Origin: Bacillota bacterium
GTDB taxonomy: Bacteria; Bacillota; Clostridia; Peptostreptococcales; Anaerovoracaceae
DNA: 64,000 nt
NCBI GenBank assembly: GCA_017557505.1
Contig: JAFYYP010000052.1
Coordinates: 1-64,000 of the forward strand
Direction: 5' to 3'
Shown here: positions 1 through 64,000 of the stretch, one piece after another
Position numbering within the stretch: position 1 is the first letter of the stretch
How the letters are laid out: each line of letters starts with the position of its first letter
Program-made: the position numbers and the translations under genes
The notes under the pieces: model-generated
Databases searched by the model: none
Told to the model about the DNA's origin: nothing
What the model saw: the letters and a program-made list of their open reading frames with translations, nothing else

Positions 1-1664
1 CCCAGGCCGATCTCCGCAGCCAGGTCGATCGCGTCGATGATGTAGAACTGTGCGTGCTTTTCAGCCAGGCCTTTCTTCAGGTCTGCAGGAAGTCTGTCTT
101 CCAGTTCTTCGGGCTTCCACTGGCAGTTCAGCAGAAAGACGCCGCCGTCCTTCAGATCCTTGGTGAGGTTGTACTTCGTAACGTAAGTCGGGTTGTGGAC
201 CGCGACCATGTCGGCTGCGCTGACGTAGTACGGCTGCTTGATGGGCGAGTGGCCGAAACGCAGGTGGGACTGGGTGAGGCCGCCGCTCTTCTTGGCGTCA
301 TAGGCGAAGTATGCCTGCGCGTACATGTCGGTGTTGTTGCCGATGATCTTGATGGAGTTCTTGTTCGCGCCGACCGTGCCGTCTGCGCCCAGACCCCAGA
401 TCTTGCAGGACGTGCAGTCGTCCGGCGTGATGTCGACGGGTTCGCCGAGCGGCAGGGACAGATGCGTGACGTCGTCCACGATGGAGATCGTGAAGTTGTC
501 CTGCGGAGCGTCCTTGGCCAGGTTGTCGTAAACGGAAATGATGTGCGCCGGCGTGGTATCCTTGGAGGACAGACCGTAGCGGCCGCCCACGATGATGGGA
601 GCGTCCTTGCCGACCTTGTGGTAGGCGTGGACAACGTCCTGATACATGGGTTCGCCGATGGAGCCGGGTTCCTTGGTCATGTCGAGGACTGCGATCTTCT
701 TGCAGCTCGCGGGAACAGCCTTCAGGAAGTGCTCGATGGAGAACGGTCTGTACAGGTGGACGTTGATCATACCGACCTTGCGGCCCTGTGCATTCAGGTA
801 GTCGCAGACCTTTTCCAGCGTGTCGCAGACAGAACCGTTCGCGATAACGACTTCGGTCGCGTCGGGCGCGCCGTAGTAGTTGAACAGCGTGTAGTTGCGG
901 CCCGTCAGCTTGTTGATCTCGTTCATGTAGTTCTCTACAATGGCGGGAACAGCGTCATAGAAGCGGTTCTGCGCTTCTCTGCCCTGGAAGTACAGGTCGG
1001 GGTTGATGGTGGTGCCGCGGATGCAGGGATGTTCGGGGTTCAGGGCGTTCTTGCGGAACGCGTTGACCGCATCCATATCCACGAGCTTCTTCATGTCGTC
1101 GTAGTCGAGGCATTCGATCTTCTGGATTTCGTGAGAAGTTCTGAAGCCGTCGAAGTAGTGCAGGAACGGAACTCTGCTCTTGATGGCGGACAGGTGAGCG
1201 ACAGCGCCCATGTCCATGACTTCCTGCGTATTGGCGGAAGCCAGCATCGCGAAACCGGTCTGGCGGCAGGCCATAACGTCGGAGTGGTCACCGAAGATGG
1301 ACAGGCCGTGGACAGACAGGGAACGTGCGGAGACGTGGAACACGCCGGGCAGCAGTTCGCCTGCGATCTTGTACATGTTGGGGATCATCAGAAGCAGACC
1401 CTGGGAAGCGGTGTAGGTAGAGGTGAGGGCGCCTCCCTGCAGGGAGCCGTGGACCGCACCGGCTGCGCCGGCTTCGGACTGCATCTCGACCACCTGGACC
1501 TTCTGACCGAAGATGTTCTTGCGGCCCTTGGCTGCCCATTCATCTACCATTTCTGCCATGGGAGAGCTGGGCGTGATCGGGAAGATACCTGCGACTTCGG
1601 AAAATGCGTAGGATATGTACGCTGCCGCGGTATTTCCGTCCATTACGTCGAATTTCTTAGCCAT
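1..1664 (-). CDS. nifJ: pyruvate:ferredoxin (flavodoxin) oxidoreductase, N-terminal part
   Basis: The first 554 codons of a large single-chain PFOR; the gene runs off the left edge of the window. The enzyme oxidises pyruvate with CoA to acetyl-CoA, CO2 and reduced ferredoxin in the cytoplasm. The N-terminus (MAKKFDVMDGNTAAAYISYA) and the following FPITPSSPMAE segment are typical of PFOR domain I. The start at 1664 follows an AAGGAG-type ribosome site. The gene lies 40 bp downstream of the aminotransferase gene and is probably the third gene of the sigma-54 operon that begins with the 4-hydroxybutyryl-CoA dehydratase. The family is usually about 1,170-1,190 residues, so roughly half is missing here because of the window edge, not because of damage. 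Confidence 0.95.
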   Translation of the reverse strand, partial: MAKKFDVMDGNTAAAYISYAFSEVAGIFPITPSSPMAEMVDEWAAKGRKNIFGQKVQVVEMQSEAGAAGAVHGSLQGGALTSTYTASQGLLLMIPNMYKIAGELLPGVFHVSARSLSVHGLSIFGDHSDVMACRQTGFAMLASANTQEVMDMGAVAHLSAIKSRVPFLHYFDGFRTSHEIQKIECLDYDDMKKLVDMDAVNAFRKNALNPEHPCIRGTTINPDLYFQGREAQNRFYDAVPAIVENYMNEINKLTGRNYTLFNYYGAPDATEVVIANGSVCDTLEKVCDYLNAQGRKVGMINVHLYRPFSIEHFLKAVPASCKKIAVLDMTKEPGSIGEPMYQDVVHAYHKVGKDAPIIVGGRYGLSSKDTTPAHIISVYDNLAKDAPQDNFTISIVDDVTHLSLPLGEPVDITPDDCTSCKIWGLGADGTVGANKNSIKIIGNNTDMYAQAYFAYDAKKSGGLTQSHLRFGHSPIKQPYYVSAADMVAVHNPTYVTKYNLTKDLKDGGVFLLNCQWKPEELEDRLPADLKKGLAEKHAQFYIIDAIDLAAEIGL

Positions 1665-1704
1665 TCTTTTCTCCTTATATTAGTAATTACAACGGATAAC
1701 GGGT

Positions 1705-2862
1705 TTAGATAGTCTTCATGAAGCGTTCGAGTCTGTCCATACCGTCGGCGATATTCTCGTCGTTGGTGGCATAGCAGAAGCGGACGAATCCTTCGCCGCC
1801 TTCGCCGAAGCCGACGCCCGGGATGACCAGCATCTGCTCCTGATCGAGCAGCTTGGCCGCGAACGTTCTGGAATCAAGACCGGTCTGCTTGATGTTCGCC
1901 ATCAGGTAGAACGCGCCGGCGGGATCCTTGCAGGTGATGCCGGGGATCTTGTTGATGCCGTCGACGAGCAGGGCCTTTCTGTGTCTGTACAGGGCCTTCA
2001 TGTCTTCTACGCACTGCTGGCTGGACGTGAGGGCTGCAACGCCGCCCCACTGGACCGCCGTGAAGACGGAGGAGAAGACGTTCTCGAGCAGCATGATCAT
2101 CTTGGCGATCATGTCCTTGGGGCCTGCGGCATAGCCGAGTCTTGCACCGGTCATCGCGTAGGTTTTGGAGAAGCCGTCTACGATGATGGTTCTTTCCTTC
2201 ATGCCGGGGAAGGAAGCGATGGAGACGAAGGGCTTGCCGGTCCAGTTCAGTTCTCTGTACATTTCGTCGGTGACGCAGAAGATGTCGTTCTCGACGCAGA
2301 TCTCTGCCAGAGCCTTCATGTTCTCGTAGTCAGCGACGCCGCCGGTCGGGTTGGACGGGAAGTTGATGAGCATCAGCTTCGTCTTCGGGGTGATGGCTGC
2401 GCGGACCGCTTCGGGGTTGAACATGAAGCCGTCTTCCTCGAAGATCTTGACCCGGACAGGCTTGCAGCCCAGCATGATGATCATGCCGTCGTACGCTGCG
2501 TAGCAGGGGTCGGAGATGATGACTTCGTCACCGATGTCCAGCGCGGCTTCCAGGGCCAGCAGCAGAGCGGACGTGCCGCCGATGGTGACGACCATTTCGT
2601 CCAGACCGTAGCTGAGGCCTCTTTCCGCATAGGACTTGGAGATGGCTTCTCTCAGAGGGAGAATACCGGTGTTGGGCGCGTAGAAGGATTCGCCTCTGTC
2701 CAGGGATTCCTTCATGGCGTCGGTGATGTGCTTCGGCGTAACGAAGTCGGGCTGGCCGAAGCCGAAGGACAGTACGTTGTCGTACTTGTAGCTCATGCCG
2801 ACGAACTCACGGATGACCGATCTCGGAGTGTTGGCACTCTTTTCAGACATGAAATTTCTCAT
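1705..2862 (-). CDS. class I/II pyridoxal-phosphate aminotransferase
   Basis: A 385-residue fold-type I aminotransferase of the aspartate aminotransferase superfamily. It carries the NFPSNPTGG motif (about 167-175), the VTDEMY aspartate region (about 197-202) and the PLP-binding lysine K233 in DGFSKTYAMTGARLGYA. Substrate specificity cannot be read from sequence; aspartate, alanine or branched/aromatic amino acids are all possible. The start at 2862 sits four bases after AAGGAGG; an internal ATG at 2850 is the alternative. It lies 40 bp after abfD and 40 bp before PFOR on the same strand. Its place suggests that it feeds amino nitrogen or keto acids into the fermentation encoded by its neighbours. 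Confidence 0.93.
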   Translation of the reverse strand: MRNFMSEKSANTPRSVIREFVGMSYKYDNVLSFGFGQPDFVTPKHITDAMKESLDRGESFYAPNTGILPLREAISKSYAERGLSYGLDEMVVTIGGTSALLLALEAALDIGDEVIISDPCYAAYDGMIIMLGCKPVRVKIFEEDGFMFNPEAVRAAITPKTKLMLINFPSNPTGGVADYENMKALAEICVENDIFCVTDEMYRELNWTGKPFVSIASFPGMKERTIIVDGFSKTYAMTGARLGYAAGPKDMIAKMIMLLENVFSSVFTAVQWGGVAALTSSQQCVEDMKALYRHRKALLVDGINKIPGITCKDPAGAFYLMANIKQTGLDSRTFAAKLLDQEQMLVIPGVGFGEGGEGFVRFCYATNDENIADGMDRLERFMKTI

Positions 2863-2902
2863 AATTCCTCCTTATGAATACTGGGGGGTGCGTCTGATTT
2901 AC

Positions 2903-4384
2903 TTACTTATCTTCGATGCCGGCGATCTTCTTGGCCAGCTTCTGCTTGCCTTCCATGTTGCCCTGGCGAGCGATCATGATGCGCTGTGCCTGGGGAGAAC
3001 CGGCGCCGTGCAGCGATTCGGTTCTGTAGCCGACTGCGGAAGAACCGAGGCAGATGTTCTCCAGGAAGCGGAGGATGCGCATGCGGTCCATGGTGTCGAC
3101 TTCGGGCTTGGTGCCCAGCAGGGACGTGCAGAATTCGCCGAGGGTCTCGCCGTTCTTGCCTACGACCAGGTCGGACTTGAAGTCCTTTTCGGAGGGCATG
3201 GTGACCATCAGGCCGCCCGCGATGTCTTCGGCGAGTCTTGCGATCTCGTAGGGGAATCTCGTGACGTTCTGCTTGCAGACGTTGGCCTCGAGCAGGTTGA
3301 TCTCGTAGTTGCCGGCCTTCGTCGCGTGACCGTCTGCAGAGCAGGCGATGCCGCAGCAGTACATGGTCTCGTTCAGGTGGGTCATCTCGACCAGCTTGTC
3401 CTTGACGGCGGAAGCCTTTTCGCAGCCGTTGTATTCGGCAGCCAGAGCGGCAGCGCCGATGATGACGTCGCCTACGCCGACCTTGCAGCCGCCGTAGCTC
3501 TGTCTGTGGTAACCTGCGAATCTTTCGACCAGCATGCCGGCGAATTCGGTCTCGCCGTTCATGAAGATGTATTCGTTCGGAATGAAGACGTCGTCGAGGA
3601 TGACGAGGGCTTCCTGGCCGCCGAACTGCTTGTTGCCCAGATCGATATCCGCGCCTTCTTCGAGCTTACGGGTGTCGCAGGACTGTCTGCCGTAGACCAT
3701 GAACAGGCCGTCCGCGTCGGACGGGCAGGCGAAGCACAGGGCGAAATCCTTGTCTTCGGGCTTCATAGCGATGGTCGGCATGAAGATGTGCCAGTGGGAG
3801 TTGACGGAACCGGTCTGGTGGGCCTTGGCGCCTCTTACGACGATGCCGTCTTCTCTGACTTCCTTGACGTGAACGAAAACGTCGGGATTGGCCTGCTGGC
3901 TGGGGCTCTTGGAGCGGTCACCCTTGGGGTCGGTCATCGCGCCGTCGACGGTGAGGTCGTTGTCCTGGACCATGATCAGGAACTTCTTGAAACGTTCATG
4001 ATAGTCGGTGCCGTACTTCTCGTCGATCTCGAACGTCGTGGAATAGACGGCGTTGAACGAGTCCATACCAACGCAGCGCTGGAAGCAGCTCGCGGTCTTT
4101 TGACCGAGCATTCTCTGCATCTTGACCTTCTTGCACAGGTCGTCGGTGCTCATGTGGATGTTGGAAAAGCGGTTGATCTTGTGACCCGTCAGGTTGCTGG
4201 TCGCGATCATCAGTCCGCTTTCGGCGGCGTCTGCGGCGGCGTCATAGGTGGCGGCCACGCAGTTGATCGACGGACGGATCATGGGGTGATCCACCCAGTT
4301 CTCGATTCTTTCGCCGAACATGTAGACTTTGGTGTTCAGTTTGCGCAGAGATTCGATATACTCTGCTCCGGTCATTAATGCCAT
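2903..4384 (-). CDS. abfD: 4-hydroxybutyryl-CoA dehydratase / vinylacetyl-CoA isomerase
   Basis: A 493-residue homologue of Clostridium aminobutyricum AbfD, which dehydrates 4-hydroxybutyryl-CoA to crotonyl-CoA using FAD and a [4Fe-4S] cluster. The four cluster ligands known for that family (C99, C103, H292, C299) are present with an offset of one: C100 and C104 in the SCFQRCVG segment, H293 and C300 in the GYHRQSYGGC segment. Length matches the family (about 490). It is the first gene of a leftward operon with the aminotransferase and PFOR, behind a consensus sigma-54 promoter at 4452-4468. A GGAG-type ribosome site precedes the start. This points to fermentation of GABA, glutamate or succinate-derived 4-hydroxybutyrate to crotonyl-CoA and then butyrate or acetate. 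No CoA-transferase or 4-hydroxybutyrate dehydrogenase lies in the window. Confidence 0.95.
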   Translation of the reverse strand: MALMTGAEYIESLRKLNTKVYMFGERIENWVDHPMIRPSINCVAATYDAAADAAESGLMIATSNLTGHKINRFSNIHMSTDDLCKKVKMQRMLGQKTASCFQRCVGMDSFNAVYSTTFEIDEKYGTDYHERFKKFLIMVQDNDLTVDGAMTDPKGDRSKSPSQQANPDVFVHVKEVREDGIVVRGAKAHQTGSVNSHWHIFMPTIAMKPEDKDFALCFACPSDADGLFMVYGRQSCDTRKLEEGADIDLGNKQFGGQEALVILDDVFIPNEYIFMNGETEFAGMLVERFAGYHRQSYGGCKVGVGDVIIGAAALAAEYNGCEKASAVKDKLVEMTHLNETMYCCGIACSADGHATKAGNYEINLLEANVCKQNVTRFPYEIARLAEDIAGGLMVTMPSEKDFKSDLVVGKNGETLGEFCTSLLGTKPEVDTMDRMRILRFLENICLGSSAVGYRTESLHGAGSPQAQRIMIARQGNMEGKQKLAKKIAGIEDK

Positions 4385-4451
4385 TGGTATCTCCTCCGTA
4401 ACTTATATGACTGCAGGGGGGTTATAAACTTTTTCAGACAACCATATTTAA

Positions 4452-4468
4452 TGCAAGAAGCGTGCCAA
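4452..4468 (-). promoter_or_regulatory. sigma-54 (-24/-12) promoter of the abfD operon
   Basis: Read on the minus strand the sequence is TTGGCACGCTTCTTGCA. It matches the TGGCAC-N5-TTGCA consensus of RpoN promoters with the invariant GG and GC correctly spaced. Transcription would start near 4440, about 55 nt before the abfD start. The divergent gene at 4641 encodes a sigma-54 activator, which is the expected partner. Confidence 0.92.
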
Positions 4469-4571
4469 GCCGGAAATATTTTTTGAAAGGGGTTTTTTGT
4501 GTGTTTTGCCGGGCAATCCCCCAAGATATTGTTACCATTTTGACAAAAGCGGAGATGCAGCGGAACTGGGT

Positions 4572-4609
4572 GAACCGTTTTTGCGAATCACTTGAACCGA
4601 TTTCGGTTC
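4572..4609. promoter_or_regulatory. candidate activator-binding site (GAACCG repeats)
   Basis: GAACCG occurs at 4572-4577 and again at 4594-4599, 22 bp apart (two helical turns). The second copy forms a palindrome with CGGTTC at 4604-4609. The site is about 130-170 bp upstream of the expected abfD transcription start, a usual place for a bacterial enhancer-binding protein. It also overlaps the promoter of the activator gene, so autoregulation is plausible. The assignment is by position and symmetry only. Confidence 0.55.
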
Positions 4610-4620
4610 TATAGTAAAAT
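4592..4620 (+). promoter_or_regulatory. sigma-70-type promoter of the activator gene
   Basis: TTGAAC (4592-4597) and TAAAAT (4615-4620) are separated by 17 bp, and transcription would begin near 4627. The -35 box overlaps the GAACCG palindrome, so binding there would be expected to affect expression of the activator itself. Confidence 0.6.
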
Positions 4621-4640
4621 ATAGGCACGAGGAGCATGTC

Positions 4641-6347
4641 ATGAAACACTTACAATATTCTTTCTTTATTGACAAGTTGACGAACCTGGTCCCCTGCGAC
4701 ACAGCTTCCGAGGAGTTCCTCGGAAGCATCGATCCGGCCGGGTTCCAGGCGCACCTGCAGAGCCTCGAGCTCAACAACGCTAACCTGTCCACGACCATCC
4801 TGCTCAACCAGACGAGCTACACGCTGCGGCTCGTTCCGGTCTCCGCCATGCGCAGTGCGGCCCAGGCCCGCGTGCTCGACAACTGGAACGGCGCCTACAT
4901 CGCCGTGCTGCAGGACCAGGTCTCGCTTTCTTCCGTCCTGTACACGCTCGGAAAAGGCGCAGGATCCGAGAGCATCACCTCGGAAATGTTCGAGGATTTC
5001 GACACCGGCATCTACGTGACCCGCGCGGACGGCGTGTCCATGTTCATCAACTCGCGCTACGAGGAGATCACCGGCATCCGCCGCGAGGAAGCCGTCGGGC
5101 AGACCATCTTTACGCTGCACAGCCAGGGCATGTACATGCCGCTCGTCACGCCGGTGATCCTGCGCATCAATAAAGAATATACCGTGCTGCAGTCCTTTGC
5201 CGGCGGGCGATACGGCATCATCTCCGGTACGCCCATCTACGACGCCAGCGGCAAGCCGTTCTGCGTGCTGATCTGCGTCAACCAGATCGAAGAAAAGGCC
5301 CTGCGGACCCTCGACAATACGTTCAGCCCGCAGGCCATCGCGCGCGGCAAAAACGCCAAACTGGAATACGTGCAAGAGTCCGCGGTCGATATCATCGCGG
5401 AGAGCGCCGCGGTGCGCCAGGTGATGCAGGACTCCATCCGCGTCGCCCACTACGACGTGCCTGTGCTACTTTTAGGCGAATCCGGAACAGGCAAGGAGAT
5501 CTTTGCGTCGATCATCCACTCGTCGGGTCCGCGGCGGTTCGAACCCTATGTCACCCTGAACTGCAGCGCGATCTCCCCCAGCCTGCTCGAAGCCGAGCTG
5601 TTCGGTTACGAACCCGGGTCGTTTACCGGCGCGTCGAACAAGGGCAAACAGGGCTTCTTCGAAGTTGCCTCCAACGGCACGATCTTCCTAGACGAGATCG
5701 GCGACATGCCGCTCGAATCGCAGGCTAAGATCCTGCGCGTGCTGCAGAACGGCGAGTTCTACAAGGTCGGCGGCGTGGATCCCATCAAGACCAACGCCCG
5801 TATCGTCGCGGCAACGAACCGCAACCTGAAGGAAATGGTCGAACAGGGCACGTTCCGGCGAGACCTGTATTACCGCCTGAACGTCATCCCCATCACCATG
5901 CCGGCGCTGCGCGACCGCAAGGAGGACATCGCTCCTCTGCTTCTGCATTTCCTGTACGTGTTCAACCAGAACTACGGCACGAACAAGCGCTTCTCCGACG
6001 AGCTGATCGATCTGCTGACTGAGTACAACTGGCCCGGCAACGTGCGCGAACTGAAGAACCTGGTGCGGCGGCTCATCATCATGAGCGTCGACGACCTGCT
6101 GACGCCCAGCCACTTCTACCGCATCTGGTCCGAAGAACTGGCGCTGGACCAGCCGGAAGAATCTGCCCCGGACGGCGTCGTCGTCAACGGCCTGCCGCAG
6201 ATGACCCGGGCAGTTGCTGACGTGGAGAAAACGCTCGTCGAGCGCGCGCTGGAAAAAGGCGGAACGACCCGGAGGGCCGCGGAGCTGCTCGGGGTCAGCC
6301 AGTCGACCATCATGAGAAAGATCAGGGAATTCGGGATCTCAGAATAG
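4641..6347 (+). CDS. sigma-54-dependent transcriptional activator with PAS domain
   Basis: A 568-residue bacterial enhancer-binding protein. An N-terminal region and a PAS-like sensor (about 110-220) precede a AAA+ domain with Walker A GESGTGKE (279-286), the sigma-54 contact loop as GSFTGA (326-331) and Walker B IFLDEIGD (348-355). A Fis-like helix-turn-helix near 540-568 (TTRRAAELLGVSQSTIMRKI) follows. There is no response-regulator receiver domain, so a small-molecule signal through the PAS domain is likely. A GAGGAG ribosome site lies six bases before the start. The gene diverges from the abfD operon, which has a consensus sigma-54 promoter, so it probably activates that operon. The ligand is unknown; a fermentation intermediate is an inference. 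Confidence 0.95.
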   Translation: MKHLQYSFFIDKLTNLVPCDTASEEFLGSIDPAGFQAHLQSLELNNANLSTTILLNQTSYTLRLVPVSAMRSAAQARVLDNWNGAYIAVLQDQVSLSSVLYTLGKGAGSESITSEMFEDFDTGIYVTRADGVSMFINSRYEEITGIRREEAVGQTIFTLHSQGMYMPLVTPVILRINKEYTVLQSFAGGRYGIISGTPIYDASGKPFCVLICVNQIEEKALRTLDNTFSPQAIARGKNAKLEYVQESAVDIIAESAAVRQVMQDSIRVAHYDVPVLLLGESGTGKEIFASIIHSSGPRRFEPYVTLNCSAISPSLLEAELFGYEPGSFTGASNKGKQGFFEVASNGTIFLDEIGDMPLESQAKILRVLQNGEFYKVGGVDPIKTNARIVAATNRNLKEMVEQGTFRRDLYYRLNVIPITMPALRDRKEDIAPLLLHFLYVFNQNYGTNKRFSDELIDLLTEYNWPGNVRELKNLVRRLIIMSVDDLLTPSHFYRIWSEELALDQPEESAPDGVVVNGLPQMTRAVADVEKTLVERALEKGGTTRRAAELLGVSQSTIMRKIREFGISE

Positions 6348-6348
6348 T

Positions 6349-6987
6349 ATGGAACGGTATTTCGAGTACGGCGCGGCGGAAACCGAAGCGCTGAAGGCAA
6401 AAGACAGGAAACTGGCCGCGGTGATCGACCGGATCGGCCACATCGACAGGCCCGTGGATACGGACCTGTTTGAGTCGGTCATGCGCTGTATCATCGGGCA
6501 GCAGATCTCCACGAAGGCGCAGCGTACGATCTGCGCGCGGATGGAGGAAAAGTATGGCACCGTGACCCCGGAGGCCGTCGCCTCCGCTCCGGCCGAAGAA
6601 CTCCAGAAACTCGGCCTGACCTTTAAGAAGGTCGACTACATGCAGGACTTCGCGCGCAAGGTGCTGGACGGATCGTTCGACCTGGACGCTGTCGAGCACA
6701 TGCCTGACGAGGAAGCGATAGCAGCTCTGGTCTCCCTGCGCGGCATCGGCGTGTGGACCGCGGAGATGCTCCTGCTGTTCTGCCTGCAGCGGCCGGACGT
6801 GCTGAGTTTCGGCGATCTGGCCATCCTGCGCGGCATGCGCATGGTGTACCGGCACCGTAAGATCGATAAGAAGCTGTTCGAAAAGTACCGCAGGCGCCTG
6901 TCGCCCTACGGCAGCGTCGCCAGCCTGTACTTTTGGGCGGTCGCCGGCGGCGCGATCCCCGGCCTCACCGATCCCGGTGCAAAATAA
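6349..6987 (+). CDS. DNA-3-methyladenine glycosylase (AlkA-like, HhH-GPD)
   Basis: A 212-residue base-excision glycosylase of the HhH-GPD superfamily, expected to remove alkylated purines from DNA. The FESVMRCIIGQQIS segment near the N-terminus, the helix-hairpin-helix LRGIGVWTAEMLL and the catalytic aspartate in SFGDLAI are all present. It lacks the N-terminal domain of E. coli AlkA and is about the size of the shorter Firmicutes enzymes. Its start is one base after the stop of the sigma-54 activator, so the two genes are probably cotranscribed, but there is no obvious functional link. Confidence 0.88.
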   Translation: MERYFEYGAAETEALKAKDRKLAAVIDRIGHIDRPVDTDLFESVMRCIIGQQISTKAQRTICARMEEKYGTVTPEAVASAPAEELQKLGLTFKKVDYMQDFARKVLDGSFDLDAVEHMPDEEAIAALVSLRGIGVWTAEMLLLFCLQRPDVLSFGDLAILRGMRMVYRHRKIDKKLFEKYRRRLSPYGSVASLYFWAVAGGAIPGLTDPGAK

Positions 6988-7024
6988 TAAGACACGGGGA
7001 CGGTTCTCCTGTCTTATCAAACAC

Positions 7025-7051
7025 AAAACCGGCCCACAGCAGGCCGGTTTT
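7025..7051. terminator. bidirectional intrinsic terminator
   Basis: A 10-bp perfect stem (AAAACCGGCC / GGCCGGTTTT) with a 7-nt loop lies between the convergent glycosylase and mgtC-like genes. The terminal A and T runs suit termination on both strands. Confidence 0.8.
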
Positions 7052-7075
7052 GAATTACCTGTATGATATGGCGTC

Positions 7076-7798
7076 CTACATCTTGCTCGCCGACGCTGCC
7101 CGGATGCCGGGATTCTGTTTGGAGAAGCTGTTCACGAGTTCCATGGAAACGTCCTTCTTCGCCTTCATCGTGACGCTGTAATGCGTCGTCGAGCCGTTGA
7201 TGGCGTAGCTGTAGCTGGAGATCTGACCGTCCAGGCTCTGGACGAATTCGGTCAGCAGCGGCTGGAAGTCCACCTCGTTGTCCACGTCGAATTCCAGGAT
7301 GCAGTCCTGGAACGCGTCGGAACCGACCGTAAAGCGGTGCATCAAGTACTGCATCACGCAGATGATGACCGCCGTAACGACGCCCAGCCAGTACATGCCT
7401 GCGCCGATGGTAAGGCCGATGCCCGCCGTAGCCCAAAGTCCGGCTGCCGTGGTCAGGCCCTTGACCGCATTCTTGTTGCGGAAGATCGCGCCGGCACCCA
7501 GAAAACCGATGCCGCTGATGACGGCGGCCGCGATCCTGGCGGGGTCAGCGCCGCTGGTACCCGGGAAGAAGCCTGTACCTGTGCTGCCCAGGTCGACGAA
7601 ACCGTATTTGGACACGATCATGATGAGCGCAGCCGCGCAGCAGACGATCACGTGCGTACGGATGCCCGCCTCTTTAAAGCGCTTGCTCCGTTCGTAGCCG
7701 ATCGCCGCGCCGCATACACAGGCCACGATGATGCGGAGCAGAAACTCCAGATTCTGCCCTGTGCTGAAGAATTGCCACATCTCTTGTGCGTAAGTCAT
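7076..7798 (-). CDS. MgtC/SapB family membrane protein
   Basis: A 240-residue protein with an N-terminal membrane domain of about four helices holding the MgtC signatures (RIIVACVCGAAIGYERS, GIRTHVIVCCAAAL, RIAAAVISGIGFLGAGAI) and a C-terminal ACT-like cytoplasmic domain of about 80 residues. MgtC proteins are linked to survival at low Mg2+ and modulation of ATP synthase or phosphate uptake; they are not proven Mg2+ transporters. The reading frame stays open upstream, but the start at 7798 (MTYAQEMW) is chosen because AAGGAG lies about seven bases before it and the upstream extension overlaps the divergent gene and has no membrane character. Confidence 0.85.
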   Translation of the reverse strand: MTYAQEMWQFFSTGQNLEFLLRIIVACVCGAAIGYERSKRFKEAGIRTHVIVCCAAALIMIVSKYGFVDLGSTGTGFFPGTSGADPARIAAAVISGIGFLGAGAIFRNKNAVKGLTTAAGLWATAGIGLTIGAGMYWLGVVTAVIICVMQYLMHRFTVGSDAFQDCILEFDVDNEVDFQPLLTEFVQSLDGQISSYSYAINGSTTHYSVTMKAKKDVSMELVNSFSKQNPGIRAASASKM

Positions 7799-7819
7799 GG
7801 GAAGCTCCTTTCCGTTGTG

Positions 7820-7828
7820 TGCTATAAT
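7820..7828 (+). promoter_or_regulatory. extended -10 promoter of the M20 gene
   Basis: TGCTATAAT is a consensus extended -10 element about 35 bp upstream of the start codon at 7866. No good -35 box is visible, as is usual for this promoter type. Confidence 0.6.
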
Positions 7829-7865
7829 AATACCATCAAAAACACAAAAAGGCAGGAGATTTTTT

Positions 7866-8993
7866 ATGGATAGAGACATTTTTGAGAAGGCAGCCGCTCT
7901 GCGGCACGAGATCCACATGCATCCGGACCTTTCCAACGAGGAACGGCCGACACTGGAGCGCGTGATGAAATTCCTAAAGGAAAACACAAGAAACATCGAG
8001 ATCCACGACGCCGGCCACTACGTCTGGTGCGCTTACAGAAGCCCTGACCCGAAGAAGCCCAACATGGCCTTCCGCGGCGACTGCGATGCGCTTCCGACTG
8101 AGGACCTGGTCGACAAGCCCTGGCGCTCCGTGATCCCCGGCAAAGGCCACAACTGCGGCCACGACGGGCATACGGCGGCCCTGGCGGGGCTCATCCTCTC
8201 CGTCGACCGCTGCGGTGCGGACCGCGATGTGTTCTTCATTTTCCAGCCGGCCGAGGAGAACGGATCCGGCGCGAAATCGTGTCTTGACTTCATCACGGAC
8301 AACAACGTGCAGCAGATCTATTCGATGCACGGCCAGGGCAAGCACTACCCGTTCTCGATCGCAACGAAATCCGGAACGCTGCAGTGCGCGAGCAAGGGCA
8401 TGACCGTCACCATGACCGGCGTCCCGGCTCACGCGGGCAACCCGCAAGACGGAAAGAACCCCTCCATGGCCCTGTGCGCGCTGGCCGAATACAGCCAGGA
8501 AGTGCTGAAGGACCCAAAGTTTCAAAGCTTCATCCTCGCGACCGTCATCCACCTGGGCATCGGCAAGGAGAATGCCTTCGGTATGAGCGCCAGCACCGGT
8601 AAACTGCAGATGACGATACGCTCTGAAGACGAGGCGGAACTCGACGAACTGCAGATGATGCTGGAGACAAAGGCGAAGGAGCTGGCGGAGACGAGCGGCC
8701 TGACGGTCGATTTCGCCTATCAGGACGAATTCCCGATGACCCGCAACAACGATGCCTGCGTGGAAAAGGTCAAGAAGGCCGTCCTTGCCTGTGGCTACGA
8801 CTTCTATGATGTGCCCGAGCCGCGCAGAGGCAGCGAGGACGTGGGCCATTTCCTCAAGATGGTGCCCGGCTGCCACTTCTACTGCAGTTTCGGCTACGAC
8901 CACCCCGCCATCCACATGAAGGACTACGACTTTGACGACGAAGGTATCGAACGCACGGTGAACGTCAACCTGGCGCTGATTGCAGGAGAATAA
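7866..8993 (+). CDS. M20-family amidohydrolase / metallopeptidase
   Basis: A 375-residue zinc hydrolase of the M20 amidohydrolase group (N-acyl-amino-acid or hippurate hydrolase type). Metal and catalytic motifs are visible: MAFRGDCDALP, the NCGHDGHTAAL histidine cluster, FQPAEENGSGA with the catalytic glutamate pair, and the later HAGNPQDGKNP dimerisation-domain segment. It probably releases amino acids from acylated forms in the cytoplasm. The start at 7866 follows AGGAG by seven bases; an upstream in-frame ATG at 7797 has no ribosome site and lies before the promoter, so it is rejected. The gene is monocistronic with its own terminator. Confidence 0.9.
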   Translation: MDRDIFEKAAALRHEIHMHPDLSNEERPTLERVMKFLKENTRNIEIHDAGHYVWCAYRSPDPKKPNMAFRGDCDALPTEDLVDKPWRSVIPGKGHNCGHDGHTAALAGLILSVDRCGADRDVFFIFQPAEENGSGAKSCLDFITDNNVQQIYSMHGQGKHYPFSIATKSGTLQCASKGMTVTMTGVPAHAGNPQDGKNPSMALCALAEYSQEVLKDPKFQSFILATVIHLGIGKENAFGMSASTGKLQMTIRSEDEAELDELQMMLETKAKELAETSGLTVDFAYQDEFPMTRNNDACVEKVKKAVLACGYDFYDVPEPRRGSEDVGHFLKMVPGCHFYCSFGYDHPAIHMKDYDFDDEGIERTVNVNLALIAGE

Positions 8994-9013
8994 AGCGTTT
9001 CAGGCAACAGAAA

Positions 9014-9044
9014 AGCCCGGATCTTTACGGATCCGGGCTCTTTT
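9014..9044 (+). terminator. intrinsic terminator of the M20 gene
   Basis: A 10-bp stem (AGCCCGGATC with its complement ending at 9039) and a 6-nt loop are followed by CTTTTCTT. It lies 20 bp after the M20 stop codon, between convergent genes. Confidence 0.85.
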
Positions 9045-9059
9045 CTTGTTATTTTATGA

Positions 9060-9860
9060 TCAGCCGAACCAGACCTGCGGCTGGCGCTCTTCTTTGCCGA
9101 ACGTCTCTTCGCAGTTCTTCGCGACTTCCTTGAAAGCTTCCTGCCGGAACTGCATCGACTGCACCGGGCAGGTCTTGACGCAGGTGTTGCACTTGAGGCA
9201 TCCGGGTTTGATGGCGTCGCTGTCGTTGACGTCGATCAGGCCGAGCGGGCACACGCTGGCGCATGCGCCGCAGTGCAGGCAGTTCTCATCGGGTGCGGGC
9301 CTGTTGGGCGTCAGATGGCCCAGGCGTTCCCGGTGCATGCCGATCGCGTCCAGGTCGACGGACCGCTGCGGGATGGCTTCTGATGCCATAGCCGCAAGGC
9401 TGCCGGCTTCGAACTTTCCCCTCACCTGCTGTCCGAATCCGCGGGCAACAGCAAGGTCTTCTTCATCCGGTCTTCCGGTCTGGATATTTCTCGAAAAACT
9501 GTGCTCACCGATAAACGCGCCGCAGGCGATCACCTGAAATCCTGCAGCCGTGGCCGCTTCATACAGATCCGCCAGCGCCATGTCGTAGTGCCGGCCGCCG
9601 TACGTCGCGATGCACACGGCAGGTCTGCCGGCGCCTTCCAGCTTGCGGATCGTCCCCGTCAGCAGCTTAAAACTGCGGCCGCCGTAGACAGGCCCCGCAA
9701 AGACGAACAAATCCGCGCCGCCGTCCATGAGCGCCTTAGAGCGCCCTGCCGGCAGCGTAATGTCGTTTTCGATCCGTTCCCCGCCGAACCCTTCCGCGAA
9801 AGCCCTTACGACCTTGCGCGTCGTCCCGGTCGGGCTGAAATACAGGCTTGCGAGGATCAT
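9060..9860 (-). CDS. EFR1-family flavodoxin-ferredoxin protein
   Basis: A 266-residue fusion of a flavodoxin-like FMN domain and a bacterial 2x[4Fe-4S] ferredoxin domain. The N-terminal YFSPTGTTRKV loop is the FMN phosphate-binding motif. The clusters sit in CLHCGACASVCP and CLKCNTCVKTCP near the C-terminus. Such EFRO/EFR1 proteins are electron carriers common in anaerobic Clostridia; the partner enzyme is not known. The start overlaps the stop of the preceding GNAT gene by four bases (ATGA type), which implies translational coupling in a three-gene operon. Confidence 0.92.
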   Translation of the reverse strand: MILASLYFSPTGTTRKVVRAFAEGFGGERIENDITLPAGRSKALMDGGADLFVFAGPVYGGRSFKLLTGTIRKLEGAGRPAVCIATYGGRHYDMALADLYEAATAAGFQVIACGAFIGEHSFSRNIQTGRPDEEDLAVARGFGQQVRGKFEAGSLAAMASEAIPQRSVDLDAIGMHRERLGHLTPNRPAPDENCLHCGACASVCPLGLIDVNDSDAIKPGCLKCNTCVKTCPVQSMQFRQEAFKEVAKNCEETFGKEERQPQVWFG

Positions 9861-10417
9861 TCTTCCGCCTTCGTCTTAATGGCCATCATCCAGTAGTGGT
9901 TGTCGTTGAAGTCGAACTTGCCGATCTCCGTCATGTGCGCCTTGCGGGTGTGAGCCGCGTAGCTGCGCGGATTGATCTGGTTGATGAACGTCACCATCAC
10001 GGGATAACGGTCTTCGTAGAGCTTGAGCGCTTCCTTGAAGATCGTCTCAAACACGCCTGTGCCGCGCACGGATACGTCCACGCAGACGGGGCCGTACTGA
10101 TAGGTGTTCGTTTCGTCCAGAGCCATGCCTTCGAACGGCATGTCGGGCAGGACTTCCGTCATGCGCTGCATGATGGGCACCTGTTTCCAGTAATCCCATC
10201 CCGCGTGCAGCGCGAACGCCTTGACTTCGCCGTTTTCGTCCTTGGCGAGGGTCACGCCCTTGCGGTTGACGATCAGATCCTCGAACTGCTCGTCGGACAG
10301 CTTCGTCGTAACGAAACCGCCGGGCATGTCCTCGGGCTTGATCGTGTCCTTATGATACCTGGCCAGCAGCTTGCGGATCGCGGGCAGGTCTTCCATGGTT
10401 GCCAGTACGTACTGCAT
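9857..10417 (-). CDS. GNAT-like N-acetyltransferase domain protein
   Basis: A 186-residue protein with a GNAT-like layout: an N-terminal ATMEDLPAIRKLLARY strand-helix, a central VCVDVSVRGTGVFETIFKEAL segment in place of the acetyl-CoA pyrophosphate loop, and a C-terminal NPRSYAAHTRKAHM region. The usual Q/RxxGxG/A signature is only loosely kept (VRGTGV). Substrate is unknown. It lies 8 bp after the stalk-domain gene and overlaps the EFR1 gene by four bases, so the three genes form an operon. Confidence 0.7.
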   Translation of the reverse strand: MQYVLATMEDLPAIRKLLARYHKDTIKPEDMPGGFVTTKLSDEQFEDLIVNRKGVTLAKDENGEVKAFALHAGWDYWKQVPIMQRMTEVLPDMPFEGMALDETNTYQYGPVCVDVSVRGTGVFETIFKEALKLYEDRYPVMVTFINQINPRSYAAHTRKAHMTEIGKFDFNDNHYWMMAIKTKAEE

Positions 10418-10425
10418 ATTGCCTC

Positions 10426-11331
10426 CTATTTCGAATAGCTGATGACGGCTTCGGACAGGCCTTCCGACTGCACGATGCCGATCACGGCGACGCGGCCGGT
10501 CTCTGCGTTCTTGTAGGCGTACAGCGTGGTCGTATTGTCTCCGATCAGCTTTCTGGAGTCGTCCAGGCTGAACGTGAAGCCTGCGTCGAACAGGTACGAG
10601 ACGTACCTCTGCAGGTCTTCCGCTTCCTTGCCCTCGCGCACCGTATCAGTGTAGTTGTAATAGTTGTAGACCATGATGTCGTCCGCCGTGCTCTCCTCCG
10701 ACTTCGGCAGATTGCAGAGATAACCGAAATCCGCCACTTCCGTGTCCGGATAGCACTCCAGGACCTCGTGGTTGAACACGCTGGCCGTATAGGTCTCGCC
10801 GTTCCAGGAGATGTCCTTGCCGACGATCTGGCACACCGCCGCCAGCGGCAGATAGGTCGTGCCGCGGTACAGCAGACTGTAGGGCACCATCATGCCGCCT
10901 CCGCGGTCGAACTGCGTGCCGGGGCGCGCGAACGTCTGACCGCTCACAACGATGTTCAGGCTGTCGAACGTGACGTCGACGGAAACGTCCTGGTGTTCGG
11001 ACGGTTCCGCCGTGCTGCTCGGAGCGCCTTCGACCGGGCCGTCCGGGTTGCTGATGTAGACCGTGCGGGTCTCGCCGTCCCAGCTGACGTCCTTGCCCAC
11101 GAACTCGCAGACCTTTGCGAGCGGCAGGTAGGTCGTGCCCTTGTACAGGATGCTGTACGGCACGTCGCCGGTCGTGCGCACGAAGAATTCGCCCGCGACA
11201 GCCTTCAGGTCGCCCTCGACTTCGATGTTGATCTTGTTAAAACTCGCGCTGACCACAGTTGCAAAGGCGCTGGCAGTCGAGACCGCCAGTGCCAGTGCGA
11301 GGATCAACGCAATCCTTTGACTGCGTTTCAT
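10426..11331 (-). CDS. secreted protein with two copper-amine-oxidase-N (stalk) domains
   Basis: A 301-residue exported protein. A signal peptide (MKRSQRIALILALALAVSTA, cleavage near SAFA) is followed by two tandem stalk-type domains, each with VPYS(I/L)LY(K/R)GTTYLPLA followed by VGKD(V/I)SW(D/N)GET. The C-terminal 100 residues are unassigned. Such domains occur on cell-surface proteins of Clostridia and Paenibacilli; no amine oxidase activity is implied. The two repeats are clearly related and must have arisen by duplication. It starts the stalk-GNAT-EFR1 operon and lies 41 bp after the methionine gamma-lyase gene. Confidence 0.85.
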   Translation of the reverse strand: MKRSQRIALILALALAVSTASAFATVVSASFNKINIEVEGDLKAVAGEFFVRTTGDVPYSILYKGTTYLPLAKVCEFVGKDVSWDGETRTVYISNPDGPVEGAPSSTAEPSEHQDVSVDVTFDSLNIVVSGQTFARPGTQFDRGGGMMVPYSLLYRGTTYLPLAAVCQIVGKDISWNGETYTASVFNHEVLECYPDTEVADFGYLCNLPKSEESTADDIMVYNYYNYTDTVREGKEAEDLQRYVSYLFDAGFTFSLDDSRKLIGDNTTTLYAYKNAETGRVAVIGIVQSEGLSEAVISYSK

Positions 11332-11372
11332 AGTTCAGTTTCCTTTTGTCCGAAGGACGGTTCTGCCTTTCT

Positions 11373-12596
11373 TTACAGCTTCGCAGCAGCCTGTTCGAAG
11401 TCCGCGATCAGGTCTTCGACATCTTCGATACCGACGGAGAAGCGGACCAGACCGTCGGTGATGCCGGCTTCCTTGCGGCCTTCCGGGGTCACGTTGGCGT
11501 GGGTCATGCTGGCCGGGTGCTGGATCAGGGAGTCGGTGCCGCCCAGGGAGACGCCGATGCCGGGGATCTGCAGCGCGTTCAGCAGCTTCTTAGCGGTCTC
11601 GAATTCGCTCATGCCCTTGTAGGCAGCGGTCTCGAAGGAGATCATACCGGTGGTATAGCCTTCGCCGAACTGCTTCTTGGCGACTTCGTAGTTTCTTCCG
11701 TTGGAGGGCAGAGACGGATGATAAACAGCCTTGATGTAGGGCTGCTTCTCGAGGAATTCAGCCATCTTGCAGGCGTTGCAGGAGTGCTGCTTCATTCTCA
11801 GGCCCAGGGTCTTCAGACCGCGGACGATCAGGAATGCCATCATCGGAGCCATGGAGGAACCGGTCATCTTGCCGACCGCTCTGGACTTGATAGTGTGGAT
11901 GAGTTCTTCGTCATTGGAGCAGATGACACCCGCGATGACGTCGCCGTGGCCGTTCAGGTACTTGGTGACGGAATGGAGAACGATATCTACGCCGAAGTCG
12001 AGAGGTCTGCATACTGGAGGCGGAGTGAAGGTGTTGTCGACGATGACGATCGCGCCGTTGTCGTGTGCGATCTTGACCATTTCCGCGATGTCGGTGACCT
12101 TCATGGTCGGGTTCGCTGCGACCTCGAAGTACAGGATCTTGGTGTTGGGCTTCATGGCAGCCTTGACCAGCTCGGGCTTGCTGGTGTCGACCTGCGTAGT
12201 CTCGATGCCCAGGCTGGGCAGGATGCTTCTCATGACGACGTCGGTGCAGCCGTAAACGGTGTCGGAGCAGACGATGTGGTCACCTGCAGCCAGAACGCCC
12301 AGCAGAGCGGAGCTGACGGCGCCCATGCCGGAACCGGTAGCAACCGCGGCATTTGCGTGCTCCAGAGCGCACATTTTTCTCTCAAACGTAGCGACGGTCG
12401 GGTTGCCTGTTCTGGCGTAGCCGTACTTGGGGATCTCGCCGCTGAAAACGGCGCCGCCTTCTTCCAGAGAGTCGAACGTGTAAGTGGACGTCTGATAGAT
12501 AGGAGTTGCTTCTGCGCCCCATTCTTTGTCTCTGATGTAGCCCGCATGGACTGCAGCAGTTGAGAAACCGGTCTTTGTGAAATCCAAATTGCTCAT
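11373..12596 (-). CDS. methionine gamma-lyase (Cys/Met metabolism PLP enzyme)
   Basis: A 407-residue PLP enzyme of the cystathionine gamma-synthase family. The PLP lysine lies in SVTKYLNGHGDV. The TVYGCTDVV segment keeps the cysteine equivalent to Cys116 of Pseudomonas putida methionine gamma-lyase, which distinguishes these lyases from cystathionine enzymes. The expected reaction is methionine to methanethiol, ammonia and 2-oxobutyrate. The latter would be a substrate for the PFOR-type metabolism seen at the left of the window. The start at 12596 is chosen because AAGGAGG lies five bases before it; an in-frame ATG at 12614 would place that site inside the gene. It has its own promoter at 12655-12683. 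Confidence 0.88.
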   Translation of the reverse strand: MSNLDFTKTGFSTAAVHAGYIRDKEWGAEATPIYQTSTYTFDSLEEGGAVFSGEIPKYGYARTGNPTVATFERKMCALEHANAAVATGSGMGAVSSALLGVLAAGDHIVCSDTVYGCTDVVMRSILPSLGIETTQVDTSKPELVKAAMKPNTKILYFEVAANPTMKVTDIAEMVKIAHDNGAIVIVDNTFTPPPVCRPLDFGVDIVLHSVTKYLNGHGDVIAGVICSNDEELIHTIKSRAVGKMTGSSMAPMMAFLIVRGLKTLGLRMKQHSCNACKMAEFLEKQPYIKAVYHPSLPSNGRNYEVAKKQFGEGYTTGMISFETAAYKGMSEFETAKKLLNALQIPGIGVSLGGTDSLIQHPASMTHANVTPEGRKEAGITDGLVRFSVGIEDVEDLIADFEQAAAKL

Positions 12597-12654
12597 GTTA
12601 TCCTCCTTGCGCAATATCTCACAGCGGCTTTCGCCGCATTTTTACCTACTTTAT

Positions 12655-12683
12655 AGTGTATCGCTTTTTCGTGCAGATTTCAA
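12655..12683 (-). promoter_or_regulatory. promoter of the methionine gamma-lyase gene
   Basis: On the minus strand TTGAAA (12683-12678) and TACACT (12660-12655) are 17 bp apart. The promoter abuts the stop codon of the upstream Na/Pi gene. A small GCGGC-GAAA-GCCGC hairpin (about 12623-12638) lies in the leader. Confidence 0.6.
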
Positions 12684-14345
12684 TTACACTTCCACCTGCA
12701 GTTCCTCGATGGAAGCGTTGATCCCGAGAATGCCTTCGGCGATGTTCATGGCGTGGTCAGAGATACGCTCCAGATCGCTCACCATGTCGGTATAGATGAC
12801 GCCGCTTCGGGGTTCGCAGACGTTGTCCTTCAGGCGCTCGATGTGGTTCTCGGTCTTTTCTTCCTGCATGGCGTCCACGGAATCTTCGACAGTCCTCGCC
12901 TCTTCCAGCAGTGCCCGGTCTTCCTTGTCGTAAGCCTTCATGGACAGGTCGACCATGTATTCGACCCGTTCAGCCATCTCGCCGAGGTCCTGCAGGCCTC
13001 CGTCAGAGAACTTCGCGCGGTTCGCTGCCGCAGTCTGCGCATATTCGGCGATGTTCTCCGCGAGGTCGCCGATGCGCTCCAGGTCGGACGCGACGCTCAA
13101 CATCGTGGAGACGCGGGAAACGTCGGACTCATGCAGCCCTTTTCCGTACAGGCTGACCAGGTAGGAGTTGATCTCGTGGTGCAGGAAGTTGATGGTCTTC
13201 TCGTGTTCTATGACAGTCTCGGCCTTGTCTTCATCGCGCTCGAAGAAGCTCTCCAGCGCGGTATGCAGGTTAGCGCGGCAGACGTCCGCGAAGCGCATGA
13301 TCTCCCTGTGCGCCTGCGTGATCATGATGGCAGGGCTCTTGGAGACGTCGTTCGTGACGTACAGCAGCTTGCGGGAAAAGAACTCGTCCTCCGCGGAATC
13401 GGGCATGAGTTTCTCTGCCATTGCTGCCACCGGTTTGATGAGCGGGAACATCAGCACGGCGCAGACCGTGTTGTAGATCGTGTGGAAGTTCGCGACCTGC
13501 CGGCTCACGTCGTCCGGCGACAGGTTCTTGACGAACGAAACGATGACCGGGGCGATGAGCATGAGGATGCTGAACAGGACGGCGCTCAGCACCTTGATCG
13601 CGGTCTGGGACGCGGCCGCGCGCTTGCTCAGGCGGTTGCCCGAAAGCGACGAGATGACCAGCGGAGCCACGGCGCCGATGTTCATACCCATGATCATAAA
13701 GACGACTTCTTCGAGGTCCAGCGAAGCGCCGAGCGAGCTTGCCACGAGCACCTGCAGGATACCGACGGCTGCCGAAGAACTCTGGATGACCAGCGTAAAC
13801 AGCGCGCCGAACAGAATGGCCAGGATGGGATTGTGCACGTTGTGCAGGAACGTTCCGACCAGACCGCCCAGTTCCATGGCCTGCACAGCGTCACCCATCA
13901 GGTTGATGCCCACGAACAGGATGCCGAAGCCCAGAACGATGGCGCCGGCCTTCTTCGCGGTGCGGTTCTTGATGAACTGGGTCAGCAGGATGCCGATGAA
14001 CAGGATGAGCGGTGCCCACGGATCGATGTCCAGCGCGATGATCTGCGCTGTGATGGTCGTACCGATGGACGCGCCGAGCATGACGTACAGGGCCTGCGAG
14101 AGGGTCATCATCTGGGCGTTGACGAAGCCGACCGCCATGACCATCGTTGCGCCGGAGCTCTGGATGGCCGCCGTCGCCAGCGCGCCGACGAGAACCGCCT
14201 TGAGCGGACTGGTCGTCAGCTTTTCGAGCCAGACGCGCAGGTTGTCGCCCGCAGCCTGTTCGAGCCCCTTGCCCATAAAGCTGATGCCGAACAGGAAGAG
14301 GCCGATGCCGCCTAATAACAGAAAGACGTTGTAGACTTGTTCCAT
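12684..14345 (-). CDS. Na+/phosphate cotransporter family protein with PhoU domain
   Basis: A 553-residue membrane protein of the NptA/PNaS family. Two inverted Na_Pi_cotrans repeats carry the QSS motifs AAIQSSGATMV and VIQSSSAAVG within about eight helices over the first 320 residues. A cytoplasmic PhoU-like helical domain follows from about 340 to the end. It would import phosphate with sodium. The gene starts three bases after the stop of the metallo-hydrolase gene, so the two are probably cotranscribed and coupled. The operon partner does not clarify the role. Confidence 0.92.
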   Translation of the reverse strand: MEQVYNVFLLLGGIGLFLFGISFMGKGLEQAAGDNLRVWLEKLTTSPLKAVLVGALATAAIQSSGATMVMAVGFVNAQMMTLSQALYVMLGASIGTTITAQIIALDIDPWAPLILFIGILLTQFIKNRTAKKAGAIVLGFGILFVGINLMGDAVQAMELGGLVGTFLHNVHNPILAILFGALFTLVIQSSSAAVGILQVLVASSLGASLDLEEVVFMIMGMNIGAVAPLVISSLSGNRLSKRAAASQTAIKVLSAVLFSILMLIAPVIVSFVKNLSPDDVSRQVANFHTIYNTVCAVLMFPLIKPVAAMAEKLMPDSAEDEFFSRKLLYVTNDVSKSPAIMITQAHREIMRFADVCRANLHTALESFFERDEDKAETVIEHEKTINFLHHEINSYLVSLYGKGLHESDVSRVSTMLSVASDLERIGDLAENIAEYAQTAAANRAKFSDGGLQDLGEMAERVEYMVDLSMKAYDKEDRALLEEARTVEDSVDAMQEEKTENHIERLKDNVCEPRSGVIYTDMVSDLERISDHAMNIAEGILGINASIEELQVEV

Positions 14346-14348
14346 AGT

Positions 14349-15233
14349 TTAAACTGCCTTGAAGATCAGGTGATTATCTTGAATTTCAAGTGTGATCCTG
14401 CCGCTGTCGGCAAGGTACGCGAGATACGAGCGAGTGGTCGACCCGACCAGCGCATGCTGGCCGACGTTCATGTCGAGGCCGTAGTGCGTAAAGACGTTCG
14501 CGAGGATGTCCTCGAAGCAGGCGCCCTCTTTGCACAGGGAGAGCAACAGATCCGCGACCTCGAGCATCTTTGCGCGGTTGGCCGCCACCAGGGGCTTGAT
14601 GTCCTTGCAGGGCGCCGCGTGAGCCGGCACGAACCAATCTGCCTCGAGCGTCTCGACGTAATCCAACGTTTCGAAGGCCTTTGCAACGTCGTACTGGAAG
14701 TTGACGTGATACTTCTGGGTCGTCTCCTCGGAGAATACGCAGTCTGCGAGATACACGACGTTGTCTGGCGTACGTAGGCCGATCATGTCCATGGAGTGGC
14801 CGCCGAGCTGCAGCACTTCCAGACCGCCGAGGGCCTGCAGATCCGTCTCTGCAATGGGCTTGACGGCAGAAGACTCCGCCATCAGGAATTTATTGCGCAG
14901 CTGTTTCGGCGGGCAGCCGCCCCAGAGGAGGGAGGGTTCGAGCACAGGGTGCTCCGCAACGGCAGACACGATAGATGGGCCGTAAATAGGTGCTTCTGTG
15001 CGATTGGCCAGCAGTTTGTTGCCGCCGATGTGGTCCGCGTGCAGGTGCGTATTAATGACCGCCTGCAGCGCAAGGCCTGCGCCGTCCAGCGCCTTGATGG
15101 CCTTCTTGCCCGCGTCTTTATCGCTTCCGGCGTCGATCAGAACGGCTTTGCCGGGTTCACTGACGAACACCCCCATTTTGGCGGGACATTCGATGTATCC
15201 GCTTCTATCGGTAAGCATGACGAGTTCGTACAT
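14349..15233 (-). CDS. metallo-beta-lactamase-fold hydrolase
   Basis: A 294-residue MBL-fold enzyme. The zinc motif HLHADH is in VINTHLHADHIGG; later ligands include the histidine in LGGHSMD and the aspartate in YLADCVF, with HAAP near 207 as the last site. The C-terminal helical extension (about 220-294) resembles those of thioesterase- or glyoxalase-II-like members. The substrate is unknown. The start at 15233 (MYELVML) is chosen because GGAGGT lies eight bases before it; the longer frame to 15284 lacks a site. It is followed after three bases by the Na/Pi symporter gene. Confidence 0.88.
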   Translation of the reverse strand: MYELVMLTDRSGYIECPAKMGVFVSEPGKAVLIDAGSDKDAGKKAIKALDGAGLALQAVINTHLHADHIGGNKLLANRTEAPIYGPSIVSAVAEHPVLEPSLLWGGCPPKQLRNKFLMAESSAVKPIAETDLQALGGLEVLQLGGHSMDMIGLRTPDNVVYLADCVFSEETTQKYHVNFQYDVAKAFETLDYVETLEADWFVPAHAAPCKDIKPLVAANRAKMLEVADLLLSLCKEGACFEDILANVFTHYGLDMNVGQHALVGSTTRSYLAYLADSGRITLEIQDNHLIFKAV

Positions 15234-15332
15234 AATAAGCACCTCCCTACCCAAGTTATAGTATATCACGAAAAAGCGCAACACGGCCGCCGGATATGGG
15301 AGGAATTCTTCACCGTAAGCCTATGATTTCCG

Positions 15333-15361
15333 TTGACAAGCCCCTGCTTCCTGTGTACAAT
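15333..15361 (+). promoter_or_regulatory. promoter of tRNA-Pro
   Basis: TTGACA (15333-15338) is a perfect -35 box and TACAAT (15356-15361) a near-consensus -10, with a 17-bp spacer. Transcription would start near 15368, 38 nt before the tRNA. Confidence 0.88.
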
Positions 15362-15405
15362 GTTTGAGTGCAACAGATGTTGTCCGGGAAACCGGCAACG
15401 ATCTT

Positions 15406-15481
15406 CCGGGTGTAGCGCAGATGGTAGCGTGCTTGGTTCGGGACCAAGAGGCCGTGGGTTCAAATCCCGCCACTCGGACCA
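15406..15481 (+). tRNA. tRNA-Pro (anticodon CGG)
   Basis: A full cloverleaf can be drawn: acceptor CCGGGTG/CACTCGG, D stem GCGC/GCGT, anticodon stem CTTGG/CCAAG with loop TTCGGGA (anticodon CGG), T arm GTGGG-TTCAAAT-CCCGC, discriminator A and encoded CCA. The 3' 61 bases (15421-15481) are repeated at 19527-19587, and the last 23 bases again at 21335-21357, which marks the gene as an integration site. Confidence 0.95.
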
Positions 15482-15482
15482 T

Positions 15483-15516
15483 AAGGCTGAGAATCCAACG
15501 ATTCTCAGCCTTTTCA
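15483..15516 (+). terminator. terminator of tRNA-Pro, supplied by the integrated element
   Basis: A 12-bp perfect stem (AAGGCTGAGAAT / ATTCTCAGCCTT, loop CCAACG) is followed by a T tract. It differs from the terminators that follow the two tRNA remnants, so the present tRNA uses a terminator brought by the element. Confidence 0.85.
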
Positions 15517-15537
15517 TTTGTTTTTGGAGCCGTTCTA

Positions 15538-15580
15538 GGCCTCTTGGTTTTTTCTCAAAAAAGGGAGGAACCAAGAGGCC
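15538..15580. repeat. integrase-site-like inverted repeat, left end
   Basis: AACCAAGAGGCC occurs in reverse at 15538-15549 and forward at 15569-15580, just before the integrase start. The same word is in the tRNA anticodon arm (ACCAAGAGGCC at 15443) and twice at the right end of the element. The arrangement fits integrase arm- and core-type binding sites and could also let the integrase repress its own gene. Confidence 0.65.
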
Positions 15581-15583
15581 AAA

Positions 15584-16531
15584 ATGAAACAACTTAGGAT
15601 CAAGTATGAAGCAACTTTGAAACAACTTTTTAACAATTTCCTAACATCTCGCCAAGCGCTTGGGGTCACAGAAAAAACTATCAAAACTTATAAAGCACAC
15701 TTTCAAGCAATGTCCCATTATCTGGACACTGATGAATTAATAACTGAATTCCAAGAGGAAGCAATTGAAGAGATGATTGTAAGCATGCGAAGAAAAGAAC
15801 TCTCTGCAAACAGCATTAAAAGCTACTTAATTACCCTTCGCGCATTTTTTAGATGGTGCAAAGAGAAAGGAATCTGTGATATTACAGTAAAACCTTATAA
15901 AGGGAAAGACATTATAAAGGAGCCGTACACGGATAAAGAAGTTGAAGCACTGCTAAAAAAACCAAATCTTCGCAATTGTAGTTTTACGGAATATAGAAAC
16001 TGGGTAATGGTTTGTTTGCTTCTTAATTGTGGTTGTAGAGCTGCAACATTACGTTCAATTACTGTTCAGGATGTAAACTTAGATCATGAGTATATTCTTT
16101 TTAGACACACGAAAAGCCAGAGAATTCAAACTATTCCTTTGTGCAAACAAATGATTAATATTCTACGAGAATATTTATTAATCCGCAAAGGAGAAGGTAG
16201 CGACCCACTATTCTGCTCACAATATGGTAAGAAGCTAAATGAAGCCGGACTACGAAAAGCAATTGCAACTTATAATCAATCCCGAGGTATTAAAAAAACA
16301 TCAACGCATCTTTATAGGCACACTTTTTCTAAAATCTTTCTCCTTGACTGTGGTGGAAATGCATTTACATTACAACGTATACTAGGACATTCCACTCTAG
16401 ATATGACAAAGCATTATTGCAACATATACGATGCTGATCTAATTAATAATTTTGATGAGCTATCTCCTCTAGCTATTTATAGCAAAAGAGAAAAATCCAT
16501 AACAAAAGCGGATATCCAAAAGAGAAGATAA
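15584..16531 (+). CDS. tyrosine recombinase / integrase
   Basis: A 315-residue integrase. An N-terminal SAM-like core-binding domain (about 10-95) precedes a catalytic domain with all expected residues: R152 (CGCRAATL), K177 (RHTKSQR), H242 and R245 (HLYRH), H269 (LGHSTL) and nucleophile Y278 (KHYCNIY). Length is typical. It lies 100 bp after the tRNA-Pro gene, as for elements that integrate into tRNA 3' ends. The coding sequence is AT-rich compared with flanking chromosomal genes, a sign of transfer. The start follows an AGAGG site inside one of the repeated AACCAAGAGGCC words. Confidence 0.93.
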   Translation: MKQLRIKYEATLKQLFNNFLTSRQALGVTEKTIKTYKAHFQAMSHYLDTDELITEFQEEAIEEMIVSMRRKELSANSIKSYLITLRAFFRWCKEKGICDITVKPYKGKDIIKEPYTDKEVEALLKKPNLRNCSFTEYRNWVMVCLLLNCGCRAATLRSITVQDVNLDHEYILFRHTKSQRIQTIPLCKQMINILREYLLIRKGEGSDPLFCSQYGKKLNEAGLRKAIATYNQSRGIKKTSTHLYRHTFSKIFLLDCGGNAFTLQRILGHSTLDMTKHYCNIYDADLINNFDELSPLAIYSKREKSITKADIQKRR

Positions 16532-16534
16532 GAA

Positions 16535-16576
16535 AAAGGGCAGATCTCATGTAACTGAAGAGATCTGTCCTTTTAT
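16535..16576 (+). terminator. terminator of the integrase gene
   Basis: A 14-bp stem with one G-T pair (AAAGGGCAGATCTC / GAGATCTGTCCTTT), an 11-nt loop and a TAT-rich tail lie directly after the integrase stop. Confidence 0.8.
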
Positions 16577-16739
16577 ATTTCGCTCTATGGAAATGTTAGT
16601 TGTTCGCTAGATTAAATACTTTAAATTGTTTATTTTTTTAAGTATCTTGCAGTTCTCACAAAAAATATCTATACTGAATTGTTTCAAAAAGGAATACCAC
16701 TGCTCGTCGGTGTTGCCGTCGACGTATTCCCCGGTGATG

Positions 16740-17045
16740 CCGTCCGGTCTCGCCTTGCCACGGCTTCGCGTAGACGGCGGATCTGTCGTAAACCGTTTCC
16801 TGATGCAGTTCCAGGCGGATCTGCTGGGCATTCCCATCGACATCCCGCAGATCGTGGAAGCCTCGGCGCTGGGCGCCGCATATCTGGGGGCGCTTGGAGC
16901 GGGTCACGCGAGACTGGAAGAGATCTCCCGCAACTGGAAATTAGCCCGCACCTACGAACCCGCCATGGGCGAAGACGAGCGACAGACGCTGATGCACAAA
17001 TGGCACAGAGCAGTGGAACGCGCGAAGGACTGGATCGAAGAATAG
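16740..17045 (+). pseudogene. glpK: glycerol kinase, C-terminal remnant
   Basis: About 100 residues match the C-terminus of glycerol kinase: SGLALPRLRVDGGS, FLMQFQADLLGIPI, VEASALGAAYLGAL and the KAVERA-like ending VERAKDWIEE. The N-terminal 390 or so residues are absent. Homology ends around 16740, close to where GC content drops to that of the integrase region. The frame stays open to 16626 through unrelated sequence, so a short fusion peptide might be made, but it would lack the ATP and glycerol sites. The fragment is followed after 10 bp by a LUD gene and appears to be part of a captured chromosomal segment. Confidence 0.85.
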
Positions 17046-17055
17046 GAGGCACGCG

Positions 17056-17661
17056 ATGGATCTGGAGAAGACGGTCAAAAACCTGCAGAAAAACGAGTGG
17101 GAAGTGACGTATTTTGCGACGGCTGCAGAGGCGGCCGCGTATCTGGACAGCAAGATCGACGGCAGGACTGTCGGCTTCGGCGATTCGGAAACGCTGCGGA
17201 CGATGGGCGTACCGGAGATGCTGGCGAAGCACAATACGGTCTACAACCCAATCGGCGTGCACGACGACGATGAGTTTGACCGCATCGCGCGCCAGTGCCT
17301 TTCGACGGATATCTTCCTGACGTCGGTCAACGCGATCGCCGAGACCGGACAGATGGTGAACATCGACGGCACGGGCAACCGCGTGGCAGGGTCCATCTTC
17401 GGACACGAGAAGGTATACATGGTGGCCGGGATCAACAAGATCGCGCCTACGCTCGACGACGCGATCTGGCGCGTGCGCAATGTGGCCGCGCCGAAGAATA
17501 CGACAAAATTCGGCTACAAGACGCCGTGCGCCGTGAAGGGCGACAAATGTTACGACTGTCACGCACCGCGCCGCATCTGCAATCTTATGGCCATCTACAT
17601 GCAGAAGATGAACGGCATGGACGTGGAGATCGTGCTGGTAGGCGAAGAACTGGGTTTTTAA
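17056..17661 (+). CDS. LUD-domain protein (LutC/DUF162 family)
   Basis: A 201-residue single-domain protein of the lactate utilisation (LUD) superfamily. It keeps the VNAIAETGQMVNIDGTGNRVAG core and the C-terminal CYDC...RRIC cysteine pairs typical of the clostridial YkgG-like branch. The function is unproven. A paralogue lies at 31679-32269. AGGAGG precedes the start at 17056. Its GC content is like the chromosome and unlike the surrounding element genes. Another AGGAGG about 4 bp after its stop has no gene behind it, so the original operon was cut just downstream. Confidence 0.88.
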   Translation: MDLEKTVKNLQKNEWEVTYFATAAEAAAYLDSKIDGRTVGFGDSETLRTMGVPEMLAKHNTVYNPIGVHDDDEFDRIARQCLSTDIFLTSVNAIAETGQMVNIDGTGNRVAGSIFGHEKVYMVAGINKIAPTLDDAIWRVRNVAAPKNTTKFGYKTPCAVKGDKCYDCHAPRRICNLMAIYMQKMNGMDVEIVLVGEELGF

Positions 17662-17687
17662 CAGGAGGACATTATTTTCTTTCAGTA

Positions 17688-18380
17688 TTAATACACTGAT
17701 TGTATATCGTCTAAATAATCCCTATATGCTTTTGCTATTTCTGGAGTTTCTATTTTTACTCGTTTTCCTAGTCCGCAGATCCAACCAAAGAACTGCGCAC
17801 TTATTTCTACATCGGTAATAACCCTAAAATGCTCATCATCCTTTTTCATATAGAAGGCATTCTTTGTGCCAAAGCGATCAAGAACCGTATCCAAAAGTGA
17901 GTTGATGAAAGAGAGTTCAATTTTTCTCTTCTCTCCACCATACATATTAAAAACTCTTTGCATGTATGTATTTAGATCAAGGGTCTTAAAAAACTCCGCG
18001 CCATCTCTTGGCTCATTTGTGAAACGGATATCTTTCATCCGATCTACACGGAAAGTCCTCATATCTTGCGCTTGGTCATCGAAAGATAGAAGGTAATAGT
18101 TTCCGTCATTGATAATAAGATAATATGGACTGACTTTGTATTTGTTTGCGCGTTCAATCGGTTGCTCTACATTGCGGATTTCATGAGTAAGGTAACTAAA
18201 GGAAACTTTCTCCGGTGTATGCGGCCGGCCATCAAGTTGTGTTGACATTGCATCATGCAGCATACTTATGTTGAAAAGCGCCGCTTTATTGAGCGTTTTA
18301 ACACGATCCACAACAATGGCATCATGTTTGATCTTCTCAGCTTGATGTTCACTCACGAATTCGCAAATGATATCGGACAA
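17688..18380 (-). pseudogene. WYL-domain regulator lacking its DNA-binding domain
   Basis: A 230-residue product made mostly of a WYL domain and the C-terminal extension found in clostridial WYL regulators (VSPYYLIINDGNYYLLSFDD, RTFRVDRMKDI). The usual N-terminal helix-turn-helix (about 80 residues) is missing. The same frame remains protein-like upstream of the ATG for about 20 codons (ending QADRLSDIICEF), inside the 3' end of the next gene. This indicates a deletion or fusion junction near 18440. It might still be made as a WYL-only protein. Confidence 0.7.
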
Positions 18381-18868
18381 TCTGTCTGCTTGGTCTTGCG
18401 GAATGAACTTAGTAGAGTAAGCTCGATGAATCTCTTCATCTCTTCTGCCTTCTTCGCCATTTTTTCGGCATAACGAGCAGCCTTCTTTTGTTCTTTTGCC
18501 GCTTTGATCTCATCGGCATATTCCTGAAGTTCAGGATACTCTTTCAGAAACCAATCTCTGATGTTGAAATAATCTTCAACAGCCATGGCTTCAATTCTTA
18601 CACCATTCTCATCGCAACCACGCTGATGATAAAACTCAATTAAGTTATCTTTGTCATTTTTGGCTCTGATGTAAGATTCCATAAACTCATAATTGATTTT
18701 GTCAAGATAATCTTTTGTTCTTCGTTCCTTCTTTACAGTGATAGTATACGTGGGGAACGCCTTCGTCAGAGCAACAAGATCATTGTATGTGCCTGAATCG
18801 ACAATGCCTGCTGCCTTGTTTTCAGCTTCTGAAATAATAATTTCGTTTGTTTTAAAATTAATAGTCAT
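18353..18868 (-). CDS. hypothetical protein, charged helical C-terminus
   Basis: A 171-residue protein that I cannot assign. The first 130 residues look like a small conserved protein seen in clostridial mobile elements (YEFMESYIRAKND, EDYFNIRDWFLKEYPELQEY). A lysine/alanine/glutamate-rich helix (about 125-155) follows. The last 30 residues overlap, in another frame, the coding sequence of the WYL remnant, so the C-terminus is probably aberrant. GGAGAAAG lies upstream of the start at 18868. It is AT-rich like the rest of the element. Confidence 0.6.
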   Translation of the reverse strand: MTINFKTNEIIISEAENKAAGIVDSGTYNDLVALTKAFPTYTITVKKERRTKDYLDKINYEFMESYIRAKNDKDNLIEFYHQRGCDENGVRIEAMAVEDYFNIRDWFLKEYPELQEYADEIKAAKEQKKAARYAEKMAKKAEEMKRFIELTLLSSFRKTKQTDCPISFANS

Positions 18869-18966
18869 TTTAATTCGCTTTCTCCGGTTGGTGGGTTATC
18901 CGGGCCCTTTGTACTTCGTTTAAAAATAAGACTCATTTTTGCTACCTCCTTCTTTTGCAGTCTTTC

Positions 18967-19170
18967 TTATTTGGCTGCATTTGCTATACTCTTGTTATGT
19001 AGTTTTTTGGTCAAATTGATAGGGATTGATTTACAATGTTCATCATTTGCTTCAGCTATCATCCAGACTCCGTATTCATTAATAAGACCGTTCTGAGAAT
19101 TTGCGCTATACGCCACTTTTACAAAAGATGGACCTAACAGCTCTTCAATAGTAAATCCTTTTTTCTTCAT
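18967..19170 (-). CDS. small hypothetical protein (67 aa)
   Basis: A short reading frame with a strong AGGAGG site eight bases before the ATG at 19170; a GTG three codons upstream overlaps that site and is rejected. The product begins MKKKGFTIEELLGPSF and has no signal peptide, membrane segment or motif I recognise. It is the first leftward gene of the element, upstream of the WYL-region genes. Confidence 0.6.
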   Translation of the reverse strand: MKKKGFTIEELLGPSFVKVAYSANSQNGLINEYGVWMIAEANDEHCKSIPINLTKKLHNKSIANAAK

Positions 19171-19266
19171 TCTTTTCACCTCCTTTCTTTATTATGAAGT
19201 GCTTTTGATGGTTTCATTATAGAGACTTTCAAATGGCTATCAGTCATTCTAATGTGACATATAAGC

Positions 19267-19304
19267 AACTTCAAAAAAAGATTTATTAAACTTTTTTCGA
19301 AGTT
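19267..19304. repeat. AT-rich inverted repeat
   Basis: AACTTCAAAAAAAG and CTTTTTTCGAAGTT form a 14-bp stem with one wobble pair and a 10-nt loop. It lies in the 530-bp gene-free stretch between the 67-aa gene and the serine hydrolase gene. Related AACAACTTT words lie beside it and at the start of the integrase gene. It could be a terminator-like hairpin or an integrase or excisionase site. Confidence 0.5.
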
Positions 19305-19418
19305 GTTTAAAAGTTGTTAGGTGGTCGTTTTAAAGTTATTTTCCTCTGGTTTGCTTTTGGATCAAAAGATGCTAGAATTTTAATACATCATAAAACAACT
19401 ATCTATTTATCAAGAAAA

Positions 19419-19453
19419 AACCAAGAGGCCTCAACGGGGATAACCAAGAGGCC
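19419..19453 (+). repeat. integrase-site-like direct repeats, right end
   Basis: AACCAAGAGGCC is present at 19419-19430 and 19442-19453, 23 bp apart, about 75 bp before the right tRNA repeat. The word matches those beside the integrase gene and inside the tRNA. Confidence 0.65.
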
Positions 19454-19495
19454 TTGAAAAAACGAAGTCGTAGAATCTCAGTAAAATCAACGCTC

Positions 19496-19526
19496 TTGAG
19501 ATTTGGAGCGAAGCGACAAATCTCAA
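19496..19526. repeat. hairpin abutting the right attachment site
   Basis: TTGAGATTTG (19496-19505) and CAAATCTCAA (19517-19526) are perfect 10-bp complements with an 11-nt loop. The hairpin ends exactly where the 61-bp tRNA repeat begins. Confidence 0.6.
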
Positions 19527-19587
19527 ATGGTAGCGTGCTTGGTTCGGGACCAAGAGGCCGTGGGTTCAAATCCCGCCACTCGGACCA
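19527..19587 (+). repeat. right attachment site: truncated tRNA-Pro copy
   Basis: 61 bp identical to 15421-15481 of tRNA-Pro, from the D loop to CCA. The acceptor 5' strand and D-stem 5' strand are absent, so this is not a functional tRNA. It is followed by its own terminator, probably an older terminator of the tRNA gene. Confidence 0.93.
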
Positions 19588-19588
19588 A

Positions 19589-19619
19589 AAAAGAGAGGGG
19601 TTCGTCCCCTCTCTTTTTC
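19589..19619 (+). terminator. terminator after the truncated tRNA copy
   Basis: A 12-bp stem (AAAAGAGAGGGG / CCCCTCTCTTTT) with a 5-nt loop and a T tail directly follows the tRNA fragment. Confidence 0.85.
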
Positions 19620-19650
19620 TATGCCCAGATCCGTCATGCTGGATGAATTC

Positions 19651-19704
19651 TGCTATACTAATACAGAAGAAATGCACAAATCGGAATTTGATGGAGAAAT
19701 CTTT
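19651..19704 (+). promoter_or_regulatory. promoter-leader block shared with the gene at 21632
   Basis: The sequence from the -10 box TATACT through ATACAGAAGAA and TGCACAAATC to the ribosome site is about 85-90 percent identical, by eye, to 21581-21631. The two blocks precede unrelated genes. Confidence 0.6.
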
Positions 19705-20697
19705 ATGAAATCATTTGAAAATATTATCCCAAGAGATTTTCAAGGTGGAGTGCTTGTTCTTAAAGACGGTCAAGTTGTTTTTGAATATTGTCAAGGTAAT
19801 GCTGACCATAGCACAAACACTCCCTTCACATCACATACTACAATTACATTAGCTTCGCTGTCTAAGCAATTTGTCGCAGCAGCCATTTTCCTTCAGATAG
19901 AACTGGGAAAACTTTCTTTAGATGATACAATCGACCAGTACTTTCCTCAATATCCCCAAGGAAAGAATATTACAATTCGTCATCTGTTACATCATTCAAG
20001 TGGTATTCCCGATTATATCAGTGATAGAATTATCCCTGACGCAATCCAAAAATATGAATCAGAGCACGGAATAGCACCAACTGATGTTATCGAGTTTAAT
20101 AAATGCATTGTTTCTGAATGTCGCCCTGTTAGTCTTTCAGAATGCTTTGACCTAATTGGTGAATTACCGTTGTATTTTAAGCCAGGCTCAGATGGCAGAT
20201 ACAGCAATACCAATTATTTTTTACTTGGTTACATTTTGGAAATTGTATCCAACAAGTCTTTTTCAGATGTAATGAGTGATCTATTTATGCTCTTTGGGTT
20301 GAAATATACACACATGAATGGGCGTGACGCAGATGCTTGTGGATATGTCAAACATGATGATATATTTTTTTCCTGTGGCAGACCTTCCATGGATAGTGGT
20401 GATAGCAGCGTTGTTTCTTCGCTAACAGATTTAGGACTTTGGTGCAAGGCTATACTAAATGCCGATATATTGTCTGTTAACAGTTGGAAGGAATGTCTGA
20501 ATTTTAACCCAAATCCTTATGGATGTGGTTTATGGCAGTTCGATAATGGTTGGTTTGGACATGATGGAGGATTGCCAGGATTGAGACATTGGCAAAGGTT
20601 GAATTTTAAGGATAAAGTGGCAATCATTATCCTCTCTAATGTCGTTATGGAGGAACCGCCCTTTCTTGCCCAATTTATGGAATACTTAATTCGCTAA
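19705..20697 (+). CDS. serine hydrolase, beta-lactamase class C / penicillin-binding family
   Basis: A 330-residue beta-lactamase-fold hydrolase. The nucleophile motif SLSK (SxxK) is in TLASLSKQF, the tyrosine motif is YSN in DGRYSNTNYF, and HDGG near the C-terminus replaces KTG. Such proteins are mostly esterases or peptidases, and beta-lactam resistance should not be assumed. There is no signal peptide if the start at 19705 is right; it is chosen for the GGAGA about 8 bases upstream. The frame stays open to 19621 but that extension crosses the promoter. The gene is AT-rich and sits in the second, decayed tRNA-linked unit. Confidence 0.8.
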   Translation: MKSFENIIPRDFQGGVLVLKDGQVVFEYCQGNADHSTNTPFTSHTTITLASLSKQFVAAAIFLQIELGKLSLDDTIDQYFPQYPQGKNITIRHLLHHSSGIPDYISDRIIPDAIQKYESEHGIAPTDVIEFNKCIVSECRPVSLSECFDLIGELPLYFKPGSDGRYSNTNYFLLGYILEIVSNKSFSDVMSDLFMLFGLKYTHMNGRDADACGYVKHDDIFFSCGRPSMDSGDSSVVSSLTDLGLWCKAILNADILSVNSWKECLNFNPNPYGCGLWQFDNGWFGHDGGLPGLRHWQRLNFKDKVAIIILSNVVMEEPPFLAQFMEYLIR

Positions 20698-20747
20698 ATT
20701 CTGATTTGTCGGGATATCGTTAATCGGAATATGTTGAGGGGATAAGG

Positions 20748-21218
20748 TTGAACAACATAACATTAAAAGCCGCGACAGAAGAAGATATGAAGACAGTCTG
20801 GGAGATGCAGATCAAAGCCTTTTCAGACCTCTTGGAGAAGTATCAGGACTATGATACAAGTCCAGCGGCGGAAAGCTTTGAGAAAGTCATGGCAAGATAT
20901 CAGCAGCCATGGACGACCTACTATTTCATTGCGGCAAAGGATGAAACCATTGGAGTCATCCGGGTGGTCGATAAAAAGGATGGCAGCAGAAAGCGAATCT
21001 CTCCGATCTGGATCATGCAGGAATACAGAAACAAGGGTTATGCTCAAGCCGCTATAATAGCAGCAGAACAAATATATGGGGGCGATAACTGGAGTCTGGA
21101 TACGATACTGCAGGAGAAAGGAAACCTGCATCTATATGAGAAGATAGGGTATCGCCAAACCGGACAGATCAAAAGGATCAATGATCGGATGGATATTGTT
21201 TATTACGAGAAAAATTAA
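20748..21218 (+). CDS. GNAT family N-acetyltransferase
   Basis: A 156-residue GNAT enzyme. The central PIWIMQEYRNKGYAQAAI segment is the acetyl-CoA loop (Q/RxxGxG/A as YRNKGYA), and GNLHLYEKIGYRQTG is the C-terminal strand-helix. The substrate is unknown. The start is a TTG at 20748 behind GAGGGGATAAGG; no ATG fits. It is the last gene before the second tRNA remnant and is foreign in base composition like its neighbours. Confidence 0.8.
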   Translation: MNNITLKAATEEDMKTVWEMQIKAFSDLLEKYQDYDTSPAAESFEKVMARYQQPWTTYYFIAAKDETIGVIRVVDKKDGSRKRISPIWIMQEYRNKGYAQAAIIAAEQIYGGDNWSLDTILQEKGNLHLYEKIGYRQTGQIKRINDRMDIVYYEKN

Positions 21219-21334
21219 TACTGATGAATTCCCGTTTGTGAGGATGCTCACACGAAGACGGTAGATTGAACGAAAAGATTGAATGCATAAAAAGAACGTT
21301 GATTTTTCAACGATTCTAAGCATTTAGCGGCGTC

Positions 21335-21357
21335 TTCAAATCCCGCCACTCGGACCA
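21335..21357 (+). repeat. second tRNA-Pro 3' remnant (23 bp)
   Basis: TTCAAATCCCGCCACTCGGA plus CCA is identical to the last 23 bases of tRNA-Pro. It is the third copy in tandem and is followed by a third, different terminator. It marks the end of an older integration. Confidence 0.88.
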
Positions 21358-21361
21358 CAAA

Positions 21362-21392
21362 AACACGGAGTTTATTAGACTCTGTGTTTTTT
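21362..21392 (+). terminator. terminator after the 23-bp tRNA remnant
   Basis: A 10-bp stem (AACACGGAGT / ACTCTGTGTT, one G-T pair) with a 7-nt loop and a T run. It may be the original chromosomal terminator of tRNA-Pro. The rest of the 413-bp gap 21219-21631 shows a small CGTTGA-TTT-TCAACG hairpin near 21297-21313 and the promoter block at 21581. Confidence 0.8.
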
Positions 21393-21580
21393 CGTTTTTT
21401 TATGAAACATTTTTTGAATTATAGCCGTCTAAATAGTGAAAAACAAAACAGAATTCATGAATCCTCCTTAAAGATAAACACCTCCAATCATAAATGAGCA
21501 GATGCAATGCAGGGCATCTGCTTATTTATTCTTCCGAATAAGCGGATATGCTTCGTGGTTCTATCGGGCATTATGATCCG

Positions 21581-21631
21581 TGTTATACTTATACAGAAGA
21601 ACTGCACAAATCTGAGTTTTGAGGGGCAAAA
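21581..21631 (+). promoter_or_regulatory. promoter-leader block, second copy
   Basis: TATACT followed by TATACAGAAGAACTGCACAA matches 19651-19704 except for a few positions. It ends in a GAGGGG ribosome site for the gene at 21632. Confidence 0.6.
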
Positions 21632-22339
21632 ATGAAAATTAGTTGCGTATGGGAACATAATGGCAATGATAGCATTCTTTATGCCAACAACCCTGTTGGG
21701 GCCTTTGCAAGAGGCGCCTCCAAAGAAGAAGCCCTACGAAAGATGCCGGAAGAAATACGGCGGTATCAATTGTGGCTGGGTGAAACGTCGCTTGACGATT
21801 ATGATGTAGAGATCGTACAGGAAAAGGAATCCGGTCTGCAGGTCGGCGATGCGGATAGTGATGTCCTTTTTACTATAGAAGAAAAGCCTTTGACTGCCGA
21901 AGAATATAAATATCTCAAATCTTTGGCCATGAAATCCGCCGAGGATTTTTATGCGCTTTACCTTTCATTTCCCGATAAGCACAAAAGCGTTCTTCCTTAT
22001 CGCAAGACATTTTACGGTTCAGTGCCCCGTACTGCGGAGGAAATGTATCAGCACACGAAGAATGTAAACAAATACTATTTCTCCGAGATTGGTGTAGAGG
22101 CCGACAATGAAGGAACCATCGTTTCCTGCAGGGCAAGGGGCTTTGAAGCACTTGAATCCATTGACGGCTTTTTATCGCTTGAAGTCGTAACAGGCAGCTA
22201 TGGTGAGCAATGGTCGGTGCGGAAGGTTCTGCGGCGCTTCATCTGGCACGACAGGATTCATGCCAAAGCGATGTACAGAATGGGGATACTGACATTTGGA
22301 GCAGATGCCATACCTGATTTATTCAGGTTTACTCAATAA
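21632..22339 (+). CDS. HicB-like/DinB-like two-domain protein
   Basis: A 235-residue protein. The N-terminal 60 residues (NNPVGAFARGASKEEALRKMPEEI) resemble the partial-RNase-H fold of HicB antitoxins. The C-terminal part ends RRFIWHDRIHAKAMYRMG, a histidine motif like that of DinB/YfiT four-helix metalloproteins. No HicA toxin gene is next to it, so a toxin-antitoxin role is unlikely. Function is unknown. It is followed by a methyltransferase gene after 22 bp, and both lie in the transferred region. Confidence 0.55.
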   Translation: MKISCVWEHNGNDSILYANNPVGAFARGASKEEALRKMPEEIRRYQLWLGETSLDDYDVEIVQEKESGLQVGDADSDVLFTIEEKPLTAEEYKYLKSLAMKSAEDFYALYLSFPDKHKSVLPYRKTFYGSVPRTAEEMYQHTKNVNKYYFSEIGVEADNEGTIVSCRARGFEALESIDGFLSLEVVTGSYGEQWSVRKVLRRFIWHDRIHAKAMYRMGILTFGADAIPDLFRFTQ

Positions 22340-22361
22340 GCTCCAATTTGAAGAGGCAATT

Positions 22362-23150
22362 ATGAGTCTACTCGAAGATTACTACAACAGCAGAGAGGAA
22401 GAAAACCGGCTCGCGTCACAACACGGACAGGTCGAGTATCTGACCACGATGAAATACATCCATGAATGCCTTTCGGGTCTTACCGCTCCCTCCATTCTGG
22501 AAGTCGGCGCCGGTACCGGCAGATACAGCATCGCGCTTGCAAAGGAAGGCTATTCTGTAACGGCAGTCGAATTGGTGCCGCATAATCTGGACGTTCTAAG
22601 ATCGAAACTGGACGGCACCGAACCGGTCACAGCCATACAGGGGAACGCCTTGGATCTGTCTGCATTCCGGGACAAATCGTTCGATCTGACGTTGCTCTTA
22701 GGCCCCCTGTATCACCTTTATACATGGGAAGATAAGCTTCAGGCGCTGTCTGAGGCGGTGCGTGTTACGAGGCCCGGGGGATATATCCTGGTCGCCTATT
22801 GCATGAACGAAGCCACGGTCATTCAGTATGTGTTTCTGGGAAACCACCTTGACGATGTCACAAAAGTGAACGATCTGCTGACGGACGACTGGCATTGCAA
22901 GAGCGACCCGAAAGAAATCTTCGAACTGGTCCGGACTGAAGACATTTCGCTACTGAATGCCAAGTTCCCTGTGGACAGGATCAAACTGGTGGCAACAGAC
23001 GGAGCGGCTCATTATCTGAGTGAGTTCATAGACGGAATGGATCCGGACACTTTTGCCAAATGGATGGAATATCACTTGGCAACATGCGAACGGCAGGATC
23101 TGATTGGAGCGTCCAATCATACGCTCGATATTCTGAAGGTCCGCGGGTAA
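22362..23150 (+). CDS. class I SAM-dependent methyltransferase
   Basis: A 262-residue methyltransferase. SAM-binding motif I is ILEVGAGTGRYSIAL, followed by the acidic end of strand 2 (VELVPHN), motif GNALDLS and LLLGPLYHL, and the post-motif VTRPGGYILVAY. The product type is unknown; the family includes small-molecule and ubiquinone-type methyltransferases. The start at 22362 is taken because GAAGAGG precedes it and the longer frame to 22296 overlaps the previous gene. Confidence 0.85.
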   Translation: MSLLEDYYNSREEENRLASQHGQVEYLTTMKYIHECLSGLTAPSILEVGAGTGRYSIALAKEGYSVTAVELVPHNLDVLRSKLDGTEPVTAIQGNALDLSAFRDKSFDLTLLLGPLYHLYTWEDKLQALSEAVRVTRPGGYILVAYCMNEATVIQYVFLGNHLDDVTKVNDLLTDDWHCKSDPKEIFELVRTEDISLLNAKFPVDRIKLVATDGAAHYLSEFIDGMDPDTFAKWMEYHLATCERQDLIGASNHTLDILKVRG

Positions 23151-23183
23151 ATACAAATTTGGGCTGTTTATGGAGGGAAAAAC

Positions 23184-23480
23184 ATGATAAGGTTTGAAAC
23201 TGAAAGATTGATCCTGCGCAATTACACGATGGACGACGTGCCCGCCGTGCACGAATACTTTTCGGATGAGGAAGTGTCACGGTATGAAGATTTCTGGCCG
23301 CAGACAGTCGAAGAAGTCGCGGAAGGTCTCTCCGAATGGAAAGACATGGACAACCGCATGGCAGTCGTTCTGAAGGAGACAGGCGAGCTGATCGGAAGCG
23401 TCGGCTACTGGGATGATGAGGAAGATGAAGACGGGAATCTCATCATGATCCGGTCTAAAGTGTATAAATTGACGGCTTAA
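23184..23480 (+). pseudogene. truncated RimJ/RimL-type GNAT acetyltransferase
   Basis: 98 residues that begin like a complete GNAT protein (MIRFETERLILRNYTMDDVPAVHEY, LIGSVGYWDDEE) but stop before the acetyl-CoA-binding loop that follows in the family. Typical length is 160-185 residues. The last codons (RSKVYKLTA) are unrelated, so the gene has been cut. A good ribosome site (GGAGG) precedes it. The next acetyltransferase gene starts 24 bp later. Confidence 0.7.
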
Positions 23481-23504
23481 AACTACCGTTTTGTTGGTAC
23501 AACT

Positions 23505-24179
23505 ATGGATATCGGTGGAATCGATTATTTAGGAATAAAACGCGTACTGGAGCGCGGGAGCGGGATAATCATCGCAGAGCAGGAAAATGCGCTTCTTGTC
23601 CATGACAGTATCAGCGGCGCTTATTTCCTGGCATGTGAAAACAAAGAGACCGGCATCACGTTGCTTGACCGTACTGTCGGATCAGACTGCGACCTGCTGA
23701 TGGTCTCAAATGCTGCTCTTGGTCAAGCAGCGTTTGAAAGATACGGTTTTTCGGAGATGTTCGAGTGTTATCAGGTTGCTTACTACGGTGAAAAACTGGC
23801 AATCGATGCTGACCTGTCTGTAAGAACGGCAGATGAACACGATCTTCCCATGCTGTTGAAAAACTATCATATGATCAGCCCGAAAGAACTGGCTGAGGTC
23901 ATCAGGAGGAAGTCGATCCTGCTGGGGTACAGTCAGGAACACCTGGTCGGCTTCATCGGGGAACATCTCGAAGGAAGTATGGGGCTGTTATATGTTTTCC
24001 CGGAATACAGACACAGAGGTTTTGGGACAGCCCTCCAGACTTATCTCATCGCAAAGACTATGGAAAAAGGGTATATTCCGTTCGGTCAGGTCGAAAAAGA
24101 CAATCAGAATTCATTGAGGATACAGGAGCATCTCGGGATGACGTGTTCTGACAAACTGATCGTATGGATGTGGAAATAG
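23505..24179 (+). CDS. GNAT family N-acetyltransferase
   Basis: A 224-residue protein with its GNAT domain in the C-terminal half: YVFPEYRHRGFGTALQTYL carries the R/QxxGxG/A acetyl-CoA loop and NSLRIQEHLGM the last helix. The N-terminal 100 residues are a variable domain. No clear ribosome site precedes the ATG at 23505, so the true start is uncertain and the 5' end may have been altered by the same event that truncated the previous gene. Substrate unknown. Confidence 0.75.
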   Translation: MDIGGIDYLGIKRVLERGSGIIIAEQENALLVHDSISGAYFLACENKETGITLLDRTVGSDCDLLMVSNAALGQAAFERYGFSEMFECYQVAYYGEKLAIDADLSVRTADEHDLPMLLKNYHMISPKELAEVIRRKSILLGYSQEHLVGFIGEHLEGSMGLLYVFPEYRHRGFGTALQTYLIAKTMEKGYIPFGQVEKDNQNSLRIQEHLGMTCSDKLIVWMWK

Positions 24180-24256
24180 GACTGACCGATTCCGGTTTGT
24201 CCGGATGCTATGGCTGTAAGTCTTTGCTTTTTATCTGCGGAAAGGAGGATGCCGGC

Positions 24257-25084
24257 ATGGAGCAGAAGATCTCCTATCATCTGATGGATCCTACAAAAAA
24301 CTATACGCTTCTGGTGGATACGCCTGTACCTGAAGAAAAGCAGGCGGCAATCGCGACGGAGCTGATGCGCTGCGTCCCTCTGGCCGAGCAGGCCGGCTTC
24401 GTCGGTCCTGTCCTGCCGCAGGACCCTGCAGGCACCGATATCGCCATCCGTATGGCGGGCGGCGAATTCTGCGGCAACGCGTCCATGTGCGCCGCAGTCT
24501 ACGCGGTGACCCATGGATACGCGAAGCGGTATGATCCGCAGGAGAACGGATGCGAAGTGCACCTCGCGTTCCGCGGCCAGGATAGACCGGTGCGGGTTCA
24601 GGTGCGGCCGCAGGACGACGGTTCCTTTGCCTGCACGGTGGAAATGCCCGAAGTCCTCGGGATCTCCGTGCAGCAGTTTGCCCCCTGCGAGGATTTCCCT
24701 GAAGGCATCGCCCTTCCCGTCGTCTTCTTCCCGGGGATCGCGCATGCAATCGTAGAAACAGAAAAGACGTCCGGCGCGTCCCTGATCCGGGAACGCGCGG
24801 AACGTCTTCTTCCTTTGTGGTGCGCGCAACTTGGCGCGGAAGCGATGGGGCTGATGTTCCTGGATGCGGAAACGGGTCACACGCCTGTCCGTACCCTGTC
24901 GCCCCTCGTCTACGTTGCAGGCATCGGCAGCCTGTTCTGGGAAAACTCCTGCGCCAGCGGCACCACGGCCGTCGGCGCCTACCTCGGGCTTCCGGAGATC
25001 GCTCTCTCGCAGCCCGGCGGAACCTTGCGCATCGCGCGGTCGACGGACGGCAGACTGCTGCTTTCCGGGTCCGTACGCGTGTGA
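24257..25084 (+). CDS. diaminopimelate-epimerase-fold protein
   Basis: A 275-residue protein of the DapF-like racemase fold. The two catalytic-cysteine regions of the family are recognisable: GGEFCGNASMCAA in the first half and ENSCASGTTAVGAYL in the second. The rest is too divergent from DapF to assume diaminopimelate as substrate; amino-acid racemases such as histidine racemase share the fold. The start at 24257 follows AAGGAGG by eight bases; the track of the same frame to 24164 overlaps the previous gene. GC content is chromosomal again from here on. Confidence 0.75.
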   Translation: MEQKISYHLMDPTKNYTLLVDTPVPEEKQAAIATELMRCVPLAEQAGFVGPVLPQDPAGTDIAIRMAGGEFCGNASMCAAVYAVTHGYAKRYDPQENGCEVHLAFRGQDRPVRVQVRPQDDGSFACTVEMPEVLGISVQQFAPCEDFPEGIALPVVFFPGIAHAIVETEKTSGASLIRERAERLLPLWCAQLGAEAMGLMFLDAETGHTPVRTLSPLVYVAGIGSLFWENSCASGTTAVGAYLGLPEIALSQPGGTLRIARSTDGRLLLSGSVRV

Positions 25085-25097
25085 TCCGCGAATTCAG

Positions 25098-25126
25098 TTG
25101 CTTTTTCCAATCATATATGGTATGTT
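25098..25126 (+). promoter_or_regulatory. promoter of the queT leader
   Basis: TTGCTT (25098-25103) and TATGTT (25121-25126) are 17 bp apart. A 12-bp hairpin (25128-25157) follows directly at the start of the transcript or may terminate the upstream gene. Confidence 0.5.
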
Positions 25127-25158
25127 TATGACCGCTGGCCCAAAAGCCGGCGGTCATT

Positions 25159-25201
25159 CCGTGAGTTCGAAACCATCCTCACGTTAAACAAAACTAAGGA
25201 G
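25159..25201 (+). promoter_or_regulatory. preQ1-I riboswitch
   Basis: GTGAG (25161-25165) pairs with CTCAC (25178-25182), with the loop TTCGAAACCAT. It is followed by the A-rich strand ending AACTAAGGAG that is characteristic of class I preQ1 aptamers. The ribosome site AAGGAG (25196-25201) is the pseudoknot strand, so ligand binding would hide it and reduce translation of the next gene. That gene is a QueT-type transporter, the usual target. Confidence 0.85.
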
Positions 25202-25210
25202 CAACTGAAT

Positions 25211-25705
25211 ATGCAGAACAAAAAAACGCTTTATCTGGCGCAGGCCGGGGTGATCGCGGCGCTTTATATCGCGCTCACCGTGGTCTTCGCGCCGTTTTCC
25301 TTTGGGGAGATCCAGGTGCGCATCGCCGAAGCCCTCACGATCCTGCCCGCCTTTACGGCCGCGGCCCTTCCGGGCCTCTACGTCGGCTGCCTGCTGGGCA
25401 ATATCCTGGGCGGCGCCGTGCTGCCCGACGTCATCTTCGGCAGCCTCGCGACCCTGCTGGGCGCGCTCGGTACCAGAGTGCTGCGCAATGCGCATCCGTT
25501 CCTGGCTCCCGTACCACCAATCGTTGCGAACGTGCTCATCGTGCCCTGGGTGCTGAAGTACGCTTACGTCGTCGACCTGCCCATCCCGTTCATGATGTTC
25601 AGCGTCGGCGTCGGAGAAGTGATCTCCTGCGGCGTGCTGGGCATGATCTTATACTTCGCCTTAAAGAAGCGCAAGGATACGGTCTTTAAAGACGGAGACC
25701 GGTAA
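25211..25705 (+). CDS. queT: QueT-type queuosine-precursor transporter
   Basis: A 164-residue membrane protein with about five helices, of the QueT family of ECF-type substrate-binding S components. The opening AQAGVIAALYIALTVVF and the PFSFGEIQVRIAEALTILP segment are typical. It would import preQ1 or queuine-like precursors with a shared energising module encoded elsewhere. The preQ1-I aptamer in the leader supports the assignment. Its 3' end overlaps the convergent TIR gene by 20 bp. Confidence 0.9.
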   Translation: MQNKKTLYLAQAGVIAALYIALTVVFAPFSFGEIQVRIAEALTILPAFTAAALPGLYVGCLLGNILGGAVLPDVIFGSLATLLGALGTRVLRNAHPFLAPVPPIVANVLIVPWVLKYAYVVDLPIPFMMFSVGVGEVISCGVLGMILYFALKKRKDTVFKDGDR

Positions 25706-28565
25706 GCCGGTACAGCAGCTGCCAAAGCTCGGGCTGCTCCACCTTTTCCAAAGGATAATAGAGCATAGGAATATCGCTGAAGTAGTTCTCGAAACCCTTC
25801 TGTGAGTTTTCTTTGCCGCCGATCACATGTCTTGCCTTCGACAGGCTCTCGCAGCCGCACCAGGTCAGGATGAGGTTGGCGGCTTCTTCATATTTCAGAT
25901 ACGGCAGATAGTTGTCCATCAGGGCCTTCGTGACGCGGTCGCTTCCTGCAAACCGTTCGGTCTCCACATCCTTCGCGGACAGTTTGCGGAGGATATATTC
26001 GTCTTCCGCGAGGACCTGGCCGAGCTTTCCGATACGACCGCGCTCCGCGAAGCGCGGATGGGTCCGCCAGAATTCCTTCATCACTTCGCCTATCCGATGT
26101 TCGAGTTCTTTCGTCTCTTCAGCGCTGAGGGGCTGCGGATCGAGCCGCTGCAGCATGTCGATCAGGCAGTCGACGCCTTTCGGCGCGCGGTAAACGTCCT
26201 TCAGGATCTTTTTATGCTCTTTGAGCTGTGCCAGCGCTTCTGTGTCGGCAGGCAGCTTCGTGCTCTGTGCAACTGCGTCGCGGCTGTATTGCGCCAAGTC
26301 ATACCACTTTTTCGCAATCATTCCGTAGCCAAGTTTGCAATACGTATCGAAGAGCTTTTCGTATACACCGGCCGTCGTCCGCAGATCTGCCACGGATTGC
26401 GTAAAGGTGACCGTATCGCTCATGAAAGCGGCCGCTTTTTCGTACCACACGGACGCTTCCTGCGGTTTTTCTTCCCTCAGATACGCGTCGCCCATCTTGC
26501 GGAACGCGTAGACCACGTCCCCGGCCGATCTGGCATCGATCGCCTCCTCCGCCTGCTGTTCCATCCAGGCGAGGCCCTTTTCCATCTGCTCAAGCGCGCC
26601 GTCCTCGTTCCAGGACATCAGAACGCTGCCCCGGTGGAAATACACGAGGCTCTTGTACCGCTGCAGCATCACCTGAGAACCCTTCTCTTCTGCCGCAAGA
26701 ATCTGATCCATCGCGTCGTCCAGACACTCCGCGCTGGCCTTGCAGTCCCCCGCGTTCTCATAGACGTCGCTGAGATAGAGCAGCAGCTCCAGGCAGAGAT
26801 CCAAAAGGCTGCCCTGCCGGTATTCCTCGTAAAGGGCCTTGCAGCGCCTGTAAGCCGTCTCTCCGTATTTGGCGGCCTGCTTGTGGTCACCGTTCGCTTC
26901 CGAAAGTCTGCTGTAGTTGTAAAACGAACGGATCCCGGCCAGCCTCGCGCCGAATTCCGCGCCTTCCGGGATCAACCCATCTGCCTTTTCATACCACTGC
27001 TCCGCGCCGGACACGTTCCCGCTGGTCAGGCACAGATCGCCCATGCCGGAAAAGATGCGGTTGGCTTCGCTGCTCATGCGGGGCTCTTCGAACTGTTCCA
27101 GAGCGGATACGGACAGCGCCGCGGCCTTCTTGCCCCATTCGCCTGCCCGGTCTGCCAGGCCCATTTCGCTGAAGACCCGCATCAGCTGGCCGCAGCACAG
27201 CAGCATGTCGTAGACCGCATCCGAGAAATATTCGTTCTTGCCGGTCACTTTTTTCGCAAAGCCGAAGATCTTTTTCAGCGGATTGTCGCTGGCGGAAGTG
27301 AACGCCAGCTGACGGGCCGCATCGTAGGACACCTCGTACGCTTTTGCCGCCTCTTCGTAGAAGCGCGCATCCAGAGCCAGCTGTCCGTAGCGCAGCCGGT
27401 GCTGCAGCAGAACGTTCAGGTCCGCGTCGCTTCTGCTGGCTTCCGCGATCAGACCGTACTTGTCGCCCAGCTTCCATTCCCAGTCGAGCGCCTGTTTATA
27501 GTCCTGCGGCGCACCGTCGCCGTAGTAATAGATGTCGACCAGCTTCTCGTACGCCTCGTCCAGGCCGGCGTCCGCCGAAGATCTCAGCAGTTCCAAAGCA
27601 CGCTGCGCATCCTTTTCCACGTCGATGCCCGACAGATAGGCGAGTCCCATGAAGAACTCGTGGCGCGCGTCGCCCCGTCCGCTGAGCGCGATGGCGGGCA
27701 GCTTTTCTTTCAGCAGCTGCGCCAGTTTTTCGCGGTCCCCGGCCTCCACGGCGTCCGGCAAGCCTTCGTACTTTTCCTTCAGCAGCTGCGGGTCCGTCTT
27801 CACCATTTCTACAGGCGCGACGGGCTTGCCCTGCTCCCTGGCCAGAGGATACTCAACGCTCATGATGTAGTTGAGCTCGTTCACGATGTTCGGGGTCACC
27901 GCGAGGACGAACAGCGAGCTCTTCTCCAACGCGGCAGCGATCAGGTCGTTGAAGTCCTCGCCCGGGGTCAGGAACTCGTCGTACCAGACGGCCACGTCCC
28001 GGCAGAAATCGTTTTCATGAATGAGCCGCATCAGCTTCTGCGCGTACTGCCTGTCCTTCTTACGGTAGCTCAGGAAGATGTACGCATCGAACGCCGCCCG
28101 TACCTTTTCTGCCAGTTCGTCTCCATACAGCACGGCGGAAAGGAAGGTCTTCAGTTTCTCCCTGTACGGGATAGCCGTATCGTCAAGCGCGGCCTCGTCC
28201 AGGTACTGCAGTTCGCCGAACTTCCTGGCAAACAGCGCGTCCAGCCCGCTTTCCTGCATCAGGGGCAGGATGGGGATGTTCGCCTCTTTCGCGACGGCAA
28301 GTTCCCTGTCCACGTCCGCGTCTGACCCCGCCAGCAGCGCCGTCGTGACCGGCACCACGAAGAGGTTCATCTGCTGCAGATCGAACGCGAGAGCCTCCTC
28401 GAACGGGTCCGTGCGGAAATACACCGCGCAGTTGAACTCCTCCAGGATCTCGCCCGCGATCTTCTCGAAATACTTCTCCCGGTCCGCCGGATGGCTGCAG
28501 AAATATACCTTTGCTTTTCCTGCCGGCGCCGAACTGCCTCTTGTTTTATATTGCAATGCCGCCAT
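25686..28565 (-). CDS. double-TIR, Sel1 and TPR-repeat protein
   Basis: A 959-residue cytoplasmic protein. Two TIR-like domains are in tandem: residues about 17-145 (KVYFCSHPADREKYF, then DVDRELAVAKEANIPILPL) and about 160-290 (AYIFLSYRKKDRQYAQKL, VWYDEFLTPGEDF, SLFVLAVTPNIVNE, SVEYPLA). Glutamates E88 and E238 fall where catalytic glutamates of NAD-cleaving TIR domains are expected. Sel1-like repeats (about 300-370) and TPR-like repeats (about 375-790) follow. It stands alone, divergent from a thioredoxin-like gene and overlapping queT by 20 bp. A defence or signalling role is possible but no partner gene is near. The start at 28565 follows AGGAAAAGG; the ATG at 28598 has none. Confidence 0.8.
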   Translation of the reverse strand: MAALQYKTRGSSAPAGKAKVYFCSHPADREKYFEKIAGEILEEFNCAVYFRTDPFEEALAFDLQQMNLFVVPVTTALLAGSDADVDRELAVAKEANIPILPLMQESGLDALFARKFGELQYLDEAALDDTAIPYREKLKTFLSAVLYGDELAEKVRAAFDAYIFLSYRKKDRQYAQKLMRLIHENDFCRDVAVWYDEFLTPGEDFNDLIAAALEKSSLFVLAVTPNIVNELNYIMSVEYPLAREQGKPVAPVEMVKTDPQLLKEKYEGLPDAVEAGDREKLAQLLKEKLPAIALSGRGDARHEFFMGLAYLSGIDVEKDAQRALELLRSSADAGLDEAYEKLVDIYYYGDGAPQDYKQALDWEWKLGDKYGLIAEASRSDADLNVLLQHRLRYGQLALDARFYEEAAKAYEVSYDAARQLAFTSASDNPLKKIFGFAKKVTGKNEYFSDAVYDMLLCCGQLMRVFSEMGLADRAGEWGKKAAALSVSALEQFEEPRMSSEANRIFSGMGDLCLTSGNVSGAEQWYEKADGLIPEGAEFGARLAGIRSFYNYSRLSEANGDHKQAAKYGETAYRRCKALYEEYRQGSLLDLCLELLLYLSDVYENAGDCKASAECLDDAMDQILAAEEKGSQVMLQRYKSLVYFHRGSVLMSWNEDGALEQMEKGLAWMEQQAEEAIDARSAGDVVYAFRKMGDAYLREEKPQEASVWYEKAAAFMSDTVTFTQSVADLRTTAGVYEKLFDTYCKLGYGMIAKKWYDLAQYSRDAVAQSTKLPADTEALAQLKEHKKILKDVYRAPKGVDCLIDMLQRLDPQPLSAEETKELEHRIGEVMKEFWRTHPRFAERGRIGKLGQVLAEDEYILRKLSAKDVETERFAGSDRVTKALMDNYLPYLKYEEAANLILTWCGCESLSKARHVIGGKENSQKGFENYFSDIPMLYYPLEKVEQPELWQLLYRLTGLRL

Positions 28566-28603
28566 ATCTGTCTGCCTTTTCCTTTCGTATTGCATCATGC
28601 TGC

Positions 28604-28648
28604 GTCTTCAGTATATCGCAGGCGTCCGGTTCGTGCTATACTGAAGAC
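28604..28648. promoter_or_regulatory. divergent promoter with symmetric -10 boxes
   Basis: GTCTTCAGTATA (28604-28615) and TATACTGAAGAC (28637-28648) are perfect 12-bp inverted repeats. Each arm contains TATACT reading outward, so the palindrome holds -10 boxes for the TIR gene (left) and the thioredoxin-like gene (right). The right one is an extended -10 (TGCTATACT). A shared regulator could bind both arms. Confidence 0.6.
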
Positions 28649-28683
28649 AGCAAAACCGCACTGCATTACCAAGGAGGCAAACC

Positions 28684-28926
28684 ATGCTGAAAGTTGTCGG
28701 AAGCCATCTGTGCCCGGACACGCTGGGCGCGATCGAACAGCTGAAAAAAGAAGGAAAAGAGTTTGAATTCATCGATATTCTGAACAGCCACGAAGAACTG
28801 AAGGTCTATCTCGCGCTGCGCGACGCCGATCCGCTCTATGAAGAGATCCGCGGCACCGAGCGCATGGGCATCCCGTGCTTCATCAAGGACGACGGCGCCA
28901 AGACCCTCGACGTCGCGGAAGTATAG
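28684..28926 (+). CDS. glutaredoxin/thioredoxin-fold small protein
   Basis: An 80-residue protein that begins LKVVGSHLCPDTLGAIEQL. The first strand, the CPDT in place of CPxC, and the MGIPCFIKDD cis-proline segment fit a glutaredoxin-like fold with a single active-site cysteine. Partner and role are unknown. AAGGAGG lies nine bases before the start. The lipoprotein gene follows after 8 bp. Confidence 0.75.
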   Translation: MLKVVGSHLCPDTLGAIEQLKKEGKEFEFIDILNSHEELKVYLALRDADPLYEEIRGTERMGIPCFIKDDGAKTLDVAEV

Positions 28927-28934
28927 AGGTGCTT

Positions 28935-29501
28935 ATGAAACGTATCTTATCTATCCTGCTGGCGCTGCTTCTGGTCTTTTCCCTGACCGCCTGCTCGCTG
29001 GGCAAGAAAACGACCACCCCCGACCCGCAGCCGGTCGAGGAATCCCCGCAGAATACGCCTGCTGAAGAGCCCGTGGCCGATAACGCCAAGGTCTTTGCGT
29101 GCGAAGAGCTGCGGATCACGCTGACGGACGAATTCCAGGAAGAAAGCGGCATCGACTACTATACCGGCGTCTTCGACACCGACGAGGAAGTCGTCTTCAT
29201 CCTGCGCGAAGAGAAGAGCTATTTCGGCAGCATCAGCCTGGATGAGTATGCCGAAAAGGTCATCGAAGCGAACGAAAACGTCGGCCACATCATCGAAAAA
29301 CTGCACAAAAAGGACGGCATCCCCCTGTTCGAGTACGAGTTCGATAACGAATCGACGGGTTCGACGTTCGACTACTACACGACGATGTTCGAATCGAACG
29401 ACGCGTTCTGGCTCGTGCAGTTCGCGTGCTACGCAACCGAATACAAGGATCACGTCGAAACGTTCCACAAGTACGCGCGTTCCGTCACGTTCGACGAATG
29501 A
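28935..29501 (+). CDS. putative lipoprotein
   Basis: A 188-residue exported protein. The signal peptide MKRILSILLALLLVFSLTAC ends in a lipobox (LTAC), so the mature protein should be anchored by a lipid on that cysteine. A Pro/Glu-rich linker (residues 25-50) precedes a domain of about 135 residues with no motif I recognise. The start at 28935 is 8 bp after the thioredoxin-like gene; GAGGTG is the ribosome site. The longer frame to 28875 overlaps that gene and lacks a site. Confidence 0.8.
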   Translation: MKRILSILLALLLVFSLTACSLGKKTTTPDPQPVEESPQNTPAEEPVADNAKVFACEELRITLTDEFQEESGIDYYTGVFDTDEEVVFILREEKSYFGSISLDEYAEKVIEANENVGHIIEKLHKKDGIPLFEYEFDNESTGSTFDYYTTMFESNDAFWLVQFACYATEYKDHVETFHKYARSVTFDE

Positions 29502-29517
29502 CCCGTATAAGGGCAAT

Positions 29518-29544
29518 AAAAAAAGCGGCCTAGCCGCTTTTTTT
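29518..29544. terminator. bidirectional intrinsic terminator
   Basis: A 12-bp stem (AAAAAAAGCGGC / GCCGCTTTTTTT) with a 3-nt loop lies between the lipoprotein and rarD genes and includes the last codons of rarD. Confidence 0.85.
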
Positions 29545-30417
29545 CATGTCTTTGAGTTCGCCCGCCGTGAAGAACGCCAGCCCGACCCAGATGATCGCGA
29601 AGGCCAGCAGCTGCATTCGTTCGAACGGTTCGCCGAACACGAAGATGCTCAGGACGAGCGAGATGGTCGGCGAGAGGTAACCGATGAGGCCCGTCGCGAA
29701 TAAACCCGCTTTGTTGGCGCATTCGGCGAACAGCATCAGTGGCGTGGCCGTCGCGATGCCTGCGAATACGAGAAGCGCCAGTTTCCATGAGGCTCCTGCC
29801 GTCGCTGCGATCGCGCCTTTTCCCTGCGTTTCCATCCAGACGATGCCGAGGAGCGCGACAGGCGCCAGGAACACCGTCTCGTAGAACAGCGACAGGATGG
29901 GCGGCTGCGACAGCCCCTTCTTCGCCGCGCCGTACAGCGAGAACGACAGCGCGAGCAGCAGGGAGATCGCCGGCAGCGCTTTATAGTGCCAGATGATCAC
30001 GGCGATGCCGAGGGCCGCGAAGGCAAACGCTGCGCCTTTGTACCGGTTCAGTTTATCGCCGAAGAACAGCAGACCGAACAGGCAGACGACCACCGGCTCG
30101 ATGTAGTAACCGACGGACGTCTCGATCACGTGGTCCGCGTTCACGGCCCAAATATACAGCGACCAGTTGACCGTGATGAGCACGCCCGCGAGGAAGAACT
30201 TCAGCAGCAGCTTCTTATCGCGCAGCGGCGCGAACAGCTCTTCTTTCGTATAGTGCCTGCGCGCGAGCAGATAGCTCGAGACCGCGCATAAAAACACGCG
30301 GTAAAAGATGATAACGACAGAGTCGATCGGCCGCAGGGCATGCCAATACAACGGCAGCAGTCCCCATATCACATTGCTTAAGATGCCGGCCAGCAGGCCC
30401 TGTCGTCTTTCGTCCAT
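29530..30417 (-). CDS. rarD: EamA-family transporter RarD
   Basis: A 295-residue drug/metabolite transporter with ten predicted helices in two EamA repeats. The opening GLLAGILSNVIWGLLPLYWHAL and the VGYYIEPVVVCLFGLLFFGD segment are typical of RarD. Substrate is not established; the family has been linked to chloramphenicol sensitivity and amino-acid export. It lies 12 bp after the Cys/Met enzyme gene and is probably the last gene of a LUD - lyase - RarD operon. Confidence 0.88.
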   Translation of the reverse strand: MDERRQGLLAGILSNVIWGLLPLYWHALRPIDSVVIIFYRVFLCAVSSYLLARRHYTKEELFAPLRDKKLLLKFFLAGVLITVNWSLYIWAVNADHVIETSVGYYIEPVVVCLFGLLFFGDKLNRYKGAAFAFAALGIAVIIWHYKALPAISLLLALSFSLYGAAKKGLSQPPILSLFYETVFLAPVALLGIVWMETQGKGAIAATAGASWKLALLVFAGIATATPLMLFAECANKAGLFATGLIGYLSPTISLVLSIFVFGEPFERMQLLAFAIIWVGLAFFTAGELKDMKKSG

Positions 30418-30429
30418 AGAGTAAATAGA

Positions 30430-31626
30430 TTAAAGTTTATTGAGCGCTTCGTCGAATTCGGCGATGATATCGTCGGGTTCTTCCAGACCGATGGAGAAGC
30501 GCAGCGTGCCCATCGTGATGCCCGCAGCCTTCAGCTCTTCCTCGTTATACGCTCTGTGGCTCGTCTTGGCCGGATACGACAGCGAGGTCGTGTAGCTCGC
30601 AAGGCTCGGCACGAACTTGATGTGCTTTAAGTTCTTGATGAAGTCGCTCGCGCCTTTCTCGCCGCCCGCGATGTCAGCGGACAGCATGCCGCCGCAGCGG
30701 CCCTTGAAGAACATCTTCATGGCCAGGTCGTGATACGGCGAGCTTGCGAGACCTGGATAATGGACCTTTTCGATTTTCGGGTGCTTTTCGAGGAACTCCG
30801 CGACCTTCTGTGCGTTCTCGGAATGTCTTGCCACGCGCATGTCCATGGTGCGCAGCGATCTTGCCATCAGCCAGGCGTCGAACGGGCTCATAATGGGGCC
30901 GTACATCGCAAGGCCTCTCTTGATCGGCGCGATGAGTTCTGCCGTGGTCACGACGGCGCCGCCGGTGACGTCGGAATGGCCACCCATGTACTTGGTGGCG
31001 GAGTCAGCGACGATGTCCACGCCGAGCTCGAGCGGTTTGCAGACCGCGGGGCAGGCGAACGTATTATCGACGATCATCTTGCAGCCATGTTTATGTGCGA
31101 TTTCTGCGATGGCCTTCAGGTCGAAGACTTCCATCAGCGGATTCGTGATGGTCTCGGTGTAAATGATCTTCGTATTCGGCTTGATGGCCGCTTCGACGGC
31201 TGCCAGGTCGGTGAAGTCCGCGAACGTCGTCTCGATGCCGAAGCGGGTCGCCTCGTTCTTCAGGTAGTTATACACTCCTCCGTACAGCACGGGGCTGGAC
31301 ACGATGTGATCGCCCTTGCCGACGTTGGCAATGATGGCCTGCAGGATGGCTGCCATGCCGGAGCTGAAGACCAGCCCGGATTCGCCGCCTTCGGCCTGCG
31401 CGATCATGGACGCCGTATAGTCCGTGCCGGGGTTGCCGTCGCGGGAATACACGTAGCCGGGAGCCTCCTTGGCGTAGACCGCGTCGAGGCTGGGCACGTC
31501 GTCGAACGAGAAGACGGACGACATGTAGATGGGGGGAACTTTGGGCACCGATACGTAATCGGGCATTTCGGCCAGGGAGTGGACGCCCGCCTGGACCATT
31601 TCTGTCTGAAGACTCTTGCAACTCAT
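30430..31626 (-). CDS. Cys/Met metabolism PLP-dependent enzyme
   Basis: A 398-residue fold-type I PLP enzyme of the cystathionine gamma-synthase family. The PLP lysine is in SATKYMGGHSD and the tyrosine-arginine phosphate site is in YVYSRDGNPG. The position of the methionine gamma-lyase cysteine is glycine here (VLYGGVYNYL), unlike the paralogue at 11373-12596, so cystathionine or O-acetylhomoserine chemistry is possible. AAGGAGG lies seven bases before the start. It lies 52 bp after the LUD gene. Confidence 0.85.
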   Translation of the reverse strand: MSCKSLQTEMVQAGVHSLAEMPDYVSVPKVPPIYMSSVFSFDDVPSLDAVYAKEAPGYVYSRDGNPGTDYTASMIAQAEGGESGLVFSSGMAAILQAIIANVGKGDHIVSSPVLYGGVYNYLKNEATRFGIETTFADFTDLAAVEAAIKPNTKIIYTETITNPLMEVFDLKAIAEIAHKHGCKMIVDNTFACPAVCKPLELGVDIVADSATKYMGGHSDVTGGAVVTTAELIAPIKRGLAMYGPIMSPFDAWLMARSLRTMDMRVARHSENAQKVAEFLEKHPKIEKVHYPGLASSPYHDLAMKMFFKGRCGGMLSADIAGGEKGASDFIKNLKHIKFVPSLASYTTSLSYPAKTSHRAYNEEELKAAGITMGTLRFSIGLEEPDDIIAEFDEALNKL

Positions 31627-31678
31627 GTGTTTACCTCCTTAAGATGCCTTTGCTTTATCAGTTGAATGGATCTTTATC

Positions 31679-32269
31679 CTAATAGCCGAGATCTTCGTCG
31701 ATCAGCACGACCTCGGTATCCTTGATGCCGTTGGGCCTCTCCCAGAACACCAGCAGCGCCTTGCAGATGCGCTCTGGACTCTTGCAGTCGAAGCACTTTT
31801 CGCCGCCCGAAGCCACGCAGGGCGTCTTGACGTTGAAGCGCATGGCGTTCTTCGGCGCAGCAATATTGCGCGCCCGCCGGATGGCGCCGTCCAGGTCTTT
31901 GGCGATCTTGTTCTTTCCGACGATGAAGTACAGCTTTTTATGGCCGAACAGCGTGCCGGCCAGGCGGTTGCCCATGCCGTCGATGTTCACGATCTCGCCG
32001 GTTTCGGCTATGCCGTTCACCGAAGACAGATATACGTCCGTCGCGAGCACGTCCATGCGGTCGTCGCCTTCCCAGTGCCACTTGAAATCGTTGTGCGTGC
32101 GCAGCATGTCGGCCAGGCCGAGTTCCTTGACGGTCATTGAGCCGCCGCTGGAGACGGTCATCCCGTCGATCTCCTTGTTCAGATAGGCCGCCGCCTCTTC
32201 CTTCGTGGCGAAGCAGCTCACCTTGTAACCCTTCTTTTCCAGGTTCTTTGTTAAAACTTCGAAGTCCAT
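31679..32269 (-). CDS. LUD-domain protein (LutC/DUF162 family)
   Basis: A 196-residue paralogue of the LUD protein at 17056-17661, with the same VNGIAETGEIVNIDGMGNRLAG core and the CFDCKSPERIC cysteine pairs. Function unknown; position before a Cys/Met lyase suggests a link to sulfur amino-acid fermentation, but that is inference. The start at 32269 is chosen because the -10 box TATAAT (32297-32292) overlaps the upstream in-frame ATG at 32293, which therefore cannot be in the mRNA leader. Confidence 0.85.
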   Translation of the reverse strand: MDFEVLTKNLEKKGYKVSCFATKEEAAAYLNKEIDGMTVSSGGSMTVKELGLADMLRTHNDFKWHWEGDDRMDVLATDVYLSSVNGIAETGEIVNIDGMGNRLAGTLFGHKKLYFIVGKNKIAKDLDGAIRRARNIAAPKNAMRFNVKTPCVASGGEKCFDCKSPERICKALLVFWERPNGIKDTEVVLIDEDLGY

Positions 32270-32291
32270 TCTTCTGCCCGCCTCCGCTTTC

Positions 32292-32300
32292 ATTATAGCA
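32292..32300 (-). promoter_or_regulatory. extended -10 promoter of the LUD-lyase-rarD operon
   Basis: TGCTATAAT on the minus strand (32300-32292) is a consensus extended -10 box directly downstream of the rpsR terminator. Confidence 0.65.
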
Positions 32301-32302
32301 TG

Positions 32303-32332
32303 AAAAAACCCGGTGCGGGTCTTCGCACCGGG
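32303..32332 (-). terminator. terminator of the rpsF-ssb-rpsR operon
   Basis: On the minus strand CCCGGTGCG and CGCACCGGG form a 9-bp stem with a 6-nt loop, followed by TTTTTT (32308-32303). Confidence 0.9.
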
Positions 32333-32347
32333 GGTTAAGTACGCTGA

Positions 32348-32599
32348 TCAGTCTGCGTCGAAGGGCAGCAGAGCGACGATTCTCGCTCTCTTGATGGCGG
32401 TCGTGATGCCTCTCTGGTGCATCGCGCAGGCGCCGGTGATCCTTCTGGGAAGGATCTTGCCTCTCTCGGTCACATACTTCTTCAGGGTCTCGACGTCTTT
32501 ATAGTCGATGGCGGTATTCTTGTCTGCACAGAACTGGCAAACCTTTTTTCTATGCATACCGCCGGAGAAGTTTCTTCTCGGTCTGTTTTCTCTTTCCAT
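32348..32599 (-). CDS. rpsR: 30S ribosomal protein S18
   Basis: An 83-residue protein with the bS18 core ([40 protein letters not shown]). The Cys-containing N-terminal segment [13 protein letters not shown] holds two of the zinc-site cysteines found in C+ forms. It is the last gene of rpsF-ssb-rpsR and lies 19 bp after ssb. Confidence 0.98.
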
Positions 32600-32618
32600 T
32601 GTAGCCTCCTGCTTTTCC

Positions 32619-33080
32619 TTAGAACGGGATATCGTCGTCTGTCAGTTCGCTGAATCCCTGCGGAATAGCGCTGCTATTCTGCGCGGGTGCCGGCTGGCTG
32701 TAACCGCCGCCGTTGCCGTAGCCGCCGAAGTTTTCGGCTCCCTCGCGGGATTCTCTTTCGCTGCGGCTCTCCATGAACTCGACGCGGTCTGCGGCGACTT
32801 CCGTGGTAAAGACTTTCGCGCCATCCTTATTGGTATAAGAACCGGTCTGCAGTCTTCCCGTGACGCCTACGCGCATCCCCTTCTTAAAATACTTCTCGAC
32901 AAATTCGGCGCTTTTTCCAAAGCACACGATGTTGGGATAATCTGTCTGTCTTTCTCCGTTGCGGTCGGGGACCGGACGGTCCACGGCAATAGAGAATCTG
33001 GCGATCGCCATCTGGGACTGAGAGCCATACCGGACTTCCGGGTCTCTCGTGAGTCTTCCTACTAAGCAAACAGAATTCAT
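32619..33080 (-). CDS. ssb: single-stranded DNA-binding protein
   Basis: A 153-residue SSB: OB fold over residues 1-105 ([32 protein letters not shown]), a Gly/Gln-rich flexible linker and the acidic interaction tip DDDIPF at the C-terminus. It protects ssDNA and recruits repair and replication proteins. Located between the S6 and S18 genes, its usual place in Firmicutes. Confidence 0.98.
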
Positions 33081-33092
33081 TTTGTTACCCCT

Positions 33093-33380
33093 CTACTCTT
33101 CGTCCAGGTTGATGATGATGTGTCTCATAAAGTTGTCGGAAATGCGGAGTCTTCTGTCCAGTTCCTTCGGAAGCTCGGGCTTTGCGTTGAAGTGCATGAC
33201 AACGTAATAACCTTCGGTCTTCTTCTGGATCGGATAAGCAAGCTTGCGCATACCCCAGACATCTGTGTCGAGCACTTCGCCGTTCTCTGCGATGATAGCC
33301 TTAACGGCTTCCACCACTTCGTCCTTCTTGGCGTCGTCTAAGCTGGGTTCTACGATGAACATCAGTTCGTACTTATTCAT
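33093..33380 (-). CDS. rpsF: 30S ribosomal protein S6
   Basis: A 95-residue bS6 protein (MNKYELMFIVEPSLDD; RKLAYPIQKKTEGYYVVMHF). It binds S18 in the 30S platform. First gene of the rpsF-ssb-rpsR operon, with a strong promoter at 33482-33510 and a structured leader. AGGGAGG lies about eight bases before the start. Confidence 0.98.
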   Translation of the reverse strand: MNKYELMFIVEPSLDDAKKDEVVEAVKAIIAENGEVLDTDVWGMRKLAYPIQKKTEGYYVVMHFNAKPELPKELDRRLRISDNFMRHIIINLDEE

Positions 33381-33475
33381 TCTTTCACCTCCCTATGGTC
33401 TATTTTGCGGCCGCAGTGCTCCCCTGCGGCAGAGAGCTTCGCTGTTCCGGGTGCGTGACCCGGGCAGACGAATGC
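33381..33475 (-). promoter_or_regulatory. rpsF leader, candidate S6:S18 autoregulatory element
   Basis: The 95-nt leader can form two hairpins on the minus strand: CCGGGT-CACGC-ACCCGG (33463-33447) and CCGCAG-GGGAGCA-CTGCGG (33429-33411), the latter followed by CCGC. A CCG beside a hairpin before rpsF is the known signature of S6:S18-binding leaders. The match to that motif is approximate. Confidence 0.45.
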
Positions 33476-33481
33476 CTATAT

Positions 33482-33510
33482 ATTATACATATGAGGTATT
33501 TGATTTGCAA
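33482..33510 (-). promoter_or_regulatory. promoter of the rpsF operon
   Basis: TTGCAA (33510-33505) and TATAAT (33487-33482) on the minus strand are 17 bp apart. Confidence 0.85.
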
Positions 33511-33577
33511 CAAAAAAATGGTATATTTTAAGAGGATAAAAATTCGCTTTTTCATATACTACCGGAGGTATCAAAAC

Positions 33578-34741
33578 ATGCTGAAATATGTAGACAGAAT
33601 CGGAACCAACTGTTCCAAGTGGGATGGCCTGAAGTCGACCTACGGCGAAGACGGACTGCTCGCCATGTGGGTGGCGGACATGGACTTCGAGATCGCAGAA
33701 CCCATCCGTAAGGCGGTAAGAAATTACGTGGACAACGTTCCCTGGGGCTACTACAACGCGGGCCCGGGCTACAAAGAGGCCTTTATCGAATGGGAGAAGA
33801 AGTATCACGGCTATGATATCAAGCCCGAGTGGATCTGCTTCTCCAACGGCATCGTTTCCGCGTTCTACTGGGTCACGTGCATGGCAGCCAAGCCCGGCGA
33901 AGCCGTCATCCTGCTGGCGCCCATCTACTATCCGATGATGAACGGCGTCAAATTCAACGACCGCAAGCTCGTGATGTGCGACATGATCCACGACGGCAAC
34001 ACGTATCGCGTCGACTACGAAAAGTTCGAAAAGGACATTGTGGACAACGACGTCAAGCTGTTCATCATGTCTTCCCCGCACAACCCGGTCGGCAAGATCT
34101 GGACGAAGGAAGAGCTGAAGACCCTCATGGACATCTGCCGCAAGCACAACGTGCTCGTCGTCTCCGACGAGATCCATCAGGACTTCGAGTGGAACGGCCA
34201 TACGCACATTCCGACCGCGACGGTGGGCGACTATGACGACATGCTGATCACCATGTGCGCGGTCTCCAAGACCTTCAACCTGGCCAGCTGCCAGAACTCT
34301 TTCATCATCATCCCGAACGACAAGCTGAGAGAACAGTACATGACCTTCGCCCGCAACGTCCACGGCACCGACGGCAACGGCTTCGGCTACGTGGCAGTCG
34401 AGGCTGCCTGCAGAGAGGGCCGTCCGTGGTTCGAAGAGGTCAAGGCGCAGATCTGGGAGAACTACTGCTACGTGCGCGACACGTTCGCGAAGGAACTGCC
34501 CGACGTGACCGTCGCAGACCTGCAGGGCACCTACCTGCTGTGGCTCGACTTCGGCAAGTACTTCAAGACCCAGGCGGAGATCGAGGAGTTCATGCAGAAG
34601 AAGTGCAAGCTCGCGTTCGACTACGGCAACTGGTTCGGCCGCGGCGGCGACGACTACTGCCAGTTCGTGCGCATGAACCTCGCAACCTCGCTGGAGAACG
34701 TGAAGGAAGCCTGCGACAGGATCATTAAGAATCTGAAGTAA
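33578..34741 (+). CDS. MalY/PatB-type PLP-dependent C-S lyase
   Basis: A 387-residue fold-type I aminotransferase-like enzyme. WVADMDFE near the start, SSPHNPVGKIWTKEEL and the PLP lysine in CAVSKTFNLASC are characteristic of MalY/PatB proteins. The expected activity is cystathionine or cysteine beta-elimination to pyruvate, ammonia and thiol. With the two Cys/Met enzymes in this window it gives three sulfur-amino-acid lyase candidates. The start at 33578 follows GGAGG by nine bases; the frame open to 33395 crosses the rpsF promoter and is not used. Confidence 0.9.
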   Translation: MLKYVDRIGTNCSKWDGLKSTYGEDGLLAMWVADMDFEIAEPIRKAVRNYVDNVPWGYYNAGPGYKEAFIEWEKKYHGYDIKPEWICFSNGIVSAFYWVTCMAAKPGEAVILLAPIYYPMMNGVKFNDRKLVMCDMIHDGNTYRVDYEKFEKDIVDNDVKLFIMSSPHNPVGKIWTKEELKTLMDICRKHNVLVVSDEIHQDFEWNGHTHIPTATVGDYDDMLITMCAVSKTFNLASCQNSFIIIPNDKLREQYMTFARNVHGTDGNGFGYVAVEAACREGRPWFEEVKAQIWENYCYVRDTFAKELPDVTVADLQGTYLLWLDFGKYFKTQAEIEEFMQKKCKLAFDYGNWFGRGGDDYCQFVRMNLATSLENVKEACDRIIKNLK

Positions 34742-34744
34742 AAA

Positions 34745-34887
34745 TGTGCATAGGCAGGTCGTTTTCGGACACGCTCTCGCTCAGCGTGGCCCCAACAGCG
34801 GTTCTAAGCTCTGTCTTCGCCTAACGGCTCGCCAATCGCTAAGAACCGGTATCCCCGATGGACCTCAAACGACCTGCCTACTGCACA
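34745..34887. repeat. 143-bp structured palindromic element
   Basis: The ends TGTGCATAGGCAGGTCGTTT (34745-34764) and its complement (34867-34887, one extra C) form a 20-bp stem. Inside are a hairpin CACGCT-N7-AGCGTG (34770-34788) and an 11-bp stem with one mismatch CGGTTCTAAGC / GCTAAGAACCG (34799-34809, 34838-34848) enclosing GCC-TAAC-GGC. It starts three bases after the MalY stop and is followed by a separate terminator. It may be an RNA element or a small palindromic repeat unit; no known family is recognised. Confidence 0.7.
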
Positions 34888-34906
34888 TAATCGTATTAAT
34901 AATTAG

Positions 34907-34935
34907 AAAGAGAAGGCTCACGGCCTTCTCTTTTT
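34907..34935 (+). terminator. intrinsic terminator
   Basis: An 11-bp stem (AAAGAGAAGGC / GCCTTCTCTTT) with loop TCACG and T tract, 20 bp after the palindromic element. Confidence 0.85.
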
Positions 34936-34987
34936 ATGGTTAATTAAGTATTGTTGGAAATACGGCTGAGGAGCCGGTCCAAAGACG

Positions 34988-35863
34988 CTATTTCTGAATG
35001 AATTTTATAAAATTCTCTGCCGACTCGCTCAATTGCACGTTCTTGCGGCGGATGAGGTAGAACGTGCGCTTCGCTTCGGGAAGGCCGGTATCGAGCACAA
35101 GCAGGCGGCCGGCTTTGGCGCGGTCAGTGGCGGCCAGCGCCGAGAGGAACGAGATGCCGAAGCCGTGCTCCACAAGGTTTTTGATGGCTTCCTGATCGTT
35201 CAGGCTGGCAGCGACGTCTAAATCGCGCAGGTCTTTGCCGAGAAGTTCGATCAGCTTTTCCGCGCTCTTGCGGCTCGCGCTGCCCTTCTCACGGAACAGC
35301 ATGGGCTGCGCCAGCAGCTTCTTCCAATCCTTCGCTTTCACCATCTTGCGGAACGCCGGCATATCCGGCGCGATCAGCACGGTCTTATCTTCGGCGATGG
35401 GAACGCTCAGAAGGCCGGCACCCGGTTCCTCGCCGACGAGGCCGACGTCGCAGGTCCCTTTTTCCACCGCGTCCTCGATCTCTTCGCTGTCGGACTGGTG
35501 GATGGAGATGACCACGTCGGGAAACTCCTTGCGGAATCCCTCGAGCAGAGGCGGCAGGATGTAGCCGGACGGGATGGTCGACACACCGATGCTGAGTACC
35601 TTGCGGTCCTCGTCCTCCCATTTGTCGAGCATGCGCTGCTGCAGGGCGAGCATACCGCAGGCGCAGTCGTACAGCTCTTTGCCCTTCTGCGTGACCCTCA
35701 AGTTCTTCGTGTCACGCGCGATCAGCTGCACGCCGAGCTCTTCCTCGAGCGCCTTGATGTGCGCGCTCACCGTCGGCTGCGACGTGTAGGTCTTTTCCGC
35801 CGCCTTCGTAAAGCTGCCGTAGTCCACGACCGCGATGAACGATCTCAGTTGTTTCATTTCCAT
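34988..35863 (-). CDS. LysR-family transcriptional regulator
   Basis: A 291-residue LysR protein: winged helix-turn-helix (residues 1-60, FTKAAEKTYTSQPTVSAHIKALE) and a periplasmic-binding-like effector domain. Segments such as VLSIGVSTIPSGYILPPLLEGF resemble regulators described as linked to selenium metabolism in Clostridia, but no selenium gene is next to it. The start at 35863 is taken from the GAGAGG site and the normal LysR N-terminal length; the frame is open to 35911. It diverges from the small-ORF/XRE operon and may control it. Confidence 0.88.
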   Translation of the reverse strand: MEMKQLRSFIAVVDYGSFTKAAEKTYTSQPTVSAHIKALEEELGVQLIARDTKNLRVTQKGKELYDCACGMLALQQRMLDKWEDEDRKVLSIGVSTIPSGYILPPLLEGFRKEFPDVVISIHQSDSEEIEDAVEKGTCDVGLVGEEPGAGLLSVPIAEDKTVLIAPDMPAFRKMVKAKDWKKLLAQPMLFREKGSASRKSAEKLIELLGKDLRDLDVAASLNDQEAIKNLVEHGFGISFLSALAATDRAKAGRLLVLDTGLPEAKRTFYLIRRKNVQLSESAENFIKFIQK

Positions 35864-35987
35864 AGGGGTCAACCTCTCTTCTATTAAAGAATAACATGAA
35901 TTCATCGGCATTTCAAATGAAGTGAACCGCCAGGATAATTTATACTAACAGTAGAAAAATAAAAATACTATTGGTATGAATAGTCTG

Positions 35988-36016
35988 TTCACATTCCCTG
36001 CCGTGTCCAATATAAT
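35988..36016 (+). promoter_or_regulatory. promoter of the small ORF - XRE operon
   Basis: TTCACA (35988-35993) and TATAAT (36011-36016) are 17 bp apart. Upstream at about 35945-35975 lies CTAACAGTAG...CTATTGGTAT, a loose dyad that could bind the divergent LysR protein. Confidence 0.7.
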
Positions 36017-36045
36017 GGGATCGTAAAAAGAAAGGAGACACGCAA

Positions 36046-36192
36046 ATGGGAATCAAGTTTGCAGACAATATCCGTAATTTCTTCAGGGAAGGGTCGCAGA
36101 GAACGACAGGCACCGTATATAAGAAAGAGGCAAATACATGGCAACAATGCTGGCAGAGAACATCCGCCGATATCGTAAGGATCGATCGCTGA
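36046..36192 (+). CDS. small ORF (48 aa) overlapping the XRE-TPR gene
   Basis: An ATG with a strong AAAGGAG site seven bases upstream opens a 48-codon frame (MGIKFADNIRNFFREG...). It ends at 36192, 55 bp inside the next gene in another frame. It is the first frame on the transcript from the promoter at 35988. Its beginning resembles that of the XRE protein (LAENIRRYR), so it may be a broken or duplicated start that now serves as a leader frame. No signal peptide is seen. Confidence 0.45.
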   Translation: MGIKFADNIRNFFREGSQRTTGTVYKKEANTWQQCWQRTSADIVRIDR

Positions 36193-37202
36193 CCCAGGAG
36201 CAGCTCGCCGAAGTCCTGGGGGTCACGACAGGCGCTGTTTACAAGTGGGAGGCGAAGCTCTCCGTCCCGGACCTGGATCTGATCGTGGAGATGGCGGACT
36301 TTTTCGACACCTCCGTGGACGTCCTGCTCGGCTATGAGATGAAAAACAACCAGCTGAAGGAGACCGTGAGCCGTCTGCGGGAATACCGCCGCAAAAAGGA
36401 CCCGGAAGGTCTTTCAGAAGCGGAAAAAGCGCTGAAGAAATACCCGCATTCCTTCGAGATCGTCAATGAGAGCGCTTCGATGTATTATGGCCTGGGCCTC
36501 GAAGGCAGAAACAAGGATGATATCCGCCGCGCGCTGGAACTGTTGGAACAGGCGCTCGTGCTGCTGCCGCAGAACGAAGACCCGGAGATCACCGAACAGA
36601 CCTTGTACGGAAAGATGGCGAATATCTATCTTGCCTTGGGCGAGTGGGAAAAGGCAGTCGAACTGCTGAAAAGCCATAACCCCGGCGGGCTGTACGATCA
36701 CCAGATCGGCCAGATCCTGGCCTCCTATGACCGCACCGAGGAAGCCGTTCCGTTCCTGTCGGAGTCCCTCGTGAAGATCCTGGGCGAACTGACGCACACC
36801 GTCACCGGATATCTCAACGTCTACGCGGCGCGGCGCGACTACGATTCCATCCAGGCGCTCCTGCGCTGGAGCATCGATCTGTTCCTCGGGCTGCGCAAAG
36901 AGAACAAGCCGAACTTCTTCGATAAGGTGAACAGCGCCTTTATGGCCGCCCTTGCCTACGCGCAGTGGAAGACCGGGCAGGAGGACGAGGCGCGCGCGAC
37001 GTTGGAACGCGCCAGGGATCTTGCGGCGTTCTTCGACGCCGCACCCAGCTATGACGAGAGCGACGTCCGGTTTATCACCCGCGTCGAAGGCGCCAGCGTC
37101 CACGACGACATCGGAGCGACCGCAAAGGACGCGGCCGAGGCGATCGTGAAGGGCTGCGAAGACGACGCGTTCACCGCGCTTTGGGAAAACGTGACCCAAT
37201 AG
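36138..37202 (+). CDS. XRE-family regulator with TPR-like domain
   Basis: A 354-residue regulator. An N-terminal Cro/C1 helix-turn-helix (residues 5-65, LTQEQLAEVLGVTTGAVYKWEAKLSVPDLDL) is joined to a helical repeat domain of about 270 residues with TPR-like units (SMYYGLGLEG, GKMANIYLALGEWEKAVELL, AFMAALAYAQWKTGQEDEA). This layout resembles RRNPP-type peptide-responsive regulators, but also many other clostridial XRE-TPR proteins, and no pheromone precursor is evident. Translation may be coupled to the overlapping small ORF. Targets are unknown. Confidence 0.85.
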   Translation: MATMLAENIRRYRKDRSLTQEQLAEVLGVTTGAVYKWEAKLSVPDLDLIVEMADFFDTSVDVLLGYEMKNNQLKETVSRLREYRRKKDPEGLSEAEKALKKYPHSFEIVNESASMYYGLGLEGRNKDDIRRALELLEQALVLLPQNEDPEITEQTLYGKMANIYLALGEWEKAVELLKSHNPGGLYDHQIGQILASYDRTEEAVPFLSESLVKILGELTHTVTGYLNVYAARRDYDSIQALLRWSIDLFLGLRKENKPNFFDKVNSAFMAALAYAQWKTGQEDEARATLERARDLAAFFDAAPSYDESDVRFITRVEGASVHDDIGATAKDAAEAIVKGCEDDAFTALWENVTQ

Positions 37203-37233
37203 AATTCGATATCTTCCTGACAAAGCACAACAG

Positions 37234-37275
37234 AAAAATACCGGCCTGCCGCATTTCCGCAGCAGGCCGGTATTT
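37234..37275. terminator. bidirectional intrinsic terminator
   Basis: AAATACCGGCCTGC and GCAGGCCGGTATTT form a 14-bp perfect stem around a 12-nt loop, between the convergent XRE and serine hydrolase genes. Confidence 0.88.
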
Positions 37276-37291
37276 GTTTTATGACCGTTGT

Positions 37292-38806
37292 TTACTGTTC
37301 TTCGTCCGCGCTTTCGCCGCCGATCATGTCCTCTTCCTCGTTCCGGAAGATCTCGGAGACCATCTCCGACTGCTTCCGGGCCAGCTCTTCCGTAGACCGG
37401 TTGAACATGCTGGCGATGCACAGGTCTGTCCTCAGGGAGAACATCCACTCCGTCACGAAGCCTTCGTTCCAGCCGTCGTGTTCGCCGACGTCCCCCTCGA
37501 GGCGGTAAACGCAGAGTCCGTAATTGTCCAGCACCGGCGTCAGCATGCGCTGCGCGGTCTCCTTCTTCAGCAGGCCGCCTTCGCGATAGCTCTTCGAAAG
37601 GGCGAGGCCGATCTTCACGAGTTCCGACGGCGTCGTCCAAAGACCTGCCGCGGCGTGCTCGGGATAATAGTGATAGCCGCGGGCGGGATCTTCTTTTTCA
37701 CCCAGCCGACCGCCGAACGCGGCGTTGGCTGCCAGCTTTTCGTCCAGAGGCTGGAAATACCCGGAGCGCTTCAGGTCCAGGGGCTCCGCGACTTCCTTTT
37801 GGAAAGCTTCGCGCAGGGTCAGGCCAGTGATGCGCGTAAAGGCCAGCTCGGCCAGGGTGATGCCGCCGCCGGAATACATGCATTGCTTGCCGTAGGGGCG
37901 TATCCTGCGCAGCCTGGGCGTGATGCCCTTGCCGTCCAGCACGTCCTCCAGCGAGAGAAGCGCGTGGTCCGCGCGGTATCCCGGAAAACCGTGCAGGTTG
38001 AAGCCCGCCGTATGGGACAGCAGCGCGGAGAAGGTCATCGGAATCTTCGCATATTCCGGAACGACCCCCGAAATGTCCGCGTCCAGATCGATGACCCCCT
38101 TGTCCACGTAACGCAGGAGGGTCAGCGCGAACACGGGTTTGCTCACGGACCCCGCCTGGAACAGCATGTCCGGATTGACCGGAAAATCCTGTCCGAACCG
38201 GCCGCTGCCGGCGCAGTAAGCATCCAGTTCTTCTCCGTCGGAGATCGCTATGCTGATGCCGTAGCCGCCTTTCTCCTTGATCCGCATGCGTTCCTTTACG
38301 TTTACGTCGAACCACTCGACCGTATTCTGCTCCTTTTTCGACTTCTTCGTCAGCCATAATCTCATGACGACTTCGCCGTCGTCATAAGCGCCGATCTCCC
38401 GGAAGCCTGCTTTATGGTACAGGTGTATGCCGCATTCGTTATCCGGCTCGGTCGAGAGCAGCAGCCGTTCCGCGCCGAGATCCTTGAAATAGCGGATGAT
38501 CTCCGCGAGCGCCGCCTGACCGTAGCCCTTGCCCTGTTCGTTCTTGTCGATCATGAAGCGCCAGAGATAGTATCTGTCGTCCTCATCTTCCTCTTCCATA
38601 TCCACGGCGAACATGCAGAATCCGACGAGCTTATCGTCTGCGTAGATCGCGAACGGACGCGCCACGCCGGGCTGCTCCGTGTTGGCCTCTTTCGCCTCTA
38701 TCAGGGAAGACTTGTTGGATGCGACGAACGGCTGATCTTCGCGCACGGAAAGGGCCAGGACGGCTTTCTTATTCTTCTTATTGATAGGTTCCAGTTTTAT
38801 ACTCAT
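37292..38806 (-). CDS. GNAT acetyltransferase - serine hydrolase fusion
   Basis: A 504-residue two-domain protein. Residues 1-155 are a GNAT domain (FMIDKNEQGKGYGQAAL is the acetyl-CoA loop; IHLYHKAGF the last helix). Residues about 170-490 are a class C beta-lactamase-fold hydrolase with SVSK (in QAGSVSKPV), the tyrosine motif YSGG (CMYSGGGI) and HDGWNEG in place of KTG. There is no signal peptide, so it is probably cytoplasmic. Activity is unknown; it could modify or hydrolyse an amide- or ester-containing compound. The start at 38806 (MSIKLEP) follows GGAGA; the ATG at 38821 is part of that site. A 194-nt structured leader precedes it. Confidence 0.85.
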   Translation of the reverse strand: MSIKLEPINKKNKKAVLALSVREDQPFVASNKSSLIEAKEANTEQPGVARPFAIYADDKLVGFCMFAVDMEEEDEDDRYYLWRFMIDKNEQGKGYGQAALAEIIRYFKDLGAERLLLSTEPDNECGIHLYHKAGFREIGAYDDGEVVMRLWLTKKSKKEQNTVEWFDVNVKERMRIKEKGGYGISIAISDGEELDAYCAGSGRFGQDFPVNPDMLFQAGSVSKPVFALTLLRYVDKGVIDLDADISGVVPEYAKIPMTFSALLSHTAGFNLHGFPGYRADHALLSLEDVLDGKGITPRLRRIRPYGKQCMYSGGGITLAELAFTRITGLTLREAFQKEVAEPLDLKRSGYFQPLDEKLAANAAFGGRLGEKEDPARGYHYYPEHAAAGLWTTPSELVKIGLALSKSYREGGLLKKETAQRMLTPVLDNYGLCVYRLEGDVGEHDGWNEGFVTEWMFSLRTDLCIASMFNRSTEELARKQSEMVSEIFRNEEEDMIGGESADEEQ

Positions 38807-38814
38807 TTGTGTTT

Positions 38815-38869
38815 TCTCCATAAAAATGCCGCAGAACAGCAGCTCCCGAAAGCAGCTGCGTCCTGCGGC
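38815..38869 (-). promoter_or_regulatory. terminator-like hairpin before the fusion gene (attenuator candidate)
   Basis: On the minus strand GCCGCAG (38869-38863) pairs with CTGCGGC (38834-38828), with an inner stem GCAGCT/AGCTGC, followed by ATTTTT and then directly by the ribosome site GGAGA. A Rho-independent terminator in this place would block the gene unless the leader refolds. Confidence 0.6.
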
Positions 38870-38901
38870 GTTGCGATACGAAAGTTACTCAAAACGGCGC
38901 A

Positions 38902-38991
38902 CTAAACCTGAGGGGATCCCCCTCTGCTTTGCATGCGCCGGTATTCGATTATGCGATAACCTTGCAGATCACAGGTGTACGCTCCTTTCAT
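38902..38991 (-). CDS. leader peptide candidate (29 aa)
   Basis: A 29-codon frame starting MKGAYTCDLQ and ending at 38902 lies in the leader of the GNAT-serine hydrolase gene, 33 bp before the attenuator hairpin. GGAG precedes the ATG with short spacing. A second frame inside it begins with GTG behind AAAGGAG and codes for seven residues only (VICKVIA). Either could be the translated leader that controls the downstream hairpin. A GAGGGG...CCCCTC hairpin (38910-38924) lies at its end. Confidence 0.4.
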   Translation of the reverse strand: MKGAYTCDLQGYRIIEYRRMQSRGGSPQV

Positions 38992-39005
38992 AGTCTCCGA
39001 AACCT

Positions 39006-39034
39006 ATGATAACGGATTACACGCCCGAAATCAA
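39006..39034 (-). promoter_or_regulatory. promoter of the fusion-gene leader
   Basis: TTGATT (39034-39029) and TATCAT (39011-39006) on the minus strand are 17 bp apart. Transcription would start near 39000, giving a leader of about 194 nt. Confidence 0.65.
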
Positions 39035-39038
39035 TGTC

Positions 39039-39365
39039 TTATCTTCTGACCGCTTTCGGTTCCGTCTGCTGCGGCGCGAGGAACATCTGCTCCAGCAGCT
39101 TCCTGCCGGTCTCCGTCTTGAAGATCTTCTGAGCGACGCTCTCGACCGCCGATCTCGGTTCATCCTCTTCGAAGAGGTTCACCAGGAAGTCAGCCTCGAC
39201 GAGGATCTGATAATCGATCCCGTCGATATCCGTATACGTGTGGTGGTGCGAGACCACATAGGCCGCCCGTTCGATCACCGCGGGTTCGAACCCCAGTGAC
39301 CCGAGCATCTTCCGCACGAGCGGGTCGCTCACCTTCTCCTGGAACTTGCCGCTGCCGCTGCACGA
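39039..39365 (-). pseudogene. HD-domain protein, C-terminal remnant
   Basis: About 105 residues resemble the C-terminal part of HD-type phosphohydrolases: SDPLVRKMLGSLGFEPAVIERAAYVVSHHH, then TDIDGIDYQILVEADFLVNL and the IFKTETGRKLLEQMF end. The N-terminal half with the HD metal site is absent. Homology stops near 39365, where a fragment of another gene begins on the opposite strand. No start codon or ribosome site suits it. Confidence 0.75.
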
Positions 39366-39369
39366 CATC

Positions 39370-39459
39370 ATGTCGCCGGCAGAGAAGCGCTTCGTCGAGG
39401 TGGCGCAGGAAGTGGTCACCGAAATGATCGAAGACGGCATCGTGGAGCCGTCCCTGTGA
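39370..39459 (+). pseudogene. LysR regulator, C-terminal remnant
   Basis: Thirty codons (MSPAEKRFVEVAQEVVTEMI, ending VEPSL) are nearly the same as the C-terminus of the intact LysR protein at 41745-42650 (LSPAERKFVEVAQEVVAELI, ending VDPPRI). Everything before is missing. It abuts the HD-domain remnant, so a deletion fused two genes here. The promoter of the amidohydrolase gene (TGATACAAT, about 39457-39465) lies at its end. Confidence 0.8.
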
Positions 39460-39503
39460 TACAATAGAAACACAACCATTCGAAAAATAAAGGAGAACAG
39501 CAT

Positions 39504-41129
39504 ATGGACAATATGGACAGAATTTTCTATAACGGGCAGATCTACACGGTCGACCCCCAGTATCCCGAAGTCTCCGCAGTCGCGGTCAAGAACGGCATCG
39601 TCATGGCCGTCGGGAGCGACGAAGAAGTGAAGGCGATGGCAGGTCCCGCGACCGAGATGGTCGACCTGAAAGGCGCTTTCATGTGCCCCGGCTTCATCGA
39701 CAGCCACATGCACCTGCTCCTGCTTTCCAACAAGCTGCGCCGCACCGACATCGGAGGCGCGAAGACCTTTAAAGAATGCATGGACATCATGGCGAAGGCA
39801 GCCGAAGAGAAGAAAGGCACCAACGCCTGGGCCATGGGCATCGGTTTCAACCAGGACGACTGGACGGACTGCAACGACGTGCCCACGCGTCTCGATCTCG
39901 ACAAGGCCTGCGGCGACGTGCCCGCCTACATCGAGCGCGCCTGCGGCCACATCGCCACGCTCAACACCAAGGCCATGGAGCTCATGGGCATGATGAACGA
40001 AAAGGAAGGCGAATCCCCGTACAAGCTGCGCTACTTCGAAGACGGCACCCCGAACGGCGTGCTGTGCGAAGACACGGTGCGTCTCGTCGAACAGTACTTC
40101 CCCGTACCGACCGTGCCGGAAATGAAGGAGCTCATCCTGACCGGCGCCCGCTACATCGCGGCGAAGGGCCTGGTGGGGGTTCACTCTGACGACCTCAACT
40201 TGGTCGTGCCCGTCAAGGACATGCCCGTCATCCTGCAGGCGTACAAAGAACTTTCCGAGGCGGACGAGCTGCCCATCCGCGTGCACCAGCAGTGCCGCAT
40301 GCTCAACCTGCCGATGATCGAAAAGTTCTGCAGCGAATACAAGGTGCGCACGAAGTGGGGCAAAAACTTCACGATCGGCGACATCAAGATCATGGGTGAC
40401 GGATCGCTGGGCGCCCACACGGCCGTGCTGAGAGGCGAATATAAGAACGCTCCGGAAGATCACGGCATTCCTCTCCACGACGACGAGGAACTGTACGCGA
40501 TGTTCCGGGTCGCGCACGAGGCGGGCTATCCCATCGTGGTCCACGTCATCGGCGACGGCGCGTTCGACCAGGTCGTGAACGGCTACGAACTCGTGCAGAA
40601 CGAGAACCCGAAGGCCAACATGCGCCACGGCATCATCCACTGCCAGATCATGGACGAGGCCCAGCAGGACCGTTTCGTCAAGCTCAACCTGCTCGCCTAC
40701 GCGCAGCCCGTATTCGTCCGCTACGACTCCTCGATTGTGGACGACTGCGTCGGGAGCGAGCTCGCGAAGACCTCGTACAACTGGCGCCGCTTCCTCGACA
40801 TGGGCGTGCACACGAGCGGCGGTTCCGACTGCCCGGTCGAAGACTGCGACGTATTGGAGAACCTCTACTACGCCGTCACCCGCATGGGAATGAACGGCAA
40901 GCCCTGGTACCCCGAGAACGGCGTGACCATGGAAGAAGCCCTGAGGATGTTCACGATCGAAGGCGCGTATTCCGCATTCGAAGAAGCCGAGAGAGGTTCG
41001 ATCACGATCGGTAAGTACGCGGACTTCACCGTGCTCGACAAGAACATCATGAAGAACCCGCCCGAAGAACTGCTGAACACGAAGGTGCTGATGACTATTG
41101 TGAACGGCAAGACGGTGTACGAAGGATAG
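39504..41129 (+). CDS. YtcJ-type amidohydrolase (amidohydrolase family 3)
   Basis: A 541-residue metal-dependent hydrolase. The first metal site HMHLLLL is in PGFIDSHMHLLLLS. Others are the KIMGDGSLGAHTA segment, the HVIGDGA histidine, the HGIIHCQ histidine and the SGGSDCPVE aspartate, all as in the YtcJ group. C-terminal beta-sandwich strands complete the fold (IGKYADFTVLDKNI). The substrate is unknown; related enzymes cleave N-acyl or formyl amides. AAAGGAG precedes the start. Confidence 0.9.
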   Translation: MDNMDRIFYNGQIYTVDPQYPEVSAVAVKNGIVMAVGSDEEVKAMAGPATEMVDLKGAFMCPGFIDSHMHLLLLSNKLRRTDIGGAKTFKECMDIMAKAAEEKKGTNAWAMGIGFNQDDWTDCNDVPTRLDLDKACGDVPAYIERACGHIATLNTKAMELMGMMNEKEGESPYKLRYFEDGTPNGVLCEDTVRLVEQYFPVPTVPEMKELILTGARYIAAKGLVGVHSDDLNLVVPVKDMPVILQAYKELSEADELPIRVHQQCRMLNLPMIEKFCSEYKVRTKWGKNFTIGDIKIMGDGSLGAHTAVLRGEYKNAPEDHGIPLHDDEELYAMFRVAHEAGYPIVVHVIGDGAFDQVVNGYELVQNENPKANMRHGIIHCQIMDEAQQDRFVKLNLLAYAQPVFVRYDSSIVDDCVGSELAKTSYNWRRFLDMGVHTSGGSDCPVEDCDVLENLYYAVTRMGMNGKPWYPENGVTMEEALRMFTIEGAYSAFEEAERGSITIGKYADFTVLDKNIMKNPPEELLNTKVLMTIVNGKTVYEG

Positions 41130-41149
41130 GCTCTGACGGCAAAACAACA

Positions 41150-41180
41150 GAGGGGTCCCCGTAAGGGGGGCTCCTTTTTA
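41150..41180 (+). terminator. terminator of the amidohydrolase gene
   Basis: AGGGGTCCCC pairs with the downstream GGGG-GCTCCT (two G-T pairs) around GTAA, followed by TTTTTATT. Confidence 0.75.
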
Positions 41181-41183
41181 TTG

Positions 41184-41301
41184 TGACAATTTGTCATATT
41201 AAATATTAATTTCTGTCGCTTTACTTAACAGTGAGGTAGTTGTATATTGTACTTGCAAGGGGATGTTAAAGAAATAACAAGCCCGTTAAAAGAAAAACGA
41301 A
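41184..41301 (+). promoter_or_regulatory. promoter and conserved leader of module copy 1
   Basis: A palindrome TGACAA-T-TTGTCA (41184-41196) lies 30 bp before the -35 box TTTACT (41220-41225); the -10 is TATATT (41243-41248) after 17 bp. The block TCTGTCGCTTTACTTAAC is shared with copy 2. The leader 41255-41301 is about 80 percent identical to 42742-42787 and includes GTTAAAGAAATAAC, a possible small hairpin. Confidence 0.75.
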
Positions 41302-41340
41302 TGTTGAAAATACAAACATCTCGAAAGGAAGGAAACTAAA

Positions 41341-41508
41341 ATGAAGAAGAACATCTTAACCTCTCTCGTATTCGTACTCGCACTCGCACTCATCGTTATG
41401 GCGATTGGGCTCAACCCCACGACTGCATCCTCGTTCACTCCTGTCATGATGATCCTGATGGCCGCTTACTGCTTCGGTCAGTACAGATACGGCAAGAACT
41501 ACCGCTAA
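41341..41508 (+). CDS. micropeptide A1 (55 aa, membrane)
   Basis: A 55-residue protein with two hydrophobic stretches (ILTSLVFVLALALIVMAIGL and FTPVMMILMAAYCF) and the basic C-terminus GQYRYGKNYR. The same C-terminal ten residues end peptide A2 at 42831-42998. It is probably a small inner-membrane protein with two helices. GGAAGG lies upstream of the ATG. Conservation of promoter, leader and C-terminus between two diverged copies argues that it is a real gene. I do not recognise the family. Confidence 0.8.
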   Translation: MKKNILTSLVFVLALALIVMAIGLNPTTASSFTPVMMILMAAYCFGQYRYGKNYR

Positions 41509-41540
41509 TCACGACCCAGGCTGCTCACCGGAGGTTTTCC

Positions 41541-41669
41541 ATGAACACGTTAAAGCTTAGGATCTGGGCCCTGCTGATGCTTATCTGCTGCACTCTCCTC
41601 TACAGCTCTATCATGCCGAACCTGCCGGTGGTAAGCAAAGCAGTCCCGGAACTGACAATGATACTATAA
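41541..41669 (+). CDS. micropeptide B1 (42 aa, membrane)
   Basis: A 42-residue protein, MNTLKLRIWALLMLICCTLL then YSSIMPNLP and a short tail. One membrane helix with a basic N-terminus is predicted. It shares the pattern R-(I/L)-W-A-x2-ML-I-x-C-x3-Y-(S/T)-S-x-M-x2-LP with B2. CCGGAGG lies six bases before the ATG. The gene follows A1 by 32 bp and is followed by a strong terminator, so A1 and B1 form an operon. Confidence 0.75.
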   Translation: MNTLKLRIWALLMLICCTLLYSSIMPNLPVVSKAVPELTMIL

Positions 41670-41691
41670 ACCCAAGATCATTCTCCATAGA

Positions 41692-41724
41692 AAAAAGGAG
41701 TTCCGCAAGGAGCTCCTTTTTCTA
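41692..41724 (+). terminator. terminator of module copy 1
   Basis: AAAAAGGAGTTCC and GGAGCTCCTTTTT form a 13-bp stem with loop GCAA and a T tail. The copy 2 terminator has a similar GGA-CTCC core. Confidence 0.88.
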
Positions 41725-41744
41725 CGTTTTACGAACTTGCCGTC

Positions 41745-42650
41745 CTAGATGCGCGGCGGGTCTACAATGCCGTCTTCGATCAGTTCGGCAACGACTTCCT
41801 GCGCCACTTCTACAAATTTGCGTTCCGCCGGAGAAAGCTTGATCCTATCGTTCAGCAACAGGATGCAGTCCCGTTTGCAGGGAGGACGGAACGGGATGCC
41901 GACCACGCCTTCCGAAGAAAACGCCACGTGCATACCCGCCACGACGGATACGCCCAACCCTTCCTTTACCATGGCCAGGATCGTTTGCTCATCGTGCGAC
42001 ACCAGGATGGACTTCTTTTCCAAAGGCGAACCTTCCACCAGGCGCTGTACATCCAGGTCATAATCCAACTTCAGGCCAACGTATGGATATTGGGCAAGTT
42101 CCTCCAGGGTCACGGAATCTTTTTCTGCCAATGGATGGCCCTCCGGTACGACCGCCAGGATATCGTCGGTGCACAGGGGGATGCCCGGTTCCTCGGTGGA
42201 TGCGCGCGTTAAAAATGCCATGGAAACACGTCCGTCCACAATAGCTTGGCGAAGGCTGGTGCCGCCGGTGTCTTCCGTCAGTTCCAGTGAGATCTGCGGA
42301 TAACGTTCTTTAAACCGTCTGACGACGTCCGGCACCAGGTAGCGGGCGAAGGAACCGCCGGAGGCAAACAGCACGTGACCGACAGTTATGCCCTGCAGTT
42401 CCGCAACACTCTGTTCCATGCGGTCTGCCGCAGCGGCCAGCTCGCGGATCGGTTCGATCAGGTCTTCGCCAGCAGGCGTCAGCGAAACGCCGGAACGGGT
42501 GCGGCGCAGCAAAACGACGCCGAGGTCTTCTTCTAAGGCGTTCATCATGTGCGTGACCCCGGAAGGCGTGTACCCCAGCTCCTCCGCGGCTGCGGTAAAG
42601 CTGCCGGTATCGACAGCGCGCAGCAGTACTTTGCATTTCTCAGTATCCAT
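41745..42650 (-). CDS. LysR-family transcriptional regulator of the A-B module
   Basis: A 301-residue LysR protein with the N-terminal helix-turn-helix FTAAAEELGYTPSGVTHMMNALEEDLGV and an effector domain. It lies between the two A-B copies and diverges from copy 2, so control of one or both is likely. TGTGA-N7-TCACA (42669-42685) in the shared intergenic region and a related palindrome before copy 1 at the same distance from the -35 box are candidate sites. The inducer is unknown. A C-terminal fragment of a close paralogue is at 39370-39459. Confidence 0.88.
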   Translation of the reverse strand: MDTEKCKVLLRAVDTGSFTAAAEELGYTPSGVTHMMNALEEDLGVVLLRRTRSGVSLTPAGEDLIEPIRELAAAADRMEQSVAELQGITVGHVLFASGGSFARYLVPDVVRRFKERYPQISLELTEDTGGTSLRQAIVDGRVSMAFLTRASTEEPGIPLCTDDILAVVPEGHPLAEKDSVTLEELAQYPYVGLKLDYDLDVQRLVEGSPLEKKSILVSHDEQTILAMVKEGLGVSVVAGMHVAFSSEGVVGIPFRPPCKRDCILLLNDRIKLSPAERKFVEVAQEVVAELIEDGIVDPPRI

Positions 42651-42668
42651 ATCTGTATTGTATCATAC

Positions 42669-42787
42669 TGTGACAACTCTTCACAATAACTATTAAATTC
42701 TGTCGTTTTACTTAACGAATGACTTGCGTTATAGTTAAGGTGCAAAGGGAAGTTAAGAAATTAACAAGCCCGATAAAATAATAACGA
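42669..42787 (+). promoter_or_regulatory. promoter and conserved leader of module copy 2
   Basis: TGTGA-N7-TCACA (42669-42685) is centred 30 bp before the -35 box TTTACT (42707-42712), and -10 TATAGT (42730-42735) follows after 17 bp. Spacing and sequence match copy 1. In the leader GTTAA-GAAA-TTAAC forms a small hairpin, then AACAAGCCCG as in copy 1. Confidence 0.75.
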
Positions 42788-42830
42788 ACCCAAAACCTCC
42801 AAGGATTTTAAAGAAAGAAGGAAAACAAAA

Positions 42831-42998
42831 ATGACTAAGAACATCTTCGCAGGAATCATCGCCACCATCGCATGCGTACTGGTCTGGACCGCTTCCAACG
42901 TTCCCGGATCCACCGGCTTCGGCTTCGTCGCAGCTTCCATCGGTCTGATGGCAGCCTACGTCATCGGTCAGTACAGATACGGCAAGAACTACCGCTAA
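42831..42998 (+). CDS. micropeptide A2 (55 aa, membrane)
   Basis: A 55-residue paralogue of A1, beginning MTKNIFAGIIATIACVLVW and ending GQYRYGKNYR. Two hydrophobic segments are separated by a short NVPGSTG turn. Length is exactly that of A1 although the central sequence has diverged, while the C-terminal ten residues are identical, so that motif is probably the functional or interaction part. AGAAGG is the ribosome site. GC-rich and in the codon style of the chromosome. Confidence 0.8.
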   Translation: MTKNIFAGIIATIACVLVWTASNVPGSTGFGFVAASIGLMAAYVIGQYRYGKNYR

Positions 42999-43040
42999 AC
43001 CATTACCGCTTGACCCACCTGCAGGAAAGGAGGAAAGAAC

Positions 43041-43172
43041 ATGTACACAAGAAGGATCCGGCTCTGGGCCATCATGCTGATGCTGATCGCGTGCAGCTTC
43101 GTCTACACGTCGGCCATGTCCAGCCTCCCTGCGGCAGGAACAGGTCTGCCGGCAATGCCCTGGCTGTTATAA
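43041..43172 (+). CDS. micropeptide B2 (43 aa, membrane)
   Basis: A 43-residue paralogue of B1: MYTRRIRLWAIMLMLIACSF then VYTSAMSSLP and a Gly/Pro-rich tail ending PWLL. One membrane helix with an N-terminal basic cluster. AAAGGAGG lies upstream of the ATG. It follows A2 by 42 bp and is followed by a terminator, as in copy 1. Confidence 0.78.
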   Translation: MYTRRIRLWAIMLMLIACSFVYTSAMSSLPAAGTGLPAMPWLL

Positions 43173-43188
43173 AAACAAGACAATGATA

Positions 43189-43223
43189 AAAGAAGGAACT
43201 CCGCGCGGAGTTCCTTCTTTGTT
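43189..43223 (+). terminator. terminator of module copy 2
   Basis: AAAGAAGGAACTCC and GGAGTTCCTTCTTT form a 14-bp perfect stem with loop GCGC and a T-rich tail; it probably also serves the convergent M42 operon. Confidence 0.9.
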
Positions 43224-43240
43224 TTACGCTTTCTATACGC

Positions 43241-44242
43241 TTAGAACTTGTATTCCGCAAACGCCGCGCACAGCTTCGCGCAGGCGTCCATGTCGTCCGC
43301 CGACACAATCTCCTGCGGGCAGTGGCAGAACTTGCAGGGGATGGAGATGCCGCTGGTCAGCACGCCGTCCATGTTCACGTGCATGGGACCGGCGTCCGTA
43401 CCACCTGCGGTCAGGACGTCCATCTGATAGGCGATCTTCTTCTTTTCCGCCAGTTCGACGAGGATCCTGTTCACGGCCGGGCTGCAGATGACGGAGGAAT
43501 CCTTCACCTTGATCGCAGCGCCTTTGCCCGTGGAAGAGCTGCAGCCGTGCGTGCTCTTGGGGATGTCGTCCGCGCCGGTCACGTCGACCGCGATGCCGTA
43601 GTCGGGCGCAACGCCGAACGCTGCGGTCTTGCCGCCGCGCAGGCCGACCTCTTCTTGCGTCGTGAACACGAAGTACAGGTCGTTGACCGCCTTGGCTTTC
43701 TTCAGCAGCTCCATGGTCATCAGCAGCACGCAGCAGCCGCTGCGGTTGTCGGTGTAGCTGGAAATGATGCAGTTGTTCATGGCCATCGCGGAACGGGTAT
43801 CGTACACGCACATGTCGCCGGGGCGCACGTGGGTCATGGCTTCTTCCGCGCTCTTCGCGCCGATGTCGACGTACAGGTCTTCGGGTTTCACCTTGCCCTC
43901 GTCTTCCATCTCGTTGCAGTGGACGACGCCCTTCACGCCGTTCGCGAAGCGCACGGGTGTGCCGACGACTTCCTTCTCAGGGATCCAGCCGATCTTGCCG
44001 ACGCGCAGCTGGCCTTCCTTTTCGATGTGGGTCACCATCATGCCGATGGAATCCATGTGGGCAGCGAACATGATCTTCTTGCCGGGACCCTTCTTGCGGC
44101 AGATCAGGTTGCCCATGACGTCGGTCGTGATCTCGTCGCAGTACGGTTTCGCCATCTTCGCGATGACCGCCGCGATCTCTTCTTCGCAGCCGCTCGGGCC
44201 GAAGGCTGCGTTCATTTTATCTAAAGTCTTTAAAATATCCAT
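43241..44242 (-). CDS. M42-family aminopeptidase (copy 3 of operon)
   Basis: A 333-residue dinuclear-metal peptidase of family M42 (PepA-like/deblocking aminopeptidase). Metal and catalytic motifs: FAAHMDSIGMMV, SYTDNRSGCC, TQEEVGLRGG with the catalytic Glu pair, VDVTGADD and the C-terminal FCHCPQE in place of a histidine motif. It likely trims peptides for fermentation and acts as a cytoplasmic oligomer. It starts directly after the next M42 gene's stop, the third of three tandem paralogues on this strand. Confidence 0.9.
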   Translation of the reverse strand: MDILKTLDKMNAAFGPSGCEEEIAAVIAKMAKPYCDEITTDVMGNLICRKKGPGKKIMFAAHMDSIGMMVTHIEKEGQLRVGKIGWIPEKEVVGTPVRFANGVKGVVHCNEMEDEGKVKPEDLYVDIGAKSAEEAMTHVRPGDMCVYDTRSAMAMNNCIISSYTDNRSGCCVLLMTMELLKKAKAVNDLYFVFTTQEEVGLRGGKTAAFGVAPDYGIAVDVTGADDIPKSTHGCSSSTGKGAAIKVKDSSVICSPAVNRILVELAEKKKIAYQMDVLTAGGTDAGPMHVNMDGVLTSGISIPCKFCHCPQEIVSADDMDACAKLCAAFAEYKF

Positions 44243-45280
44243 TTACTTCACCTTTCCCGCAGCGATTGCGTCGATCAGCAGTTCCGCCAGTTTCAGTCCG
44301 TTCTCCATGTCGTCCTTATCCGCCACGGTGGACGCCGCGTGCAGCATACGCACCGGGGTGGAGATGTTGGCGACCCTCACGGCGGCCCTGCTCCTCTGCA
44401 CGACCGCCGCGTCCGTGCCGCCGGCGATGTAGTTCTTGATCTGCCAGGGGATGCCGGCTTCGTCCGCCGCATTGCGCAGGAAGTCGAACAGCCTGCGGTC
44501 GTAGATCGTGCCGGTATCGACGCAGCCGATGACGCAGCCACCGCCTACGCGGGTCACTTTCTTGGCGTCGTCTACGCCGGGCATGTCCGCGGAGGTCGTT
44601 CCTTCCAGGATGAGCGCGATGTCCGGTTCGACGTTGAACGCCGCCGTCTTGGCTCCGCGCAGGCCGACTTCCTCCTGGACCGTAAACGCGAACGTCACGT
44701 CCATGGGCAGGTCTTTTTCCATGAGTTTAATCATCTGCGCGCAGCCGATGCGGTCGTCGATGGCCTTGGCCTTGATGCGTTTTTTACCTTCGCCGAAACG
44801 CACGAAGTCGGAATCGAACACGACCCAGTCGCCGATTTTCACCTTCTTCTCGGCCTCTTCTTTGTTCTGCGCGCCGATGTCGATATACATCTGCGAGACC
44901 GCGGGGGTCTTCTTTTCTTCTTCCTTGGATACGAGGTGGTAGGCCTTCAGGCCGGTCACGCCGGGCACCTTGTCCGGGCCGATGAGCACGCGCCTGCCGA
45001 GGGCCACTCTCGGGTTGACCCCGCCGACTTCCGCAAAGCGCAGCACGCCGGAATCCTCGATCTTGTTGATGAGGAAGCCGACTTCGTCCATGTGGGCCGC
45101 GATCATCAGCTTCGGGGCATTATGCTTCTTGCCCCTCTTGAAGACGATCAGGTTGCCCATGGTGTCGACGGACATCTCGTCTGCATAGGGGCGGCACTTC
45201 TCCGCGATCAGGCTGCGGACGGGCGCTTCGAAGCCGGAGACGCCGCTGGCCGCCGTCAGTTCTTTCAGGAGTTTCAGCAT
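44243..45280 (-). CDS. M42-family aminopeptidase (copy 2 of operon)
   Basis: A 345-residue M42 peptidase. Motifs: IAAHMDEVGFLI, AIDDRIGCAQ, VQEEVGLRGAKTAA, ALILEGTTSAD and MLHAASTV with the last metal histidine. The start at 45280 follows AAGGAGG by seven bases and overlaps the stop of the upstream M42 gene by seven bases, showing coupling. The longer open frame to 45442 is not needed. Its closest relative in the window is the following gene. Confidence 0.9.
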   Translation of the reverse strand: MLKLLKELTAASGVSGFEAPVRSLIAEKCRPYADEMSVDTMGNLIVFKRGKKHNAPKLMIAAHMDEVGFLINKIEDSGVLRFAEVGGVNPRVALGRRVLIGPDKVPGVTGLKAYHLVSKEEEKKTPAVSQMYIDIGAQNKEEAEKKVKIGDWVVFDSDFVRFGEGKKRIKAKAIDDRIGCAQMIKLMEKDLPMDVTFAFTVQEEVGLRGAKTAAFNVEPDIALILEGTTSADMPGVDDAKKVTRVGGGCVIGCVDTGTIYDRRLFDFLRNAADEAGIPWQIKNYIAGGTDAAVVQRSRAAVRVANISTPVRMLHAASTVADKDDMENGLKLAELLIDAIAAGKVK

Positions 45281-46314
45281 GTGTACACCTCCTTGCAGGG
45301 TTCCGCGACCGCAAGGGCGATCATCTCGCCGAGCGCCTGCACGTCGCGCATGTCGATGACCTCGATGGGCGTGTGCATGTAGCGCATGGGCAGCGACAGC
45401 AGAGACATCTCGAAGCCTCTGCTTGCGATCTGCATGGGCCACGCGTCCGTTGCGGTCGAGCCGGGGTAAGCCGAGGGCTGCACCGGAATGCGGTGCTTTG
45501 CAGCCAGATCGATCAGGTGCTGCGAGATGTGCGGCTGGCAGTTCGCGCCGATCGCGATGGTCGGGCCCTTGCCCAGTTCGACGTCCTTGTTCGTTGGGCC
45601 GCCGTCCGTCGTCTTCGCCTGGCAGACGTCCACGACGATGCAGTAATCCGGGTCAAGGCCGTAGCCTGCCGTGATCGCGCCGTCGGAATGGATCTCTTCG
45701 CCGACCGCACCGAGGATGTACAGGTCGCAGTCGAGCGGTCTGTCCTTCAGGATCTCCATCGCCAGCATGCACGACGCGAAGCAGCTGCGGTCGTCGAGCG
45801 ACGTGCCGCAGTAATAGTATTCGCCGAGGCTGTAGTTGTCCTTGCGGAACGAGATGGGTGTGCCGACGGGTACGAGTTTCTCAGCCTTCTTCTGGCTGCA
45901 GCCGATATCGATGCGCAGGTCTTCGATGGGGATGGTCTTCTCCTTGTCCTCCTCGCTCATGACGTGAGGCGGCAGGGCCGCGACGACGCCGAACAGGGGC
46001 GGGTCGGTCAGGATGGTGAGTTCGCGGTCGGGCAGCATGCGCGGATCGACGCCGCCGACTTTCGTGAACCGCAGAAAACCGTCCTCGATGCCGCTCACGA
46101 GCAGGCCGATCTCGTCGAGATGGGCCGTGATCAGAACTTTCCGGGCATTCGTTTTGCCGCAGCGGCGCACGCCGACGACGTTGCCCTTTTTGTCGATCCA
46201 TGCCTCGTCGCACAGCGGCTTGACGAGTTCGAGGGCAGTCTGGCTCACCGCGCCTTCAAACCCCGTCGGACCGCACGCTGCGCAGAGCGTTTTCATGGTC
46301 TCCTTTAAGTCCAT
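45274..46314 (-). CDS. M42-family aminopeptidase (copy 1 of operon)
   Basis: A 346-residue M42 peptidase, the first of the tandem set. Motifs: ITAHLDEIGLLV, TSLDDRSCFASC, GAVGEEIHSDGA (catalytic Glu pair with EI in place of EV), VVDVCQAKT and RYMHTPIEV carrying the last histidine. It differs most from the other two, so substrate range may differ. A nucleotidyltransferase gene lies 12 bp upstream on the same strand. Confidence 0.9.
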   Translation of the reverse strand: MDLKETMKTLCAACGPTGFEGAVSQTALELVKPLCDEAWIDKKGNVVGVRRCGKTNARKVLITAHLDEIGLLVSGIEDGFLRFTKVGGVDPRMLPDRELTILTDPPLFGVVAALPPHVMSEEDKEKTIPIEDLRIDIGCSQKKAEKLVPVGTPISFRKDNYSLGEYYYCGTSLDDRSCFASCMLAMEILKDRPLDCDLYILGAVGEEIHSDGAITAGYGLDPDYCIVVDVCQAKTTDGGPTNKDVELGKGPTIAIGANCQPHISQHLIDLAAKHRIPVQPSAYPGSTATDAWPMQIASRGFEMSLLSLPMRYMHTPIEVIDMRDVQALGEMIALAVAEPCKEVYTC

Positions 46315-46326
46315 GGGTTCTCCTTT

Positions 46327-47250
46327 CTATTTCCAGAGATCCGCCGGATACATGCCGGCGTCTTTCTTTTCCTTCATCGCCACGACGATGGCGGGGCGGT
46401 CTTCCTTGTACGTGACCCCGAACCATCTCTCCGGGCAGTCCAGCACGGCCACGTGGGCCTTGCCTTCCTCGAGCAGATGGCTGACGGTGACCGGCAGCAG
46501 GTACTCGCCCTTCAGCGGGTTCTCGCGCAGGATGCGCTCGAGTTCGGGCACCAGACGCGCCTTGAGCTCGCCCATGAAACTCTCCGTGAAGCCGAACAGG
46601 TTCATGGAGACGGGCGTGCCCGCCGCGACTTCGGTCCAGCTTTCGCCGTCGTCTTCGGTGAACTGGATCTTGCCGTCCTTCCACTGGATCTTCAGGCGTT
46701 CGTCGATGCCGGTCAGATTGCCGTCTTCGTCCACGCGGCAGACGCCTCTGGCGACGGAGCCGTGTTCCGTGAGCGTATTTTCGATGCGGTAAGCCGCCAT
46801 GCAGTAGTCGTACTGCTCGCCGTCACAGGCCTCGCTCAAGTAATCGTACATGATCTTGAACGCCTCGGGTCCATAATAGTCGTCGGCGTTGATGACCGCG
46901 AACGGTCCGTCGATGATGTCGCGGGCGGCCAGGATCGCGTGGCTCGTGCCCCAGGGCTTGACCCTTCCTTCCGGAATTTCAATGCCTTCGGGGATATCGT
47001 CCAGTTCCTGATAGGCGTAACGGATATCCAGGCAGTCCGCAGCGCCGCGGTTCATCAGGGCCTTGAAATCCTCCTCGATCTCGTGCTTGATGATGCAGAC
47101 CACGGTCTCGAACCCCGCGCGTTTCGCGTCGTACAGGGAGAAATCGATGATGATCTCGCCGTTCGGCCCGATCGGATCGATCTGCTTGAGTCCGCCGTAA
47201 CGGCTGCCCATGCCGGCAGCCATGACCACTAAAATCGGTTTTTTATTCAT
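46327..47250 (-). CDS. nucleotidyltransferase (sugar-phosphate type)
   Basis: A 307-residue NTP transferase-fold protein. The nucleotide loop is VVMAAGMGSRYGGLKQIDPIG and the metal aspartates are in FAVINADDYYG. It transfers an NMP to a sugar phosphate or similar acceptor; no sugar pathway is beside it to tell which. The start at 47250 (MNKKP) follows AGAAGG; the frame open to 47283 has no site. It precedes the M42 operon by 12 bp and may share its mRNA. Confidence 0.85.
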   Translation of the reverse strand: MNKKPILVVMAAGMGSRYGGLKQIDPIGPNGEIIIDFSLYDAKRAGFETVVCIIKHEIEEDFKALMNRGAADCLDIRYAYQELDDIPEGIEIPEGRVKPWGTSHAILAARDIIDGPFAVINADDYYGPEAFKIMYDYLSEACDGEQYDYCMAAYRIENTLTEHGSVARGVCRVDEDGNLTGIDERLKIQWKDGKIQFTEDDGESWTEVAAGTPVSMNLFGFTESFMGELKARLVPELERILRENPLKGEYLLPVTVSHLLEEGKAHVAVLDCPERWFGVTYKEDRPAIVVAMKEKKDAGMYPADLWK

Positions 47251-47305
47251 GGTTTGACCTTCTTTCTTCGGAAATTGCTCCACATATTATGGTATACTAC
47301 GGAGT

Positions 47306-47986
47306 ATGGAAAAGCAAACGAACTACACGAAAAAAATCGCCGTCATTCTGTGCGGCTACGTACTCTTCGCCCTGATCAGCTGGGTGGTGCTCACCGGTGC
47401 TTCTGCCGGCTTCGATGATACGGTGCGCGCGTTCATCCTGAGCATGCGCACGCCGGCGCTGAACGCGTTCTTCATTCCGTTCGCCTATTCAGGCAACTGG
47501 TTCGTCGTCGTGCCGATCTGCCTCATCTTGCTGATCGTTCCGCGCACGCGCTGGGCCTACGGCATCCCGGTGAGCGCCTCGGTGCTGACGGCTCAGACGT
47601 TCTACAATATCCTGAAACGCATCTTCTGCCGCGAACGGCCGGACTGGGCGCTGCACCTGGTAAAGGAGCACGGGTTCTCGTACCCGTCGGGTCACTCGAT
47701 CACGAGTTGCATGCTGTTCGCGATGCTGGCGATCCTCATCCTGTACAACTACCGCCGCAAGGGGCTGTCCCTGCCGGTGTACAAGAATAAGCCCCGGCAC
47801 ACCAAGGCTTACTTCAGATCCAAGGGCGCCGCGCTGTTCTGCGCGTGGCTGTGCTTCCTGTACATCCTGCTGATGGGCTTCGCCCGCGTGTACGTCGGCG
47901 TGCACTGGCCGACCGACGTGCTGGCGAGCTGGTGCCTGGCGGTCTCCAACCTCACGTGGCTCACGTGGATCTTTTTAAAACGATGA
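47306..47986 (+). CDS. PAP2-family phosphatase
   Basis: A 226-residue membrane phosphatase with about six helices. The three PAP2 motifs are present: KRIFCRERP, SYPSGHS and RVYVGVHWPTDV. The expected substrate is a lipid phosphate such as undecaprenyl pyrophosphate or phosphatidic acid. A -10 box TATACT (47293-47298) is only 7 bp before the ATG, so the mRNA may be leaderless or nearly so. The kinase gene overlaps its stop by four bases. Confidence 0.88.
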   Translation: MEKQTNYTKKIAVILCGYVLFALISWVVLTGASAGFDDTVRAFILSMRTPALNAFFIPFAYSGNWFVVVPICLILLIVPRTRWAYGIPVSASVLTAQTFYNILKRIFCRERPDWALHLVKEHGFSYPSGHSITSCMLFAMLAILILYNYRRKGLSLPVYKNKPRHTKAYFRSKGAALFCAWLCFLYILLMGFARVYVGVHWPTDVLASWCLAVSNLTWLTWIFLKR

Positions 47987-48828
47987 AAAAAGTAGCAGCA
48001 ATCAACGATATATGCGGCTTCGGCAAGTGTTCCCTGGTCGCGGACATTTCCGTGCTCAGCGCCATGGGCATTCAAGTCTGTCCCCTTCCGACCGGCATCT
48101 ACACAGCGCAGACGGTCTACCCACACCATCAGAGCAAGAGCAACACAGACATGATCGACGTCTTTACGGACAACTGGTCTCAGATGGGCGAGTCGTTCGA
48201 CGGCATCATCACGGGATTTCTGCTGGACCCGGTCCAGGCCGGCAAGGTACTGGATTTCGTGCGGCGGTTCCACACGCCGGGTACGCTTCTGCTCGTTGAC
48301 CCCATCATGGGCGACGAGGGCAAGACGTACGCGAATTATTCCGCCCAGCTGCACGCGCTCATCGGGCAGCTGGCGGAGGAGGCGGACATCCTGACCCCGA
48401 ATCTGGGCGAGCTCTTCCTGCTGGCCGGCGAGTCGATCGAGCGCTCCGGAACGCAGGAAGGAGAAGACCTGATCGAGCAGACAGCCGTTTTGGCGAGACG
48501 CCTGCTGAACAAGCACGGCAAGATCGTCACGGTAACGGGCATACGCCTGAAAGATGCGGACGGCGACGACCTGCTCGGCAACCTTCTCGTGAGCCATGAA
48601 GACGAACGGCTGTACACCGTCGCACCGTCCGGCGGCTATTTCTCCGGAACGGGCGACCTGTTCGCAGCAGCGCTGCTGGGCGGAATCTTGAAGGGCATGC
48701 GGCCGTACGAAGCCATGCGGCTGGCCGCGGATTTCCTGAAGGCCGCGGCCGAATCGGCGACGCAGCGAGGCACGGACCCCCGCGCAGGAAGCGACTTCGA
48801 AGAGCATCTGGACATGCTGAGAGAATAA
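47983..48828 (+). CDS. pdxY: pyridoxal/pyridoxamine kinase
   Basis: A 281-residue ribokinase-like kinase. The opening AAINDICGFGKCSL and the substrate segment IYTAQTVYPHHQ are typical of PdxK/PdxY proteins, and VAPSGGYFSGTGDLFAAALLGG is the ATP and catalytic-Asp region. It would phosphorylate B6 vitamers to supply PLP, which fits the many PLP enzymes in the window. The start at 47983 overlaps the PAP2 stop (ATGA). A terminator follows. Confidence 0.9.
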   Translation: MKKVAAINDICGFGKCSLVADISVLSAMGIQVCPLPTGIYTAQTVYPHHQSKSNTDMIDVFTDNWSQMGESFDGIITGFLLDPVQAGKVLDFVRRFHTPGTLLLVDPIMGDEGKTYANYSAQLHALIGQLAEEADILTPNLGELFLLAGESIERSGTQEGEDLIEQTAVLARRLLNKHGKIVTVTGIRLKDADGDDLLGNLLVSHEDERLYTVAPSGGYFSGTGDLFAAALLGGILKGMRPYEAMRLAADFLKAAAESATQRGTDPRAGSDFEEHLDMLRE

Positions 48829-48832
48829 AAAG

Positions 48833-48863
48833 AACCCGGGGAGGAAGATCTCCCCGGGTTTTT
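48833..48863. terminator. intrinsic terminator
   Basis: AACCCGGGGA and TCCCCGGGTT form a 10-bp stem with an 8-nt loop and a short T run after the kinase gene. Confidence 0.85.
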
Positions 48864-48893
48864 GCATGCTCTTGATAGTCTCGCCTGAGACCG

Positions 48894-49601
48894 TTAAATC
48901 AATTCTATCTCCGGATGCGCCTTGTCCGCGATCTCGATGCGGACGCTTCCACCCAGTTCTGTCTCGATCTTTTCCGCCAGCTCTTTCAATGCGCCGTCCA
49001 GCCGGTCCGCGAACTCGCCGCGGGACGTCTCCAGCACCATGATCGCGTTCGTCACGTCTTCGGTCAGCATCGTGCGCACGGATTCGCGCCAGTTCCAGCA
49101 GCGGCAGATCGCGCCGGCGTCGTCCTTGTAGATGACTTCGCCGGGCAGCGCGGGCTCGTCCTTGTCGGAGCCATAGGTGACGAAGGGTTCGCCGCCGTCT
49201 GCGAGGGTCAGGCGAACGTCGCCCTCGAACTTGTCGATATCTTCGCCGCCAACAGGCAGACCGTATTTGAGCGAGATGCCGTTGTAGATGTCGACGAGCG
49301 GGTTGATACAGCCGATCTCGCCGCCCTTGCTCACCCGCTTGAGCAGCGCCTCGATGGAGCAGCGGGCGCCTTTCTTGGTCTTGAACCGGTAAAATGCGTC
49401 GCGCCAGCTGCGGACGACTTCATTCTCCGTGAATTCCGGGTTTGCAGTATAGACCGCGCTCTGCTTTTCGCACTCGCGCAGCCACGGCGCATACCGTTCC
49501 TCTTCCTTGATATGATTATCGATGTCCTTGCATACCAGTACGCCGATGCGGCTGTCCGGGAACAGCTCGAGAAAAGACGGTTCCAGAATAAAGCGTTTCA
49601 T
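48894..49601 (-). CDS. B3/B4 domain protein (tRNA-synthetase editing-domain homologue)
   Basis: A 235-residue protein made of the B3/B4 domain found in the phenylalanyl-tRNA synthetase beta chain. Segments such as NPLVDIYNGISLKYGLPVGGEDIDK and EVIYKDDAGAICRCWNWRES mark it. Free-standing forms are thought to edit or bind aminoacylated tRNA or free amino acids, but this is unproven. It lies 12 bp after the alpha/beta-hydrolase gene on the same strand. Confidence 0.85.
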   Translation of the reverse strand: MKRFILEPSFLELFPDSRIGVLVCKDIDNHIKEEERYAPWLRECEKQSAVYTANPEFTENEVVRSWRDAFYRFKTKKGARCSIEALLKRVSKGGEIGCINPLVDIYNGISLKYGLPVGGEDIDKFEGDVRLTLADGGEPFVTYGSDKDEPALPGEVIYKDDAGAICRCWNWRESVRTMLTEDVTNAIMVLETSRGEFADRLDGALKELAEKIETELGGSVRIEIADKAHPEIELI

Positions 49602-49613
49602 GTGTGCCTCCTT

Positions 49614-50540
49614 TTATGCCTGCGAAAGTATATACGCGACGAGTTCCGCCTCGACCTGCGCCTTGATGGACGGTTCGTTGTGCACTTCATGCCGCCAGCC
49701 GTCCCAGATGCGCGCCGTGACCGGATTGCCGTGTTTTTTCAAGGCCACGGCAGTTTTTCTAATGCCTTCTCCGAAGTTTCCGCAAGGATCTTCGGAGCCG
49801 CCCATCAGATAGACGGGCAGCGTTTCCGGTATTTCGCTGATCCAGTCCATCCTCTCGAGCTTCACGTGCAGCTGCATAAAGTCGCGCGTCAGCTCCATGC
49901 AGGTCTGCCAGCAGCTGAAGGGATCGTTCGCGTCGTCCTCCAGGATGCGTTGGTCGACCGCGATCCATCTGCCTTCGGCAGCTGCGCCCGGACCGAAGCG
50001 GTCGAGCATGCCGTCGAAGATCGAATCGAACCAGCCGTCGTTGGCTTCGTGCGGGTGATCCGCCAGATCCGCCTGAAATGCGGGGTCTGCCAGGATCGCT
50101 GCGCCCCGCGGCAGATCCGCCACGAGCCCTGTCAGCAGAAGGCCTGCGAGTTCCTTGCCCACCTGCGACGCCATGTCGCGCGCCAGCATCGAGCCCCAGC
50201 TCTGTCCGAGCAGGAATTTCGGCACGTCCGGCAGTTCTTTCTTCATCAGGGCGAACAACGTCAGTTCGTCCTTGGTATAGTCTTCGAACGTCTTCGCGTA
50301 AGGGTCGCCCAGCCTTCCGGCCAGCAGCCCCGTCTTGCCGTGTCCGATGTGATCGTCCGCGTAGACAGCGATGCCGGCTTCCGCAAAGGCCAGCGCCATG
50401 TGCAGATAGCGGCGCGAATGTTCGCCGTAACCGTGGATCAGCTGGACGGCCGCCTTCGGGGTGCCCAGAGGGGTCACGCGCCAGCCCCAGACCGTGTCTT
50501 GCCCGTTCGCAGACGGAAACTGAAATTCAGAAAAAGCCAT
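49614..50540 (-). CDS. alpha/beta-hydrolase (lysophospholipase/monoacylglycerol lipase type)
   Basis: A 308-residue serine hydrolase. HGYGEHSRRY is the oxyanion-hole segment, LLGQSWGSMLA the nucleophile elbow, GGSEDPCG the acid region and RHEVHNE the catalytic histidine. Such proteins cleave monoacylglycerols or lysophospholipids. It diverges from a GNAT gene and leads a two-gene unit with the B3/B4 protein. Confidence 0.9.
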   Translation of the reverse strand: MAFSEFQFPSANGQDTVWGWRVTPLGTPKAAVQLIHGYGEHSRRYLHMALAFAEAGIAVYADDHIGHGKTGLLAGRLGDPYAKTFEDYTKDELTLFALMKKELPDVPKFLLGQSWGSMLARDMASQVGKELAGLLLTGLVADLPRGAAILADPAFQADLADHPHEANDGWFDSIFDGMLDRFGPGAAAEGRWIAVDQRILEDDANDPFSCWQTCMELTRDFMQLHVKLERMDWISEIPETLPVYLMGGSEDPCGNFGEGIRKTAVALKKHGNPVTARIWDGWRHEVHNEPSIKAQVEAELVAYILSQA

Positions 50541-50608
50541 AATCTCGTTCTCCTTTCCCCTATTTTACACGATGTGATATACTTTTCTCAAATGAAAGGA
50601 GTATGAAC

Positions 50609-51127
50609 ATGATCAGAAAGGCAACAGCCGCGGATATCGACCGCGTGGAAGAAATCTACAACGCGCATCTGGACTTCGAAGAGGAGACCGAGAACCGCAC
50701 GAACTGGCACAAGGGCGTCTACCCCCTGCGCGCGACCGCCGAGAACGCGCTCGCGCACGACTGGCTGTGGGTGGGCGAAGATGAAGATGGCATCTGGGGC
50801 GCGGTCATCTTCAACCACGTGCAGATGAAGGAATACTACGACATGCCCTGGCGCTTCCCCGAGGAAGACGACAAGGTGTTCGTCATCCATACGCTGGTCA
50901 TCGACCCCGCCAAGCGCGGACAGGGCAAGGCCACCGAGATCCTGAACGGCGCCGAGGACGTCGCACGTGACATGGGCTGCACCGTGATGCGCATCGACAC
51001 CTGGGCCGGCAACATCCCGGCGCAGACGCTGTACCAAAAGCAGGGCTACGCGATCGTCGGCGGCTGCGACACCTGGTTCGCGAACGCCTACATTTCGCCG
51101 CTCGTGTTCCTGGATAAGAAGCTGTAA
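50609..51127 (+). CDS. GNAT family N-acetyltransferase
   Basis: A 172-residue acetyltransferase. LVIDPAKRGQGKATEIL is the acetyl-CoA loop and NIPAQTLYQKQGY the last helix. Substrate unknown. Of two in-frame ATGs, 50609 is preferred since AAGGAG is seven bases before it and only two before 50603. The -10 region (TATACTTTTCTCA) matches that of the GH2 gene at 52203. Confidence 0.85.
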   Translation: MIRKATAADIDRVEEIYNAHLDFEEETENRTNWHKGVYPLRATAENALAHDWLWVGEDEDGIWGAVIFNHVQMKEYYDMPWRFPEEDDKVFVIHTLVIDPAKRGQGKATEILNGAEDVARDMGCTVMRIDTWAGNIPAQTLYQKQGYAIVGGCDTWFANAYISPLVFLDKKL

Positions 51128-51148
51128 AAAATATTTTTGAAAATAGTA

Positions 51149-51197
51149 TTGACATTGTTTAGGTACCTAACTATACTTGAGATGGTTAGGTACCTAA
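51149..51197 (+). promoter_or_regulatory. marR promoter with two identical operators
   Basis: TTGACA (51149-51154) and TATACT (51172-51177) are 17 bp apart. The palindrome TTAGGTACCTAA fills the spacer (51159-51170) and recurs just after the -10 (51186-51197), with centres 27 bp apart. A repressor bound at either would block RNA polymerase. Confidence 0.9.
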
Positions 51198-51235
51198 ATT
51201 GTTTTAAGGGGAAATCAAAAGGAGTATTTACGAAT

Positions 51236-51829
51236 ATGGAAAGAAAAGAAGTCATTAAAAGCACGTTAAAGCTGGCACGCGCCATGCGGCGCAGACCGCC
51301 CAAAGGAATTCACGAATTTCCGCCTCCCGTAGCCCGCACGCTGTCCGTTCTCACGGACAATGACGGCGCCACCTCCCGCGAACTGTGCGAGATCCTCGAC
51401 GTCCGTCCCTCCTCCCTGTCCGAACTGCTCGGCAAGATGGAGGAACACGGCCTCGTGACCCGCCAGACCAGCGAAGAAGACAAGCGCGCCGCGAAAGTGC
51501 TGCTGACCGAAGAAGGCAAAACTGCTGCGGCAGATCTGAAGGAAAACATGAAGAAGCACGCGGAAGAATTCTCTGCCTGCTTCACCGAGGAAGAAGCAGA
51601 AACGTTCTGCGCGCTGGCCGACAAGCTGAGCGCCCATCTCGAAGCTGCCGCCGGCGAGGAACCGGACTGCCCGAGAGGCCCGCACGGACCTCATGGTCCT
51701 CATGGTCCCCATGGCCATCACGGTCCGTTCGGCCCCGGCCCCTGCGGACCCGGCAAGCACGAGAAACCGCCCTGCGGACCGGATATGGACTTCCACAGGC
51801 ATCACAGACCCTTTGGAAGACCGTTTTAA
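51236..51829 (+). CDS. MarR-family regulator with His/Pro/Gly-rich tail
   Basis: A 197-residue regulator. The winged helix-turn-helix lies around residues 40-100 (TSRELCEILDVRPSSLSELLGKMEEHGLVTRQTSEEDKRA). From about residue 143 the protein is unlike other MarR proteins: GPHGPHGPHGPHGHHGPFG followed by cysteine- and histidine-containing segments (GPCGPGKHEKPPCGPD, HRHHRPFG). The tail suggests metal binding. The gene is monocistronic. Two TTAGGTACCTAA palindromes in its promoter point to autorepression. AAAAGGAG lies 11 bases before the start. Confidence 0.9.
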   Translation: MERKEVIKSTLKLARAMRRRPPKGIHEFPPPVARTLSVLTDNDGATSRELCEILDVRPSSLSELLGKMEEHGLVTRQTSEEDKRAAKVLLTEEGKTAAADLKENMKKHAEEFSACFTEEEAETFCALADKLSAHLEAAAGEEPDCPRGPHGPHGPHGPHGHHGPFGPGPCGPGKHEKPPCGPDMDFHRHHRPFGRPF

Positions 51830-51833
51830 ATAG

Positions 51834-51876
51834 AAAAGCGGCTTTCCTGCCTCGCGCGGGAAGGCCGCTTTTTCTT
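51834..51876 (+). terminator. terminator of marR
   Basis: AAAAGCGGC and GCCGCTTTT form the base of a hairpin with an inner TTTCC/GGGAA stem, followed by TTTCTTTT. Confidence 0.85.
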
Positions 51877-51901
51877 TTGTAATGAGAAACTGTCAGTATG
51901 G

Positions 51902-52085
51902 CACGTATCCAAACCTGCGTATCTGCCAAGCCAGATACGTTTTCGTATTCATTTGGTTCATTCTATCCTGTTGGATACGCAGTTTTGCCAGCTTCGTTGA
52001 TTATTTACGTATCCACTCTGCGCAAATCATTTATTTGGATACTTTTCCGTATCCTGGCGGTCATTTCTTCCAAAAGAGATACGTG
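51902..52085. repeat. cluster of GTATCC/GGATAC words with nested inverted repeats
   Basis: In 184 bp the word GTATC(C) or its complement occurs about eight times. CACGTATC (51902) pairs with GATACGTG (52078-52085) at the outer ends. Inside, CGTATCTG/CAGATACG (51918-51939), CTGCGTATC/GATACGCAG (51915, 51974) and GTATCC/GGATAC (52009, 52037) offer alternative stems. There is no reading frame. It could be a structured RNA, a repeat-derived element or a multi-site operator upstream of the GH2 gene. Confidence 0.6.
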
Positions 52086-52202
52086 TCCCCTCCCAATTGC
52101 CCGCGAACGGGAATAAAACATCAATAAACCGTTTTTTGTTCTCCTTTCTTCCTTTTTATGCGGTTATGGTATACTTTTCTCAGACGAAAGGTGAAAAACG
52201 CT

Positions 52203-54668
52203 ATGATCCGCAAGAGAATCCCGTTCAACGACGGTTGGATATTCAACGAACGCTTTGAAGAAGACATGGTGCAGCCCGATTTTGACGACGCCGGTTTTGG
52301 GGCCGTGCGCCTGCCGCACACGGTGAAGGAGACCCCCTTCGACTACTTCGACGAAAGCGTCTACCAGATGCTCAGCTGCTACCGCAGGCGCTTTACCGCG
52401 CCGGCGGAATGGAAGGGAAAGCGCGTGACCCTGACCTTCGAAGGCGCTGCGCACGAAGCATCTGTCTACGTGAACGGCTCGTTTGTCACGACGCATTCCT
52501 GCGGTTATACCGCGTTTACCATGGACCTTACAGACCGGCTCGTTTACGGTTCGGAAAACCTCGTTGCCGTCCGGCTGGACAGCCGCGAGAGTCTGAACGT
52601 GCCGCCTTTCGGCTTCGTCATTGATTACATGACCTACGGCGGCCTGTACCGTGAGGCCTATCTCGAGATCTCGGAAAAGACGCATCTTGCGGACGTCTTC
52701 CTGTATACAAGCGGGACGCCGGAAGAACCGGTACTCGTCAGCCGGATCGAAACGGAAAGGACGGAAGGGAGAGATCTCTTCGTCCGTCAGACCCTCCTGG
52801 AGGAAGCAGCTCCGGCTCACAACATTCTCTCTGCATTCGAACTCTGCTCTGCTCCCGTCCCGGCAGAAGGCGCGGCAGACCGTAAACTCTGCTCCGACCC
52901 CATCCCTGCGGAAGGCTCTTCGTTCGAGCTCCGCAGCCCCGTTTCCGGCGCCAGGCTTTGGAGCCCGGACGATCCTGCGCTGTATACGGTAAGGACCGAA
53001 CTCGTCGATACCGATTCGGGCGAGACGGTCGACCGCGTCGACACCAGTTTCGGCTTCCGCTTCGCGCGTTTTGAGGCAGACGGTTTCTATCTGAACGGAC
53101 AGAAGACGAAGATCACCGGCCTCAACCGCCACCAGAGCTACCCCTACGCCGGCTATGCCATGCCTGCCTCTATCCAGCGTTTCGACGTAAAAGTGCTCAA
53201 GGAAGAACTCGGGCTCAACGCCGTCCGGACCTCGCATTACCCTCAGTCGCATGCCTTTATACAAGCCTGCGACGAACTCGGCCTGCTGGTGTTCACGGAG
53301 ATCCCGGGCTGGCAGAACATCGGCGACGAAGCCTGGCAGGATCAGGCCGTGCGCAATACCGAAGAGATGGTGCTCCAGTACCGGAACCACCCCTCGATCA
53401 TCCTCTGGGGTGTACGGGTCAACGAGTCGCAAGACAACGACGCGCTGTACGAACGGACGAACGAAATGGCCCATAGGCTTGATCCGTCACGCCAGACCAG
53501 CGGCGTACGCTATCTCAAGAAGAGCCATCTGCTGGAAGACGTCTACGCCTACAACGACTTCTCGCACAGCGGGCAGAACGCAGGCTGCGAGCCCAAGAAA
53601 AATATCACGAGCGACCCCTCCAAGGGCTATCTCGTCAGCGAATACAACGGCCACATGTTCCCCACAAAAGCCTTCGACAGCGAGGAGCACCGGCGCGACC
53701 ACCTGCTGCGCCACGCGAAGGTGCTGAACGACATTGCAGGGCAACCGGACATCGCCGGCAGCTTCGGCTGGTGCATGGCTGACTACAATACGCACCGTGA
53801 TTTCGGCAGCGGAGACCGCATCTGCTACCACGGCGTACTGGACATGTTCCGCAACGCCAAGCCCGCGGCAGTCATCTACGCTGCAATGGGAAAGGAGACT
53901 GTCCTCGAGGTCACGTCCTCGATGGATATCGGCGAGCATCCGGCTTCCAACAGGGGCGTCGTCTGGATGGTCACGAACGCGGACAGCGTCCGGATGTACA
54001 AGAACGGACGTCTGCTCAAAGAGTATTTCCCGGCGGATTCGCCGTATAAAAATCTGGAGCACGGGCCCATCCCCGTGGACGACTACATCGGCAGCGCGAT
54101 CGAAGAAGGCGAGGAGTTTAAGCCTGCCCAGGCCGCGGCCGTCAAGGACATCTTAAACTACGCCGCGCTGTACGGCATGGACAAATTGCCCCCGCGCATC
54201 CTGGCGAAAGCCGCAAAGTGCATGGCGCTGTACCGGATGACCTTCGAAGACGCCTACAAGCTCTACAACAAATACGTGGGCGATTGGGGCGGCGCCGCTA
54301 CGGAATACCGCTTCGAAGCGGTGAAGGACGGAAAGGTCGTAAAGACCGTCGTGAAATCGCCGATGTCGAAGATGCGCCTCGAGCTCCGCGTTTCGAGCAC
54401 GGAACTGACCGAAGGCAACACCTGGGACGCCGCAGCCATACGCATCCGTGCGATCGACGAGTACGGCAACGTGCTGCCGTTCTTCAACGAACCGGTGTTC
54501 TTTGATCTCTCGGGCCCGGCAAGCCTGATCGGCCCTTCCGTCATCTCGCTCAAAGGCGGCATGGGCGGCACCTACGTGCGGACCGAAGGAGAGAGCGGCG
54601 AAGCGGTCCTGACCGTTAAGTCGCTGCAGACAGACCCCGTCAGCATTGTATTTACAGTAAAAGCATAA
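52203..54668 (+). CDS. glycoside hydrolase family 2 (beta-galactosidase-like)
   Basis: An 821-residue glycosidase. N-terminal sugar-binding jelly-roll (about 30-190), an Ig-like domain with an unusual repeated insert (CSAPVPAEG, CSDPIPAEG), and a TIM barrel with the acid/base Glu in GVRVNESQD and the likely nucleophile in LVSEYNGHMFP. A C-terminal Ig-like region completes it. No signal peptide, so it acts on imported sugars. Exact substrate (galactoside, glucuronide or other) is not clear. The start at 52203 follows AAAGGTGA; the frame is open to 52158 across the promoter. Confidence 0.9.
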   Translation: MIRKRIPFNDGWIFNERFEEDMVQPDFDDAGFGAVRLPHTVKETPFDYFDESVYQMLSCYRRRFTAPAEWKGKRVTLTFEGAAHEASVYVNGSFVTTHSCGYTAFTMDLTDRLVYGSENLVAVRLDSRESLNVPPFGFVIDYMTYGGLYREAYLEISEKTHLADVFLYTSGTPEEPVLVSRIETERTEGRDLFVRQTLLEEAAPAHNILSAFELCSAPVPAEGAADRKLCSDPIPAEGSSFELRSPVSGARLWSPDDPALYTVRTELVDTDSGETVDRVDTSFGFRFARFEADGFYLNGQKTKITGLNRHQSYPYAGYAMPASIQRFDVKVLKEELGLNAVRTSHYPQSHAFIQACDELGLLVFTEIPGWQNIGDEAWQDQAVRNTEEMVLQYRNHPSIILWGVRVNESQDNDALYERTNEMAHRLDPSRQTSGVRYLKKSHLLEDVYAYNDFSHSGQNAGCEPKKNITSDPSKGYLVSEYNGHMFPTKAFDSEEHRRDHLLRHAKVLNDIAGQPDIAGSFGWCMADYNTHRDFGSGDRICYHGVLDMFRNAKPAAVIYAAMGKETVLEVTSSMDIGEHPASNRGVVWMVTNADSVRMYKNGRLLKEYFPADSPYKNLEHGPIPVDDYIGSAIEEGEEFKPAQAAAVKDILNYAALYGMDKLPPRILAKAAKCMALYRMTFEDAYKLYNKYVGDWGGAATEYRFEAVKDGKVVKTVVKSPMSKMRLELRVSSTELTEGNTWDAAAIRIRAIDEYGNVLPFFNEPVFFDLSGPASLIGPSVISLKGGMGGTYVRTEGESGEAVLTVKSLQTDPVSIVFTVKA

Positions 54669-54674
54669 CAAAAA

Positions 54675-54700
54675 CCCCCGCGGTCACGCGGGGGCTTTCC
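54675..54700. terminator. intrinsic terminator
   Basis: CCCCCGCG and CGCGGGGG form an 8-bp stem with loop GTCA between the convergent GH2 and DUF2148 genes. Confidence 0.75.
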
Positions 54701-54716
54701 ATTCTGTCAGAATTCT

Positions 54717-55244
54717 TTATCCCCTGTCGAAATAGACGCTCTTCTCGCTCACGCTCAGCGGAACGCCGATGGCTGCCTGCACGGGAACGCCAAACACGCC
54801 GAGTTCCTTGGCCGCAAGGCCTGCGGAGAACATCACGCGGTTGTCGACGCGCATGTCCGCTGCAACAGAGACCGCCGAACCGACGGCAAGGCCCAGGTCG
54901 TGCGACGCGAAGAAACACAGCACGCCCTCTCCCATGGCGGCCCGGCAGCTTTCCCTGCCGCACCAGCCGCAATCCATACCGTACGCTTCGTTGCGGGTGC
55001 CAAGCAGCACGATGGCCGTCGAACGGTCCACGTTTTCCGCGTCTCTGGCGATAAAGTCCTGGCAGGTAGCCGCGGCGATGCGCCGCATCTCGGCCGTCAG
55101 GGTGTTCTTCTCTTCCCCTGTGAGGGTCACGCACTCCAGCTTATCATAGCCGTGCGCCTTCGGGGCGGTCCTTGCCGCTGCCATCATGGCGGAAGCCACA
55201 TTCACGATATGCTTGACGTGCGCGTCTTTCGGTTCGATCTTCAT
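54717..55244 (-). CDS. DUF2148 ferredoxin-domain protein
   Basis: A 175-residue protein of a family common in anaerobes, with the motif YGMDCGWCGRESCRAAM. The closely spaced cysteines could bind an iron-sulfur cluster. Function unknown. It follows trpS by three bases on the same strand and so belongs to the gyrB-gyrA-trpS cluster. Confidence 0.85.
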   Translation of the reverse strand: MKIEPKDAHVKHIVNVASAMMAAARTAPKAHGYDKLECVTLTGEEKNTLTAEMRRIAAATCQDFIARDAENVDRSTAIVLLGTRNEAYGMDCGWCGRESCRAAMGEGVLCFFASHDLGLAVGSAVSVAADMRVDNRVMFSAGLAAKELGVFGVPVQAAIGVPLSVSEKSVYFDRG

Positions 55245-55247
55245 CTC

Positions 55248-56228
55248 TTAGATCCCCAGTCCGAATCTTTCCTTCGCCCGCTTGATGACCGGCTCCGCGA
55301 TCGCGTTCGCGCGCTCTGTGCCGATCTTCATCGCGTCGATCAGCTCCTGCGACTTGCGGATCTCGTTGTAGCGCTCGCGGATGGGCGCCAGCGCGTCCAC
55401 CGCGACCTCGACCAGGTCTTTTTTGAACTGGCCGTAGCCGGAACCTTCGTAGTCCTTTTCGAGCTGCTCGATGGTCTTGCCCGAGAACGCGCTGTAGATG
55501 GACAGCAGGTTCGAGATGCCGGGCTTGTTGTCGATGTCGAAGCGGATGACCCCTTCGGAGTCCGTCGTGCTCCGCATGATGGCCTTCTTGATCTTGTTAG
55601 GCTCGTCGAGCAGGGAGATGCGGCTCATCTCGTTCGGCGCGGATTTGCTCATCTTAGCCGTCGGGTCGTCCAGCGCCATGACGCGGGCGCCCGCCTTCAT
55701 GAACCGTCCTTCTGGCACGACGAACGTCTTGCCGTACTTGTTGTTGATGCGGATCGCAAGGTCTCTCGTCAGCTCGATGTGCTGCTTCTGGTCGTTGCCG
55801 ACGGGAACGATGTCCGTGTCGTAGAGCAGGATATCGGCCGCCATCAGCACCGGGTACATGAACAGGCCCGTCGGCGCGGATTCCGCGCCGTGGCTCTTCT
55901 GCTTGTACTGGGTCATGCGGGAGAGCTCGCCCGTGTACGAGTTGCACGTGAGGATCCAGTTGAGCTCGGCGTGGCCGGGCACCGTGGACTGCGCGAAGAT
56001 GATGGACTTCTTCGGGTCGACCCCGACCGCCATGTACAGCGCGGCGATGTCCAGCGTGTGCTGTTTAAGTTCCTTCGGATCCTGCGGCACGGTGATGGAG
56101 TGCATGTCCACGACGCAGTAGATGCATTCGTGGTCGTCCTGCAGTTCGACGAACTGCTTGAGGGCGCCCAGATAGTTGCCGATATGCAGATTTCCTGTGG
56201 GCTGAACGCCCGAAAAAACGCGTTTCAT
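55248..56228 (-). CDS. trpS: tryptophan--tRNA ligase
   Basis: A 326-residue class I aminoacyl-tRNA synthetase. The signatures are HIGN (residues 15-18, in TGNLHIGNYLGALKQF) and KMSKS (in DPTAKMSKSAPNE). It charges tRNA-Trp. The start at 56228 follows GGGAGG located at the end of gyrA; the gap to the gyrA stop is two bases. The frame is open much further upstream but that part is an off-frame shadow of gyrA. Confidence 0.97.
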   Translation of the reverse strand: MKRVFSGVQPTGNLHIGNYLGALKQFVELQDDHECIYCVVDMHSITVPQDPKELKQHTLDIAALYMAVGVDPKKSIIFAQSTVPGHAELNWILTCNSYTGELSRMTQYKQKSHGAESAPTGLFMYPVLMAADILLYDTDIVPVGNDQKQHIELTRDLAIRINNKYGKTFVVPEGRFMKAGARVMALDDPTAKMSKSAPNEMSRISLLDEPNKIKKAIMRSTTDSEGVIRFDIDNKPGISNLLSIYSAFSGKTIEQLEKDYEGSGYGQFKKDLVEVAVDALAPIRERYNEIRKSQELIDAMKIGTERANAIAEPVIKRAKERFGLGI

Positions 56229-56230
56229 GT

Positions 56231-58738
56231 CTATTTGCCTCCCATATCCATGCTCAGCTGCTGGGATCCGTCGTCGGCCTTGGCTTTCGCGGACGACTCC
56301 TCTTCTTCCTCCTCGCGGATGGACTTCGCCATGGCGACGATCTCGGTCTCTTCTTCGACCTTCATGATGCGTACACCCTGCGTCGTGCGTCCGAGCCTGG
56401 AGACGTCGCTGGCTTCGATGCGGATGATGATGCCGTCGGAGTTGATCAGGAAGACCTCGTCGTCGTCGAGCACCGTCATGGCGCCTACCAGGTAGCCGGT
56501 CTTGTCGAACTTGCTCTTGTCGTAGGTGAGCAGGCCCTTGCCGCCTCTGGCCTGGATCTTGTATTCCTTGACAGGCGTGCGCTTGCCGTAGCCCTTTTCG
56601 GTGACCACGAGCAGCTCTTCGCCCTTGCGTGCAAGCTCCATGGATACGACTTCGTCGTCCTTGTCGAGCAGGATGGCGCGGACGCCGCCGGCCGCTCTGC
56701 CCATCACGCGGACGTCGTCTTCGCTGAACGCGATGCACTTGCCCTTCTTCGTGATGATGATGACGTTCGCGTCGCCCTTGGTCTCGCGGATGGAGATCAG
56801 GTCGTCGCCGTCGCGCAGCTTGATCGCGATCAGGCCGGCCTTGCGGTTCGTGTCGAACTCGGACATCTGCATCTTCTTGATGTTGCCGAGCCGCGTGCAG
56901 GCGATCAGGTAACGGTCTTCTGAGAATTCCTTGACCGGCAGCACCGCCTGGATGCGTTCTCTCTGCAGAAGGTTCAGGAAGTTGACCGCAGGAGTGCCCT
57001 TTGCCGTCCTGTTGGCTTCGGGGATCTCGTACGCCTTGATCTTGTACGCCTTGCCCATGCTCGTGAAGAACATCAGGTTGTCGTGCGTCGACGTCGTGAT
57101 CAGGTGCTTGACGAAGTCGTTCTCGCGGGTCGTCAGGCCGGTGATGCCCTTGCCGCCGCGCTTCTGCGTGCGGTAGGTGTCTTCGGACACTCTCTTCAGA
57201 TAGCCGAGATGCGAGACGGTGATGACGACGTTCTCCTCCTCGATGAGTTCGGATTCGTCGACTTCCTCTTCGTCCGCAATGATCTCGGTGCGTCTGTCGT
57301 CGCCCCACTTGTTGCGGATCTCGGTGAGCTCGTCCTTGATGACGCCCATCAGCAGCTTTTCGTCTGCCAGCAGGCTCTTGTAGTAGGCGATCTTCTTTAA
57401 GAGTTCCTGATATTCGGCCTCGATCTTGTCGCGTTCCAGACCCTGCAGTCTCTTGAGCTGCATGTCGAGGATGGCCTGCGCCTGGATGGCGGACAGACCG
57501 AATTTCTTCATCAGCTGTTCCTTCGCGTCGTCGTAGGACTCGCGGATGGTCTTGATGATCTCGTCGATGTGATCGAGCGCGATGCGGTAACCCTCCAAGA
57601 TGTGGGCTCTCGCTTCGGCCTTCGCCAGGTCGAACTTCGTTCTGCGGGTCAGCACCTCTTTCTGGTGCTTGATGTATTCCGTCAGGATGTCGTGGATGTT
57701 CAGCAGCTGCGGGCGGCCGTTCACGAGGGCGATCATGATGATGGAGACGTTGCTCTCCAGCTCCGTGTGCTTGTACAGACGGTTGAGCATCACCTTCGGG
57801 TTGACGTCCTTCTTCAGCTCGATCACCACGCGCACTTCGCCCTTGGAGGACTCGTCGCGGATGTCGCGGATGCCCTCGAGCTTCTTGTCGCGCACGAGTT
57901 CGGCGATGTGGGCGATCATGGCGGCCTTGTTGACGCCGTAGGGGATCTCCGTGAAGATGATGGAGACCGTGCCGCGGGAACCTTCCTCGATCGTGCCCTT
58001 CGCTCTGAGCTTCACCTTGCCCTGGCCGGTGCGATACGCTTCCTTGATGGCCGTCTTGCCGACGATGGTCGCGCCGGTCGGGAAGTCCGGGCCCTTGATG
58101 ATCTTGATCAGGGTCTCAACGTCCGCGTTCGGGTCGTCGATGAGCTTGATGGTGCCGTCGATGACCTCGCGCAGGTTGTGGGGCGGGATGGCCGTGGCCA
58201 TACCGACTGCGATGCCGTTGGCGCCGTTGACCAGCAGATTCGGGAATCTTGCCGGCAGGACGACGGGTTCTTTTTCCTCGCCGTCGTAGTTGTCGACGAA
58301 ATCGACGGTATCCTTATCGATGTCGCGCAGCATCTCCAGCGCGAACGGGGCCATGCGGGCTTCGGTGTAACGCGAAGCGGCCGCGCCGTCGCCGTCCATG
58401 GAACCGAAGTTGCCGTGGCCGTCCACGAGGCGGTAGCGCATGTTCCAGGGCTGGGCCAGGCGCACCATGGCGTCGTAGATGGAGGCATCGCCGTGGGGGT
58501 GATATTTACCCATGACTTCGCCGACGATACGGGCCGATTTCTTATGCGGTTTGTCCGGCGTGATGCCCAGGGCATCCAGGCCGTACAGGATGCGGCGGTG
58601 GACCGGCTTGAGTCCGTCGCGCACGTCCGGCAGAGCTCTCGCAACGATTACGCTCATGGAGTAATCGATGTAGGAGGTCTTCATTTCGTCGTATATTTCG
58701 TGCTGTATGATCTTTCTGTCTTCTGTCAGATCCGGCAT
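56231..58738 (-). CDS. gyrA: DNA gyrase subunit A
   Basis: An 835-residue GyrA. The breakage-reunion domain includes VGEVMGKYHPHGDASIYDAMVRLAQ and the active tyrosine in AASRYTEARM. The quinolone-determining region is visible within it. C-terminal beta-propeller repeats carry the GyrA box (QKRGGKGI). With GyrB it introduces negative supercoils. It follows gyrB by 18 bp. Confidence 0.98.
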   Translation of the reverse strand: MPDLTEDRKIIQHEIYDEMKTSYIDYSMSVIVARALPDVRDGLKPVHRRILYGLDALGITPDKPHKKSARIVGEVMGKYHPHGDASIYDAMVRLAQPWNMRYRLVDGHGNFGSMDGDGAAASRYTEARMAPFALEMLRDIDKDTVDFVDNYDGEEKEPVVLPARFPNLLVNGANGIAVGMATAIPPHNLREVIDGTIKLIDDPNADVETLIKIIKGPDFPTGATIVGKTAIKEAYRTGQGKVKLRAKGTIEEGSRGTVSIIFTEIPYGVNKAAMIAHIAELVRDKKLEGIRDIRDESSKGEVRVVIELKKDVNPKVMLNRLYKHTELESNVSIIMIALVNGRPQLLNIHDILTEYIKHQKEVLTRRTKFDLAKAEARAHILEGYRIALDHIDEIIKTIRESYDDAKEQLMKKFGLSAIQAQAILDMQLKRLQGLERDKIEAEYQELLKKIAYYKSLLADEKLLMGVIKDELTEIRNKWGDDRRTEIIADEEEVDESELIEEENVVITVSHLGYLKRVSEDTYRTQKRGGKGITGLTTRENDFVKHLITTSTHDNLMFFTSMGKAYKIKAYEIPEANRTAKGTPAVNFLNLLQRERIQAVLPVKEFSEDRYLIACTRLGNIKKMQMSEFDTNRKAGLIAIKLRDGDDLISIRETKGDANVIIITKKGKCIAFSEDDVRVMGRAAGGVRAILLDKDDEVVSMELARKGEELLVVTEKGYGKRTPVKEYKIQARGGKGLLTYDKSKFDKTGYLVGAMTVLDDDEVFLINSDGIIIRIEASDVSRLGRTTQGVRIMKVEEETEIVAMAKSIREEEEEESSAKAKADDGSQQLSMDMGGK

Positions 58739-58756
58739 GTTTCAAAACCTCCTTTC

Positions 58757-61074
<2,318 letters not shown>

Positions 61075-62397
61075 ATGACAAAAACAGAACTCAAAGAAAA
61101 GTGGAACGCCGTGCTCGAGCTGCTTTACGCCGGCATGGAGCGCATTAAAGTCGACAATTTTTTCCGTCCTCTGACGCCCGTTAAGCTGAGCGAGAAGCAG
61201 GAGACGATCTATCTCAAGACGCCGGGATCGAACCGCAGCGTCTATCAGACCATCATAAACAACAATCTGGCGCCGCTGTCCGACGCCTGTGAGAAAATAT
61301 TCGGCAAAAAATATAAATTCGAGATCGTAGACAAGGAACCGGATCCGGAAGACGACGAAAAAGAAACGGAATTCAATCCTTACTATACGTTTGAGAATTT
61401 CGTGCAGGGACCGAACAACCAGCTCGCGTCCGCCGCTTGTCTTGCCATCGCGGATAAGGGTTATGTCAAGGAATATAACCCTCTTTTCCTGTACAGCGGA
61501 CCGGGCCTGGGCAAGACCCATCTGATGCATGCCGTCGGCCAGTATATCACGAAGAAATTTCCGAAAAAGAGAGTAAAATACGTGTCCGCCGAAGCGTTTA
61601 CGAACGAGCTCGTGAACGCGATCCAGGAAAAGACCACGGACAAGTTCCGCAATCAGTACCGCAAGGTCGACGTCCTGCTGTTCGACGACGTGCAGTTCAT
61701 CTCCGGCAGAAACGCGACGCAGGAAGAGCTGTTCAATACGTTCAACGATCTGTACAACGCGAGAAAACAGATCATCTTCACAGCGGATAAACCGCCTCAG
61801 GAACTCGTCGGCATTCCCGAACGACTCACGAGCCGCTTCGGACAGAGACTTTCCGTGGATATCCAGCCGCCCGATTACGAAACGAGAGTGGCGATCCTGA
61901 AAAACCTCGCAACGCTGTCCGATATCGAACTGACGCCGGAAGTGAACGAAATGCTGGAAGTGATCGCTCAGAACGTCACGACGAACATCCGCGATCTGGA
62001 AGGCGCGTTTACGAGGGTCACCGCGACGTCCCACCTGCTCGGACTTCCGCTCGATAAAGAACTGCCGAAGACCGTTCTGACGGATATTTTCAGTAACGCG
62101 AAAACAAAGGAGATCACGCCGGACGCTATCAAGAAAGCCGTCGCAAAGTATTTCAGTCTGAAAGTGTCCGATCTCGAAAGCGAAAAACGGTCGAAAAATA
62201 TTGCATTTCCAAGGCAGGTAGCCATTTATCTCATCCGGGAACACACGAATTATTCGCTGCCTCAGATGGGCAGATTATTCGGCGGAAGAGACCATACGAC
62301 GATACGGCACAGCTACGAAAAGATGGCCGAAGAGATCAAAACGGACCGCGAACTGCAGGAAACAGTCGACACGATCTACGCCCAGGTCGCTGAATGA
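61075..62397 (+). CDS. dnaA: chromosomal replication initiator protein DnaA
   Basis: A 440-residue DnaA. Domain I is at the N-terminus, AAA+ motifs include Walker A SGPGLGKTHL and Walker B LLFDDVQFI, and domain IV carries the signature LPQMGRLFGGRDHTTIRHSYEK. It opens the origin and regulates its own gene through nearby boxes. The start at 61075 has only a weak upstream site (GGAAACAG). dnaN follows after 157 bp. Confidence 0.98.
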   Translation: MTKTELKEKWNAVLELLYAGMERIKVDNFFRPLTPVKLSEKQETIYLKTPGSNRSVYQTIINNNLAPLSDACEKIFGKKYKFEIVDKEPDPEDDEKETEFNPYYTFENFVQGPNNQLASAACLAIADKGYVKEYNPLFLYSGPGLGKTHLMHAVGQYITKKFPKKRVKYVSAEAFTNELVNAIQEKTTDKFRNQYRKVDVLLFDDVQFISGRNATQEELFNTFNDLYNARKQIIFTADKPPQELVGIPERLTSRFGQRLSVDIQPPDYETRVAILKNLATLSDIELTPEVNEMLEVIAQNVTTNIRDLEGAFTRVTATSHLLGLPLDKELPKTVLTDIFSNAKTKEITPDAIKKAVAKYFSLKVSDLESEKRSKNIAFPRQVAIYLIREHTNYSLPQMGRLFGGRDHTTIRHSYEKMAEEIKTDRELQETVDTIYAQVAE

Positions 62398-62450
62398 TCT
62401 CCACAGAAAACGCCTGGGTTTTCCCTGCGGTTTTCCACAGGTTTTCCCAC
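62397..62450 (+). other. DnaA-box cluster between dnaA and dnaN
   Basis: ATCTCCACA (62397-62405), TTTTCCCTG (62419-62427), TTTTCCACA (62431-62439) and TTTTCCCAC (62442-62450) are successive DnaA-box-like 9-mers. With the gap before dnaA this gives a two-part origin, as in Bacillus. Confidence 0.7.
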
Positions 62451-62554
62451 GGTAAAGCACGGAGATTCAAAACGGTTGAAAAGGTTTTCCCTTTTTTCCC
62501 ACCTTCTACTGCTAACACTGCTAAATACTATAAAAAGATTAAGGAGTTGCTCGC

Positions 62555-63661
62555 ATGAAATTCACATGTTCACAGGGAGCTCTGGCAAGAGCGCTGAATA
62601 CGGTATCCAAGGCTGTTTCCATCCGTACGACCATTCCTATTTTGAAAGGCATCCTTTTAAATGTTAAAGGAAACGAACTGACGATGACAGCGTCCGATCT
62701 GGATCTTTCCATCGAAACGAAACTGGAAGTAAATGCAGCAGAAGAAGGAAGCGCCGTTGTTTCTTCCAAACTCTTCTCCGAGATCATCAGAAAACTGCCG
62801 AATGCGATCGTTCAGATCGAAGAAAAAGACGGAAAAATGGAGATCAGCTGCCTGGGTTCCAACTTTTCCATCGTTTCTCTTCCGGCCGACGAGTTTCCCG
62901 CGATCGGTATGGTGAACCAGCTGAATAAGATCAGCGTCAATAAAGACGTTTTAAAAGATCTGATCAAAAAGACCGGTTTTGCAGCTTCCATCGACGAAAA
63001 AAAAGGCATTTTAGTAGGATGTCTTCTGAAATTCTATGACAGAAAACTCGAAATGGCAGCGCTTGACGGTTTCCGTTTAGCGGTCGCTTCTTCCGACGTC
63101 GATACGAACGAAGAAAGAAGCGTCGTCATTCCTGCAAGGATCTTGATGGAGATCCAGAAAATCCTGATGGAAAGCGCGGAAGAGGAAGAGATCTCCCTCA
63201 TTTTAGACAGCAAGAAAGCAGAGATCATCACGAAAGATACCCGTATCGTCGCAAGACTTCTCGAAGGTGATTTCATTAAATATAACGACATCATTCCCAA
63301 GACGCATAAGACCCGCTGCATCATCAACAGGGAAGAGATGCTTTCCGGTATCGAAAGAGCTTCTCTTTTAGCAAAAGAAGGAAAGAACAATCTGATCAAG
63401 CTGGACGTTTCTCCTGATAAGATAGAGATCACTTCCAGAAGCGAAGAAGGAAACTCCAAAGAAGTCATCAGCACGGAATGCGAAGGCGAATCTCTTATTA
63501 TCGGATTCAATTCCAAATATGTATCCGACGTATTAAAGGCAGTCGGCGATGAAGAAGTCGTTTTAGAGATGTCTTCTCCTGTCAGCCCGTGCCTGATCAA
63601 ACCGGTCGAAGGAAATGATTATACCTATCTCGTACTGCCGGTCCGTATTTCCGCGAATTAA
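62555..63661 (+). CDS. dnaN: DNA polymerase III sliding clamp (beta subunit)
   Basis: A 368-residue beta clamp: three similar domains (KFTCSQGALARALNTVSKAV opening; VSRTIPIL-like IRTTIPILKGILL; C-terminal YLVLPVRI). It tethers the replicase to DNA. AAGGAG lies eight bases before the ATG. recF starts on its stop codon. Confidence 0.98.
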   Translation: MKFTCSQGALARALNTVSKAVSIRTTIPILKGILLNVKGNELTMTASDLDLSIETKLEVNAAEEGSAVVSSKLFSEIIRKLPNAIVQIEEKDGKMEISCLGSNFSIVSLPADEFPAIGMVNQLNKISVNKDVLKDLIKKTGFAASIDEKKGILVGCLLKFYDRKLEMAALDGFRLAVASSDVDTNEERSVVIPARILMEIQKILMESAEEEEISLILDSKKAEIITKDTRIVARLLEGDFIKYNDIIPKTHKTRCIINREEMLSGIERASLLAKEGKNNLIKLDVSPDKIEITSRSEEGNSKEVISTECEGESLIIGFNSKYVSDVLKAVGDEEVVLEMSSPVSPCLIKPVEGNDYTYLVLPVRISAN

Positions 63662-64000
63662 TGGTTTTTAAGCAGTTAGAGCTCGAAAACTTCAGAAATT
63701 ACGGGAATCAATCGATAGAGTTTCACGAAAAACTCAACCTTTTACTGGGAAAAAACGCGCAAGGAAAGACGAATCTTCTCGAAAGTCTCTTTATCATGGG
63801 ACTCGGAAAGTCTTTCCGCACCAATAAAGATTCCGACATGATAGCCTTTGGCAAAGATTTTGCCAGGGCTTCTTGTCTTGTAGAAGGAGAAAAAGGTGAA
63901 ACAGAGATCGATATCATCTATCAGCCGGACGGAAAGATAATAAAAGTAGACGGTATGAAATTATCCAGAAGTATCGATCTTCTGGAACACGTCTATATCG
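63661..64000 (+). CDS. recF: DNA replication and repair protein RecF, N-terminal part
   Basis: 113 codons of recF run off the right edge. LELENFRNY at the start and the Walker A GKNAQGKTNLLES are typical. RecF loads RecA at gaps. The ATG at 63661 shares one base with the dnaN stop (TAATG). It is cut by the window end. Confidence 0.96.
   Translation, partial: MVFKQLELENFRNYGNQSIEFHEKLNLLLGKNAQGKTNLLESLFIMGLGKSFRTNKDSDMIAFGKDFARASCLVEGEKGETEIDIIYQPDGKIIKVDGMKLSRSIDLLEHVYI

Follow-up and report, generated by a model that had tools for sequence, protein, structure and literature searches.

A family of small predicted membrane proteins behind a common regulatory block in one genus of Clostridia

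Genome comparison indicates that two small genes, which we call A and B, are conserved in a single clostridial genus, where they share one common regulatory block. Our leading reading, which we put forward tentatively, is that they form a circuit in which a LysR-type regulator would activate an abundant small membrane protein, A, and a weaker partner, B, and that the two would adjust a membrane complex.

The genes were found in a window of 64,000 nucleotides, the whole stretch of DNA analysed, which comes from the draft genome G000 (2.2 Mb, 56 contigs, 87% complete). Between an amidohydrolase gene on the left (39504-41129, + strand) and three M42 peptidase genes in tandem on the right (43241-46314, - strand) lie cassette 1, with A1 and B1, and cassette 2, with A2 and B2; a minus-strand LysR gene separates the two. 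The initial annotation had proposed the order palindrome, promoter, leader, A, B and terminator for both copies, and every part was found in its place. Pattern search and upstream alignment located the palindrome TGACAATTTGTCA (41184-41196) as the candidate LysR-type site of cassette 1, with its centre at the predicted position -65. It is followed on the plus strand by the promoter TTTACT-N17-TATATT (41220-41248; promoter scan and alignment), a predicted leader with its start set from the -10 box (41255-41340) and containing two 16-nt units (41265-41280 and 41285-41300; pattern search), A1 (41341-41508, 55 aa, a predicted two-helix membrane protein), B1 (41541-41669, 42 aa, a predicted single-helix protein) and a GC-rich terminator-like hairpin with a T run (41692-41721; terminator scan). 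The frames of A1 and B1 are supported by homologues and dN/dS, and that of A1 also by hydrophobicity. Cassette 2 begins with the palindrome TGACAACTCTTCA (42671-42683), located in the same two ways and again a candidate site centred at the predicted -65. On the plus strand come the promoter TTTACT-N17-TATAGT (42707-42735; scan, pattern search and alignment), a predicted leader (42742-42830; start placed likewise) with its 16-nt units (42752-42767 and 42772-42787; pattern search), A2 (42831-42998, 55 aa) and B2 (43041-43172, 43 aa), both with homologues and AlphaFold2 models, and a GC-rich inverted repeat followed by T residues (43190-43219), which was read as terminator-like by eye and is absent from the scan list. 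B1 is one residue shorter than B2, and the missing residue lies inside the predicted helix. The palindrome had been placed 30 bp before the -35 box; the measured gap is 23 bp.

A and B were found in five of the eight genomes of the genus (G000, G001, G002, G004 and G005). The initial annotation had staked the reality of the genes on homologues in other genomes, and both were recovered in four other members of the genus, A as seven genes with E-values from 5.6e-14 to 5.5e-7 and B with E-values from 1.3e-21 to 3.4e-10. When A2 was searched against 149 relatives, E <= 1e-6 was reached only in the same five genomes, all of one genus, and 15 other genomes matched at E 0.02-0.09. A profile built from the nine A genes, which match it by construction, scored below 1e-27 in these five genomes only among 349 family genomes, and the B search of the family genomes returned six genes from the same five. 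None of the 341 other family genomes searched gave a convincing score for A or B. Matches outside the genus to A (8 genomes, E 0.002-0.008) and to B (12 genomes, E 2.4e-4 to 0.0095) were weak and mostly partial, and we judged them to be due to chance. Some outside-genus matches fall in long frames or contain a stop. G003, G006 and G007, drafts that are 75%, 89% and 89% complete, had no match to A or B. A search of genome contigs with A2 alone, by short exact peptide patterns, an insensitive method, yielded no confirmed relative, and the A profile found no match in viral contigs.

The expectation that A and B belong to no described family was borne out by the curated collections. Neither protein scored over the cut-off in Pfam or NCBIfam (the best A score was NF038216, 17.8 bits against a cut-off of 33), searches of PHROGs and PADLOC gave best E-values of only 0.039 and 0.031, respectively, and a PDB sequence search had zero matches at E <= 1. 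A literature search for the string GQYRYGKNYR found no paper containing this motif. Small orphan families are common.

In G007, the gap between the amidohydrolase and LysR genes contains the same regulatory block (E 1.1e-15) in front of a 59-aa frame. This block was included in the alignment for the model, so the high score is partly built in; the likeness was first noticed by alignment of the region. The 59-aa protein has two hydrophobic stretches and a two-helix prediction. It was not recognised by the A profile, a profile comparison also showed no similarity, and the codon score of its gene (0.443) reveals no bias. Judged by slot and regulatory block, the gene is likely to be an orthologue or a replacement of A. 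Missed by the A profile and caught via block and slot, it illustrates a route to such genes where protein searches fail.

Three close pairs of A genes had dN/dS values of 0.17, 0.20 and 0.08 (Nei-Gojobori), and two close pairs of B genes had values of 0.26 and 0.10, which places these five pairs, on substitution patterns, under purifying selection. Values near one had been named as evidence against the genes. The close pairs are clear of this range (0.08-0.26), while the distant A pairs gave 0.25-1.38; all comparisons together covered 0.08-1.38 over 36 A pairs and 0.10-0.76 over the 14 computable B pairs. The neighbouring LysR, amidohydrolase and first M42 genes had values of 0.05-0.25. Between G000 and G004, dN was 0.37 for A2/A, 0.05 for B2/B and 0.07 for M42; by these estimates A evolves faster than the neighbouring genes. 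Since dN was never significantly higher than dS in any A pair (lowest Fisher p 0.106), we speak of fast evolution, and positive selection is not proven.

The cassettes occupy three kinds of genomic slot. The first lies beside a gene which we take to encode an RsuA/RluB-type pseudouridine synthase and holds A alone (G001:C127, G002:C65 and G005:C4). The second extends from the amidohydrolase gene, or a contig end, to the 3' end of the LysR gene and holds A with B in G000 (cassette 1), G002:C6 and G005:C7, and A alone in G001:C83. The third, from the start of the LysR gene to M42, holds A with B in G000 (cassette 2) and G004, and B alone in G001:C83. The description of A and B as a pair is thus half right: A or B is recognisable in ten cassettes, of which five have both genes and five a single one (A in four, B in one).

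In a tree of the A genes built from upstream and coding DNA together, the nine genes split into two groups with full support (1.000 in FastTree, 100 in ultrafast bootstrap), one with A1, both G001 genes, G002:C65 and G005:C4, the other with A2, G004, G002:C6 and G005:C7; branching inside A1's side is poorly supported. The module had been seen as locally duplicated, and this had to be given up: the split separates A1 from A2, which rejects a recent local duplication, and on the tree the two copies are old paralogues distributed over three slots. A1 is followed by B1 and ends in 35 nt, stop codon included, that are identical to A2, while its four side-mates lack B. We read this as recombination between copies, and A1 looks chimeric. 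The common C-terminus of A1 and A2 is present as described, but it partly reflects this identity of the DNA. The 94% identity of the two A genes in G001 suggests exchange or recent copying between them.

The gene between the cassettes (41745-42650, - strand, 301 aa) encodes a LysR-type regulator by its Pfam domains (PF00126, 68.0 bits, cut-off 26.6; PF03466, 110.3 bits, cut-off 28). Orthologues are present in all six cassette-bearing genomes, and the DNA-binding region is nearly invariant across the six aligned sequences. Eleven upstream regions were compared, one of them cut by a contig end. In all ten complete regions, TGA-N7-T(C/T)A lies exactly 23 bp upstream of TTTACT, as TGA-N7-TCA in nine and TGA-N7-TTA in G007, and the spacer between TTTACT and the TATA box is 17. 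Assuming a transcription start 7 nt downstream of the -10 box, the dyad is centred at the predicted -65, near the usual position of LysR-type sites, and the T-N11-A dyad expected there of a LysR-type promoter is present in all ten. The sites beside LysR in G002:C6 and G005:C7 are reduced to the outer TGA/TCA of the palindrome. The candidate site also occurs in cassettes on contigs separate from the LysR gene.

These elements are scarce elsewhere. In the eight genomes, the palindrome pattern had eight matches, six of them at cassettes; the other two (G006:C85 and G004:C139), inside apparent coding stretches, were rejected. All nine matches of the promoter pattern CGTTTTACT-N16-20-TATANT and seven of the eight matches of the leader pattern were at cassettes, and the reversed-pattern controls for palindrome, promoter and leader gave no match. 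Across 99 genomes, a promoter-plus-leader model gave 11 matches at E <= 5.7e-15, all at cassettes, and the next best at 1.8e-4. Patterns and model were derived from the cassettes, so their recovery is expected and the informative part is the scarcity of other sites. The strict palindrome pattern, which misses four of the ten known sites, had no match before a transporter gene in the eight genomes. No strict pattern recovers all the known cassettes, so additional targets whose sites have diverged are possible.

Given the constant position of the site near -65, the neighbouring LysR gene with its near-invariant DNA-binding region and the dedicated set of motifs, LysR control of the cassettes through these candidate sites is the most likely arrangement, and on balance a probable one; because of the position of the site, activation is more likely than repression. 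One part of the earlier proposal that stands is the pair of half-sites at the usual position in all ten complete cassettes. We infer that the adjacent LysR is the protein that binds them; as these genomes contain many LysR-type genes, it need not be the binder. G003 speaks against LysR control, as it keeps the LysR gene, yet has no cassette between the 3' end of that gene and the next one. No cassette was found elsewhere in this 75% complete draft, in which the other side of LysR is a contig end.

The leader offers the main alternative, in which LysR is merely nearby and the main switch is another regulator that works through the leader repeats, either as DNA operators or at the RNA level. We consider this rather unlikely. 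Ten distinct leaders were compared, with those of G002:C6 and G005:C7 identical. The first 16-nt unit recurs in all of them, identical at 11-14 of 16 positions: 20 nt downstream in nine leaders and 18 nt downstream in that of G001 B. In G007, a third one follows at 40 nt. The repeat had a shuffle p < 0.02 in nine leaders and 0.063 in G007, values obtained by letter shuffles of related sequences; the leaders being related, their repeats are not independent evidence for such a switch. A similar array of units stands at G007:C157 before two diverging genes, which by eye, from sequence alone, resemble an M20-like peptidase and a CoA-transferase-like gene, but the matches are weak (E 0.0045 and 0.16). 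Two other matches of the leader model, G002:C23 and G007:C101, were rejected as lying inside apparent coding stretches. Hairpin folding of the first unit had z-scores from -2.2 to -3.0 in six of the eight leaders folded, and of -0.46 and -1.05 in the other two. With the leaders in the stated register, 83.8% of cells pair; sliding the register lowers this to 46.2% or less. As a conserved structure, the hairpin is weak: covariation was not above that of shuffles (134 to 278 of 500 reached each measure), and the four pairs kept by RNAalifold had no two-sided change. Rfam gave six matches on 39000-44500, none over the gathering score. A switch through the leader would also leave the fixed palindrome near -65 unexplained.

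The proteins themselves have two hydrophobic stretches in A and one strong stretch in B. A carries a net charge of +3 to +5, with a positively charged end and the conserved ending LMAAYxxGQY...R. AlphaFold2 predicted a helical hairpin for A (pLDDT 71, pTM 0.37; in A2, helices 3-23 and 30-54) and one helix for B (pLDDT 70, pTM 0.37; in B2, residues 2-27), both at modest confidence. Conserved helix faces were not significant (p 0.05 to 0.39). Homologues, hydrophobic stretches and the purifying selection in close pairs support the earlier view that these are real small membrane proteins, and we infer their membrane topology. B has an invariant Cys18 followed by the conserved positions Y22, S24, M26 and P30. 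The lipobox rule asks for A, G or S before the cysteine and K or R near the start, and by this rule, applied to the alignment, five of the six B proteins fit around Cys18. As multi-copy, fast-evolving small peptides, A or B could be secreted, as a leaderless bacteriocin or signal peptide, or B could be a tiny lipoprotein. We regard this as improbable: B1 breaks the lipobox, the conservation of B extends beyond a possible cleavage site, and no peptide family matched in Pfam or NCBIfam.

Codon usage served as a proxy for expression. The reference table was made from seven ribosomal protein genes of G000, which on their own table score 0.66-0.79. For comparison, 50 window frames had a median of 0.495 and a maximum of 0.79; they are the longest non-overlapping ones and include some false frames, such as one antisense to the amidohydrolase gene. 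A2 scored 0.795, a level reached by 3.7% of 322 background fragments of 55 codons and by none of 5000 amino-acid-matched draws. A1 (0.562, p 0.14), B1 (p 0.71) and B2 (p 0.33) did not differ from background. The other seven A genes gave raw scores of 0.62-0.81 on this table, which comes from another species, and seven of the nine A genes reached or exceeded the ribosomal range; by this measure, most A genes show the codon usage typical of abundant proteins. Five B genes scored 0.33-0.46, and the B gene of G001, the first gene behind its promoter, scored 0.674, a single case consistent with the promoter as a high-expression element. Type I toxins are small and hydrophobic, with a charged end and a structured leader. 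A shares these traits, in several copies and with a hairpin-prone leader, but the abundant-protein codon usage of most A genes, the retention of cassettes genus-wide in fixed slots and the position of the only two minus-strand promoter matches of the scan in 41100-43300 (42686-42657 and 41687-41658), neither inside A, make it most improbable that A acts as a toxin-like membrane peptide in a type I toxin-antitoxin system, repressed by antisense RNA.

The nearest working precedent that we found for the A/B circuit is WatR/WatS1-WatS5 of Methylomonas sp. DH-1, in which a LysR-type regulator has T-N11-A palindromes before several unannotated genes of ~50 aa; WatS1-4 are paralogous with a predicted transmembrane domain, overexpression of WatS1 raised acetate tolerance only with the WatABO pump present, and the targets of WatR beyond the small genes include pump genes (PMC10355033). 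The likeness, drawn from the available description, lies in several paralogous genes that encode ~50-aa membrane proteins and have LysR-type sites upstream; in our case these are predicted sites and hydrophobic stretches. Unlike WatS, with one transmembrane domain, A probably has two, and the cassette sites centre at the predicted -65, whereas those of WatR, at the small genes, overlap the -35 box. The cassettes also have a B partner and a repeated leader, neither of which is mentioned for WatR/WatS in the available text (PMC10355033). AcrZ is another small modulator of a membrane transporter (PMC10355033). It resembles A in being small and hydrophobic, but A has two predicted helices, and the AcrZ family (PF10766) scored in a single one of the nine A genes, A1, at 14.1 bits, below the gathering cut-off of 26.2.

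In the circuit that we favour, the LysR protein or a close relative would bind TGA-N7-T(C/T)A at about -65 and switch on the strong TTTACT-N17-TATanT promoter. The mRNA would begin with the short repeated leader and encode A as an abundant 55-aa helical hairpin, to which some cassettes would add B as a less expressed 42-43-aa single helix. A, aided by B, would sit in the cytoplasmic membrane and adjust a transporter or membrane enzyme under the condition sensed by LysR. This role, already suggested by the initial annotation, is kept as the best reading by analogy with WatR/WatS, which would make A and B modulators of a membrane complex; against it, the cassettes encode no partner complex. It is also possible, with slightly less confidence than we place in the circuit itself, that LysR serves here a single purpose: its regulon would be its own few cassettes, which encode a fast-evolving, abundant two-helix family behind leaders with a 20-nt period, with a regulatory block that outlasts the protein sequence and parts exchanged among three slots.

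Through this comparison, one genus of Clostridia gains a conserved family of small proteins that has no curated relative. Should A and B indeed adjust a membrane complex, they would provide, beside WatR/WatS, a further example of several paralogous small membrane proteins under a LysR-type regulator, here with a two-protein design.

Three consecutive M42 peptidase genes occupy positions 43241-46314 of the window. A comparable M42 row, of which the first gene alone was compared, lies directly upstream of the LysR gene in G007, the genome in which the same regulatory block precedes a 59-aa protein without detectable similarity to A. The LysR orthologue of a further genome of the genus (L050, G003:C188) has no cassette on its 3' side, where its neighbour is a second LysR-type gene in convergent orientation.

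We also observed an array resembling the cassette leader repeats elsewhere in G007 (G007:C157:5574-5638; L163, L215), with units 24 and 20 nt apart. Its matches are weak (E 0.0045 and 0.16), and it sits between two diverging genes, which from their sequences appear to encode an M20-like peptidase and a CoA-transferase-like protein.

Within window positions 39020-39460, the 3' part only of an HD-domain gene remains on the reverse strand, beside a forward-strand fragment that matches the LysR gene at its 3' end. Separately, positions 37292-38821 hold a 509-aa frame that combines two domains, one a GNAT acetyltransferase domain and the other belonging to the Pfam family Beta-lactamase (serine hydrolases). 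Genome comparison placed this HD-domain gene near the A-only cassette in G001, G002, and G005, and the two fragments at 39020-39460 are remnants at a likely rearrangement joint.
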